From Monosiga brevicollis MX1 (taxonomy: Eukaryota > Opisthokonta > Choanoflagellata > Craspedida > Salpingoecidae), in contig NW_001865044.1 of the NCBI RefSeq assembly GCF_000002865.3, positions 240,162 to 304,161 of the forward strand: DNA of 64,000 bases, given 5' to 3'. Position numbers and translations under genes: made by a program. Positions 1 through 64,000 of the stretch are shown piece after piece. The notes under the pieces are model-generated. The model worked only from the letters and a program-made list of their open reading frames with translations, was not told the DNA's origin and made no database searches. Position 1 is the first letter of the stretch; each line of letters starts with the position of its first letter.

Positions 1-533
1 TCCAGCTGCAACAGCTTTTGGAAGCCAACAAGGACATTGTGCAGGCAGGCAGCAAAGACCCGACGCCACTCTCCAAGATCATGCGGACGCACTCGGGGCT
101 GGCGTTGAGCCTCTTCTTTGCGATGCCTCCGCTTCTGGCAGTGCGCAAGAACTTGCCCAAGTACAAGAAGCGCTGGGCTTGGCGCTCCCTGGAGTTTGAG
201 ATGCGTGGCCAATTCACCGCACCGTCGACTCACCAGGCGGCCCACATCGAGTTTGGCGAGGTCAGGTCATCCGCCGTCAACCAAGGCGCGGGTCTGGAGC
301 AGCTCGCGTTTCGGAGTCACGTGCTTCGCCATGCTTACAGCATCATGGCTCCCAACGAGCTGCTGGACTGCGCCCCGGTGCTCTACATTGAGTGCGCCAG
401 CGTCGACGCGCACACCGTCCTCAAGGAGAACGTGCCAGTGAGCATTATTCCCCTCCGACATCCTTTTGAGAAAGTCGCCGATGCCAACGACGACGCCTTG
501 CACGCGGCAGCGCCTGTGGTTGCGATGGCTTGA
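1..533 (+). CDS. Coiled-coil protein of unknown family, 3' part (copy 1)
   Basis: This is the last 171 or more codons of the gene found complete at 5166-6326; the amino acids are identical across the shared part. The 5' end, with the heptad repeats, lies left of the window. The reading frame ends in TGA at 531-533. The visible part is the globular C-terminal region and carries no motif I can assign. It shows that at least one more start-bearing segment should exist upstream if the array is intact. Function unknown. Confidence 0.75.
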   Translation, partial: QLQQLLEANKDIVQAGSKDPTPLSKIMRTHSGLALSLFFAMPPLLAVRKNLPKYKKRWAWRSLEFEMRGQFTAPSTHQAAHIEFGEVRSSAVNQGAGLEQLAFRSHVLRHAYSIMAPNELLDCAPVLYIECASVDAHTVLKENVPVSIIPLRHPFEKVADANDDALHAAAPVVAMA

Positions 534-871
534 ATTGAGCGCCCGTGGAGCGCACAACCGTTTCCCCTCCCTCCTCGCCAGCACCGCTTTCCTCTGACGC
601 CGCTTTAATCTTTTGCCATTGAGCTCCCCATGCATGTGGTCTGCTCGCTCGTCAGTGTTGAGGTTGTCTTTGCGTTGTTGTCTCTCTCGATGGTGGTTGT
701 GTGAATCGTGGCCTTGTCTATCTTATTTTGCGCATCGTGTCGGCGACTTCGCTTTGATGGTCGTTTTGCTCGACTTTTCGCTTGTCAATCTCGTTTGATT
801 CGATCGACATGTTTTTTCAATTCATGCCAAGAAAAGAAACGACATGAGACGCCGAGCGTGCGGCGTCGACC

Positions 872-1297
872 GTGCCCACGGGGATCGGGTATGCGCGGCC
901 TGGAGAGGAGTACACAATGTCTCTGCCCGTTTTGGGAGAAAGAGCCAGGCCAATCTTTGGGTCTCGACAGCGGCGACCACGATGTCCTGCGGTTGATGTG
1001 AAAGTTTCGGGCCGTGTGGCGGAGCGTGCCTCATTATATTATATGCATTGTAGCCTCTCTGGTCCAACTCGCCGGCTGACCGATACTCTTGTCAACTTTG
1101 AACTCGCTGACCAAAGCGCGCTGCTGAACAGTGACGCCTCTGAAGCCTTCAAGAAAGTAAGTTTCAGAATCCAACAAACATTCATCGAGCAATGCGCGTC
1201 GACCACTTACGGCAGAGCAGTTGTTTGTTCCGGTTGCGACTCAGTATGCGTTGAAAACATAGTGCACCACACTCTCGCAGAGCTGTCAAGGCGCTGA
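872..1297 (+). CDS. Possible N-terminal exon of a Ulp1-like gene (copy 1)
   Basis: An open frame whose segment around 1069-1156 reads LTDTLVNFELADQ, loosely like the entry motif of Ulp1/SENP proteases (L-x-D-x-x-I-x-F). A good donor-like site, AAG|GTAAGT, follows at 1157. The link with the stronger motif at 1984-2242 rests only on order and strand. The middle part, which should hold the catalytic histidine and aspartate, was not found, so this may be a decayed gene or a chance frame. The identical frame is at 6665-7090 in copy 2. Confidence 0.3.
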   Translation: MPTGIGYARPGEEYTMSLPVLGERARPIFGSRQRRPRCPAVDVKVSGRVAERASLYYMHCSLSGPTRRLTDTLVNFELADQSALLNSDASEAFKKVSFRIQQTFIEQCASTTYGRAVVCSGCDSVCVENIVHHTLAELSRR

Positions 1298-1983
1298 TGG
1301 AAAAACACGTTTCGATTGGCAAGCAGTGTCTGTTGTTTCCCATGTGTCAAGAAGGGTGGCTTTGCTTTGATTGGATGCGCCCTTGGCTGTTTGAACTTAG
1401 TCGTTGGACACTTTGTCTCATCAATCTGCCACAAGCCATTACACGAAACTCAACCCCATTCTTGCCTAAGGCAACCATGCAACCATGCAGCCCACACCAC
1501 CATGTGCGTCTAGGACATCGGCGACCTCGCCACGCTTGCGGATCTTTCAGACTGCAAGGCCCTCACTTTCTCTGCATGGGATTGAATTTGAATGTGTCAC
1601 TCATAACGTGTGCTTTGAATATCAAGCCTCTCATGATCATTCGACGCTCCGTCTCATTTCACACAGCTCTCCACCCAAGTACATGGCAGGGCACGTGGTT
1701 GAGCTTGAGTATGATGGTGCAATGCTGATGGGCTTATCAATCGGACGTGTTGATGTGATTATTCATTTCCATGATTTATCTTTCTTTGCTTGAAATACAT
1801 GTAGTCTTCGGCAGCCAGTCATTTACTTTTTCAACGCTTTCGAATCCTGAACAGCTAGCGCCGCCACCGCTGCTGAAGTCATCTGCAGGTGCGCATGCAT
1901 GGGTGTGCTCAAGGGTGAAGTAGCTTGTGCTGAACGTCATGCGTGTGGCTCGGTCTCGTTGATTTTTTTTTCCACGTGTCTAG

Positions 1984-2242
1984 TCACATTCACGAAATTT
2001 GTGGCGCCGTCAATGTCAGGGATGAACTGAAAAGCGCCGCTGCGCGTCTTGGAGTCTGGCCCGTCGCGCATCTTCCACAGCAGCCAAACAACACAGATTG
2101 CGGCATGTATACCATCTTCTTTGCCCAGCAGCTTTTGCACGCATTGACAGTGCACAGGGCTCGATCTACGTCCTGTCAGGTCAACTTTGGCATTAGCACC
2201 TTGCCTTCACGGCATGAGCTGATATCGTACGTGCCGGTGTGA
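1984..2242 (+). CDS. Ulp1/SENP-type cysteine protease, C-terminal exon (copy 1)
   Basis: The exon is preceded by a strong pyrimidine-tract acceptor (T-run, then CTAG) and ends in TGA at 2240-2242. It encodes PQQPNNTDCGMYTIFFAQQL, the signature around the catalytic Gln and Cys of C48 (SUMO-protease fold) enzymes: Q, N, D-C-G and an aromatic. Such proteases remove SUMO-like modifiers; related domains also occur in several transposon types. Upstream exons are uncertain, and the catalytic His and Asp were not located. It may be a host gene, a decayed copy or element-borne. Confidence 0.5.
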
Positions 2243-2421
2243 GGCACGTTTTGATCATTCCGAAGCCAATTTGATGGTCTGCTCAAAAGACTCATCGATT
2301 TCTTTTGTTATTTATTTATTTTTATTTTTTTCGCACAACGGCAGTCGGTTGAACGTGGCACAAAGTGCAACTGTGGCTGGTCAGGATGTGTTTGGCTAGC
2401 CGTAAGCACCTTGCTGAGAAT

Positions 2422-2928
2422 TTAAAATGCAATGTATTTGGAGTGCAGGCGCAGGTGCGAGCTCTCACAGATATCAACGTGTGTTGTTAATGACTCTAGC
2501 TGGAAGCCAGGCCTCGAGCGGAACACCACCCAATGCAAAGCGCGCCATGTAGTGTCCTCCCAGCAGCGGCACACGTGTTCTTCGAGCAAAGCGCTTTCGC
2601 CAACGTCAAGCCTCAGCTGAGGAGCAGAGAAATGATCCGCAAGGTGATGCGACACAGTCAAGTGCAGCTTTAGCAAGGACGGCTGCTGCACTTGTAGCTG
2701 CACAACAAGATTATCGAAAAGAAGTGTCATTTCTAGCGAGGACAATGGCGCACGTTCGACGCAAAGTGGGTTCGAATCATAAATCGTGCCATCGTTTGCT
2801 ACTTGAACTAGAATAACCATCGGCTGATGCTTGAATAAACTCACTTTGTATCGGACCGCAAGCATGGATGTATGCCCAGTAGCTGCTGGAACACACTGGA
2901 AGATACGAGTCCCGGTTATCGTTATCAA
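2422..2928 (-). CDS. Unassigned 168-aa frame in the repeat unit (copy 1)
   Basis: A minus-strand open frame with no recognised domain. Two of the three substitutions between the repeat copies fall in it and both change amino acids (Gln/His and Lys/Gln), which gives no sign of purifying selection. It may be an exon of an unrecognised gene or a chance frame. The copy 2 equivalent is 8215-8721. Confidence 0.2.
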   Translation of the reverse strand: MITITGTRIFQCVPAATGHTSMLAVRYKVSLFKHQPMVILVQVANDGTIYDSNPLCVERAPLSSLEMTLLFDNLVVQLQVQQPSLLKLHLTVSHHLADHFSAPQLRLDVGESALLEEHVCRCWEDTTWRALHWVVFRSRPGFQLESLTTHVDICESSHLRLHSKYIAF

Positions 2929-4814
2929 CCACTGCAGGATGACGTCTGATTATCCTTGAGAGCGCTCGTCAAGGACGCTTGTAGAGCATTGGGATTGTTC
3001 CTGCCACCGAGATGTAAGCATGGTCCTGTAGACCAGAAGTACCTTTCCTGTTTCTATTCCCTCTGTTTGCTTTGTGAATTGACCATAGAGAGATCATACT
3101 ACACCTCTTCTGGTGCAGCCTAACCCAACCCGTCTGTAGGCAATTCGACATTAAAAACGCCCAATCTCACGCCGCACACTCATCCAGATCCCCGCCAGCC
3201 CGTGACATCACACACGGGCAGGCAAAGCGAGCAAAGCTTGCGGAGCAAAAGAGGAGAGGCTCGAGTCGCAGTCAATGCGGGCCAAAGTGATGGTGTACTC
3301 AGGCACCATCAACGGCCCTTGTGGATGTTCAAAGCTATTTCACCGCGATAGTACCTCGAATGGGCACATGAGGAACACCGGCTGCCATCTTGGCTGGAAT
3401 GTAGCTCGAGAATGGGACGTTCTGCGCTTGAACAGCCGTAGGCGAAGCACAGGGTTTGACCGACTCAATAATATTGTGCTATGGCATAGTACGTTTGTTT
3501 TATTTCTTGGGGACTGCGAAATACTGGCAGGACTGTCCTGGCCAAGCTCATGCATAGATAGCAATTGCCGATCAATTGAGCCGAGATGGTAAATTTGTTC
3601 TCACATGTCAATTGGCCAATTGAGATTTCAGAGCGGTGTGGCTCCAACCACAGCCATTGTCTTTCAAGACCCTACCAAAGCTCGGCCCGCGATGTGGGGC
3701 ATCCAAACTAGAAATGCTGTGCGTGTGTGCATTTGGAGCAGGTGAGGTGGTATGGGATCATGCCCTCTCGTGAGTCTGTTGGTCTGAGGCTGCCCAGTGT
3801 CGAATGATCACGGTTCCGCCCATTGTCCACAGTGGGCTCGTCAAAGTCAAAGTCGATGAGTGGTGTCATCAGCCTTGCGTCAAGCTAAACATCGACATAA
3901 TGCCAGTTGAAAGTGTTGTGTGGCCCCTTCGGCTCGAGCATACACGGCGCGTCTACGCACGCAAAACATCAAGGATGACTCGGGTAAGAAATAGCATCTT
4001 CAAAGGCAGCTGTTTTTGGAAGCGGAGCGAAACACATACCGGATGAGGTTGGACCCTAAGAAAGCTCGGCATGCCGCTCAGGATTCAGCCAGCCAGACGC
4101 AATCATGAGGCCCAGTGAGCTCCATGCCGATGATCTGAGAGTGAGAGCACCAGTGTCGGCGCTATCTACTAACGCGGGACGACGTCAACCTCGCAATGCA
4201 CGCGCGGTCAAACTTGGGCATGGCGTGTGGCGCAGGTCCCGGTCAGAATTACGGTGTTTATAGCTCTTGATTGATTGACTGACCTGGCAGCCGACTTCTC
4301 AAGACAGCTTTGAGCCAAAAACATTCACAGCTGTTATGTCGAGCCTCCTTGATTGGGTGTCGAGCATGAACAAGGCGCATCAGCACGCCACAGTCTCGCC
4401 ATGGCAAGAGAGCTTGGTGTGCTCTGCAACTCTCTGAATGGCTGTGCCATGAGTTTTGGGACTTCGGGTGTGTCGAGTGCTATGAGATACATCGCCAGCA
4501 GCTGCACAAGGTTGTCATCTTGAACGTTACGCTGGCCATCTCATCAACTGCCCTCTCAGAGTAAAAAGATTCTTATCAACAGCCGTTTTGGACAAGTGTG
4601 AATCGCGATGTCAAGTCACAATTGCTTTACATGTTAGAGGGATGGCACGCTTCGCGCGAAGAAGCAGACCTCATTGGGGGCTCCGTTTGCGCCTTGATGG
4701 TGCCCTGTCCCTGCAGACATTGTTGCAATGGCGGCCGGACGACGTTACGTTGACCTGTCTCGTTTTTCAATAGCCAGAGGAAGAAAATTAAAGCTAGATC
4801 TTTTACGGACCTGC

Positions 4815-4920
4815 TTCCCGCAAACGGTCGCAAACCGTCTGCCCTTTTTTTTGGGGACCGTCTGCCGTTTTCCATTGTTTCCCGCAAACGGTCGCAAACC
4901 GTCTGCCCTTTTTTTGTGGG
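4815..4920. repeat. Direct pair of hairpin-forming motifs (copy 1)
   Basis: A segment of about 36 bp beginning TTCCCGCAAACGG occurs at 4815 and again at 4879, 64 bp apart. Each contains ACGGTCGCAAACCGT, whose ACGGT and ACCGT arms can pair around a 5-base loop, and each is followed by a run of seven or eight T. A partial third piece (ACCGTCTGCC) lies between them. They sit upstream of the coiled-coil gene of the next unit. A regulatory or terminator-like role is possible but not shown. Confidence 0.7.
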
Positions 4921-5165
4921 ATGTACCACCATCACGTAGATTGGCAGGGGGCCATAGCATCAATCAAGTCAAACGACACAAGAAACCCCCGGCCAGTTTG
5001 TCCAAAAATAGACGACTTCCCAGCACAAGCTATCAGCTTTTGTAATGACTGAAAGCGAGTGGTTGGCATTTACCAACAACAGCGCAGCAGAAACTTGATC
5101 AGCCCCCCTCCTCTCTTTCCCTCGCTTTTCCCGCTCTCTTTTCTCTCCCTTCACCAACCTCCACC

Positions 5166-6326
5166 ATGCCATCCATTATGGGACTGCTACACCAACTCTC
5201 GGCCAAGTTTGACGGCATGCAGGCGGACATGGCCGCCATGAAGACGGACATGGCCGACATGAAGACGGACATGGCCGACATGAAGACCAAGGTTGATCAC
5301 CTGGAGACCAAGGCTGATCGCCTGGAGACCAAGGTTGATCACCTGGCGACCAAGGCTGATCGCCTGGAGACCAAGGTTGATCGCCTGGACCTTCGCGTGG
5401 GCATGTTGACGGAAGCTCACGTGCGCAAAGTGGTTGGCCAAGAGCGAGGCAAGCGGTGGACGCGCCACTACGACGTGTATTCCCTCGACGGCATTGCCAA
5501 CCTGCTTGTGACCAAGCGGCCATCGACCATTGTCCCAAAACTCACGTCGGAGGACGTTGCTTTCCACGTGCACAACATGACCGAGAAGTTGGTGCTCACG
5601 GCTTTGAAGGGCGCGGACGGCGGCTTGCCTGGGCTGCTGCAGTGCATCGCCGAGGACTACCAACTCGCTGGCCCGCCTGCCTTTGCCGCCACCGTGGACT
5701 TTTTCAAGCAGGCCCTCGCCTTTGTGACGGCGGCGTTGCAGGCAGAAGCCACCCGCCAGCACGGCCAGGACGCGACGAAGCGCGGCATTCTCATCCAGCT
5801 GCAACAGCTTTTGGAAGCCAACAAGGACATTGTGCAGGCAGGCAGCAAAGACCCGACGCCACTCTCCAAGATCATGCGGACGCACTCGGGGCTGGCGTTG
5901 AGCCTCTTCTTTGCGATGCCTCCGCTTCTGGCAGTGCGCAAGAACTTGCCCAAGTACAAGAAGCGCTGGGCTTGGCGCTCCCTGGAGTTTGAGATGCGTG
6001 GCCAATTCACCGCACCGTCGACTCACCAGGCGGCCCACATCGAGTTTGGCGAGGTCAGGTCATCCGCCGTCAACCAAGGCGCGGGTCTGGAGCAGCTCGC
6101 GTTTCGGAGTCACGTGCTTCGCCATGCTTACAGCATCATGGCTCCCAACGAGCTGCTGGACTGCGCCCCGGTGCTCTACATTGAGTGCGCCAGCGTCGAC
6201 GCGCACACCGTCCTCAAGGAGAACGTGCCAGTGAGCATTATTCCCCTCCGACATCCTTTTGAGAAAGTCGCCGATGCCAACGACGACGCCTTGCACGCGG
6301 CAGCGCCTGTGGTTGCGATGGCTTGA
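5166..6326 (+). CDS. Coiled-coil protein of unknown family, complete (copy 2)
   Basis: A single-exon frame of 386 aa. The start is the ATG in CCACCATGCC, just after a pyrimidine-rich leader at 5101-5160. Residues 15-80 are heptads of two kinds, MKTDMAD-like and then TKVDHLE/TKADRLE-like, and should form a coiled coil of oligomer type. They are encoded by 21-bp tandem repeats. After residue 85 comes a globular region of about 300 aa with alternating hydrophobic and charged segments and no signal peptide, membrane segment or catalytic motif that I recognise. I do not know the family. Long uninterrupted codon use, the good start context and conservation in both copies argue that it is a real gene. 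It could be a lineage-specific multigene family or cargo of a mobile element; neither is shown. Confidence 0.75.
   Translation: MPSIMGLLHQLSAKFDGMQADMAAMKTDMADMKTDMADMKTKVDHLETKADRLETKVDHLATKADRLETKVDRLDLRVGMLTEAHVRKVVGQERGKRWTRHYDVYSLDGIANLLVTKRPSTIVPKLTSEDVAFHVHNMTEKLVLTALKGADGGLPGLLQCIAEDYQLAGPPAFAATVDFFKQALAFVTAALQAEATRQHGQDATKRGILIQLQQLLEANKDIVQAGSKDPTPLSKIMRTHSGLALSLFFAMPPLLAVRKNLPKYKKRWAWRSLEFEMRGQFTAPSTHQAAHIEFGEVRSSAVNQGAGLEQLAFRSHVLRHAYSIMAPNELLDCAPVLYIECASVDAHTVLKENVPVSIIPLRHPFEKVADANDDALHAAAPVVAMA
5226..5390 (+). repeat. 21-bp coding minisatellite
   Basis: About three 21-bp units (GCCGACATGAAGACGGACAT type) are followed by about five units of the type ACCAAGGNTGATCNCCTGGA. They encode the heptads of the coiled-coil gene. 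Alternate units of the second block are more alike (GTTGATCAC against GCTGATCGC), so a 42-bp higher-order unit is visible. Confidence 0.85.
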
Positions 6327-7776
6327 ATTGAGCGCCCGTGGAGCGCACAACCGTTTCCCCTCCCTCCTCGCCAGCACCGCTTTCCTCTGACGCCGCTTTA
6401 ATCTTTTGCCATTGAGCTCCCCATGCATGTGGTCTGCTCGCTCGTCAGTGTTGAGGTTGTCTTTGCGTTGTTGTCTCTCTCGATGGTGGTTGTGTGAATC
6501 GTGGCCTTGTCTATCTTATTTTGCGCATCGTGTCGGCGACTTCGCTTTGATGGTCGTTTTGCTCGACTTTTCGCTTGTCAATCTCGTTTGATTCGATCGA
6601 CATGTTTTTTCAATTCATGCCAAGAAAAGAAACGACATGAGACGCCGAGCGTGCGGCGTCGACCGTGCCCACGGGGATCGGGTATGCGCGGCCTGGAGAG
6701 GAGTACACAATGTCTCTGCCCGTTTTGGGAGAAAGAGCCAGGCCAATCTTTGGGTCTCGACAGCGGCGACCACGATGTCCTGCGGTTGATGTGAAAGTTT
6801 CGGGCCGTGTGGCGGAGCGTGCCTCATTATATTATATGCATTGTAGCCTCTCTGGTCCAACTCGCCGGCTGACCGATACTCTTGTCAACTTTGAACTCGC
6901 TGACCAAAGCGCGCTGCTGAACAGTGACGCCTCTGAAGCCTTCAAGAAAGTAAGTTTCAGAATCCAACAAACATTCATCGAGCAATGCGCGTCGACCACT
7001 TACGGCAGAGCAGTTGTTTGTTCCGGTTGCGACTCAGTATGCGTTGAAAACATAGTGCACCACACTCTCGCAGAGCTGTCAAGGCGCTGATGGAAAAACA
7101 CGTTTCGATTGGCAAGCAGTGTCTGTTGTTTCCCATGTGTCAAGAAGGGTGGCTTTGCTTTGATTGGATGCGCCCTTGGCTGTTTGAACTTAGTCGTTGG
7201 ACACTTTGTCTCATCAATCTGCCACAAGCCATTACACGAAACTCAACCCCATTCTTGCCTAAGGCAACCATGCAACCATGCAGCCCACACCACCATGTGC
7301 GTCTAGGACATCGGCGACCTCGCCACGCTTGCGGATCTTTCAGACTGCAAGGCCCTCACTTTCTCTGCATGGGATTGAATTTGAATGTGTCACTCATAAC
7401 GTGTGCTTTGAATATCAAGCCTCTCATGATCATTCGACGCTCCGTCTCATTTCACACAGCTCTCCACCCAAGTACATGGCAGGGCACGTGGTTGAGCTTG
7501 AGTATGATGGTGCAATGCTGATGGGCTTATCAATCGGACGTGTTGATGTGATTATTCATTTCCATGATTTATCTTTCTTTGCTTGAAATACATGTAGTCT
7601 TCGGCAGCCAGTCATTTACTTTTTCAACGCTTTCGAATCCTGAACAGCTAGCGCCGCCACCGCTGCTGAAGTCATCTGCAGGTGCGCATGCATGGGTGTG
7701 CTCAAGGGTGAAGTAGCTTGTGCTGAACGTCATGCGTGTGGCTCGGTCTCGTTGATTTTTTTTTCCACGTGTCTAG

Positions 7777-8035
7777 TCACATTCACGAAATTTGTGGCGC
7801 CGTCAATGTCAGGGATGAACTGAAAAGCGCCGCTGCGCGTCTTGGAGTCTGGCCCGTCGCGCATCTTCCACAGCAGCCAAACAACACAGATTGCGGCATG
7901 TATACCATCTTCTTTGCCCAGCAGCTTTTGCACGCATTGACAGTGCACAGGGCTCGATCTACGTCCTGTCAGGTCAACTTTGGCATTAGCACCTTGCCTT
8001 CACGGCATGAGCTGATATCGTACGTGCCGGTGTGA
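7777..8035 (+). CDS. Ulp1/SENP-type cysteine protease, C-terminal exon (copy 2)
   Basis: The base-for-base counterpart of 1984-2242, with the same acceptor, the same DCG-containing signature and the same stop. I see no difference between the copies over this exon, as expected from the overall near-identity of the two units. Confidence 0.5.
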
Positions 8036-10607
8036 GGCACGTTTTGATCATTCCGAAGCCAATTTGATGGTCTGCTCAAAAGACTCATCGATTTCTTTTG
8101 TTATTTATTTATTTTTATTTTTTTCGCACAACGGCAGTCGGTTGAACGTGGCACAAAGTGCAACTGTGGCTGGTCAGGATGTGTTTGGCTAGCCGTAAGC
8201 ACCTTGCTGAGAATTTAAAATGCAATGTATTTGGAGTGCAGGCGCAGGTGCGAGCTCTCACAGATATCAACGTGTGTTGTTAATGACTCTAGCTGGAAGC
8301 CAGGCCTCGAGCGGAACACCACCCAATGCAAAGCGCGCCATGTAGTGTCCTCCCAGCAGCGGCACACGTGTTCTTCGAGCAAAGCGCTTTCGCCAACGTC
8401 AAGCCTCAGCTGAGGAGCAGAGAAATGATCCGCAAGGTGATGCGACACAGTCAAGTGCAGCTGTAGCAAGGACGGCTGCTGCACTTGTAGGTGCACAACA
8501 AGATTATCGAAAAGAAGTGTCATTTCTAGCGAGGACAATGGCGCACGTTCGACGCAAAGTGGGTTCGAATCATAAATCGTGCCATCGTTTGCTACTTGAA
8601 CTAGAATAACCATCGGCTGATGCTTGAATAAACTCACTTTGTATCGGACCGCAAGCATGGATGTATGCCCAGTAGCTGCTGGAACACACTGGAAGATACG
8701 AGTCCCGGTTATCGTTATCAACCACTGCAGGATGACGTCTGATTATCCTTGAGAGCGCTCGTCAAGGACGCTTGTAGAGCATTGGGATTGTTCCTGCCAC
8801 CGAGATGTAAGCATGGTCCTGTAGACCAGAAGTACCTTTCCTGTTTCTATCCCCTCTGTTTGCTTTGTGAATTGACCATAGAGAGATCATACTACACCTC
8901 TTCTGGTGCAGCCTAACCCAACCCGTCTGTAGGCAATTCGACATTAAAAACGCCCAATCTCACGCCGCACACTCATCCAGATCCCCGCCAGCCCGTGACA
9001 TCACACACGGGCAGGCAAAGCGAGCAAAGCTTGCGGAGCAAAAGAGGAGAGGCTCGAGTCGCAGTCAATGCGGGCCAAAGTGATGGTGTACTCAGGCACC
9101 ATCAACGGCCCTTGTGGATGTTCAAAGCTATTTCACCGCGATAGTACCTCGAATGGGCACATGAGGAACACCGGCTGCCATCTTGGCTGGAATGTAGCTC
9201 GAGAATGGGACGTTCTGCGCTTGAACAGCCGTAGGCGAAGCACAGGGTTTGACCGACTCAATAATATTGTGCTATGGCATAGTACGTTTGTTTTATTTCT
9301 TGGGGACTGCGAAATACTGGCAGGACTGTCCTGGCCAAGCTCATGCATAGATAGCAATTGCCGATCAATTGAGCCGAGATGGTAAATTTGTTCTCACATG
9401 TCAATTGGCCAATTGAGATTTCAGAGCGGTGTGGCTCCAACCACAGCCATTGTCTTTCAAGACCCTACCAAAGCTCGGCCCGCGATGTGGGGCATCCAAA
9501 CTAGAAATGCTGTGCGTGTGTGCATTTGGAGCAGGTGAGGTGGTATGGGATCATGCCCTCTCGTGAGTCTGTTGGTCTGAGGCTGCCCAGTGTCGAATGA
9601 TCACGGTTCCGCCCATTGTCCACAGTGGGCTCGTCAAAGTCAAAGTCGATGAGTGGTGTCATCAGCCTTGCGTCAAGCTAAACATCGACATAATGCCAGT
9701 TGAAAGTGTTGTGTGGCCCCTTCGGCTCGAGCATACACGGCGCGTCTACGCACGCAAAACATCAAGGATGACTCGGGTAAGAAATAGCATCTTCAAAGGC
9801 AGCTGTTTTTGGAAGCGGAGCGAAACACATACCGGATGAGGTTGGACCCTAAGAAAGCTCGGCATGCCGCTCAGGATTCAGCCAGCCAGACGCAATCATG
9901 AGGCCCAGTGAGCTCCATGCCGATGATCTGAGAGTGAGAGCACCAGTGTCGGCGCTATCTACTAACGCGGGACGACGTCAACCTCGCAATGCACGCGCGG
10001 TCAAACTTGGGCATGGCGTGTGGCGCAGGTCCCGGTCAGAATTACGGTGTTTATAGCTCTTGATTGATTGACTGACCTGGCAGCCGACTTCTCAAGACAG
10101 CTTTGAGCCAAAAACATTCACAGCTGTTATGTCGAGCCTCCTTGATTGGGTGTCGAGCATGAACAAGGCGCATCAGCACGCCACAGTCTCGCCATGGCAA
10201 GAGAGCTTGGTGTGCTCTGCAACTCTCTGAATGGCTGTGCCATGAGTTTTGGGACTTCGGGTGTGTCGAGTGCTATGAGATACATCGCCAGCAGCTGCAC
10301 AAGGTTGTCATCTTGAACGTTACGCTGGCCATCTCATCAACTGCCCTCTCAGAGTAAAAAGATTCTTATCAACAGCCGTTTTGGACAAGTGTGAATCGCG
10401 ATGTCAAGTCACAATTGCTTTACATGTTAGAGGGATGGCACGCTTCGCGCGAAGAAGCAGACCTCATTGGGGGCTCCGTTTGCGCCTTGATGGTGCCCTG
10501 TCCCTGCAGACATTGTTGCAATGGCGGCCGGACGACGTTACGTTGACCTGTCTCGTTTTTCAATAGCCAGAGGAAGAAAATTAAAGCTAGATCTTTTACG
10601 GACCTGC

Positions 10608-10713
10608 TTCCCGCAAACGGTCGCAAACCGTCTGCCCTTTTTTTTGGGGACCGTCTGCCGTTTTCCATTGTTTCCCGCAAACGGTCGCAAACCGTCTGCC
10701 CTTTTTTTGTGGG
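10608..10713. repeat. Direct pair of hairpin-forming motifs (copy 2)
   Basis: The copy of the motif pair at 4815-4920 in the second repeat unit, with the same spacing. Here no coiled-coil gene follows: the repeat unit ends about 120 bp downstream. Confidence 0.7.
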
Positions 10714-10835
10714 ATGTACCACCATCACGTAGATTGGCAGGGGGCCATAGCATCAATCAAGTCAAACGACACAAGAAACCCCCGGCCAGTTTGTCCAAAA
10801 ACGACTTCCCAGCACAAGCTATCAGCTTAATGACT

Positions 10836-11056
10836 CACACACAAAATAAAGTTTTTTTTCTCTTTTTTTTGATGAGTTCTGTGTGTTTTTCTTTTTTCTT
10901 TTTTCTTTTTTTTTCTTTTTCTTTTGACATGTGAATGTGTGTGGCACTGGCAGCACGGATGCGGGTGCCGGCGCAGCTCGGCTTTGAGGTCATCTGCGTG
11001 CCTGCGTGCCTGTGTGCCCGCGTGCGTAGGTGAGGCTGGATTAGGTATGAGTGGAG
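10836..11056. other. T-rich junction and receptor kinase leader
   Basis: Just right of the repeat breakpoint is a CACACA stretch, then T/C-rich DNA to about 10926. A leader with GTGCCTGCGTGCC-type short repeats runs up to the ATG at 11057. No gene of its own is seen. Confidence 0.6.
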
Positions 11057-14000
11057 ATGGGGGTGGCTTGCGCTGCTGTGGTACAGGCGCGGCCGTGTCG
11101 TCGAGGATGGCGGCGGGTCTTGTACGCCGTGCTTCTGTCGTGCACCTGGCTATCCGGGGCTGGCCCCGCCTTGGTTGAGGGGGCTGACTTGGCTTTCCCT
11201 GGCTGTCCACTCAAGATTGTGCACCCCCACAATACCGAGTTTAGTAACAGACCTGGTGATGTGTACTCCTGTACGCCCCCACCTTTGGAGGATTTGGTGC
11301 AAATTGGTTCCATCTGCCAGCTCAACACATCGAGCGAGATTGTACAGCAGAGTCCGCAGGACTTGCCTTGGGGAACCCTGCGTTGCAACGCGCAACTGGT
11401 CTTTTTGACCGTTCCAGACACTCCACTTTCCCCCTTTTATCAAAGCCTGGGCTGTGAGGTCACTTGGGATGCCCACGGGTTTGCAGCCCTCGACTGTGAT
11501 GGCCGCCGAGCTCAAACACTTGGCCAGCCGTATCTTCGGGAAATGCCCCACGGCGGCATGCCTTTTAATCTTCGGCGCCTTACCCTACGCCATCATTTGA
11601 TTCGCAGCATCTTCCATCACAATGTTTTTGCGCTGCAACAACTTCAAGAGCTTGACGTGAGTCACAACCGAATTAGCATGATCAGCCAATCTGCGCTGGC
11701 CCAAGCTCCAGAACTCCTCTACCTCAACCTTAGTCACAACATTCTCGAGACATTGCGACCCGAACACATGCCCAACCTTCATGCACTCCGCGTCTTAGAT
11801 TTGCGTGGCAACACTTTTCGGGAGTTGCAGGCAGATCTCCTGGCCATCGTCATGAGCCCAGACTGCGAAGCAGTGTACCTGCCCGAGGGTTGTTATCGCG
11901 TAGAACCCCAATCCTGCCGCTCCCTCATCGCCTCTAGTAACACATCTCTGTGCAATGTTGTGAAGCCCGTGCTTTTGCCTTGCTCGAATGAAAGCAGCAC
12001 CGCGCCTGCCATGATCACGGCCACGGCATACTGTGACGGTGTCGTGGACTGCGCCAATGGAGCAGATGAAGTCGACTGTACTCAGTTGTGGCAGGTGCAG
12101 GGCATGGACGTCCTGCAGCAGTGCTCCAATGGTATTCTGCAAGCCACTTGGTACAAAGGCTTGCTCAACCTCTATCCGACCGACCCCTTTTACGTCTCTT
12201 TATGTGCGGGGTTCTTGCATGCGCTCAGCATCCGCATTGTCGCTGCACCCAACGCCTCCAGTCCGCGCGCGGATATCGTCTGGACATCCATTCTTGATGA
12301 ACGATTTGCTTTTGTGGAAGCAAGCCGAACCACCATTTATCTGTTGATCAAGCAAGCCGTGCACAATGGGCCCTCTGAAAGTGATTGGCCCATCATTCTG
12401 GCAAGCACAACATCCGCCACGCCCGGCCAACCAAACTCAACTGCTGGCACCTTTACAACTGCCAGCTCCCCAAGCCATCACGCAAAGAGAGTGCAAACCA
12501 TCGTCGTCATTGTCATAGCTCTCGTCGGGCTGGGCGTTATCTTGGCCGTGGCCGGCGTTGTATTTTGGCGCCGAGGTCAACATCACCAGTAAGAGGGGAA
12601 ATTTGAGCCAAGACTGAAACAATCAGGCTGCATCATCTGGCGACTCTTGAGCTCATGCGAGCATCTCTTTCTCACTGTATCTGCTTGTGGAATGCTAGTT
12701 TGTTGCAGGGTTTGGGTGGGCTCGCGTCGGCTCAAGTGTTGGAGCGAGCCATCATCGGCATTGCTCTTTCAGAGCACAAGCCGCTGCTTGAGCGCCTCGA
12801 GCTTTGGTGCGCAGATATGCAGGTCTGTATTGTCAACCTTTTGTGAGCGCGGCTCTAGGCGAGGCATTTTGGTCTGATCTTTCGGCTTTCGGTCACGTCG
12901 TTGCAGTCCAACCGCATTGCCGCGAGTCAAGTGCATGTTCGTGAACAGCTGAGCCGCGGACGATTTGGCGCCATTTATCTGGGCGCGCTGACCTTTCAGT
13001 CCGCCCCAGTTATCATCAAAGAGCCCTTGAGCAGTACACCAGAGGCTGTCTCCATGGCCATCTCCGAGGTCAGTTCGGGCCCCAACGTCAGGCACACGGC
13101 ACGAAAATGTCTTGCTGTGCATGAAAATGCCGGCGGGATGTTGCATTGTGCTGGGCAGAGTCGGGCGTGAGGCTCAAAGCAAGCAAGAGGGCTTGGCCTG
13201 CACCTTTGTGCCATGGACAACCCACACTGCCCTCGCTCATTTCTGTCACTCTTTTCCTTTGGCAGCTGTTGCTGCTGGGCGCTTGTCGGCACGAAAACAT
13301 TGCCAAGGTGATTGGGGTTTTCAGTCAAGGAGACGGAAGCTTGGCGCCTACGCTCGTGATTTCATACTACGCAGGTCAGCGCTTGCCAAACCACCCCGCC
13401 CCCTGGCCTTGCAAACCCACCTTCATGGAATTAAGTATGTCACACAGCGCTTGTGCTCGGTCTCACTTTGATCTGCTGCTGTGTTGGCTGCGTAGGGGGC
13501 GATTTACGCTCCTATCTACAGCGGCACCGCGGCTGGCAAGAGCTACCCGATGCGCACTTTGTGACTGCCATTGTTTGCCAGCTCGCGTCTGCCCTGGCCC
13601 ATTTGGTAGGTCTGGGTGATTCAAAGCCATCTTGCGTGGCCCCGCGGGTATCTCGGATTTTCTTTTATCAGTCACGTGGAGCTGGCGTATTTTCACCGGA
13701 CGACTCTGGTGCTTCGTGCTCTAACAGGCCTCGTTGCAAGTTGTTCATCGTGATGTGGCCGCGCGGAATGTGCTTTTAGTGCATGCCAATGGTCTCACAA
13801 CAGAACCAAAGGTGGTTCTCAGCGACTTTGGTCATGCCCGTGTCATGCAGCGATCGGGTTCAGGAAGAGCCTTGCGGGGCGCCACAGGGGACGAAAATGG
13901 GGAGTTGGATGAGGACAGCGGCCAGTATTATCGCCAACGGGGCCTTCTGGAGACGGCGACACGGTGGCAGCCTCCAGAAGTGTTGCGAGAGGACAGGTTT

Positions 14001-14402
14001 AGTCCGGCCAGTGACGCTTGGTCGCTTGGTGTCCTAATGTATGAGGTCTGGACTTTTGGACAAGTTCCTTACGCTGAAGTTGTGCGGGAGGCAGATGTGC
14101 TACGCGCCATCTTGCGAGGAGCGCGCCTTGCACTCCCGGAGGGCGTGCGCTCGCGGGCGCCCCAGCTGTTCAAGGTCAGACGTGTGCAACTGTGTGCAAC
14201 TGTGCCATTGCGATTACGGTCATGGGTGCTCATGAAACCTACTGCCCTCGGTCTCCACCGATGCAACCAATGCAATGCTGTTGATTAGTTGTGGCAAAGC
14301 TTGCAGGCCACCGAGCCGGAACGACGCCCTGTGGGCGATCAAGTTGTGTTGCACCTCAAGGCCGAAGATGGGGAACCGAAGGAAGAGGAAAGCGCGGTCT
14401 AA
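11057..14402 (+). CDS. Receptor tyrosine kinase with LRR and LDLa-like ectodomain
   Basis: Seven exons: 11057-12588, 12699-12822, 12907-13068, 13266-13374, 13496-13605, 13728-14174 and 14289-14402. All phases fit and give 865 aa. The N-terminus has a hydrophobic signal segment (about 20-45). Leucine-rich repeats (LxxLxLSHN type) lie at about 168-258, a short LDLa-like loop (CDGVVDCANGADEVDC) at about 325-341 and a single membrane span at about 480-501, followed by a WRRG stop-transfer. The kinase domain has a glycine loop (RGRFGAIYLG), Lys590 in VIIK, HENI, GDLRSYL, the tyrosine-kinase catalytic loop HRDVAARN (Asp688), DFG at 712-714, RWQPPE in place of the usual APE, and a C-lobe ending ATEPERRP. 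The activation segment is long, with an acidic insert and a YY pair. All catalytic residues are present, so it is probably active. The ligand is unknown. No close animal RTK class is evident. Confidence 0.9.
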
Positions 14403-14609
14403 ACGGCAAACCCCGGGGAGTCTCATGCTTGTTTTATCCTTCCAACTGATGGAAACTCAAAGCACGCTGAGTTCAAAACTTAATTTACATCCGATGTTAA
14501 TTCGAGACATTTAGAAACCATTAAACCATCCTCCTTTCTTTCCTACAGCCTGCTTCTGATCTTCGTGCTGCCAGCCACGCACGATGAGCCTGGGTGCCCT
14601 GCGAGGCAC

Positions 14610-15678
14610 TCAAGACGAGGGTTGCATTTTTTCACGTAGCTCTGAAAATTGATTCGCCACAGCTTCAAGCCGAGCTGCCATTAAATGCCAACAGCAAGGT
14701 GACGTGCAGCTGATAAGAGAGGCGTGTGTGGCCAAGCTCAACGGGTCGCGGGGTCGAGCGTGCGTACCATGGTGAGGACTCGTATCGAGAGCGCCCACTG
14801 AGTCGGCAGATGGCTGCCATGGCTCCCAAGCTATACACACATCCGGTTATGGTAAGTTTCGCTACGAGCCCGAGTCTGGTTGCCCAAGGCTGCAGTATGA
14901 CGCGCTTCAATGATACGAAGGTACCTGGGCTCGCGATGGTCTGAGGAGGAGTCGCGCTTTTGAGTGGCGTCTTCAGCTCGACCTTGATGCGATAGCCTGC
15001 GCATCCCGCATCCATCTTGAGCATTAGGCGGGGCGCACCGCGCGCATGACATGGGGAGCGCATCCCTCGGTACACGCGCAGATCCTGGGCTTACCGTTGA
15101 GAACGTTGAGATTGGCGCAGACCGCCATGAGTTGCTGCTCAGTCTCGGCCACAGCTGGGTCCTCAGCCGGACCCAGGCCTGCAAAGTCGAGTCGACGAAG
15201 CTGTGGCAGAGAGGCGCAGTCCTGAACAAAGGTCTCCCAGTCGACAATTGCATTGTCTCGCACATCCAAGTGCTGGAGAGTCGCATGACCTGAGCCGATG
15301 GCCAAGGAAGAAGGTAAGTGACACAATGACCAAAATCGAGTGGAGCCCGGCCTGCAACCAAGCCCTGGCCCACAGGGCATCCTAGCATTGAAGCAACACG
15401 CCTCATGGACAAGGTGGACGCCTGGTGGGCATACCGCGAAGTGGTGTGATTGTACGCAGGCGGTTCCCGCGAGCTAGAAACGTTTCCAACCGAGGCAACT
15501 TGGCAACGGCCGTACTATCCGAAATGCGATTCTGGTTGATATTCAGCCGCCGCAAATTTCGACACAACGTCAACCCTGACAGCCCAACAAGACTTTGCTC
15601 CACCGCTTCCAAATGCTCCAGCAGCGCCAAGTCATAGTTGCCAGCCAAGCGCCGAGCCAGTTCCGAGTTCAGGTCCAT
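14610..15678 (-). CDS. Small leucine-rich-repeat protein
   Basis: Four exons on the minus strand: 15678-15435, 15289-15095, 15015-14925 and 14709-14610. The phases fit and give about 209 aa. The protein has no signal peptide. Three or four LRRs of the cytoplasmic SDS22/LRRC type follow an N-terminal helix: LRRLNINQN, LPRLETFLARGN, LQHLDVRDN and LPQLRRLDFAG. An LRR-cap-like stretch comes next and then a charged C-terminus. These proteins usually bind other proteins, for example phosphatases or tubulin chaperones, but no partner can be inferred. The last exon is the least certain because a second acceptor would give a much shorter tail. Its 3' end faces that of the receptor kinase, 207 bp away. 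Confidence 0.7.
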
Positions 15679-15710
15679 GACACCAGCGCCCCGCGCCCGC
15701 GCCCGCGCCC

Positions 15711-15711
<1 letters not shown>

Positions 15712-15746
<35 letters not shown>
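15712..15746. repeat. (GT)n microsatellite
   Basis: About 17 GT units directly after a GC-rich CGCCCG run. Confidence 0.95.
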
Positions 15747-15747
<1 letters not shown>

Positions 15748-16035
15748 AAAACCTCAAAAAAGCTGTAATGTAGCAGTTGCATCTACTCTATAAACATCTA
15801 CACAAACTATAATATAAAATATTAATAAAACTACCAAAATCTTCATATTTGGTACAATAAGTGTATCGGGGTTCCAACTCGCAAGGAATTATCAGCATCA
15901 ACAAGACGGGGCGCCATTTTAGGATCAAAGCCCGACCACGACCACGACCGCTGGTGAACTGCTCGCATTGCTGCTGGAAGGAGCTGGGGTTGGCAGGTGC
16001 TGTCGCTACCGCCGCCGCTGCTGATTTGGTGTGAG

Positions 16036-16039
<4 letters not shown>

Positions 16040-16079
<40 letters not shown>
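16040..16079. repeat. (GT)n microsatellite
   Basis: About 19 TG units, 130 bp upstream of the endonuclease V start codon. Confidence 0.95.
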
Positions 16080-16085
<6 letters not shown>

Positions 16086-16209
16086 CATTTTTCATGCTCG
16101 TTTCTGGTACCAGTGTCCTTCATGTCCAACATCAGGCGAGAGCGCATGGTAGACTGTCAAGGCACTCATCACGGCCATCACTTACAGAACCGGATTGTGT
16201 CCGAGCGCC

Positions 16210-17553
16210 ATGGCGACAGCTGCGGCCGGGGAGGAGCTGGCAGTAACTGCCGAGCTCAGCCAATTACGGCATTGGGAACAGGAACAAGATACACTAAAGA
16301 AGCGGATGGTCGAACGCGACCAACACAATGAGGTCAGTCAGAGCTTCTCCCGCCCACAGCCTGAAAGCAGGGATTGACTCCAGCCACTACGAAGCGCGCG
16401 CGTTTGTGTGTCTGCGTCTGTGTGATCCAAGGTTTGCTCTGCTAATAGTGGACGTTGGAGAGTCTCAAGCGGGTGGGCGGTGTCGACATCAGTTTTATCA
16501 AGGGCGACAATATCAACGCCTGCGCGACCCTGGTGGTCCTCTCTTATCCTGATCTCCAGGTCAGCCGTCACGGTCGCTCCACAGAGCCCATTTCCCTCTC
16601 TGTGCAAGCATAGCCACCATGTCATAAAAATACCAACGAATCCACGGCTCGCCAATGCGCTTTCCGCCTGGCTCTCTCTGGCCGTGTGTCTTTGGGCCAG
16701 CTTCCTGTCTTTTCAGCAAGCGCTGGGCACTCACAATGCGGGTCTCCTGCTGCAGGTGCTGCACGAAGAATCCATGATGGTGCAACTGACTGCGCCCTAC
16801 ATTCCTGGCTTTTTGGCATTCCGAGAGGTCGATCATCTGGTGACGTTGGTGCGCCGCCTAGAGGCATCGCGCCCCGACCTGATGCCCCAGCTTATCATGG
16901 TGGACGGCAATGGCAAGCTGCACTACCGAGGCTTTGGCCTTGCCTGCCATCTCGGAGTTCTTTTGGACCTACCAACGGTGGGGATTGGCAAGAACATCTT
17001 GGTTGTCGACAATCTGGACAAGGAGAGGTATGCAGCCTGCCGCTGAGACCGCTCTTCGCCCTTTCCTCCATGCCTGTCCTGCCCTATCGAGATGCAGCGC
17101 TGCTGACGATTTAGCCATCGTGACGGGGATTCGCAGTTTTCATGCCAAGGAACGGGCAGAGCTGCAGCACCGTGGCGACTGGATTCCGGTGGTTGGCGCA
17201 TCGCAAACAGTCTGGTCGGTGGCCATATCTCACCCGTCAGTCGCGTAACCCCCATTTCCTGCTTGCTTTGCGCTCACAACCTGAACACTTGGCACTAGGG
17301 GTGCGGCTGTGCGCTGCGTTGAAGCTGCCATCAACCCTGTTTACGTCTCTGTTGGCCACCGCGTCAGGTTGGTACCTACCCCCATCGACATTCACGGTGT
17401 AGGGCTGTGCTCATGAGCGCTTGGGTCGGTGCCAGTCTTGACACAGCCATTAAGCTCGCCTTGGCCACAGCCAAGCATAAGATTCCCGAAGCCGTGCGCA
17501 TGGCTGATCAGCTTTCCCGACTCTTCTTGCGTAAACGGGCCGGTACCCAATGA
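16210..17553 (+). CDS. ENDOV: Endonuclease V
   Basis: Six exons: 16210-16332, 16449-16559, 16756-17027, 17098-17214, 17299-17367 and 17436-17553. All phases fit and give 269 aa. Endonuclease V cuts nucleic acid one base 3' of deoxyinosine or inosine; in eukaryotes it mainly acts on inosine-containing RNA. The conserved blocks appear in order: VGGVDISF (first catalytic Asp), PYIPGFLAFRE (wedge and catalytic Glu), VDGNGKLHYRGFG (second catalytic Asp), HLGVLLDLPTVGIGKN, GASQTVWGAAVR, and VSVGHRVSLDTA near the C-terminus. Length is close to the animal enzyme. No targeting signal is seen. The start is the first ATG in frame with the N-terminal helix. Confidence 0.93.
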
Positions 17554-18459
17554 TGCTCACGTGGTCAATGTTCATAGTGCTGCAACCAATAAAAAGTTGA
17601 TTGCACCAATACCATTCTCGAATTCATCCGTCCCAGTGGTCACCAGCATCAATTTCAGTACCAGCATCAAGCGCAACAGGCCACTGGTGATCCAGTTGCA
17701 TACGAGATCAGCCAAAGAGTTTTCATGTGGACTCGTGGCCAATGCGCGGCTCGCCAAATGCCGAGGCATGGAGGATGGCGCTGCGCCATACCAGCAGGCC
17801 GTTACTGGATAGTGCGCCCAAGCGCAAGACCATGTCGGGTGTTACCACCTATGGGTGCAGCAAAAACGCACAAAAGAGAGAGAGACAGAGGGAGGAAGGA
17901 GTAAGCATCAAAGCCCAAAGCGTAGACAGCAGCACGGGCAAAGTCATTGCACGCACCACAAAACCATTGGAGGCACGCTGCGTTGTCGAGTCAGGCTCGT
18001 AGCATCGACAAACGTCCCGCGTCGCCAGTTCCGTGATCAGATCTTCCTCTCGCTCCGTCTTGTACAACCGCAAATGACCTGCAGACTCCGACAGAAACAA
18101 CCAGCTGTGTTCCAAAGCACCGGTCAAGGCAGCAGGTCAGCGGATGTTGATGCCAGCAGGGGCGAGAAGTGCCCAGGAAGCTAGTGGCGATGATATAGCA
18201 GTCAGGCTGGTACGCACCGCCGCTCCGGACTGGCGCCTTCGCCGGTGAAGTATGTGACATAACCTGCACAAGCATCGTCACCCAATCTGCAAAGGTTGCG
18301 TGTCCCGCATGTGGCAGGTGAGGCGACGTGCTACAGAACAAGCACGTCACCAAACAATCACTGCATAACGCCTTCACGCTAAATGTACCGGACGTCCGTC
18401 GTTCGGGAGGCCTCGCCCAGGGTATGGCGCAAGTAGGTGCTCAATGTGATGGCGTGCTA
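17554..18459 (-). CDS. Unassigned minus-strand coding candidates
   Basis: Between endonuclease V and the AKTIP-like gene are minus-strand frames that look coding but could not be chained. One at about 18110-17950 has the helix-rich stretch LYKTEREEDLITELATRD and ends at a donor-like GTGCGT. Another at about 17815-17735 contains LLVWRSAILHASAF and ends in TGA. A third near 18290-18190 contains VMSHTSPAKAPVR. They may be exons of one small gene whose 3' end meets endonuclease V. No domain is recognised, and the extent given is the whole gap. Confidence 0.35.
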
Positions 18460-20396
18460 TCAGCCGAGCATGATGAGTGCGTTGATACGCTCAGCCAACA
18501 GAGCAAGGCAAATGATTCGGCTTGGAACGTACGTGATCAAGACTCTCGACCGAGGCCAGATTAGAGGCACGTTGAACCATGCGCTCGGTGAGGACGGCGC
18601 TGGTGAGGCTTTTGTGCCGCGACTCGAGGCGCCCGCGTATCCGAGCGCTATGCGAGTCGTCTGGATTAGCCGTTTGGCGCAAGCTTTGCATGTAGTCTTT
18701 GATTGCCTGCATGATGCCATCGCGGTTATCGCTGTGGCCGAGCTCGATGCTGTAGCAGCCCCGCGAGTCAGGCAGGTGAAGGCAAGGAGTGCAAGCGATG
18801 GAAACACAAGCAGGCCTTGTTCAGACGTGGATTCAGCAGCGGGGCGATGGCTGTGGCCTTCTCGAGACTCACCTGTTGCCGGTAGGGGTATGGGCGGTGG
18901 CCTGTGACGCTTTGACACAGCGCTGCACAGGCGCCTCAAAGGCTTCCATGGATACGCGAAACCTATGGGAAAAAAAAAACATGAAAAAAAATGCAACAAC
19001 TCTAAACGTTCATCGCATGCCACTATCACTCGCCACAAGAGAATGGGTGTTGTAGCGAGGGGAGGCATGGCAAGTGTTGCAAACAGGTTTCAAGTGAAAC
19101 GCTTACATGGCTGCGGCACCCTCGTTAACGGCGTTGTCTGCATCGATCTTACGAAACATCTTGTGGACATACTTGAACAGATGCTTCAAGCGGTCTGGGC
19201 ACGGCAACGGTATGTGCCCGTGCGTGTGTGCACGCACACACGTGAGCAAAGTGTCCAAGGCAAACCATCTCAAGGTGCCAAGCCACAGCCATATCAGAGG
19301 AGAGAAATAGAGCGACACCTTACCGACATCGGGATTCCAGCTCACGTAGTAACGGCTCATGTCCAGCTCGCCGGTGATGTCGTTGACGCGAGGATGAAAG
19401 ACGTTGCTTTGAAAGAAGATGCGCTGAAGACAGTATCAGTCCCACCCGAAGAAGCCATGGTGTGAGGAACCCGCTGCATGTGACATGGCAAGCCCGGGTG
19501 AGAGGAACGCACCGGGACAACTTTGTCGGGGTAAGTGGGAGGAATGAGGAGGCGCAGCTTGAAGATGCCACCCCGGTAGATGCCCTCCCGCACAAAATAT
19601 ACGGCGTCCCAGGCTATAGCAAGACATGGGGCCAGTGAGCGCCGCGATTTCGAGGGCTGGCATGAGCGATGACACATGGCCCTCCAGCCAACAAATTTGG
19701 CATGCATCAAAAAGCAAGTTGGCGACCAAGCATACAGTAGGGACTTGTTGGGTGTGGGCGCACATAGAGACCGGGCAGTTTTTCATGCTGCAATGCTCGC
19801 CTGCATCCAAAGTGTAGTTGGTGAGGGCGCTCTCACAGCCCGGTGCGACCACCGCGTGAGCCGAGAAAAGCGCGAGGAGTCCGCGCACATACAATTCGCC
19901 GTGAAGAATATACTGCTGCAATTTGCCCGCAAAGCCGTGCTGCAAGTGCGGCCGATCCAGGGCAGGTACGCCCGCGCCTTTGGGGTTGTGTGGAGCGGGC
20001 ACGGTGGTGAGGGCTGCCGTTCCGATCGCTCGAGTGCTGGCCACCCCATCAGTCAAATTCTGCCCCAGCCTGGGCTCCTTTTTTCTCTTAACCCCGGGCA
20101 ATCGATCACCAACCCAAGGACGCATCTCGCTCAACCAGCAGGGAGTGTTTGCGCCCCGTGAGAAGCGCTACCTCCTCCTGCAACCTGCAAACCGTTCACA
20201 GCAAGAGTGTCGCGTCAGTCATATCGCATCACACGACACCTTCATGAGCTGGCAGCACAAGTCGCGACAGCCGGCAAACAGTGACTTACTTCACCCGGTC
20301 TTCCTCGCTCGTATCCTTGTGCGCGCCTTGAGCCTTGAGCTCTGCGATGAGGCGGTCAAGGGTCCGCAACTTCTCCCGATAGTCGTCTGCGTCCAT
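18460..20396 (-). CDS. AKTIP: AKTIP/FTS-like inactive ubiquitin-conjugating (UEV) protein
   Basis: Nine exons: 20396-20290, 20184-20110, 19800-19736, 19613-19513, 19423-19324, 19194-19107, 18962-18873, 18749-18533 and 18489-18460. Phases fit and give about 290 aa, against 292 in human AKTIP. The UBC fold is plain: KLPGLYVRPHP, WDAVYFVREGIYRGGIFKL, IPPTYPD, FHPRVNDITGELDMSRY, and the C-terminal helix YVHKMFRKIDADNAVNEGAA. The position of the active cysteine, after the HP motif, holds no Cys, as in AKTIP. In animals AKTIP joins the Hook-FHIP complex that links endosomes to dynein, and it has a telomere role; the same role here is inference. The exon 2 end and the final exon are the least sure. 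Confidence 0.8.
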
Positions 20397-20716
20397 TTCA
20401 TCGGTTCTTCTTGTGTCAAAAAAATTGAAAAAAATTGGAAAAAATTGAAAAAAAAAATTTGAAATATGGGGAGAAAAAAGAAAAAAAAAAATTAACATCC
20501 ATATGCAAATCATTGTTAAGCCGTTTAAAGATGTTGTTGGAGTTTGACCGGAAAACGTAGAAATATCGGGTCATGAGCTAATCTTAATATGCACGTTGGG
20601 TTGGAGTTACTGCAGCAGATGGGGGCATTTCTGAAGATTTTGCCCGGCGGAGCGCAGGGGTGGCTCAAGTGCGTGTGTGCCGTGGGCGGATCTAGGAGGC
20701 TGCGAGCTGACATCGG
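20397..20716. other. Divergent A-rich gap
   Basis: The shared 5' region of the AKTIP-like gene (-) and the glucuronosyltransferase (+). It includes a strongly A-rich stretch at 20418-20495 built from GAAAAAAATTG-like units. No gene is seen. Confidence 0.6.
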
Positions 20717-22629
20717 ATGAGATGCAGCAGGTTTGAAGAAGGCACCATGCAGGAGGTGCCATCCTTGCTTCGGAGGGCTCGGCGGCTGTTGGCGCCTGGC
20801 CCGGCAGCTCTACTTCTGCTCGCGCTCGTCGTTGGCGCACTCTGGCTCTCAACTCGGCAGTCCCTTGCCGTGTGCCAGGTACCATGGGCTGGCACAAGAA
20901 GAGGAGGGCGTGCCTGCAGGGCAGGGCTGAAGGAGCCGAGTTTGCCAGCTTTCACCCCCTGCCTCATGCCTGCCCATGTGTTAATCCTTCACAGTTGCAA
21001 CGTACAGAAATCGAGGCATCGCTCGCCAGCTTGGTGCAGGTTGGATACTCACCAGCCGTCTGTGCGCTTCTGATGCTCTTTCCGTCTGTGATCAGTGCGT
21101 CGAGTCAATGTGTTGCACCTGCCTGTCTCACATTGGATTTGGGTGGACAATGGCACGGACTGCATCAGGAGAAACAGCAACGCGAGCTCGTAGCGCAGCA
21201 ACAAGAGCAGGCCAAGGCTGCCCTGCCCACCATTTACTTGGTGACACCGACGTATGCGCGTTCGTCCCAACATGTCGACTTGACACGCTTTTGCTACGTA
21301 AGGCTTGTTTGGAACCCCTTTGCTGCTCTTGCAGGGGTCCATCAGCTGCGCGTTATCTCCGCCACTGAGGTGGTGACTATTATCCTCAACCTTGGCCCCT
21401 GCCGCCGCACCCTCATTGCTGTGCCCAATCGGGTGGCCGACTTCGCAGACGATACGGCAGGTACCCAAAGTTCATTGGATTGTGGTTGAGGACGCCGAAG
21501 TTCATTCGCCCGAAGTTCGGCGGATTTTAAGTAAGATCGAGCCAGTCTGGGTGCCACAGCGCGCCTGTGCACGAGTGATGTCTGACGCGTTTATGTCTGG
21601 CTTGCAGACGACTGCGAGGTGGCCTTTTCACATCTGGTGGCCCTCACACCACCGCGAGAAAATGCACAAATTTGCAGAAAGGTTGACAGCCAACGTGGTT
21701 GCCCCGAGTATCGGATTGGCAAGCCTCAGGTGTGACTGCTACCTGTTGTATTCGGGCAGCGACTGAAGAGAGACGGCCTTGCGGTCCACCGAGCATGCCC
21801 TCGCCGGTCGCCAACCCTCAAATCAGCTCGTGGTTGTCTTTTTCCCACTTGCGCTTTGCAGCTGCCTTCAGCACGAGGCGTGAAGCAGCGGAATACGGGG
21901 CTGGTGGAGCTGCGCCGCCTCTTGTCTCTGGTCGGTGGCCGCTTAGCATAGCCCCATTGATTTGCTGCTCTCTAGGGAATAGGGAATGGTGTCATGGGCG
22001 CGAGGCGAGGCCTGACGCTCTCACCTGTTTCATAGAACGGTGGACGGGATGGTGTGGTGTACTTTGCCGACGATGACAATACTTACAGCTTGGAAATTTT
22101 CGAGCGCATGCGCCACATCAAGGCGGTATGCTTGTGGGATGGCGGGAGGGCATGTCCGGGGCAGGGGACGCTCTAAGAGGGAACGTCAAGACGTGGTCTC
22201 TCATGAATTAGAGCGGTTGTTTCACGCGTTGTTGCGACGGCCGGCTGAATTTAGGTCGGCGTTTGGCGTGTAGCCTTTGTGGGGGGACTCTCATATGAAG
22301 GGCCCGTGGTGGACATGGGGCCGAATGGACCTCGGATATCCGGCTGGCATGTGGCCTGGGCGACCGATCGCAAGTACCCCGTGGATATGGCTGCCTTTGC
22401 CTTGAATACGCGCCTCATCACCGCACAACCCGACGTGTATTTTCCCACACACGCTCTGGACGGCCATCTGGAGACTGACTTTTTGAGCGCCGTCGTGCCA
22501 GAGGGTGTCGAGCTAGAGCCCCTCGGCTTTGAACTAGACCGTGTTCTCGTGTGGCACACGCGCACCGAGCTACCCAACCTGCGTCAGGAAGGCAAGCTGC
22601 CCCCAGACCGACGCCCCATCATCATTTAG
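20717..22629 (+). CDS. B3GAT3: Beta-1,3-glucuronosyltransferase (GlcAT-I type, GT43)
   Basis: Eight exons: 20717-20878, 20995-21039, 21169-21297, 21449-21530, 21608-21729, 21862-21930, 22036-22125 and 22255-22629. All phases fit and give 357 aa. It has type II Golgi topology: a short cytoplasmic N-terminus, one span ([17 protein letters not shown]), a coiled stem and the catalytic domain. Motifs in order are [41 protein letters not shown], the metal and UDP-binding [40 protein letters not shown] and VLVWHTRTE. Family members add glucuronic acid to Gal-Gal-Xyl in the proteoglycan linker; substrate choice here is inferred. The start could also be the in-frame ATG at 20747. Confidence 0.9.
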
Positions 22630-22662
22630 CCCCGACCTCCACCCAAAATCGATTTGCATCTT

Positions 22663-22747
<85 letters not shown>

Positions 22748-23308
22748 AGAGATAGAGAAGGTGTCCAAAATGCGCGCCAAGTAGTCACCTTTCAGCTGCA
22801 GAAAGTGTATTGCTGACAACACAAGCTTTCGTTCAGTCCATACGGTATGCGACAACAAGTACAAATTTCTCGACATTAAGCATCTTTCAAGGCGCCCTTT
22901 CTCAAACCTTAAAAGGGGCGGGATGTCACTTCTGGAGCAAAAGTCAAACTTATCGCAGTTATTAACATATGAAGCCTTGAATATCACTTGGAGTTTATGC
23001 AGCGATATTTTGAGAAGTTGTTGTTGTGGCCTTTGTTTTTGGAGGGTTGTGTTTTCTTTCTTCTCTTGGGTACGCTCCGAATCCGACTCCGAGCGACGCC
23101 TTTTTGGCAGTCCAACGTCTTTTGCACGTGCCACTGGTGGCCTTGGCGGCGGGGCTTGGTACGCGCATGGTCTGGCAGCCTCATCTCATACAGTCGTTGT
23201 GCTTGTTGGGTTGGGATGATCCTGTTCTGCTGACTTCTTGGTAGGTGGTACAAGCTTGGGGTCGCACCGCGCGCGCTCACAGCGAGACGACCGCCACAAA
23301 CGTGCACC
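22630..23308. other. Gap with long (GA)n tract, esterase 5' region
   Basis: Contains (GA)n at 22664-22744 and then unique sequence up to the esterase ATG. Frames in this gap are short or made of the repeat. No gene is supported. Confidence 0.7.
22664..22744. repeat. (GA)n microsatellite
   Basis: About 38 GA units followed by an imperfect GAGATAGAGAAG tail, 35 bp after the glucuronosyltransferase stop codon. Confidence 0.95.
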
Positions 23309-24715
23309 ATGTTCCTGCAACGCGTCTATGGCCTGCTGGCCGAGATGTTGCCCGACATGCTCTGGCAGCTATTTTGGGAATGTTTCACGTTTTTCTTTCG
23401 GTGTATCGGGGCTATGCCTCGTCTGGTGCGCACTTTTCTGGCCACGGCCTTTGTCTGGTTCCTCCGTGCTCAGGTGGACACGTTCTGGACCTGGTTCCAA
23501 TGGCGGGTCTGGTTTCACCACCCCCGCACCATTGGGCATGATGAAAAGCGCCTGGCGTCTGGCATTGCCAAGCTTGAGCGTGTGCCATATGGTCCGCACC
23601 GCCTGGAGCAGCTGCACAAGCTTGAGCCCGATGAGGAGCACGCCGCTCAGCTTGCAGATGCGCCTTGCCGCCACATGCTCTACGCCCACGGGGGTGGCTT
23701 TGTGTTTGCTTCGTCGGCCGTCCTTCTGCAATCCGTCACCAGCTTTGTCCGTCGCGGCTTTACCGTCTACAGCATGGACTACCCGCTGGCCCCGGAAGAC
23801 CGCTTCCCTACTGCCCTCATCTCCGTTCTAGACTGCCTGCATTGGATCAGGGAGACCGAGGGCGTGGAGCGGGTGGTGGTTCTTGGCGACTCGGCTGGAG
23901 CCAGCCTGGTCTCCATGGCCGCGGCCATTATCATGAACGACAAACTTCGCCGCGACTTTGCGCAAGCCACGGCACGCCCTGAGCTCGAGTCATGGTCCTA
24001 CCCCGTCATCGAGCGTTTAGGCTGCCTGTACGGCCTCTTGGATCAAACGAGCTGGCGTGGTCGCCAACTCAAGCAGATTACCATGATTGAAAACTTCCTG
24101 GCTGAAGGTGGCATTGCCAGCTGCCTCGAGCTGTATGCCAGCCAAAGCAACGTTTTTGAGAACCGACTCTGTCTGATGGACATTGTTGACGAGATTGAAC
24201 GCTTCCCTCGAACCCTCTTTATCGGCGGCTCGCAAGACCCTCTCGTGTACTCGACCGTTGTCGCCCACGAGAAGCTTCTCACCAAGAACCTCGACGTGCA
24301 TTGCAAGATCTACCCGGCTCGCCACGGCTTTTTTGGCGTGCCCTTGGAATGGACCTTTGGTGCCTGGCGTACTGACGCGCAGCCTGCCTTTGAGCTTCTG
24401 GCCCATTTCTTCGAACAGCCCATCGAGGCCGTCGAGGCAAACTCGGCTCTGGGTCCCGATGCTGTCGATGCCGAGCGTGGCTCCCAAACCTCCCGCCCCG
24501 CCTACCAGCATATCCAAGGCCACCGCCGCCGTTGTTCCTGGGACCGGACTGGCCAGACCTGCTGCAGCGAGGACCGCGGCGATTTTGGCCTGTATGCCCT
24601 CAAGGCGTACGATCGCATTGTCAGCGACCTGCATTCAGAAGCCGATGATAGCGATAGCGATAGCACCGTCTCGGCCGAACAGGTGTTGCGCACCACCATG
24701 CTGCGACGCAGGTGA
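23309..24715 (+). CDS. Hormone-sensitive-lipase-type alpha/beta hydrolase, membrane-anchored
   Basis: A single exon of 468 aa from ATG in CACCATGTTC. The first 75 residues are hydrophobic and aromatic (LWQLFWECFTFFF, FLATAFVWFL) and probably anchor the protein in the ER membrane. The hydrolase core has the oxyanion motif HGGGF, the YPLAPE stretch typical of the HSL family, the nucleophile elbow GDSAG, the acid in GGSQDPL and the catalytic His in ARHGFFG, so the triad is complete. The C-terminus carries a tail of about 90 residues with an acidic DSDSDS run. Relatives cleave acyl or acetyl esters of lipids and small molecules; the substrate here is unknown. Confidence 0.85.
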   Translation: MFLQRVYGLLAEMLPDMLWQLFWECFTFFFRCIGAMPRLVRTFLATAFVWFLRAQVDTFWTWFQWRVWFHHPRTIGHDEKRLASGIAKLERVPYGPHRLEQLHKLEPDEEHAAQLADAPCRHMLYAHGGGFVFASSAVLLQSVTSFVRRGFTVYSMDYPLAPEDRFPTALISVLDCLHWIRETEGVERVVVLGDSAGASLVSMAAAIIMNDKLRRDFAQATARPELESWSYPVIERLGCLYGLLDQTSWRGRQLKQITMIENFLAEGGIASCLELYASQSNVFENRLCLMDIVDEIERFPRTLFIGGSQDPLVYSTVVAHEKLLTKNLDVHCKIYPARHGFFGVPLEWTFGAWRTDAQPAFELLAHFFEQPIEAVEANSALGPDAVDAERGSQTSRPAYQHIQGHRRRCSWDRTGQTCCSEDRGDFGLYALKAYDRIVSDLHSEADDSDSDSTVSAEQVLRTTMLRRR

Positions 24716-25159
24716 TGTGACCCACCTTGGTCGCGCATGGCCGTTTGCTTTTTTTTGCCTCAGTTGCAATGTCCCTTGAGACCCTTGCCCGGACGCGGGG
24801 GCGTGACCTGCACTTGAGGCAAGCCGAAGCGCGATTCTTTCTTGGCACATGCCTCAGATTGTGTCTGTGTTTTCCACTCTCTATGGTCGTTTGAGTTTCT
24901 TTCCTTTTCACTTTTTCGTTTTGTTTTGAAAGGTAAAAAAACGTGTAATTCTTTCTTGGTCGAGCCCCCTTTGTCCATGATGCATGGTGGGGTGGGGATT
25001 TCCCTCCTTCTTCTTCACCCATCAGGCAAACTGTGTGTCGAGGGTTAGATGTTATTGTCGTTACTGGTTTGGCCTGTATAAATTTTGGATATCATATTGG
25101 TGAATGGCTCGTTATTTTCCCACCAGTCATTGCGCGCGGCCTTTTGTCATTGCTACCAG
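24716..25159. other. Convergent 3' gap
   Basis: The 3' ends of the esterase (+) and the RING gene (-) face each other. The gap is T-rich, with no microsatellite of note and no gene seen. Confidence 0.6.
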
Positions 25160-26278
25160 TCAAGTCTGAGCGGGCGACGTTGGAAGATTGAGGGTCACTT
25201 GCCCTTCGATGGGCTGGCGGCACATGGGGCAGCCCCCTTGAGCATAGGGGGCGCAAGCAGCACAGCAGCAGAGGTGATGGCAGGGGCGGAAAATCACCCG
25301 TGCTGGCTCGTCCAGGCAAATAATGCAGACTTGTTCATCCGTGCCAGCAAAGGTGCGCTGGGGTAGCAACAGATGTCCGTTGTTAAGGCGGACTTGCGTG
25401 CCAACCAGCGCCCAAGCTTCGCCCGCTGATGGCCGTTCCAGCTGGAGCAGTAGCGCGCTAACGCCATGTTGAGCGACAGCCCCCTCCCATCGAGGGGTAA
25501 CAAGAAGGGCAAGTAGCAGCACCCCAGGGCCTGGGTCTTCAATCTCATGGATGGGGGCTGTATTGGATCCCGTCAAGCCTTCTGCACCCTGCGCGGGTCC
25601 GCCCAGGGTTGACCGGGTGTGCAAAGCTTCCTGCCAGCGCGGGTCAGATTGGATATGCTCGTTGGCGTTGGAAAAATGCAGGTTTAGACGCTCGCGCGAC
25701 GCTACGTCGGGCAAAGTCAGCACATCGAGGTCAATGCCACAAGGATGAAAGACACGCAGCCCCAGTTGCTCCGGCGTGAGGATAGGGCGCACGGGCAGGT
25801 CCACCTGCTGATCAGCTCGCTGTCGCACGGCATGCTGACGCTGCTCCTCGGTCGCTCGGGCCCGAGCTTCCTGGCCCGCCGCAAAGGCCAGGTTCACGCG
25901 AAATGCACCATTGCCCGCCAAGATGCCCATTATTGTCCAACCAAGAAGCGCCAACGCCGCCCCCCAGAACACGGTGCTGATCCAGCTGGCAGCGCTTCTC
26001 ACGTCCTGGGGAGGATCCTCAGTCGGAACGCGGGGGGTCGCGTTGTGTGCCACGATGGGCTCCTCTGGCCATGGTGGCGGGTTGGACTCCGCTTGAAGCC
26101 AGGACCAGAGAAAATAAATGGCCACTGTAGCCACAGCAAGCTGCCTGGGCCCCGGATGCCACTCCCAATGCCACTCACCGTGCCACTCCCATCGCCGTTC
26201 CGGCGCCAGCGCCTCTGCTGCTGCTTCGCGCGCCGCCATTGGAAGCCGAAATGATGACAATCTGACATTACGCTCCAT
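25160..26278 (-). CDS. Two-span membrane RING-finger protein (probable E3 ligase)
   Basis: A single exon of 372 aa from the ATG at 26278; the open frame extends five codons upstream but without another ATG. Near the N-terminus is a tryptophan/histidine motif, WEWHGEWHWEWHPG, then a span (LAVATVAIYFLWSW), a loop of about 45 residues, a second span (VFWGAALALLGWTIMGILAG), an Arg/Gln-rich helix and a middle domain without known motifs. The last 50 residues are a C3HC4 RING: CIICLDEPARVIFRPCHHLC and CPMCR. Proteins of this layout act as membrane-bound ubiquitin ligases; substrate and membrane are unknown. The RING style resembles MUL1 and RNF26-like ligases. Confidence 0.75.
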   Translation of the reverse strand: MERNVRLSSFRLPMAAREAAAEALAPERRWEWHGEWHWEWHPGPRQLAVATVAIYFLWSWLQAESNPPPWPEEPIVAHNATPRVPTEDPPQDVRSAASWISTVFWGAALALLGWTIMGILAGNGAFRVNLAFAAGQEARARATEEQRQHAVRQRADQQVDLPVRPILTPEQLGLRVFHPCGIDLDVLTLPDVASRERLNLHFSNANEHIQSDPRWQEALHTRSTLGGPAQGAEGLTGSNTAPIHEIEDPGPGVLLLALLVTPRWEGAVAQHGVSALLLQLERPSAGEAWALVGTQVRLNNGHLLLPQRTFAGTDEQVCIICLDEPARVIFRPCHHLCCCAACAPYAQGGCPMCRQPIEGQVTLNLPTSPAQT

Positions 26279-27142
26279 CTTTTTGGTCTCCACGAGTCTT
26301 GTCCAGTCTCCTCACAGATTCGTAGTCTTGGTCGAGACTGCCGCGAGATGATGTTGAAGTGTAGAATTAATCACACTTGCACTTGATCAGCCATCAAGAC
26401 CACACACGCGGTCCCCTCACACACGGACCAAGAGAGCATGACAAGGGCAAGGCACCCTGCAAGAGGGCCAGGCTGAACCGCGATCAATTGCAGAGAGATG
26501 AGAAAATTACCAACGCCAAAACGTTTAAAAATCAACGTAAATGAGAGAGAGAGGTGGATCCGCACGTAAACTCAGAGAACCGTGGCAAGTTCCTGCATAG
26601 CGACAGAGAAATCAGCGCGAGCGGGGTGTGGCTGTCGACAACGCGGTTTCAAGTGTTCTTTTCCCTTTTGAAGACACACACACCAACACAGTAAGTCGCG
26701 GTCACTGCGCGCCCTCCCGCCCCGCCTCTTGGCAAAAAGGGCAGCCAGTGGGTGAGCTCTTGCATTCATGTGACACGGCACAAGAGAGAAGCCTTGTGGA
26801 GGAATGAAGCAGGAGCCCAGGGTGACCTGTGGAGCGTTGCCCTTTTGTGTTGCGGTGGTCGCTGGGCGTGCGTGGTGACCACGAGTTGCCTCTGGAGTAG
26901 CTCCAGGCTGGGCGCTGAGTGCACGCAGCGTGCATCGCAATGATGGCTGCCTGCTTTTGATGCACTGGCTACCTTGCCCCTTGGCTTGGTGATTCAGGGG
27001 CAGTGTGTTGTCCTTTGTTCCTTTTGTCTTCTCTTCGTTTTCCTCATCTGCGGGAGAGCCCTCGTGCTAGAGCAAAAGATGCATTCGACTCACCCTGTGC
27101 ACGGTCTTGGTTTTTTTTCTTCTCCTCTTCTTTCCTTCGTAG
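26279..27142. other. Divergent gap between the RING gene and PA2G4
   Basis: An 864-bp shared 5' region. No gene is seen. The end, 27108-27142, is a strong pyrimidine tract ending in CGTAG directly before the PA2G4 ATG, which looks like a splice acceptor for a 5'-UTR intron. Confidence 0.6.
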
Positions 27143-28542
27143 ATGGCGGCTGCTTATGAAGAGGAGCGGGCCCCTGGCCTTGAGGAGGCTGATGTGGTCA
27201 CCAAGTACAAGATGGGCGCTGAGATGCTCAACCGTGCGTTTAACCCCCCACCCGCCCTAGGCTATGCGCATGCACTCTTTCTCACTACAGAATCGACCCT
27301 CGGGTGGTTTATTTGTTTTTCCTCAGGCGCACTGCAACATGTTGCTTCCCTCTGCGTCGAGGGCGCTTCGGTGCTCGAGCTGTGCGAGGCTGGTGACGCC
27401 GCCATGGAGAAGGAGGTCGGCACCGTCTTCAACAAGAAGGTTGAGGGTCAGCTCATCCCCAAGGGTATTGCCTTCCCTACCTGCATCAACATCAACGAGA
27501 TTCTCTTCAACTACTCGCCCCTGAAGTCGGACAAGCCCACTCAGCTCAAGGCTGGAGATGTCGTTAAGATGTCAGTCACCCCTGGATTCATGACCCGGCC
27601 ACCACCCGACCCATGCCTGGGTTCGCCTCAGAACAGACACATCGATCTCATCCGTTTTTGTTTTTGTTTTTCTCTCTCTTCGTTTTGTGAATTTTGCGTA
27701 GTGACATGGGTCTGCACTTGGACGGCTACATTGTGGTCAACGCACACACCGTCGTGGTTGGCGCCAGCGCCGCCGCCCCGGTCACTGGCCGCAAGGCCGA
27801 TGCCATCCTCGCGGCCTACTACGCCTGCGAGGTTGCCGCCCGCCTCATCAAGCCTGGCAACAAGTCGTCCGATGTCACGGCTGCCATCCAGAAGGTTGTT
27901 AAGACTTTCAACTGCAACGCCATTGAGGGTATGTTGTCGCGTGCTGCAACCGCACGCTTGCCCGGTGACCGCGCGACGTACCTCACTCACACCGCTTGGC
28001 ATTGGCATGGATGCAGATATTGCCAGCTATCAGATGGAGCACGACGAGCTGATGTCTGAGAAGTCGATCAACCAGAACCCTTCAGAGGCTGCACGCAAGG
28101 ACATCAAGGTCCACACTTTCGAGGCCAACGAGGTGTACGCCATTGACGTCCTGGTCAGCACCGGCGAGGGCAAGGCGCGCCAGACTGCCAACCGTGCCAC
28201 CGTCTTCCGCCCCACGGGAGAACTCTACCAGCTCAAGCTCAAGCATGCTCGCCAGTTCTTCGGTGAGGTCCAGAAGAAGACTTCCAACAAGCCCATGGCA
28301 ATCACCTTGCGTGGCTTTGAGAACGAGGCCCAGACCAAGATGGGTGTCAAGGAGTGCGTCGAGCACGGTTTGATCCAGCCCATGGAGGTCATGGCTGACA
28401 AGGAGGGCGAGTACGTGGCCCAGTTCCGCGTCACCACCCTGCTCATGCCCAACGGCAACCTCAAGATCACCACTGGCGGCTTTGACCCTGCCACCTGCAA
28501 GTCTGAGTTTAGCATCGAGGACGAGGAGATCAAGAAGGTTTG

Positions 28543-28620
<78 letters not shown>

Positions 28621-28786
28621 TCCGCTCGCGGCTCACACGTGTCCCTTTTTGTTTGTTTGTTTGCACTTGGTGTGTCAACTCTCTTAGATTCTGTCCCAGA
28701 ACCTGAGCGCCAAGGCTGGTAAGAAGAAGAAGAAAAACAACAAGAAGAAGGCCGATGAGGCGGCCAGCGCTGGCGATGCCAACTAA
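27143..28786 (+). CDS. PA2G4: Proliferation-associated protein 2G4 (EBP1)
   Basis: Five exons: 27143-27233, 27327-27570, 27702-27928, 28017-28537 and 28688-28786. All phases fit and give 393 aa, against 394 in human. It has the methionine-aminopeptidase (pita-bread) fold without peptidase function: VVTKYKMGAEMLNR, GTVFNKKVEGQLIPKGIAFP, VKIDMGLHLDGYI, HTFEANEVYAIDVLVSTGEG, LLMPNGNLKIT and a Lys-rich C-terminal tail (KKKKNNKKK). The family binds rRNA and ribosomes near the peptide exit tunnel and takes part in ribosome biogenesis and growth control. Intron 4 is a long CT microsatellite. The ATG sits immediately after an acceptor-like CGTAG, so the 5' UTR is probably spliced. Confidence 0.93.
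28544..28616. repeat. (CT)n microsatellite inside PA2G4 intron 4
   Basis: About 36 CT units start 6-7 bases after the donor GTTTGT and fill half of the 150-bp intron. Confidence 0.95.
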
Positions 28787-29114
28787 ACGCCCTCCTTGTC
28801 CAATCATCCCCGTGTTTGCTCGTGTCGTTTCCCAATTGCAAACCCATTTCAGCACCTTGCTTAAACCACGAAAGACAAAAGTCAAACGCGAAACCCAGCA
28901 GTTGAACGCAAGCGAGAATGATGCGAATGATGCCTAGCAGCACATTATCATGTCAGACATTTCAATTGTTATCACATTTCAAGACTGAGCGCTTCGCAGA
29001 ACCAAACACGAACATCCATTCGGCTCAGGACAACAACAATAACCAAACTTCCATACAGGATACGGCCAATTCAGCCCAGGTACAGCTTGACAAGTAACTG
29101 TTTGCTTTGCAAAC
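28787..29114. other. Convergent 3' gap
   Basis: The 3' flanks of PA2G4 (+) and CHMP2 (-). The sequence is A-rich with no gene or repeat of note. Confidence 0.6.
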
Positions 29115-30516
29115 TTAGTCGCGGCGCAACTGATCCAGGCGTGCCTACAATGCAGCATCAAAAAGCCATGAGGTGAAACAGAGCAGGCCGCACATTTGAA
29201 AGTGGGATGAGCTTACCTGCAGATCGGCCTCGGGTCCCACAGCCTCGGCTTGGGCGGGTTGTTGCATGGCCTGAGGTGCCGATGCCATCTCACCCGTCAG
29301 GTTCAAGCCGAGTTCATCTAGAACCTGGTTGACCAGTTGCTCGCTAACAACGCACATTGCACCGGAACATGAGACGACCATCTCGTAGAACAAATAGAAA
29401 AACATAACAAAGAAAGAAAGGATGCGAGGACAAACGCAGACAGAGGGCTCTGGGACAGACCTCTCCTCATCATCCTCCTCATCGCCTAAGACCTCGTCCA
29501 CCGTGTCATCCATGATCTCTTGCTTCATATCCATCATCTCCGACTACACCCAAGTCGAGGAAGAATGAGACAAAAAAGGCAGAGCTGCCAGGAACGCCAT
29601 TCCTTGGCGACAGAAAGCAATCGAGCACCCTTACCTGTTTCTCAAACTCCATCATAATCTGCTGCAATCCTGGCAAGTTCATTTGGGCATTCATGCGACC
29701 CATGGCCTAAATGCCACCACCAGAGCATAAGCACTACCTGTGAGAGCGTCCAGGTGGAAGATTGCACAGTCGGTCCACCACAAGTGTACGTTTGGCGCAG
29801 CACCAACGGTGGAACAGGGGGGAGCTGGGAAATCCCCCCCGGTTCGGCTGGCTCTCAAAAACCAACGAACAAACAATTTTTTCCCACTTGCGCATGCACA
29901 GGCAAGATTGCATTTATTCAACAAACCTTGGTGACGCCCTTCATGGCTTGAGCCATCGAATTGGTAGATTTCAGGGTCTAGAATCCAAGACGCAAAGCCA
30001 GAGCCAGATCGGTTAGACACCTCATCATCTCCACATGCAGAAAATCCAGAGCAAACGGGAAGAGGTGTGGTACACACTGTCATCGCAAGGGGCTTGAGCA
30101 AGGCTCCAGACTAACCTGAATCTTCAAGGATACAGCCTGAATCTGAGTCTTCATCATGATCATCTTCTTCACGTAACGTCGAGTGCGAACGACATCCTTG
30201 GCCATGATCTTGCTGGCCTCCACCTGTCCCGCCTTGGCAGCCTTTTTAATGTCAATCAAGGTCTTGGCTTCCTGTCGCTCGAGCGCGGTGCGTTCGCGAT
30301 CCAGCTCACTGAGACACCCCCAAAGAAACGTACAAACGGCACAACTGAGAGATGAGACAAGGCACATAGCAAGCCTTCCCACGGGCACAATTCCCAAGAG
30401 ACACTTGAAAAGAAGGGCGGTGCAGCAAGAACGCACCGCATGGCCTTCTTGAGCATGCGCTGGTTCTCGCGCAACAGCTCCTCGGGCGTCTTCTTGCGAC
30501 CAAAGAGCCACTCCAT
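29115..30516 (-). CDS. CHMP2A: Charged multivesicular body protein 2 (ESCRT-III)
   Basis: Seven exons: 30516-30437, 30308-30116, 29977-29927, 29706-29635, 29543-29461, 29343-29217 and 29144-29115. All phases fit and give 211 aa, against 222 in human CHMP2A. The N-terminus MEWLFGRKKTPEELLRENQR is the membrane-inserting amphipathic start typical of CHMP2. A basic core helix pair follows (ELDRERTALERQEAKTLI, DVVRTRRYVKKM), then SMAQAMKGVTKAMGRMN, an acidic autoinhibitory helix (VLGDEEDDEE) and the C-terminal MIM1 motif ARLDQLRRD, which binds the VPS4 MIT domain. Role: membrane scission in multivesicular body sorting and cytokinesis. Confidence 0.95.
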
Positions 30517-30678
30517 GGTTTCCAGTGACTATAACTTTCAAGCGCAAGACCGTTCTTCACGCCAAAGCGCACGCTGCCTGCCACCAATGGCCAAGTTCAA
30601 GGTCAGTACAGCACCGCCACATCACCCGCGCGAGACTTGAAAGCATCACGTCTCCGACACACACCTTGATGATCAAAA

Positions 30679-30735
<57 letters not shown>

Positions 30736-30756
30736 CAAAAAAGAGAAAAATAAAAC

Positions 30757-30832
<76 letters not shown>

Positions 30833-30880
30833 AATTCATCTCTTTCTTCTCTCCCTTTGCTGTTGATGCCTTTTGTTTTG

Positions 30881-30911
<31 letters not shown>

Positions 30912-31211
30912 TCGCTGAGATACACATGTAGCTGAAGACAATTCGTCGAGGTTACATGTGGAGGGCGGCGCGGTGCGAGCGAGGGGATCGGTGAGCGAGG
31001 GGTCGCTGGGGTGGCATCCTGGGCTTCTGTCGAATAGATCGCAACGGTGAGCATGGATGGCTGGTTTTTTCTTTTTTTTTTTTTTTCTTGTTGGTGTTGT
31101 GTTGCAAATGGCTGTTACAGGAACATAAAATCAATTCTAATGACGCCCAGGGCCAAGGTTATCGCCCATACGAGCAGGCCGCTCACACGGCCAGGACAAC
31201 GCTATTTACTG
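30517..31211. other. Microsatellite-rich gap
   Basis: Lies between the CHMP2 start and the glycoside hydrolase 3' end. It holds (GA)n at 30680-30735, (CA)n at 30765-30831, (CT)n at 30880-30907 and a T run at 31064-31086. No gene is seen. Confidence 0.75.
30680..30907. repeat. GA, CA and CT microsatellite cluster
   Basis: Three different dinucleotide tracts within 230 bp: GAGACA/GA units at 30680-30735, about 33 CA units at 30765-30831 and about 14 CT units at 30880-30907. Confidence 0.95.
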
Positions 31212-34200
31212 TTAGTAGTCGTGGTCCATGTAGGTGTAGTTCAAGGGCTGCCGCGCCACCTGGATTGGGGCATGTACAGCGTCCGATGAGACGGGGATGT
31301 GAACTGTGGTGCTCGGATAGCCGGGCGCGCTGGCTTCCACAACAATGTCCTGCGCGCCCGAGCAGTCACCGACGTCCACGTCCACAAATCCGCGATCGAG
31401 CGTCACCTAAATTCACAATGATGGATACAATTTCAAATGAAGTTGATGCTGAGTCAGCCGCCAAAGGCAGTCCGTGCAACCAGATGGGGCATCAGCAAAG
31501 CAGGCAACGTACATTGGCTACAAGGCCACGGTGGGCACTAACGCAGTCCAGCGTCACTTGCACGTAAGCGCGCACGAGGCCAAAGTAGGTGGTAGCGTTT
31601 TGCGCCTTGGGGTTGTGCAGGGACATGTGGTCACCATTTCCCACGCCGATCAGGCGGCCTGGGCCGCTGACCACGGCAAACGAGACATTCGCGGAGCTGA
31701 GCGTTACCAACGCCCCCTGCTCGTCCTGCAGGGCCACATGCAGCATGGCCGTGTCCTCTCCGTCCAAGTAAAGGTGCGTGCCCGTGCCCGTGCTGGCCGC
31801 GGGTGCATCCACCACCAACGACAGTTGGCTCGGAGCCATGGGGCCCACCAAAGTGTGCTCAGCTCGCAGTTGATGCTGCTGATCATACCCGCGCGCAACT
31901 AATCTTTGAAACACCGGGGGCGCGGTGCGGGCCGCTCCAACCCAGGTAAGATTTTTAGCCCGACTGCTATTGTAGCATGAAGCAGGCTCATACACGCCTC
32001 GCCAGCAACCCGAGCCATCTTGATACTGCCAAATGGAACAGCTCGCCTCAGCGCAGCACGCTGCCTCGCACGCCGATGCACTCTGGGAAATCGTGTCTTG
32101 CTTCAAACCGTGGCACTGCGTGGTTGCCAAGATGGGAAAGTCACAACCTCCAGGCTTGTTGGAGACGGGCAACGTCAGGGCATTGGACATTCCGACCACC
32201 ACGGCCTGAATCCCGGAGGAGTGATTGTCGCCCACTACTTCCACATAGGGTAGAGAAGAGATGAGGTTGATTGTGGCTGTGCGATTGTCCACTTGAATAT
32301 AATTGGGCAAATCCTCCACGTGCACCAGATCCAGCGATGGCAAGGGCGGGCGCCCGGCGTCTGTGGTGTCCATCATGGCTAGCCAATTGACGCGGTACCA
32401 GTAGGCCTACAAAAAGATTTTCAGTCGTGGTTGTTGTTGTCGTGGTTGGCGCTGCGAGTGAACGGATGGTTGCGAAGGATGTTGGACACGGACGGTATAT
32501 CTGTGCCAAAGGCGCGCACAGCAAAGGCAAAAGGCAGCAAAAACTTACGTGCTGCTTTGGAAACATGGCCAGATCAAATTGCCCAAAGCTGGAGCTGATG
32601 CTGGGGTACGATCCTGCGGGCTCTCCATAGTACTATGGCCACCAACATGAGTGTGTATCAAAGCCAGGCACGAACGAATGGATGGCCCACATTCGAGTCC
32701 AAACGCACGTCTGTCAGCGTCCACACTCCGAGCGAACCCGTGACATAGGGTAGGAGGCCCGGTGAGTTTTGATCACGGATGCACGAGCTGATGAGACGAT
32801 CCTCGGCGGGATTGCGCTGGGAGGTACAACTGCAACACTCGCTGAGCACCGTGGGCTCGGTTGGATACTCGGCATGCCACTGGATGAAGGTGTTGTTCTT
32901 GCTGTGTGAGAAGCCTTGTACGTCCAAGGCGGCTGTAAAGCCGTTGGCTGCCAGGGGTCGCGATGGATCAAGGGCTCGAGCTTGCGCCGAGTATGCAATT
33001 CCGGTTCGGTTATCGTTTTGGTCGCACTCCACTTCATTGCAGTGGCTCCACACGATGATGGACGGGTGATTTCGATCGCGCTTCACTATATCGTGCATTT
33101 CCTACCATGTACTGCGTAAGTGAGGCCCGCGTGCTCTTCCAGTGCCGAAAGAATCATAGGGGCTGGGATACCTGAACATATTCAAGGCCATAGTCACGAT
33201 TCTCATCCCAAACCAGCACGCCAGCAGCATCCAGCATGTCATAGAGCGACTTGCGATACGGATTGTGGCTCATGCGCCAGACTACCGCGATAACAAAGTT
33301 CACAAAAGTTGGCATAAAGCTGGAGGTGCTTTTTAGCGGGCTGGCCTACTCAACGCAACGCCATGCTCGGGAGACGTACTGTTGGCGCCAAGTGCACGCA
33401 GTGATTGAATGCGGACCAAATTCACACGATCCGCCATGGCGACGCCAATCCCAGTCAAACTGTTGTGGTTGCTGAAGCCACGAAAATTCAAGTGCACACC
33501 ATTGTGCCAATACCCACTGGCACCCGTCCAATTAGTGAAACGAAAGCCCGTCTGCGTTTTGGCACTGTCTATTGCAACCGTGTCCAAGAGGAGCGTGGCC
33601 GTGGCCATGTACAGGGTTGGGCGCTGGATGCTCCATAGGCTTGCGTTTGCGACATTCAACAAAGCGTGGCATGTATGGGAGTTGCCCGTCGCCACGGCGC
33701 TCGAGCCAGAGCAGCTGGTCGTGCTCAACACGGTGCCATCAAACTTGCTCACGACAAAAAGCGCCTGCACCCGACTGACATCCACGCCTTGGTCCAGCTC
33801 AAACTCGAGTGATGCCCTCACGGCTTGTTGGCTGATTTCAGGATCAACGAAGAAGCCACCCTGCACGATGGCAGCCATGCGTGGGGCGATGACCAGTTGG
33901 ACCGGGCGGTACAAACCGCCTCCTTCGTACCTGGGACAAAAGCACAATCGCTTTGACTGAACAAGCATGCCATGATGTCGGGGCATATACACGAGACAGA
34001 AGAGCACAGAAGGTGCTTTGGATTTGCAATAAGAAAGTAGAGAGAGGAGAGACATGGCGAATGGGCACTGACCAATGACCACTGCCATAGGATGCGTCAA
34101 CGCGCACGGCTAGAACGTTGTGACCTGTGCGCACGGAAGATGCGTTGTGCAAGGGAACGGTAAACTCGGTATAGCCGCAGCTGTGGGCTGCCAGATATTC

Positions 34201-35217
34201 GCCGTTGAGCCAGATCTGAGCAAAGTGAAAGACCCCCTCAAAACGGAGCAACACCGAGGTGTTGACGAGCATGTCGGAGCTGAGAGCAAAATGCTTTCGA
34301 TACCAGCTGACGTTGCGCTCAAACGAGCCGTGACGAAAGTCATTGTTGGGTGAGAAGTGTGCGTTCTCAATGATAAACTATGCCGAGATGTTACAAGGAT
34401 GGCGACACACAGCAATGTCAAGGCAGCAAAGTGGCAACAAGACAACGCAGCGAAGGATGAGATCAACTGGCTGGCAGCTTGGCAGCGACGGTCGCAGTTG
34501 CAGGCGATCGCTACCGCAATCCTCACGAGGCAACCAACATCATGGGGAGCATCAACAGTTTGCCAGGCGCTATCATCAAGATTTTCGGCGCTGTTGTCAT
34601 AGGATGTACGCAAGGAAGGCACTGATGTACGGCGACCGCCATTCAGGGCTGCGGCCGTGCCATTAAAAGAACAGGTCGAGGTGTTACCGCCATGATAGCA
34701 GCGGCGGTTGCTGGCATCGATGCGCCACTGAAAGAGGCTGCCGTGAGGAGATCCGCTCATGATAGCTGCCTCGGCCAAGAATATCAGCGGCAGTGCCAAC
34801 GTACCACATAGCAGTCTGGGTTGTAGCAGCAGGCCATGGCACAATCATAATCATTCATGCGGTTGGGGTTGGGATATAAATCTGTGCACCTGGGCATGTG
34901 AATCTGATGTCAGCATCGTCGAGTTTTTAAGTTTCGAGCTTGCCCGATACGATTGATGAGGCCATGGAGAAAAGCCTCGGGCAAACACTGGTCAGGGCCA
35001 TCCCCCACGCTTCACACAGGAGGGCGAGCGCTCACGTGTAGGTACCATTGTAGTACTCTTGATAGTCACAGTGAGCATTGGGCCCAGTGCCCCCGTCCGG
35101 ACTGGGGCCGTAGCGAAAGCGCCAGCCGTAGTTGAAGTTGATGACTGTTGCTGCCTGAGCCACCGTAGCCACCGTAGCCACCAAGGCCCACACCAGCACC
35201 ACGCGACGGGCCACCAT
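31212..35217 (-). CDS. Secreted family-2 glycoside hydrolase (beta-galactosidase type) with two Cys-rich inserts
   Basis: Ten exons: 35217-35036, 34889-34805, 34727-34539, 34377-34073, 33930-33380, 33281-33172, 33101-32709, 32632-32549, 32406-31513 and 31406-31212. All phases fit and give 995 aa. A signal peptide (MVARRVVLVWALVATVATVA) is followed by a jelly-roll domain, an Ig-like domain and the TIM barrel. Barrel motifs are RMSHNPY, HPSIIVWSHCNE with the acid/base Glu497, and VLSECCS with the likely nucleophile Glu562, then FGQFDLAMFPKQ. Two similar Cys modules are inserted, at about residues 62-106 and 731-777. Both have C..C-x3-CC-x3-C-x-V/I-W..C-Y/W-x-G..C spacing like PAN/apple-type folds. 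It probably trims extracellular galactosides or related glycans; sugar preference is not shown. An in-frame ATG at 35259 would add 14 residues before the signal. Confidence 0.88.
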
Positions 35218-35522
35218 CGCTCCTGATGCTCCCGCTCGGCGATCCCCCCCGATCTTCATTAAAAAATAATAAAATCAAAGTTTTGTTTGTGTTTTGTTTG
35301 TTGATGTTTTGCTTGTTGTTGTTGTCATTTGAGCGGATTTCAAGATCGGTTGGGCTCTTGAAGCTGGAATCACGACATGCGGGCGAGATGCATGCATGTA
35401 TTCACAAAAGCTCATGCCAGCTCGGATCGCTTTGCTTCAAACAACACTGTGACGCAAAAGATTTGATACTCGGGCACAGGCGAGACGCTCAGCGTCTAAA
35501 GTTTTGGACAATGTCACGTGGG
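35218..35522. other. Gap between glycoside hydrolase start and MUL1-like 3' end
   Basis: A 305-bp stretch with TTTG/TTG-rich sequence near 35270-35335. No gene is seen. Confidence 0.5.
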
Positions 35523-37802
35523 CTAGGTGTAGACGACGGTCAGGTGGCCAATCGGACTGCGGCACATCAAACACGAGCCCTGCTGTTGGTTTACCACGTA
35601 TTCCAGAGCGCAGGTAGCGCAGAGACAGAGGTGCTTGCAGGGCTGCTCCCACCCGGCATCAGATACCCAGAAGATGCAGGCGAAATTCATCATGAGTAGG
35701 CAAAGGATGCTTTCTGCGAGGCCAACGCGTCGACACTCACCAAAATGAGCACGCTCCTGGGGCGTGTGTAGCAGATCACGCATGGATTCTGATAAAGCGC
35801 AACACGGTGGTCGAGACAAGAGTGAGGCGACAGAGATGACAGCACGCATGATGGGGCGCAATGCAACGTGGAGCCAAACCATCAGGCCCCTTGCCACGAG
35901 CACGCTTTAAAGTAACCGGGGATGCGCCAACCTCGTCTTCCTTGGGATTGGCAGCTTCATCATCGGCAGCACGCTGCAAACTTGCAAAAATGGCGCGCTG
36001 GTCGTCGCCGCGAGACTCTGGTAATAGCTCGATCAGCCCCAGCCCCAAACCAATGCGGGTGACAACCCGGCGCAAATAGGACCGCCGCCACCACCTGTAC
36101 GCCAGGACAGGAAGAGTTGAGGTGTTACGCAGGCGGGCAGATCAATAAGGAGAGAAAGGCGAAACGATGTCCATGGCCTCGGGCCAAAGGCACGCCAAGG
36201 CACACCTGAAAATGGGCCGACGCCCGAGGGTCAAGGCGAGCACCACAGTCGAGCTGACAAACATTACGCGCAAACCCTTGAGCACTGCCAGCGTTGTACA
36301 CAGGCTAATTGGTGTAGGAAGACAAAAGCATGAATGAAAGCGTCTTTATCCAAGACACGAATACGGGCAGATCCTAAAGGCAAAGACCCACTCATTCAAA
36401 TACTCCTGCAGCGTCTTTTTAGTTAATGTGAGGCCAAGCTTTGGCCCAGAAACAAGGGCATGCTCGCCGTTGTGAATGGTTAACAGCCCTATCAAGAAGC
36501 CCAGCAGGGGAGATCAGAGGGACAATGAGATGACCCATAACTTGACTTCAAGACATATCAGAGCTCAAGGAACGAACTCACCCAAGCCGAGGACGACAGC
36601 ATTCTGCGGCATCCATCGAACGCGCTCTTCGTACCCCTATTCCCGCCATGACTTCACCGATAAGGTTCATCCATCTTTGCAAACGTGACACGCCTGATTC
36701 CATTGACAAAATATGCCATCGCCGCAAAACCATACCGTGATGCCGTTGCCAGAGACCCGGGTGTACATCCAAGATGCCCACGACGCCGGGACAGTTTCAT
36801 AGAAAGCACTCTGCACATGTTCGAGTGCCACTCGATGATCGTGGACGGCGTCGCGTAGGGTGGGCAACGCCAGGCTGCCAAGCATGGTTGCAGCAGAAAC
36901 ATGGCGTGGTTGAGAACAAGCCACAATGACCGGGCTTGCTGTTGTCGATACCTGGTGCTTCGAAAAGGAGCTGCCCTCATACCTGGCCGGTGCGGTAAAC
37001 GGCCATGGCGGTGTCCTCAGGCTGGCAGCCGCCACATTTTGCTGGCTGTGCAGGACTCGACTGCGAGAGACCCTGCATGTGTACGCGCGTCAGGCACATC
37101 ATGAACGGTGAGCCAATGGTGATCTACTCGTGGGCGCATTCCAAACTACCGCAGATGCCGGGTACGCACCCCTTTTGCGTGTAGTGCTGCAGGTGCTCAG
37201 CCTGCACAACCTACAAAAGGGCACAGGAAGGAAGCAATAACGTCAAATAAACCAGCCAGTGCTAAGTCCCATCGGGCCGCCACTTGGAATACAGCCAAGT
37301 CAAGATGGTCCGAGGCTAGACTGTACCACAAGCTCTTCGCCAGCAGGCCCATGCAGCGGTGTCTTGGCGTGCACTTGGCCGGTCACAGCCACATATCGAG
37401 GCTCTAACCCACATGTACGAGCACAATGGCCACAAGTGCCCTTAGCCACCACCGAGCCCTTCAAGCAAGCACGTTTCAGACCAAGTCACGGGGACGCTAA
37501 AGGAGGCAGCCGTGAATTTTCGCCACACACCTGTGCCAGACCGCATGTTGCGACACGCTGTTCCTATGGATTCTTCCTGCAGGCCCTATGCGCAGACCAC
37601 TGTCATGGCTCGAGGTCTGTCCGCATCCTAGCGTACGCTATTGCAAGCCGTGGAGGAACAAACCTGGACGAGCTGAACCTCGCTGGCTGTCGTGCGACAA
37701 GCCTGGTCAATCATAAACGACAGCGCTGCTCCCAAGGACAAGCTAACGGTAACGACCACATCTGAGATGCGATCCCCAAACTCCACGTTGACGTCCATGA
37801 TC
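35523..37802 (-). CDS. MUL1: MUL1-like membrane E3 ubiquitin ligase
   Basis: The downstream exons are clear and in phase: 36874-36736, 36636-36582, 36488-36392, 36304-36206, 36094-35932, 35788-35741 and 35642-35523. They encode the end of a MULAN-type domain (NAVVLGLGLLTIHNGEHALV, KTLQEYLND), a membrane span (MFVSSTVVLALTL), a basic stretch and a C-terminal RING, CVICYTRPRSVLIL, spliced to PCKHLCLCATC and CLMCR. This matches the order and end of MUL1, a mitochondrial and peroxisomal outer-membrane ligase for ubiquitin and SUMO. Upstream exons are less certain: a piece reading VVQAEHLQHYTQKG near 37200-37150 fits the MULAN domain, and a frame near 37802 (MIMDVNVEFGD) may be near the start. The organelle is inferred from the family only. 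Confidence 0.7.
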
Positions 37803-38466
37803 ATGCAACAGCCGCAGCCGTGGCAGCAACGACAGCGAGCGTCGCAGTGACGGCAGTGGCGGCAACAATGGCCAGTCAGTCACCAGCTGGTGCCCAGAGG
37901 GGAAAAAAAATAGTTTCCTCCTCTTGCACAAAACTTTGCTCTTTCTTGTCATCACAAGTTTGAAAAAAAAAATAGCAGCGTCTGCTTGGTTATGAGCGCG
38001 TCACCCGCATATGTGTCGAGCAGGTGGCTCGGTCGAGGCACAAGAGGGAGGGCCAGTGGGGTGGGAGATGAACTGTTTTTTGTTTTTGTTTTTTTGAGAT
38101 GAGTTTGGCTTGCTGTTGTAAATGAGTCATGGCATCGATTTGAACATTAAGAATCACCCTTGAAGGTCAAAAGGGGGAGCACTGCTCCTGTTCTCAATGT
38201 ACGTGGTCGACAACAATCGGGCTTTGAATTCCAGCACAGCCAGATCCGTAGAAAAACTGCACAACAAGTGCTAACACAGCCAGGCCTATTTGCGTGGCTG
38301 GCCCTAAAAGGAGAAAGGAGAATTTGCCAAGGCCATGGCATCTGTCTGATGCACTTCGTGGGAGGCCGCCGCATGGATATGGTAACCTATGAGAAGCATG
38401 GCAGCAGGTCACAGAGTCAGAACCGATGCTCCTTGGACTTGACCTTGAGAGGCAAGTGATTGCATT
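37803..38466. other. Gap upstream of the MUL1-like gene and downstream of the MRTF-like gene
   Basis: Short A and T runs (37902-37912, 37963-37973, 38080-38096). A Val/Ala-rich minus-strand stretch at about 37870-37800 could hold the N-terminal span of the MUL1-like protein, but no ATG was found. Otherwise nothing is seen. Confidence 0.5.
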
Positions 38467-38769
38467 TTAAAGTTGAGCTCTCAACGCCATCCTCGTACCG
38501 TCTTTGCCGTCCTCGGTCTGGAGGCCTGAGGCAAAAGAATGCGGGTCCATACTCAGGCCAATGGATGCGGGGTCATACATGGGCTAATAGTGGACCAAAA
38601 CCAAGAGTGAGATAACCTTATTGCTCATTAATGGGCGGCATTTGATCTCCAGGATGTGCAGAGACTAACCTCGACCGACGAGCGCTTGTTAAAAGCTGGA
38701 TCCCAAGACATGGCACGATGATGACGCATCTGTGGCGCATGGTATTGCTGTTGTTGATGATGTTGTTGA

Positions 38770-38825
<56 letters not shown>

Positions 38826-41800
38826 ATGTTGTTGATGTTGTTGATGTTGTTGGTGCTGGTGCTGTTGTTGCTGATGTTGTTGTTGTTGCTGGTGCTGTTC
38901 TTCATAAAGATAGGAATGGTGCTGATGCTCACCTTGACGAATGTGCTGTTGCGCCAAATCGCTCACCTGGTGCCCAAGTCCAAAGTGCTCGGTGCTCGAG
39001 CTAGAGCCAAGAGGCGTAGCAGCGGTAGGAAGAGACAATCCCCCATCCTCCTGCACCACCGACGTATACGCTGGAAGATGACGGGAAGGCACCAAGGTGC
39101 CGGGGGCCGGTACACGACAGCGGTACACGGGGCGCTCCTGACCATGCGCGTCTGCATTGGCCGTGCCCAGAAAATCCAAGACCAACTCGTGTCCGACTCC
39201 GTAGCTGGCACCGGCCGGAACTTCAATCAGAAAGAGTCCAAGATCATGCAGTTCGTAGTCGGTAACGCCCAGCTTGGCTGATGGATCCGCCGTTGTGCCG
39301 ACCATGGGCATGGGTGTCGCCGCTGCATCGGGGGTCATGGGCATGCCCATACGGCCCAGTGAGTCAAATTCCTCCAAATCTGCATCAAACCCCAGCTCTT
39401 CGTGACCCATGTCCAGATCCAGTGGCATGAGATCATGATCCTGAGCGGAAGATAGGGCCCTGAGATCAAATGCTGTTTCAGAACTCGAGATTTTGCCGTC
39501 ACGACCATCAGCGTCAGGCGCATGAGGCACGAGGGGGGCAGCAGCATCCGCCTGAGCGCTCGAGGAGAAAGCCGATTCAACATTGGCCAGGGAGGTAGGC
39601 ACCGTAGGTGGAGCCGTGCTCGAGGTGGGCGGGGAAGCCATTGTAAACTCGGAAATGGGTGTTGCGGCCATCGAAGTGGGACCGCTTGAGGGTGAGTGCT
39701 CTGGAGGGGCACCACCGCGCCTCTCAGGGCTCGAGTTGGCGGTTGTGGGAAAAGCAAAGCCGTGCCCAAAACCAGAGGGCATGCCGGAGTAGGACTTTGA
39801 GCGCGCATGTCCAGGCGCACCATGATGAGGCACATTCTGATGCCCGTGATACCCGACGGCTTGGTTTGAGTCGCGGGTAGACGCAAGCTCTGCCGACTCG
39901 AGGCCGGTACCTCCGCTTCGGCGCGGCGAAGCCAAGAGCGAGGACCCGCGCTCCGAGACTGCGGGTGAGTCGCGACCCTGAGCTGAGGGAGCACGTGAGC
40001 TCCGCGTGCTCGTCCTGCTTTGGCGAGCCATGTTGAGTCAAGAGAGCGTGAGCGTGAGTCAAGAGCCAGCACACATGCAGCATAAAAATGACACGCCAAC
40101 GTGTGAACAAAGGAGTGCAGGACAACATGAGAACAACGTACAGGTGTCGCAAAGGGGAGCCTTGTTGATCTTGGTTGTACATGGACTGGAGCTGCAGAAA
40201 GTATTCTTGCTGGCGCAGTGCATTGGTGGATGCCTTGTGAGAGAATGGCATGGTGCCGACGAGTCCGGCACCAGCGCCGGCTGGAAGAGTGGAGGTGGTG
40301 GAGGAACGCCCGGCACGGCCGTGCAAGCTTGGAGAGCGAGACCGCTCCATCTTGCGGCTACGACTGCGACTTCGGCTGCGACTCCGAGGACGCCCCATAC
40401 TCCCCATACTCATAATGTCCTCAGGCGTGATCTCAAAAAACTTAAACTCCTTGCGAGGTCGACTACCACTGCCCTTTTTCACCTTGATGCGGTGCTCCTT
40501 GAGTCGATTCTTGACGTGCTGTTGCGGGAGGGCAGTTCCCTGCTGAAATTCGCGTAGCTCTTCGTGCAAAAGAGCGCGTTGCTGCTGGGGCTGCTGGGCA
40601 TAGATCCGCTCACGCAGGTTGCGCTGGGGTAAGGAAGAGCGCCGTTGTACAGCTGTAAGCTGATTGTTCACCTGAATGCGCGCGGCGGCAACCTGTGCAA
40701 TTTGCTCATCTTCTTCCAAAAGGCCCTGAGTTTTGCCCTCAAGCAAGCGACTCTCGGCGTGTTGTTCGATGGCATGGCGCACAATGTGCGGATGCTCTGG
40801 CCGTTTATTGAACACGGCCGTGGACTGCACGACGAGGGGTGGTTGCGTCCAGGATGGTGAGGGCAGTTCGAGATCGAGCTCAGTATCCATCTCCGGCTCT
40901 GACGGATGCAGAGCGGGGAGTTGGTGGCCGTGCAAGGATTTGGGCGGTGCCTCTGGAACAGAAAACTGAGAGTGATGGTGGTGGTAGCTGGGTCCGGAAC
41001 TCGAGGTGATGGCCGCGTGCGAGACGGCGGGACCGTTTGAAGAGGTTTCAGCTGAAGAGTGAGAGGGTACAAAACTGAGGGGCGCGTCCTCCAAAGGCAC
41101 GCTGGTAGACTGAAACTGCAGATGAAAGGGCTGCCCGGTGTGATCGGCATAGCTCAGGCCGGCATCGGATGTCAGGGGAAAAGTAGGATCTGCGTCGCCG
41201 GTAGATGACCAGCTTGGTCGCGTCGCCACCGGGCGTCGTGCAGCGGCTGAGGCCCCATCTGCACCTCGCTGTGGCGTCTGAATGGGAATGACATCCCCAG
41301 ATGGGGTGCGATACATGCGGGCCTGCCAGCTGCGCCGTTGGGAAGCGGCTGCGCGACTGGCATCAGAGGCTTCACCAGAGGATGCAGCGTGGTGAAAGTG
41401 CGGCGGAAGCGGTGGGGCCGGCGGTGCCTCGGCACGCCTTTGCGCATCGTGTCCCAGCACATCCATGTGAATGGGCTCTTCTTGGAGGAGGTTCAGGATT
41501 GGATCTCGAGGATGCAGAATGTTCGCCGACATCTACATGGGGAGGTGGCCTGAGATGAGAGATGTAAAGAGAGGACAGATCCGCACTGCGTGGTGGGGGG
41601 GAGGGGGGCACCCACCAAATCGAGCGGTCCTGGGCGCGCTTCAAGGTGGTCTTGCAAAACATTTTGAATTTGCTGACGCTGGAAAAATTGCTGACGAACA
41701 GCAATAGCAGGGGCCACGGATGATGCCACCGACGCTACGAGTTGAGCACCAGGTGGATGAGCCGAGAAAAGTAGGAAGGGCAATCGCCACAGGAAGGGGT

Positions 41801-42422
41801 TTTAAGAATATTGGGATTGAAGAAGGCGCGCTGGGTGGGAACACACTTTTGAGAATGCCAACATTTTCCAGGAACTGTGGTGTTGGTCGTGCGGAGAGAC
41901 CCTTTTGGAGCGTCTCAGACACTTTGGTATAGCGCGGCTTGTTGACAGACTCTGGGCTGGGAGGATCTGGTGGTGGGTACACAGGAAGAACATGGTGATA
42001 AAGGCGGGGGTGCAGTGTTGCGAAGCAAAGGAGCTTGTGTAGGTTGATGACAAGACAACCGGGTAGACAAAACTCACCTCGGATGATGTTGCGCTGAATA
42101 AGCTCTTCCTTGGTGCGGCGTCGATCGAGCTGGCGGCCCACGGCTGAAACAGTGCAGGCAGGCGACGGTGAGTGTTGGCAGTGGCAAGCACAACTGGATG
42201 AAAATTGGGCCGTCACCCCACCCCCGCCTTGTGCTGAGAACCTCGCGATTTCCAGGCCGCACCTTCTTTGGCATCAAGAATGGAGGGAAACTGCGTGTTG
42301 GGGGATGGTCCTTGCGTTGATTCAAGTTCATCCTCGGGCACCTCTAGGAATTGTGTATATTCGGTTGTAGTCGGCGACGCCATGGCCTGAGCACCGTCCT
42401 GCGTGGAGGACGGCATTGACAT
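38467..42422 (-). CDS. RPEL-repeat, MRTF/MKL-like transcriptional coactivator
   Basis: Seven exons: 42422-42263, 42143-42078, 41951-41847, 41734-41616, 41532-40142, 40017-38670 and 38583-38467. All phases fit and give about 1101 aa. Three RPEL actin-binding motifs appear in MRTF order. The first is RRRTKEELIQRNIIR, like the degenerate first RPEL of MRTF. The second is LQKGLSARPTPQFLENVGIL. The third is LEARPGPLDLMSANIL. Further on are a basic stretch with KEFKFFEITPED, resembling the B-box, an RS-dipeptide run, Ser/Pro-rich segments, an acidic stretch (LDLDMGHEELGFDADLEEFD) that could be an activation domain, and a long Gln/His tract. No SAP domain was seen. In animals MRTF is held by G-actin through the RPELs and activates SRF when actin polymerises. 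The exact start is open: the first exon may extend to 42527. Confidence 0.75.
38740..38905. repeat. (TTG)n / poly-Gln-coding tract
   Basis: TTG, TTGATG and related triplets on the plus strand; on the minus strand this is CAA/CAT encoding the Gln/His-rich segment of the MRTF-like protein. Pure TTG units dominate at 38776-38816, and TTGATGTTG-type units at 38817-38850. Confidence 0.9.
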
Positions 42423-43123
42423 GTCGACCCGCTTGCTTGAGTGCTTTGCCGTGGTTTGGGAGCTGACAGGGCTCAATGCCAAAGCAAGGGACGGCTGGGC
42501 GTTGCACCCAACAAGGGGCAAGGTGATCTGAGGACGGATTGAGATGCGAGGTAATACCAGGTGAACACAACAAAACAAAGGCAACAGGGCGGCCAGAGAG
42601 TGACACTGGTCGAGGCATAAGGGCGCCGATGCCCTTGACCCGGATGCATGGGACGCCAAGAAGCGCCGGCGCGCCTGAGTGAGGTGGGGTGTGTGACTTA
42701 CCCGAGTCCAACAACACGAGGCAGATGTTGAGTCCCCATCAGCCACCACCTTTCAACTCGTCAAAGAAGACAGGCCGGACTGTTCACCGGCAGCGTATAA
42801 GCGTCGGCGTGCGCTGGCCCAACGCCCAAGGTCAGCCAGGCCACTTGACACCAAACCGCGCGGAGACCTCGAGGTCACCACGAGTGTGAGCTCAAAAACG
42901 CAGCAGAAATGTCGGAGACACCAGACTGTACAGGCAAGCGCAAGTCGTGCAGCTGCCCAAAGCACACTAGATCAGATCAAGTCCACCGCAAGGATCGCCG
43001 CAAGATCAACCCCGGCAAATGCTACACCCCCCAACTACCATCCTTCAAACAGCCCACAGGGGTCGCTGCCAAACAAACACAGGGGTAGCAGTAGCAGCAG
43101 TAGCAGCAGCAGTAGCAAATCGT

Positions 43124-43163
<40 letters not shown>

Positions 43164-43861
43164 AAGGGTAGATGGTAAGTGTGTATTGTGTTACACTATC
43201 ATGCTAAATGGTTGCTTCGTTCCTTCTCTCTCTCTCTTCTCTTTCTCGCTCTCTATCTCAAACTCTCAAACCACTACTCTGAAAACTCTCAACTGTCTCA
43301 CACCGTCCTCACTCTCTCTCTTTTTGTGTTCCTGACGAACAAAATAGGAGCGATTGCAATCTATTGGATGTCGTCGTCTCGCACGCAGACGGGTGTATGT
43401 ACAGATGCCCTGTGCGCAACAGCATCGTCCAGAGGATCTGATCTGTATGGCACGGTGTGCGCTATCCGCCATCCACTGCGGTCAATCGCCTGCATGAACC
43501 ATAAGGACTCCGAGATCTCAGTCAAGAAAAAACAAGATCAGATTTCCTTGACATCCTTCTCTGACGCGCCGTGAAAGGGGTTCACGTTTTGCAGCAGGCT
43601 GATCGTCCAGCTTGCGCTCTTAGTCTGACTGCTCCGGTCTGGGCTAATCGCTGTCGCGAGTTCTAATTGCCCGGGCACTCAGTGCCCCGCGCCCAGCACA
43701 CCACCACAGCAGGCGCGGAGCCAACTTAAGGCAGTCAATAATGTGTGGCACATTGTCACACTGACGCAGCTTGCCGGTGTGTCGCGGTCAATTTTAATCT
43801 GACAAATTAAAGATCGCATTGACTGTTTTCGTCTACTGAATCTTTTTTTGTCGCGGCAGTC
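42423..43861. other. Gap with possible 5' exons and microsatellites
   Basis: The first part may hold upstream coding sequence of the MRTF-like gene: an open frame to 42527 behind an acceptor, and a possible short exon ending at 42703 with donor GTAAGT. Beyond that are AGC/AGT triplets at 43084-43118, (GT)n at 43126-43162 and a CT-rich stretch at 43222-43325. No other gene is supported. Confidence 0.55.
43126..43162. repeat. (GT)n microsatellite
   Basis: About 17 GT units, preceded by an AGC/AGT triplet repeat at 43084-43118. Confidence 0.95.
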
Positions 43862-44535
43862 TCAGGGATTAAGGGCAGTGCGGGTCCAGTCGCCGTCGAT
43901 CCGGCGGTGCTCGTAGCGGTTAGGGACGGGGGAAGCGTCGAGTTGAAGCTCGTCGACGTGGTCAACGTCACAAACCACGACACAAAAGGTAGATGGCGCG
44001 GCTTGCTCAGCGGGAGGGGCTGTGGCAGCTTCAAGCGCGGCGGGCTCCAAGGGCTCCCGAGGCGTAGGCCAGGCGTACTGGGCGCGGGTGGCCTCTGACA
44101 GACCTTGCCAGATGCGCGTGCGACAGGCCTGATCTTCTGGCGTGGCATTTCCCTGCCCATCAAGAATGCGAGCCGTGCCGCCCAAGCGATACTGTCGCCG
44201 TGCTTCACCAAAGTACCAGCATGCCTCGAAGCGTGCGTTGTTTGTCAGCTGAGTGATCTACGTTCGCGCGCAAAAAGGTGTACGCTCTGAATAGTACGCA
44301 GCAGGCCGTCACCTGACAATAAAAGGCCACAAGCGCCATTCAGACTCTTGCCACAACTCACCTTGTCGTGCCGCACATCACTGACAATAGCAAAGGCATT
44401 GGTGTCGACCCAGTCCCGAAACACGACAGTCCTTGCGTGGGGAAGGCCTGCTGCATCAGCCGTGGCCAGAACCATAAAACGCGCTGTAACGCTCGAGTAT
44501 TCGCGCAGCAGTTGCTCAATCCCTTGACGCCACAT
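43862..44535 (-). CDS. Pyridoxamine-5'-phosphate-oxidase-like FMN-binding protein
   Basis: Two exons, 44535-44362 and 44257-43862, in phase and giving 189 aa. The split-barrel fold of the PNPO/Alr4036 group is indicated by FMVLATADAAGLPHARTVVF (FMN phosphate-binding region), TNNARFEACWYFGEARRQYR, LGGTARI, and a C-terminal RYEHRRIDGDWTRTALNP block, which matches the R..W....L.P end of these flavoproteins. The N-terminal half is short and no targeting signal is seen. True PNPO makes pyridoxal phosphate; members of the Alr4036 subgroup are less well characterised, so the reaction is left open. Confidence 0.8.
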
Positions 44536-45099
44536 CTTGCCCTTTGCTCAACTGCTCTTCCCGCCACGCTCCTGTAGAGGACAGGGCGATATACCACAAA
44601 ACTCGAAAAATGAAAAAAAAAATTATACATGTAGCAACACTTGTGTCACCATCATGTGAACCCAATCAAACTTATCCAAGAATTTGCACGAACGAATGCT
44701 TGAGCAGCAAAGCCGGAACCGTGTAATGGCCAAAGGCAGGACCGTTCTGCACACCCATGGAAAAAGGCTCAGGATAAAGCAAGGCCGTGTGTATCTAGTG
44801 TCTTGTTCTTTATGCTGTTATTTTTCCTTTATGATATATTCTTTTGCTTCACAACACTGCGAGCGGGGGGCTCAGACGACATGAAGACCAGTCTGGATTC
44901 ATTTGCAACTGGGATGCCTGAACAAACGCCACGCCGTGGCGTCTCATCATGACCCAGGCGCGATACAAGCGCAGTGATCGCAGCACACAGCCATGGCAGC
45001 GAGGACAAGACACAAGAAAGGGCACAGGAAAGACCGAGGGAGACGTCGAGACACTTAATGACACTAGTTTTGAGAGAGTGGCACAGCGCGCAGCGGGCC
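44536..45099. other. Gap between PNPO-like start and PSMB6 3' end
   Basis: A 564-bp region with an A run at 44610-44622. Several frames antisense to or read through from PSMB6 introns start here, but none has independent support. Confidence 0.5.
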
Positions 45100-46580
45100 T
45101 TAACCCTCGTAAAAGGTTGGCAGCTCGTTGCCGAGGACCACCTAGAGATGAACAGACATTCACGACAGGCATGAGACGGAGAGGATGACCCACGCTGGAC
45201 TCGATGGCACATCTCAGCCATCTGGCTTTGGTGGGCAGTACGACTGACCTCGCGTTCGACGCCGGCTTCGGTGATGACGGCAGTGCGGATAACACCACCA
45301 GAGGAGCCGTCGCGGGACATGGCCAAAGCCAAAGCTGTTCGGACAAACTTGAGGCACTCATCCTTGGTCATGTTCTCCTTGTACGAGGCATCGCAGTGAC
45401 CGTACAAAAAGGTTGAGCCCGAGCCTGTCGCCAGCAAACCCACGCAAGACGCAAGGCGTCAACGATGATGCGAATGAGAAATGGCGCACGGGCCGCGTTG
45501 CACCCTTGGAGGAGCTTTGCACAGCCACGCAGACTGACCGCCAATGGAGAAGGGTTGACGGACAAGCAGACCACCCAGAGGTATCGAGTAGACCTGACAA
45601 TCAAGGATCGTCAGAAAAAGGGATAGGGGGAGCGAGTGAGCATGGGTGGCATCGTGGGTGGCAAAGTGCTGCAGACGTCAAACGTCAGTCTTATCGGACA
45701 ACGAGGGGGAGAGGTCGAGGTATCTATTACCTGTCCGCCCTTCTTCTTGTCCCAGCCGGCGCAAATGATGCCAGCCATCAGGGATTCACGGTTGTTGTAG
45801 CAAAAGGTGCGGAAGACGGAGGCAGCCGTGTGGACCTCGGGGTCTTCGTCCATTTCCATGCTGTGCAGGTCAAGGTAGTACCTGACAATATCTGCAATGG
45901 CCTGCGTATCGGCCGCCGAGCCAGACCGACAGCAGTAGATGTTGTCCGTGATCTTGGTCAGCTTGTCCGTTACGCGGTTGGCCACATATGAGCTTGAAGG
46001 GCAAAGAGACAGGGGCAGAGAGGTCAGTGTAGTTCGTGCAACTGCAAGCAGCAGGATGGGTGCATATATCAAACGACCAAATACGAAAATAGCCAAAGCA
46101 CACGAAAAGCAGCTCAAGAACGTTGTTTAAAAAAAAAAAAAAAAACCGGAAGAAAATCCGACGCTCGCAAAGTGAGGTGGCATAATCAGCGGTTCCAAAA
46201 AAGTCGATGCTTTGTCGCGTAATTGGGGCCACTCAAAGGTGGTTGACCTACCCAGTGGTGGTGCGTGAGTCGGCCCCAATGACCACGCCGTCAGCAAACT
46301 CCACTGCCATGATGGTCGTCTGCGCACGTAGCAAGGGCGAGGCAAGGAAAAACCGCCGTGTGTGGTGCAGGTGAGCCAGTGACAGGTTTCAAAGAGAAGC
46401 AGCCCACGCAAGGCATGGACCGCATGCGGTGTGCCGAGTTGGTGGATGATTGACATTGCATTTGAGCTTCCGAGTCAAAGTGAGCTGTGTCGAGCGGAGT
46501 CGGCGGGCACCAGGGGGTCTGCGCTGACGTACGCCGGTCAAGTGTTCGGCGGTGACCCAGTCGGGTTGTGCGGGCTCCAT
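45100..46580 (-). CDS. PSMB6: 20S proteasome subunit beta-1 (PSMB6)
   Basis: Six exons: 46580-46533, 46319-46252, 45992-45731, 45593-45539, 45424-45249 and 45141-45100. All phases fit and give 216 aa. The first exon encodes only the 16-residue propeptide ending in Gly; exon 2 begins exactly with the catalytic Thr1 ([19 protein letters not shown]). Asp17 and Lys33 (VTDK) of the active site are present. [49 protein letters not shown] and DGSSGGVIR follow as in animal beta-1 rather than beta-5 or beta-2. This subunit gives the caspase-like activity, cutting after acidic residues. Confidence 0.95.
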
Positions 46581-48364
46581 GATGGCGGAGATGGGTTGGC
46601 AAACGGGGGTCAAAGCTCGTCAAGAAGAGCAACGTATAACGACAGTAATGCTGACTGCCTTGAATCTGCAGGATGGTACACGACCTCCACCAAGATACAC
46701 ACAGCCTGGCTCAGGCCGCGAGGAAGAAAGGAGGGCCGCCAAAAAAAAAAAAAAAAAAAAGGAGTACAAGCTCGCGCCAGACAAAACAACAAAAAGCAAG
46801 GCGACCAGTGGTTGCGAGTCAGACAGACAGAGAGAGAGAATGGTTGACAAACCGAAATGGAATGACAGGTGGTAGCGAGCAGCGGTAGACTGACGAGTGG
46901 TAGCGGCGGTGGGACCTTCGGCTGGTAGCGAGCAAAAGGAGCATGTGGAGCAAAGTTGTCAGTATCTTCTATATTTAGCTGGTAACTATTCTGAGGTGAT
47001 TTTTGCATCTTGAATTATTACCCAGAAATGGATGGTTTGGAGACCCCCAAAACTGGGGTAGTTTGGGACTTTCGCGCCGTTTGGATGGTATACTCTTGTG
47101 TGAAGCAGGTAATCAAGCCTAGGTTCTGGGTGGAGTAGCGTGAGGAAGGGGGGTAAGGGGTCTGTCCTTTGTGATATCGTGTGTGTCTCTGTGTGTGTGT
47201 GTGTGTGTGTGTCTGTGTGTGTGTTTTGAGAAAAAGGGGGGTAACATAAGCAAGAAAAGAATGGGTGTGGGACATCACACCTGTGCTCTCGGCATGGGGA
47301 TGTTGCGTACCCATGTCTTATCCCCTCCGAGCAAGGATTACACTGGCCGTGGTCGGGTTGATGTCTCAGGTTGCCCTTTCTGACAAGAACCAGCCATGGC
47401 AGGGGGCGCCCCGATAGCAACCCAGCTCAAGAGAAGCAACAACCAACGCCACAAAGGGCCAGCACGTCCAAATGGCAAGTGGGAGGGCGCCAAGAGTTGG
47501 TCGTTCAATTCGAATTCGAATTCGACTTCGCGGCTGCGACAAAGCGATTTACCATGCAACACATCACACAAACCCACACAGAACACGGGAATCAACCGTG
47601 ACCTACCCTACCGCAGCTACGTCTGCACCACACTTGTTGTTCTGCAGAAGTCTTAACACCCGCAAACGAAGCAATGATCGCCACAAAACCCATAAAGAAC
47701 ACCAAGTCTTGGGACAAGAAAACGTCATCGTTGCTGCTTGGAGCCGTCATCATTCCTGACCCGGTGAATGTCTTTGGTAGTGGTGTGCGCCAGAGGTCAG
47801 AGGCGTGTGTGTGTGTCCTTTCAACCTTAGAAGCACTTGCACCTCACTCGGAAAGTGTGCGAGCAGGGAATGGCTTGGGGGAAGAGGTGAAACCCACATC
47901 CCCAAACCCCACTTTTTGTGGCACACCGTGACTTGGACGATCATCAACCCACACACACCCTCAAAACACCAAAACCAAGTCCCCACGCACACTTGATGCG
48001 AGAGACACAGAAAACATCAACATCACTTACACACACACGTAACCCTGGGGTCAGAAGCAAGGCAACTCGTACTGCTGCCTGCTGCCTGCTGCTGCTGCTG
48101 CAAAAACGGAACGCTGCCGTCAGTCAGTCAGTCAGTCAGGCGGTACAGACAGTCAAGGGCCGTAAGCAAGCAAGAAAGGGGGTCGAGCACAGGTCCTTGG
48201 TGGCTCGGCGCTGGCAGCGATGGTGGCTTGGCGAGCCATGGTCTGCCCCTCGATCAGAAATTCCTATTCTACATCTTTGGGCATCTTCCTCCGGCTTGCG
48301 AAAAAAAAGGCCGCGCCGCCAGTCGCTGTTTCAAGCGCATCTTACTCTTGTCGCCCTCTCAGTG

Positions 48365-48407
<43 letters not shown>

Positions 48408-48500
48408 GCTGTTCTTGTTGTTGCTGTTGTTCTCTTTACCTTGACTGCTTGTGTGGATAAAGAATTGGGGACACCCTGATCACAGAGAGAGATTTGTTTT

Positions 48501-48568
<68 letters not shown>

Positions 48569-49285
48569 TTCTTCTCTTTCTTCCTCTTTTCTATGGCAGC
48601 CCTCTGGATTTGGCGGCGGGCTGCTCTTCGATCGGGTATTTTCCATCTTCGCTGCGGGGGTTTGAATGCATTCACCTCTTGATCCATGTTTCATCTTGCT
48701 CCTGCTTGATTGCCAGCTCCATTGGCTTCTCTTTCCCTGTTTCCCTGTCTCGGATCTCCATCCACACATCACACGCTTAACCACCACTTCCCAATCTCCG
48801 TGACACTTGGCGCTGCCACCGCACCTTTGGCCGGCTGCCATTTACTCTCCCTCTCTCTCCTCTTTTCCCTTTGCAACGGAATCAAACCGTTTTGTTCTGA
48901 TTGCTTGCCCTGGTGAACTCCGGCGCTCTCCTGCGCTTTTGATCTCCCTCCTGTCATTTTCGTCGCCTGATTGCTTGCCCGACACTGCCGTTCGGCCCAC
49001 CACATTGATTGATTTCTTCTGGTGGCAGACTCGCGTACCTTTGGTGCCTCGATCCTTTGAGGCGATTTGATGTCGTAACCCTGGTGTTGCTTCACACACT
49101 GCTGTGGCCTGGAATTCCACCAGGTCGCCCTTTTCACTTGAATTATCCGGGCGCTCCCCTCAACTCTCCTACCTCTTCCTGCTTCTACGACTACCACTGC
49201 GGCTGCGGCTGCGGCTCACTTCAACAACTACTTTTCTACGACAGCGCCCCACTGACTTTGTCCATCGCGCTTTGCACCCATTGCC
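46581..49285. other. Repeat-rich intergenic region
   Basis: A 2.7-kb region between PSMB6 and the forkhead gene. It holds an A run at 46740-46760, (GT)n at 47181-47224, a palindromic AATTCGAATTCGAATT at 47507-47522, five CAGT units at about 48119-48139, (TTG)n at 48364-48430 and (CT)n at 48504-48562. The last 400 bases are CT-rich leader of the forkhead gene. Frames here are short or repeat-derived, and no gene is supported. Confidence 0.6.
48364..48562. repeat. (TTG)n and (CT)n tracts
   Basis: About 20 TTG/TTGCTG units at 48364-48430 and about 29 CT units at 48504-48562. Confidence 0.95.
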
Positions 49286-50645
49286 ATGGCTGCCGCCGCC
49301 AACTGGCAGGACGATACGAGTGTCGCCGCCGCCGCCGCTATTGCCGCTGCCGAAAACTACATGTCCACCATACCCTTGCCTGCCGGTGATGGCTTCCCCA
49401 CCCTGTCCAGTGCCGACTTTGACATCCCTTCCTCCTCTGCGGCCAGTGCCCACGGCGCCTCCGCCTATCAACCATCACTGCCGAACACAGCTCAACCCGG
49501 CGTACGACCCCCATCTTACTCATCTGCTGCTACGCCTACCGAACCCGGCTCTCCGCCCCATCGCAGCAGCGCCACCATCGTTCTCGAGGCCAACGATGTT
49601 GATGAGGAAGAAGATGGCAAGCCTGCCCTCAGCTACGCCAAACTCGCTGCCCTTGCCATTGACGCCGCCCCCCAGGGCCGTGCCACGGTCGCCGACATTT
49701 ACAAATGGGTGCAAGAAAGATACCCCTACTTTCGCCACGGGAAGCCCTGGTGGAAGGTACGAGGCATTTGGTTTTTTGTTTGGTTTGGTTGTTGGTTTTC
49801 TTGGTTTTGTTTGGTTTTGATGCGGGGTCAAGGGCCGCTCGCCTTGTACACCTGCGCGGCCACTCACCAACCTCGGCTTCCGCCCCTCCCCTTTTCCGCA
49901 GAACTGCATTCGTCACAACCTTTCCATGAAGAAATGTTTTGTCCGACAAGAAGGCACACGCGGCAGCAACTTTTGGAGCCTCCACCCTGATCACCGCTCA
50001 GAGATTCTTCACGCCAAGAGCCCCCGTAACCTCTCACGCAAGCGACGTCGTGCCTCCATGCACGCCACTACCACCACCACCGCTGCCATCACCAACACAA
50101 CGTCCTCGTCCTCATCGTCGGCAACAGCCTTCGACACGAGCAGCCCAACACCTTCTCCCCAGGATCAATACACCGAGCCGCTTGTGGATCAGTTGCGCAG
50201 CGTCGGGCCTCCCCTCGCCACTGGGGCCGCACACCTGTCCCCCGACCTTCGCCAAGCCACGGCCCGCCCGCCCCTGCCTGACCATCTCCTGGCCACCGCC
50301 TCGTGGGCTACTGCTGCCGATGCCACCTTTGCCGACACCACTTTTGATGCCGCCAGCGACATGATGACCGACGTCGAGGACCTGCTGGCTGAAGCCACCT
50401 CCCCCGTCTTGTCCGCATCAGACGCGCTTCTTCCCCTCCTGAACACCGAGGAGACAGATGCCCTTCTCAACGCCACACTCAACGCCTTCCCACCCAACGC
50501 CTTCCACAGCGAACTCATGGCCAACGCGTCGTGCGTCTCACAAGTGCCTCCCGCCAGTCCGCTGCCCCCAGTCCGCCTGCCCGATGCAACCTCGTGGCTC
50601 CAGCCTGTCGGCGCCCTGGATCTGCCCGATTTGTCGGTCTTTTGA
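49286..50645 (+). CDS. Forkhead (FOX) transcription factor
   Basis: Two exons, 49286-49756 and 49902-50645, in phase and giving 404 aa. The forkhead domain is split by the intron: KPALSYAKLAALAIDAAPQG, ATVADIYKWVQERYPYFRHG and KPWWK, joined to NCIRHNLSMKKCFVRQ, where the N-x-x-R-H-x-x-S recognition helix is intact, and then GSNFWSLHPDH. A basic stretch (SRKRRRAS) follows and is a likely nuclear signal. The N-terminus is Ala/Ser/Pro-rich; the C-terminus has acidic and hydrophobic patches (MMTDVEDLLAEA, LLPLLNTEETDALL) like an activation region. The subfamily is not assigned; the wing lacks the usual basic run. Confidence 0.92.
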
Positions 50646-51438
50646 AAACTGCATCGCGCTCGACATTGGGCATGTCCCTATCTCTGTGCATGCTCTGCCA
50701 TCCCCTACTTGCACTTGTTCGTTCTCGCCTTGTATCTTGTCCAATTTTAATTTTGATTGATTTTGAGCGATTGATTTTGAGTGTCTTGTACTTGCGCTGT
50801 TACATTTTGTTCCGTTCCTTAAACCCAACGGGGCTCATCATTTTTATATTGTCTCTCGGTGTGGATCTTTTGTTTTTTTGTTTTTTGTTTTTTAACTCGC
50901 CTTTATTAATCTTGCTGGTGTGTGATGCTGCTCTTCCATGTCACTGGAACGCGATCCAGGATTGTACATGTCTTGATTGTATTTGTACCCGCGTGGTGAT
51001 TTACTTCACGCCTTCTCGCAGTGCGGCGGGCCAGTCAGTTCTGCGCGACAAGTCTGTTTTAAAGCTTGGCCGCCGCGGCTGGGGCTTGTACCAACGCCTG
51101 CTCGTTTGTTCTTTAGTTGGGTCAATTGCCCGTGCTTTGATGCGGTGCCCAAGTCTTGGCTCGTTCTGTGTTCATACTCCCGTTTCCAGCGGCGTACTTG
51201 CGTGCTGCCTGTGGTCGCCGCGATCTGTCTTCGCTGTCATACTGGTGCACACACCCAATCGACTCTTCTTCTCAATCCCGAACCTCTTTGATGACCGGCT
51301 CAACTGTGAAGACAACAACATTCCCCAGAGGAATACAAACAGGACTTTAAAATGATGAATTCGCCGTCTGGAAACGACACATGGAATCCCCCCTCTATCC
51401 TGTTTCTGGCGCACAGCGCCCGGCAAACAAGCGCACGT
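50646..51438. other. Convergent 3' gap
   Basis: T-rich 3' flank of the forkhead gene (T runs near 50860-50895) facing the end of the giant minus-strand gene. A long plus-strand frame crosses it but is read through from the forkhead 3' end in another frame and has no motif. Confidence 0.6.
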
Positions 51439-54400
51439 CTAATCGCGGCTGACTGCCGATGCCCGACGCGTGTCATTGCGCGACAAGCTGGCCAACATTT
51501 GAGCCAGTTGATTCACAACATGTCCCGCCTGCGCATGAACGTGCACCGCCATAAACCGGTTGATGTCGTCGTGGGGCTCGCGAATCAGGCTATTCAAGAA
51601 CCAATTGGTCGGCAAGACCTGCTTCATTGTAAAGTCCAACTCAAAGGCGCACCACGATCCATGCTTGGCAAAGGAGGCTGCCCCGCCTTCATTGCCCGTC
51701 CTTCGCCGTGCCAGTTGCTGCAACTCCTCGGGCGCCTCTGCCCACGTCAAGCAGACAAAGCTCCAGTCATCGGCGTGCGCTGTCATGGCCTCGGTCGTCA
51801 GCGCCCCAGCCGCACGTTGCAAGCGGCTGCTGTAACGGCTTGTGTACATGGATATCACCTGCCGCAGCTTGAGGTAAACCGCAGGATCGACGTTAACATA
51901 CACGGCCTTGTACGGCACGACCGCGAACAAGCCTTCTACCAAGCGGTTGCCATCAAAGTGCACGTTGCTGATGGCATGGATGTCACACTTGGGATAGTCG
52001 AAAATGTACTGCAGATTGGTTGCCTTGATCATGGCGATGCTGTAACACTCCAAGGGCAACATGTCCTGGTGCACGCGCTCGGATGCAGGACGTGAGGCCA
52101 GCCGCACCATGAGGTGCCCCTCTTCGTCCGCATGGCCAATCTTCAAGGCAGACGTCTGCTTCGTGTATTGCACGTCGGCCTCACTGTTGCATGCCTCTTG
52201 CTTAAAGGTGTACACGTAATCTTTGATGCCAACTTGCAACATGTCGCGATCCAAAAAGCTGTTGCCAAAGCAAACCACCAGCAGCTCATCGCCAGCGACG
52301 TGCACGGTGCCGTTGATGCAAGGCACAATGGGCAAGCCATTGTCGAACAACGCCTGCCCCTGACCGTCTGCTTCATCCGATAGGCCTTCCACCAAATCGG
52401 TCTTTTCTAGCACCTCCGCAAACTGCTGCCGTTGCTGTTCCAACGTGTCCTGCAGCCATTGCCCCAATGACACAAAGGCTGGCAGGGTATCCTGAGACAT
52501 GTACAGGCGCAAGTGCTCCGAGTCGATTCGACAATGCGCATCCTGCCGCAGACTGGTCTCACCCAACACCGGATGATAAATATCGCTGGCCACCGCGCGC
52601 AACTTGGCAATATCGACGACAGCTACGAGCGGATGGTGGTAAAACATGCGCGCTTGAAGGAGGTCTGCGTTCACCTGGAATTCGGTCGCCAGTTGCGTCT
52701 TGAGTGAGTCTAGAAGTTGCTGCCGACGCAAATAACCAGTCGACAACCCAGAGCACTCCATGTGCGCGCGCAAAATTGAAGTGGTGGACAACGTATCTAG
52801 AGCCAGACGCCGACAGGAAGACCGTGACAAATGCACAACCGGCAGCAAAATGGTGCGCGCTGCATCCGGGACCTCCGCCGCACTGTACCGCGTGGCAAAG
52901 TCATCCATAGCCAGGGACATGGGCCCAAGCAACTTATCCAGGTTGATGACCACACGTGTTTTCGTAATGGCCATGAGTATGTGCACGTGTGTGGCCGGCA
53001 GAGGATCGTTGCTGGTTGTACCGGAGACGAACGAGCGCTCCTCCTCCTCATCGTCTGATTGCTCGCCCTCCTCCCCTGACAGGTCGAAATGGGTGGCAAG
53101 ATCACTTTCATCGTGTTCGCTGGATGCAAAGCTCATGCTGGCGTCCTCGGTCATGACCGCTGATGCACCTGATCCGCTACTCGTGTCCTTGTCGACCGCG
53201 AGCCGAGGCACCGCGAGCGCGTGCTTGGCGGAGTGCGCCGCCGCTGTACGTCGCGTTGAATTGCGCGATTGAATGGTGCTCACGGGACCTACACCGTATG
53301 ACTCGGGTCCAGGGGCCGTCGACCCCGTGTACCCAGTCTCTCGCTCGGTCTCGTCTCGGCTTTGGAAGACCTTGAACACCTTGGCGTTGAACCAGGCTCG
53401 CTTAAACTGCACAATGTCTCGCAACTTGGTAACATCATAATTCACATGCACGTCGTCCACGTCCAAGGCTGCGGCAAAGTGGCGTCGAACCTCGCCGGCG
53501 CTCTGTTTTAATATTTTGCGAGAGCCATGGAAATGCAGCCCCGTCACGGAGAGGGCAACTGCTGATTCGGCAAGGAATTGTTCCTCGGCTTCGTTCTCGT
53601 TGATGCTGTTGAGCGTTGAGTACGGATGATAAACGTACAGGGAGACACGGCTGGCATCCAAGGACACAAATACGCCCCGCTCCCGCGCCTGAGCCAGCTT
53701 GGTGGAGGATCGAGACGACGAAATACCAATGTCCATAGCCGGCAGTTGCACGCGGCCCTCAATCGGGCTGTCCGGTTCGCAGGAAAAGATTAAGCAAATG
53801 CCATCCACGCTCGTGTGAAAGCTAAACTCAATCGGCCGGCCATCGCTAGCCTTGAGATCAAACATATAGATGGCAGACTCGGCCCCGACCACGGGTGTGC
53901 TATGGTCCTCAACGCTTGTTGAGTTGCGCGGATCGTCCAGCACAGTCACAAAGGCCTCCAGCTGCTGACGTTCATCATCCACACACTTGCGATACTCCGA
54001 TTTGAAATTCTCAGCCACAGCCAGCACCAGATCCAGAGATCGCCGAGTATAGCGCAGCTAGCGATTTGTTACCAAAACACAAGGAAGGAGATGGGGGGAC
54101 ATCGGTCAGAATATCAGCCAGCAAGCAACGGGTAATACAACATCGACCAGCAACAATTGGCAGAGCGGGTGGGTGCGCATGCACGTAATGCACACAAGCA
54201 ACAGGCGTGGCGACAACCTCAATTGCTTTCACAGGACAAATTGCAGGTCCGAGGTGAATCGACCACTGCGCGAGCCAATGCATACCTCGAGAATATCTGT
54301 AGCGCCAGCCGACCGCGTGGATACGTTCATGACGCCGCGAATTTCGATACCCGACTCGTGCTGAGTTGCCGGCGGGCGGGCAGCATACGTCAAGCGCGTT

Positions 54401-57400
54401 GTCAATTTGGGGATGGCAAAAAAGCTCTCGCTATTGTTGGTATCTCGGGACGATGATAGCCTACGAATTGAAGCTGCCTCGCACAGACCCCGAGTAGGAC
54501 AGGCAAGGGGAGCATCAGGTTAGAGTCATTTGTTTTTTCTTGTTTTGCGTGCTCTTTCTCGCCAAGTGGGCAGAATTAAAATCCAAAGTGCACGCAGAAG
54601 AAATGAAAAAGCCGGCATGGACGTACCCAAGGAAGGACGTTGACTGGAATTGCCAATTTGACGGCGGGGTACACGAGATCCACTTTCTTCACCATGCAAA
54701 ATGATTTCGCTTGCCTCAAAGTTGAGACTCAGATCAAAACGAGTGTTCCACAGTGTTTGGGGTACATCTTTGCTCGCCTCATGCGATGCCGGCGTGGGTG
54801 CTGTCTCAGATTTAGATGGGACTTGAGAAGAATGTACTCGCAAGCGAAGCATGCGCTGTGTCTCGGCCAATTGCTTGCGAATCAAGGCGAGAACACTTGG
54901 ATCAGCGTGCACGCGCAGCTGCTGCGCCAGCGCCGCCTCCTGTCGCCGCGCCAGCGCCAACAAAATTTGGTCCTGCTGTGCCTTGGATTGACTGGCTCGC
55001 GCATACAACGCATCTGTTTCACTCGTCAGGGCTAGTGATTCCATTTGTCGCGCAATCACCTGATACCATCGCCACATAAATGAAAAGAGCACCCGCGACA
55101 TAATGTGCAGTGAGACGGGTTGCTACCATGCGCACCAGCAGCACAAGCAAGCTCAGCCCCAAAGGGAGCCCGAGAGCCCGAAGAGATACCGAGCAGGGAG
55201 TCTAGGGACCACACCACACAAACCTGGACGATGTAGGCCGTTTGCGCAAAGAGGCCACCAGCAGCTTTATTCACGTGCATGTCAAGCCCTGTACTGGTGA
55301 AATTCAAGCTTGTGTTGACGCTGCCCACCTCTCCTTCATGCGGGTACCATGTCTTCATATGAAACTTGACTTGGCCATGGCTAATCTCAGCGCAATTCAT
55401 GGGAAGATCCGGCGCATGGAGCACCTTGACCAAAAACTCGCGCGGGTGATCTGTTGCTTTGCCCACAGTCCAAAACAGGACCAAGGACTTGAAATCACCA
55501 AAGCCTAGCTGGCCGTCATCAAGCGTAGCATCAAGATGCTCGAGCGCCAAAACCTAGTCCATGGCCGGATTGAAAAAAGCTCGTGTGAGAGTCGGCCCGG
55601 CCTCAAACTTGAGCTTGCGTATCCCTCCCCAAGCAAGCTATATCACACGTAAACACACAGAGAGCCACACCATGTGCGTCGACACAGATGAGACGCAAAC
55701 CTACAATAAATTGCACGGATTGATCGTGCGAGTTGAATCTCATTGTAAGCGGCACGCGGCAGCTTGCGTTTTTGACCGCAATGCGAATAGAAAAGAGACT
55801 GCGCGAACGAGCCACCGTCACTCGACGGAGACTTTCCCCCGAACGCCAGTGCGTCTTGGCACCAGCAACACGTTTCTGAAAATCCTCGGCGGACGCTTTT
55901 GCCTCGATCCCCAATCGCACCAAGGGTTTGATCAGAGAGGGTGGCATGTAGATGGAGGGTGCGTTGACTTGAATGACAATGCCAAACCGCGCGTCCGTGG
56001 TGCTGTCGGTGGTTGCGGCGCTGACGGTGCGTGAGTTGGTGACCATGTGCATGCCGTGAGCATTATTTAGATAGCCAACCACTTCCAGCTCCGCTGAAGC
56101 GCGCAGGGCGCCGGGTGCTGTTGTATCCAGCGACGCCAACAGCTCAGCCGGCGAGCGGTGGCCGGCGGCTAAATCCACGACTTGTAAGCGCGGCTCGCAC
56201 GATACATTCAGACCTTGGAAAGCTTGATGAAAGGTTGCAGAGGCGACTAGGGAGCGAAGCTCGACCATGGCCGCGCTGGATGAGGCGCCGACGCCAAAGC
56301 AAAGGCGAGCTGCCGTCACATGCGCATCCACCAGCAAGGAAGTGCTGGGCTCAGAATCAAAGCGCGCTGCAGATGGAGACAGAAGCGATGCCTCGCTCAC
56401 AGCCGAAAGGGGCCGTTCCAGCTTACTCACTGCGCTCGAGATTATGTCCACCTTACGCGAATATACCTGTTGCAGGGATAGCATGTGGTTGAGCGCGTTC
56501 ATATCCATGTGCACATGCATGGCATGCACGCGAAGACGAATCTTGGCATGATGCACTCGCCGGGGCGGGGCAAGCGTGCGCCCAGCCTGCGCAGCCCAGA
56601 GTGACATGCTCGAATTTGCCCGATCCGCCTCACCCTTAGCCCGGCCCACAAGGATGCCGTGGCTGTGATCCAGCCGGGCAGCCAAAAACTTGGGGTCGCA
56701 ATCCCGTTCGCAACTTGTGACTGCGCAAGCCGTAGACACGGCTGGAACGCTGAAAAGAAGGGGCTCCAGTCCTTGCTGTTTACTCTTCAACAGCTGCTCG
56801 GCCACAGTCAATTCGACGTGACAGTCAGACAGTGACTCCTGAACCGGTGCCGATGCGATGACCTCAATGCAAGGGATGGCGTAGCTCAGCTCCATGACTG
56901 CACCGTCCAAAATGGCCAGGCTCGTGTCCTTCAAGTTGACGCGCAGCGAGACCAAATGCTTGGCTGAACTTGTTCGGCGTGACGAACCAATGACGCGTGG
57001 TGTGGCCATGTGGATGCCAGCCTCGGATGCATCACCCTCATCCGTTGCTTGGGGCAGCAACGCCATATACGCGGCGATGGCGTTCCAGTGGTTGATAGCC
57101 TCGGCCAATGCCGTCGGATCCCCCATCAGAGATAGCTCTGCGCCGTTATACTCGAGACACACGCCGCTGGACGCTGGGCGGTGTCGAACATGGAGCGAAG
57201 CTGGTTTGAGGTTGAATGTCACCATGTTGGCCCACGTGGCATGAGGCATCACCTGCTGCGAGAAGTGAGATCCGTGGTGCGACGCCTGGCGAGAAAAGGG
57301 CGAATCACCGCGCCGTGCCAAATGCAGGGCCGCCCGTCGCCGTGCAGCACGCGCGCGGACCTGCGGCCCACCCCCTTTTCTCTGAACATAAGGATTGGTT

Positions 57401-60400
57401 GTCTGTCCTATAACACCCAAGCTACTGCGAACGCGCCGCGTGTTGGCGCGCGTGTTGGCGGCACCAGCAGGCATCGACATGGAAGGACGAGGCGATATCG
57501 AGCCGCTGGCATCGTTTGCTTGTTGACACAGCATGTTGATTTCTTGTAGTGTTGCCGTCGCATTGACGGCATCAACAAAGACTTGTGTGGCGCCACTGCG
57601 CTGCACTGCGTGGCCCTCGATCCCAAGCAACAAGGCCAGGTCCTTGGCTTCCAGCAACACTTTGAGGTTCGGGCGTGGGATGGACTCAATCACGGCCCCC
57701 TCCACATGAAGCGAACCGGTGCACACCAGATTGAGATTGTGCTGAAATGCCCAGCGGAAGCCCTGCAGATGAGCTGTTTGAGGGTCAGCCATCAGGGTTT
57801 CGGGACTCTCGCGCCCATCAAGCGCTTCAACTAGACGAGCAGAGCTGTTGACGCTTGTAGCAGAACGCAAATGGCCTTTGCTGGTCGAGATGCGACGGCG
57901 GCTTCGCTTTCGTGAAGCAGAACCGGGCTCAACATCCACGTGTGGACCAAGCGACGCGCCCGTGGCCTCAAAGGGAGACAAGTCATTTGATGTCTCAAAA
58001 ACGCTGTTCTCGGACAAGTCTCGTAACATGTGACGCCGACTGGAGTGCAGGTGGGGTTGGCTCTGCAGGGATTGCGCCTTGGCGCGGGCTGCTGCTCCCA
58101 AGTCTCGAGGCCGAACTGGGCGGGGGCTTTCTGTGCTGGCCTGTTTAGTAGGTCGGTGATGCGGCTTCCGGGTCAGGAAGAGCGTGGTGGCATGCATGTG
58201 TTGTCCCATTCGCAATACTGCATCTGACGATTTCATCTCCACGCGCGTGCTGGTGCAAACCAAGCTGGACCTAGGCACGGCAAATGCGAGAGAAAAAGGC
58301 ATGCAGCATTGAGCACGACAAGCCTTTCTCCACCGAACAACACAATGTTGTTGTTTTATTTGTTTGTGTGTTGCAGTCGATTCACTCACTTGACTTGAGT
58401 AATGACAACATGAGAAAGGTCGGCTGAAGGGTCCGCGTCACCCGCTCCGTTAACTTGCGAGGACACATCCCCCTTGGCATGGATGCAAACCTTGCCCAAG
58501 CCGTAAGTTGAAGGATGGGCCGCTGAGTAGGTGGAGCTTGGGTCAAAAAGTGCCAAGTGGATCTGACGTCGGTACAACCAAACCACATGACAACGGGCGA
58601 TGAGCAAGCTTGGCGCAATGAGTGCACATCGTAATTACAAATGCCAGGCAACGAGGAAACTGCATCAACAAAGACACGTACCGCTGAAGTTGCCAGGCTA
58701 ACATCAAATTGGATTTGCGCACCCATCAAGTCGTGCGCGTGCGAGATCTTCTTGAGAGAATCAAAGCCGATCAGCTGTGCGATGCGCTCATACACATCCG
58801 TTGTTTCACCTTGGCAATAAAAGGCAGGAATCTCGCTCCTCTAAAAGACAAGCAAGCATAGTATGAGATTCGCGTATTAGGGCAAGTCGTATGTGTAGAC
58901 GCATACACACCCGCACGGAAAGGGTAAATAAAGAAAAAAAAAGGGGGGGAAGCACAAGCAAACGCCCAAAGTTCAAGCAAAAACGCGGGTTTCGCAAGCA
59001 GAAGGATAGTGGCCAGCCACACCTTTGTCACGTAGTCATCTGGTAGCTGTGCCGCAAAGTGCAGTGAATCTTGCCAAACGTTGTTGCCTTGACTGTGCAC
59101 GGAAGGCCATTTCTTCACAACTTGAGCGAAAAGAATCATCAGCATGTGATTCAAATCTAAAAGGCAGTAGGCGGCATCGGCCGTGAGGATTGCTAAAAAC
59201 GCCAACTTGATGAAAACAATCGGTGGCCGAGCAAAGAGCAAGCAAGGGCCTCCACAACCAGGTTCGCACCTCGACGCAAGACGGGCTGGAGATTGACTTT
59301 TGGATTCTTGAGAAACAAGCTGCCATTTTTCAAGAAGCGAAAGAAAATGGCACCCCGCAGGTGTTGAGCACGCTGCATGCTTTGGGAAAGAGCTTCTTGC
59401 GCTTCGTTAATGTCTTTAATGAGTTCTGATACCGAGCAGATGGTGATCGAGAAGGAATGGGGCACTGCTGCCAGGCCAAACTGCGGTAAAATGAGACTGG
59501 CACGGACGGTGGTGGCCTTTTGCAGCAAAAAGTTTCGCAGCAAATCATCCGATGCGTAGTCGGGACGGTGCTCATGGTCAACGATCAAGGAAAAGCGCAT
59601 GTTGGTGATAGAGGCGTGGGCTAAATGCAAGCGACCCCGAGTTTGGTCAATGGAGGCTGGGTCAATGGAGTCGTTGCAGCTGTGCAGCCGCTGTGCACGC
59701 TCGACTAGGCCCTGAGATAGGACCAAGGACTTTGGTGCAAGATTGGGCGTGCAGTTGACATTGAAACCCAAATTACCAATCAATGCTGAGCATGTTGTGC
59801 TGGAAGCATCTGGCCTTAGCTGCGACGTGCTGACGGCCACATCCACATCCTGCAGCAGCAGCTGAAACTCAGACACGCCACTGACTCGCTCGTGGCTCAG
59901 TATGGGGGCCTTTCCCAGACGGATGGGTAGGGTGAGCTCCTCGGCTACGGTACAAGTCTGGAGAAAGCGCAGGTTCAATCGTGCAAGCAACACCTTGACA
60001 CAATTCTGGGTGACAAGTGCCCGCGCTGACTCGTCCAAACCGCTACCGGCAGCAGACGTGGCACGACCAGGGCTGTTTGCATCATCTGCTGTTGAGTCCA
60101 CTGACACATTGCCATGCCGTCGCTGGAGAGACTGCAGGCGATGATTAAACCCGTCCAAGCACAATGCAACATCCATGTCCGTTGGTTCACGTGGAGTGCA
60201 CCACTGCTTCAAAGACTATGGCCCAGCAACCCCCAGTGCAAGTGAGATACCCAACCCAACGCACCCTCAATCGACGGGCGGATCATTGTGCCATGATGGG
60301 CCACCACCGTAATGAAGTGAGGAGGACATGGCTTGAGTAGGATGTGCGATGCGTACCGGTAGCAGCAACGGAGTCAAGACCAGCTGCACGCTTTGACTAA

Positions 60401-63400
60401 AGCGGACTGAGGCTGAAGTACACTCATCAAAGCTGTTGTCAGTGACAAATAGGTGCGGATCCTCATCTTCACTGACGGCTTGGAATTGATGGGAAACGGC
60501 GCTCAGAGACACGCTGGGCTGCATCTGTTTATGAAGCGGCAACACGCTGGCGTCAGACGTCCAGCAGACCAAAGCTCGTCGGACTAGCGGCTGGAACGTG
60601 TCACAAACCTTCATTCGTAGTGTTGAGCTACCATCATCACCCACTACCTCGTACACAGAAAGATACGAAGCCAGATTCGCCACGCTGGCTTCGCCCATGG
60701 ACTCCCGCTGTACGGAGCCCATTTCCACATCGCCTGCCCAGCAAAGTTCAGCAAAAGGAAAATGAGTGGCATGGCTTTGCGTTCTCAGCCGTTATCGGAT
60801 GAAATTTGGCATGACAAGACGTGCTGCGTACGCGAAGCAAAATTGCACCCACCTTGCAATAAACACGAGGCGCTTGCAAGATTTGCCTCCGTTTCTGGCG
60901 AAAACGACCGCGCACTGGGCGTGCCCGTGTCAGACTCCTCCTCTGGAACGGGCACCTGGAGGTCTAAGTAGGAATGCAGTCGACCCTGCAGTCCGGACTG
61001 CTCTGGCTGGCCCACAGAAGCATCTGATGGAGAAAACACGGGGGCCCTGTCCACGACAGACCCATCATCCGAATCAGAGGCCTCATCACTCGCTGAACTT
61101 GAATCCGATGATGAGGACTGCGTGGACCAAAGGGATCCAGAATGTGTTCTTGAAGCTGCTTGATGATCGTGCCGGGGTGACAAATTAGAGGAAAGGGACG
61201 TAGACCGCATGCTTGGCTCACCACCAAGAGCACGAGGAGTCGTGGTAGAAACAACCCGTGGGCGAGTGGCAAGGGGCTGCAAGGGGTGCGCCTGCTCTGC
61301 AGTCTTGGCCGTCTCGGAGGCACGCTGATCAGCTGATGGGAAAGGTGATGGAAGCAATGGGGTCGCACGTGATGCTGTTGGCTGGGTGCGACCACTTGAC
61401 GAGCTTTCAGTATCATCTTCTGCGATTCCATTGGAAGAGTGAGCCCGCGCATGACTTGATGCAACGGGTGAGCGGCTCGGGATCCTTTCAACGCCATGGA
61501 CGAGGGCGCCGTCAGATGATGCTGGCAGGCGCATGAGCTCTCCCTTCAAGATATCTGCCCCAGTAGAAGCGGCAAGGTTGTCGGACCGGGCAGATGCAAA
61601 GCTGTCCTCTGACGCTTCACTCGCATTTGAGTCGCTGGACCCAGATGAGGCCGAAACGAATTCGTCCGCGGCAGTTGAGGGTCGCGCCTGTCGAGCCTGC
61701 AAGGGTCCAGAATCGACCGAGCCTGCCGCGGGTTGAGTTTGCTGCAGCTCTTCATCGTCATCCGAACTCGAGAGCACAAGCGAAATTGGCAGGTGCTTTT
61801 TCAAATTCCGTGCGGCGCTGGACAGCTGCCGGCGTTGCCCAGTGGTGGGTGGAGGACGGGCTTCAGGAATTGGCGCGAGGGAATTGTCTGTATGTGAATC
61901 CTCATCCGGATCGAGCTCGGCTGGCGATGCTGAGAGGGAAGCCATCGGCACATTGCTTGCCGATTTGGCTGCAGCTTGCTCGACATCCCTGACAGTTTGC
62001 TGCTCCTTTGTTTCGGTCTGCGGTTCCTCAAGACTGGCTGAGATTGGTGAGAGAGCAGAGGAGTAGCGCGAAGCAAACGCCTGGCGCTGCTTAACTGCTC
62101 CCGAAGAGCCGCTGCCGTCTTCGCCCGAAACATCCGCTTCCGCTCGAAGCTCCGGCACATCTGGCAAGCCCGATACGGCGGCCAGCCCACGTGAGGGCCA
62201 AGCGCTGTACTGGCTACCAGCAGCAGGCCCGCGTACACTTGGCGCTGACCGGCGCCTTTGCAGAGCTGCGGGGCCATTGGTGTCTTGCAAGAGAGAGAGC
62301 CCCTTCGGGGCCGACTGAACGCGAGGCATTCCGGGCTGTGATGGTCGAGACAAACCGCGAGGCTTATCTTGACGTGCGTTGAATTCTTCAATTCGGTCAA
62401 TGCGGATCTCAGGCTGCCAATCTGGTTCGAGTGCGCCTTGGCCATTGAACGACACGCGAGCCCCACGGCAGTCGAGGCTGCGGGCCAATCGATCGATATC
62501 GACATCCGAGTCGAGCTCGCTATCGGATGAACGCAGAGGGGTAAGACATGCGTGGTTGTCGTTGTCATAATGGGCCTCATCGTCCATGAAGAACCAGCGC
62601 TTGAGTTGATGAGTGGTGCCGTCCTGCTCCAGCAGGAACTGACGTTGCAGTCGGTGCTCGTTATCAACCACGCGAGGGCGCGCGTGCGCTTGACGCACAA
62701 CAAACCCTGTGTGGAAGGCAGCAACCTCAATCCAATCCGTGGCGTCGCAGTGCAACAACGCACGCACGTGCTGGATTTGAGGATCATTCAGACCGCCTGA
62801 CACAAAAGAACGGGCCAGGAGATCGCTGCAGTGCACATGCAGGAGAGAATGCGAGTCGGTCCGAACCAAAGTGTCGTACGACAACTGAATCAGAGGAATC
62901 TCGATGCGCGTAAAGGAGTCAGAGTCTGGAGTCAAATCGACAACCAATTTACTCAGTTGTGCCCGGAGAACAAAGACCGGCGGTGCCTTGCCCAGCGCGC
63001 CCAGCTCTTTGAGCGCTTCGTTGTCCTGAGATGCCTCCAGGGTTTGTGATTCGGCGTGGCGATGGTCAAAATCCGAGGATCGCGTCGAATTGCTGGTGAG
63101 TGTGCGGCCAATCTTTCGCCCGGGTCGGCTACGCTCACGGGCAGGACGGTGGATGATTGTGTTAGACCCGGCTTCTTTTGTGGCAGACAAGTCTGCCAGT
63201 GGCGAATTCTCCGAGTGCAGCTCGTGCTGTGATCCCTGGGCCCAGCAAAAGCGAAAGTTGTGAGGATGAGACACACCAAGCCCGTCTTCAAGCCACCAAT
63301 GGCTGGCCGGCACGCACCTCTAGCGTCATGGCATTATCAGCCGAGACGACCGCGGCAGTTGACGATTGCAAGGCCACCTCCATGCTTTCTTCCTCATGAT

Positions 63401-64000
63401 AAAAATCATTGCAATGGTACAAAAAGCTGCTCAGCGTAGCGCCCAGGATTTCCAAGTCGTCCCGTGAGAGCCGACCAGCAACACTCGCCATGTCAATGCT
63501 GAAGTTGTCGGCATACAATTGCCTCTCCGCCGTAGACCCTGCAAAATAAAGAGAAAGAACGTGATGTGGGAGGTGGATGTTCACAGAGAGAGAAATGCAA
63601 AAGGGTACCAGAGAGCAGAGAAGGGAAAGCAAATGCAACACCGCAAGACTCGTACCATATACAGAGTCCAGTGTGGCCTTGATCTGACCAAGAGCAAGAG
63701 CTCGACTTGATATGCTGCCTGGGAAACGAATTTCACAAGCATCAAACAAAAACTCGATACTGACATTCTGTGGGTTGGTATGAATGCCGCAATGTCCATG
63801 CTGAATCACCAATGATGGATCTGACGGCCAGCGAGCATGCAGCGTGCTGGGCATTCGCACATCCATGGCACCAATTTCTACATCCAACACGAAGCAAAAA
63901 TCGTTGCCAAGATCCGCATTTGACAAGATCGGGCGATGGGCACTGTAACTGTAACCGCCATCAGCGCGTTCAGCCTTGGTCACGAGCCATTGAAGATCAA
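51439..64000 (-). CDS. Giant bridge-like lipid transfer protein, C-terminal part (KIAA1109/Tweek/Csf1 type, probable)
   Basis: A multi-exon minus-strand gene running off the right edge, with more than 3,000 codons in the window. Approximate exons: 64000-63656, 63538-63318, 63235-60853, 60733-60275, 60210-59235, 59200-59030, 58840-58680, 58575-58390, 58270-55730, 55560-55220, 55100-54630, 54480-54290 and 54060-51439 (TAG at 51439-51441). The protein is beta-rich with many amphipathic segments, as in hydrophobic-groove lipid transporters. Features that suggest the BLTP1 C-terminal region are the segment VNYDVTKLRDIVQFKRAWF and repeated units that start with lists of Ser/Arg-rich linkers between beta layers. 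The exon at 63235-60853 carries a long Ser/Asp/Glu-rich disordered stretch. BLTP2 or VPS13-like relatives are alternatives. No membrane span is certain. The role would be bulk phospholipid transfer at membrane contacts. Confidence 0.55.

Follow-up and report, generated by a model that had tools for sequence, protein, structure and literature searches.

Does a single-celled relative of animals possess the actin-sensing coactivator through which animal cells inform their genes about their cytoskeleton? In animals, MRTF is the sensor of free actin and, with SRF, turns on actin genes; through the MRTF-SRF pair, transcription responds to the condition of the actin cytoskeleton. Choanoflagellates are the single-celled sister group of animals, and a stretch of 64,000 nucleotides from the choanoflagellate Monosiga brevicollis MX1 (contig NW_001865044.1; its full length is called the window here) holds a gene that a sequence-only reading had proposed to encode an MRTF-like coactivator with three RPEL motifs. 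We find this MRTF-family reading partly supported and likely: the gene quite probably encodes a divergent, SAP-less, actin-sensing coactivator of the MRTF/myocardin family.

In our splice model, the gene lies on the minus strand from a start codon at 42422 to an in-frame stop that ends at 38628, in six exons without a stop in 1,081 codons; the extent first proposed, 38467..42422, was therefore correct to about 160 bases. All five introns have GT-AG borders, and one of them interrupts RPEL3. Splice sites were picked by eye and by reading frame, without transcripts, and the exon 4 acceptor is the least certain of them. Of seven candidates tried for this acceptor, four keep the long frame, giving proteins of 1,081 (chosen), 1,053, 1,049, and 1,046 amino acids, and the three shorter choices remove part of the RPEL2-3 linker or of RPEL3. 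The features are as follows.

42263..42422, minus strand: exon 1 of the splice model, aa 1-53, with the start codon at 42422
42078..42143, minus strand: exon 2, with RPEL1 (RRTKEEL, aa 62-68) at about 42135-42078; best Pfam RPEL stretch, aa 57-76
41847..41966, minus strand: exon 3, with RPEL2 (RPTPQFL, aa 102-108) at about 41913-41851, from Pfam and the phmmer alignment
41616..41734, minus strand: exon 4, acceptor uncertain, with the RPEL2-3 linker and the first half of RPEL3 (RPGPLDL, aa 149-155) at about 41660-41616
40142..41532, minus strand: exon 5, with the second half of RPEL3 (MSANIL, 41532-41515), a linker, and the B1-like and Q-box-like stretches
40408..40506, minus strand: B1-like basic stretch with KEFKFFEITPED, aa 498-530, followed by an Arg-Ser repeat; assigned by order and look
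40165..40218, minus strand: Q-box-like stretch LRQQEYFLQLQSMYNQDQ, aa 594-611; its score against a provisional reference is reached by 0 of 5,000 shuffles
38628..40017, minus strand: exon 6 with the stop codon; Ser/Pro-rich region, acidic stretch, and Gln/His tract
39351..39467, minus strand: acidic-hydrophobic stretch, aa 803-841, a candidate activation region by composition
38745..38897, minus strand: Gln/His tract, aa 993-1043, distinct from the MRTF Q-box

Two other genes were noticed in the window. A forkhead transcription factor gene occupies 49256-50645 on the plus strand; Pfam Forkhead is matched in exon 1 (5.3e-11), and the domain, judged by eye, runs on into the next open reading frame after an intron. 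A glycoside hydrolase family 2-like gene lies at 31492-34844 on the minus strand, where the open reading frame 31492-32406 matches Glyco_hydro2_C5 (2.4e-13) and, weakly, PAN_4 (0.021), and the frames up to 34844 were assigned to the gene by eye.

The three RPEL motifs in MRTF order stand. Pfam RPEL matches the 1,081-aa protein with an E-value of 3.1e-9 (36.7 bits; the cut-off is 23) over three stretches, each single stretch having been admitted at a loose E limit of 10, and the alignment to MRTF-A runs across all three. RPEL2 is degenerate (RPTPQFL), with F at the usual E position. Successive repeats are spaced 40 and 47 residues apart, compared with 44 and 44 in MRTF-A. In phmmer searches of PDB sequences, the three-repeat region with its linkers aligned to MRTF-A chains when the first 632 residues were the query (1.3e-6). 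A 138-aa query confined to the RPEL region returned seven distinct sequences at E 10: four MRTF-A/MAL chains (1.4e-7, 3.7e-7, 4.5e-7, and 4.2e-5), Phactr1 (0.37), and two unrelated sequences. The E-value for the RPEL region is thus about six orders of magnitude better for MRTF-A than for Phactr1, in a match that takes in the linkers and not the motifs alone.

Scored singly, the motifs give a mixed picture, in which only RPEL3 discriminates for MRTF (its score is 49 with MRTF RPEL3 and no higher than 25 with any of the three Phactr1 RPELs). RPEL1 scores 49 against Phactr1 RPEL2 and 43 against MRTF RPEL1, and RPEL2 scores 38 against Phactr1 RPEL2 and at most 26 against any MRTF RPEL. These two motifs speak for a rival reading in which the gene encodes a separate RPEL protein, either Phactr-like or unclassified, that would bind actin without acting together with SRF. 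Against that reading stand the result for the whole RPEL region and the distribution of the Phactr C-terminal, PP1-binding domain. For aa 1-632, no Phactr chain of any kind was returned at E 1, and no Phactr C-terminal chain matched either aa 1-632 or aa 620-1081 at that limit. The domain sits instead in another gene of the genome (L014, C32:529922), where an RPEL-like motif of 18.8 bits, below the Pfam cut-off, is followed by a part that matches the Phactr chains of PP1-Phactr entries (C-terminal chain of 6zee, 1.2e-8). Since this second gene matches Phactr chains and the window protein does not, MRTF-like and Phactr-like genes appear to stand side by side in the genome. The original assignment to MRTF and not Phactr accordingly holds for the RPEL region as a whole (1.4e-7 versus 0.37) and through the separate Phactr-like gene, but not for RPEL1 and RPEL2, which singly are nearer to Phactr1. 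Overall we regard the separate RPEL protein as unlikely.

In the genome (39.47 Mb in 57 contigs), one exon of the UNC18 gene (L007) is identical at 47 of 49 aligned residues, all but the first and the last, to PDB 2XHE (5.1e-25, with 1e-12 for the next chain), which PMC3693963 gives as an M. brevicollis entry; from this single exon, the source would be M. brevicollis or a very close relative. An RPEL search of the genome returned no place at E 0.001 and seven at E 10: RPEL1 and RPEL2 of the window gene, the Phactr-like gene, and L015, L016, L018, and L019. RPEL3, split by its intron, is absent from the seven. By eye, L016, L018, and L019 look like chance and were rejected as RPELs. L015 (C44:143346-143402, minus strand) is a possible further motif, KLSLRSDSEALTQRNIL, of 18.1 bits; it too is below the cut-off and may be a real RPEL exon.

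The linker between RPEL2 and RPEL3 bears on how such a protein might be controlled. It has 2 Lys/Arg in 25 residues (aa 116-140). The aligned MRTF-A linker contains QLKLKRARLADDL, whose basic residues are mostly absent from the window protein; we take the QLKLKRAR residues of that linker to be an NLS element. With so few basic residues at this place, and given that presumed role, control through an NLS within the RPEL domain would seem weak here.

Outside the RPELs, the likeness to MRTF lies in a basic stretch followed by a Q-box, the order found in MRTF-A. The Q-box-like stretch follows the B1-like stretch in that order, with an Arg-Ser repeat between the two. Scored against a provisional MRTF-A Q-box sequence, the 18 residues of LRQQEYFLQLQSMYNQDQ reach 48, a value attained by 0/5,000 shuffled proteins and 0/5,000 shuffled motifs; for a 10-residue core of the same provisional reference, the figures are 1/5,000 and 13/5,000. 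Together with RPEL3, this stretch in MRTF order argues against the separate RPEL protein. The B1 peptide printed in the available part of PMC3933235, KKAKELKPKVKKLKYHQYIPPDQKQD, served as reference for the basic stretch, and here the statistics are different. In ungapped scoring, aa 498-530 (containing PRKEFKFFEITPED) reaches 17 for the 16-residue B1 core, second to a C-terminal His/Gln-rich place at aa 979 (18), and the best score in the protein is not beyond chance, being reached by 2,126/5,000 shuffled proteins and 2,549/5,000 shuffled motifs. A 12-residue version fares likewise (1,282/5,000 and 1,187/5,000). The B-box-like stretch of the sequence-only reading is therefore not significant on its own and rests on order and look; a B1 region is suggested by position, not by statistics, and this too favours the separate RPEL protein. 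A genome search with the B1-Q region returned the gene itself (1.1e-168) and two weak matches (0.26 and 0.348).

No SAP domain was reported in the 1,081-aa protein at E up to 10 in the Pfam search, in agreement with what had been read from the letters, and a pattern search for the leucine heptad L-x6-L-x6-L-x6-L found none in the window protein. The missing SAP counts in favour of a separate RPEL protein as well. It does not exclude SRF coactivation, because in Mkl1, according to the available text of PMC3933235, B1 is required for SRF binding and SAP is a separate route. With no detectable SAP and an RPEL2-3 linker that carries few basic residues, the favoured MRTF-family protein may be controlled more at the level of its nuclear activity, or the basic B1/RS region may serve as an import signal.

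The C-terminal half has the acidic character first ascribed to it, with 13 D+E and 2 K+R in aa 800-850, and the acidic-hydrophobic aa 803-841 are a candidate activation region by composition. The Gln-rich tract of the sequence-only reading is real as a Gln/His tract (aa 993-1043), but it sits close to the C-terminus and does not correspond to the MRTF Q-box, whose likeness is at aa 594-611; what was first noticed may thus have been this different, C-terminal run. Two kinds of match in this half were taken as low-complexity: Pfam TFIIA (E 0.0011; 19.5 bits, with a cut-off of 36.2), which covers the Gln/His tract, and weak PDB matches of aa 620-1081 (best 0.14, TFIID subunit 10). Folding the C-terminal segment that begins SAKLGVTDYEL from its single sequence gave a poor model (mean pLDDT 45.4), which was set aside.

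A search of the same genome for an SRF-type MADS protein yielded one SRF/MCM1-type exon. The SRF-TF search returned four places; it proceeds exon by exon, and further genes may be missed. Among them, L003 (C54:41007-41147) matches SRF (2.5e-10 and 3.4e-10) and MCM1 (3.5e-10), three distinct PDB sequences at E 0.001, with no MEF2 chain at that limit in the same search, and is the only SRF-type MADS exon found. Its likeness to SRF can be seen in GSDVLLLVATEDGSIFT versus GTQVLLLVASETGHVYT, whereas the DNA-binding basic part of its MADS box is divergent (AKRRKALMKG versus SKRKTGIMKK). L001 and L002 are both MEF2-type by best PDB match (5.1e-11 and 6.4e-9), and the fourth place is weak and below the cut-off (0.0476). 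The two MEF2-type exons lie head-to-head about 1.3 kb apart (C43:272431-273918).

A candidate target is L020, the actin gene (a single open frame) that best matches the actin profile. Upstream of it stands a perfect CArG box, CCAAATATGG, at -233 from the profile match and about 227 bases before the ATG. The expectation from window composition is 0.048 CArG boxes per kb; the loci examined, 114,270 bases in all, hold 8 matches, a number that includes the actin site and some matches in loci that overlap. We counted exact matches to CC[AT]6GG no more than 600 bases upstream of the ATG, with range and gene families fixed before the follow-up. One of ten cytoskeletal genes had a box in range, namely actin, whose site had been inspected beforehand and is not an independent part of the count; four ADF/cofilin-domain, three profilin, and two gelsolin starts had none. 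The ATG was the farthest in-frame one, except that L040 and L052 had none and the profile match was taken as start; both have matches farther than 600 bases away (-1187 and -712). The count did not take in further gelsolin-domain places, which lie on C55, C54, and C44. Among nine other genes (the SRF-type, two MEF2-type, two Sec1, three actin-related, and the Phactr-like gene), of which only Sec1 and actin-related had been named as controls beforehand, none had a box within 600 bases; for the actin-related L022, only about 216 bases of sequence were available above the ATG, and the actin-related L023 has a match out of range at -753. The actin CArG box is suggestive as a single site and does not amount to a regulon.

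Separately, two gelsolin-repeat genes (L045-L052; C24:51733-53715, minus strand, and 118001-119974, plus strand) lie inverted about 64 kb apart with matching repeat layout, in what looks like an inverted duplication.

The MADS and CArG results also bear on a second rival, in which the protein is an MRTF-family coactivator partnered with one of the two MEF2-type proteins and not with SRF. Vertebrate myocardin contacts MEF2 via an N-terminal segment, which we count against this reading, as we do the presence of an SRF-type protein and of an actin gene with an SRF-type CArG site. On the other side are the closeness of the two MEF2-type MADS exons on C43 and, in the accessible part of PMC5167519, the description of Myocardin:Mef2 as a core of pre-metazoan ancestry. 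We judge partnership with MEF2 in place of SRF to be very improbable.

For the favoured actin-sensing MRTF/myocardin-family coactivator, we infer a mechanism in which, under the predicted splicing, the three RPEL repeats would most likely bind G-actin, and the coactivator would be released as actin polymerises. The B1-like and Q-like stretches would then contact the SRF-type MADS protein of the genome, and the acidic C-terminal half would activate transcription. Actin is the best candidate target gene, which would close a feedback loop. A bolder version would hold that the pre-animal actin-MRTF-SRF loop was stripped-down, its coactivator having only three RPELs, B1, and Q and lacking both SAP and an RPEL-domain import signal; in it, G-actin would chiefly affect coactivator activity, and the actin gene would be a target via its CArG box. 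We consider this version doubtful; if it were true, nuclear-import control and SAP-dependent targets would be animal additions, or else losses in this lineage.

That the factor predates animals is not a new claim. The sequence-only reading was right to place it outside animals, but the pre-metazoan ancestry of myocardin is already stated in the available part of PMC5167519, citing Steinmetz 2012, which limits the surprise. In the portions available, PMC9287330 describes a sponge MRTF and involves MRTF in contractile tissue from sponges upward, naming no choanoflagellate MRTF; for musculature, PMC7934905 groups actin, Mef2, MyHC, and myocardin under Eukarya in a table; and in PMC3305314 MRTF occurs solely in the title of a cited work. 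Within the partial coverage of our search for MRTF, myocardin, or MKL1 with choanoflagellates or Capsaspora, no description of the window gene was found. With the general pre-animal origin already published, the present analysis adds the gene as such, its missing SAP, an RPEL2-3 linker of weakly basic character, and the CArG box upstream of actin. Now that there is a definite choanoflagellate gene, together with SRF- and MEF2-type partner candidates and an actin CArG box, the pre-animal origin of the circuit can be tested directly, and the missing SAP suggests which parts arrived later or were lost.

Among known systems, the MRTF that the sponge Ephydatia muelleri has in single copy is close by description, as far as the available part of PMC9287330 goes. 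Phactr (phosphatase and actin regulator) shares RPEL repeats, and RPEL1 and RPEL2 of the window protein are best against Phactr1 RPEL2; as a difference from Phactr, no Phactr C-terminal chain matched the window protein at E 1, the domain being in L014. From MRTF-A, the window protein differs in that neither a SAP domain nor a leucine-heptad zipper was found, in an RPEL2-3 linker poor in basic residues, and in an RPEL2 without the Glu of RPxxxEL, as well as in its Arg-Ser repeat between the B1-like and Q-like stretches and its long Gln/His tract near the C-terminus. What it has in common with MRTF-A/MKL1 of mammals is three N-terminal RPELs at similar spacing, the RPGP form of RPEL3, a basic and then a Q-box-like stretch in the order of that protein, and an acidic C-terminal half.
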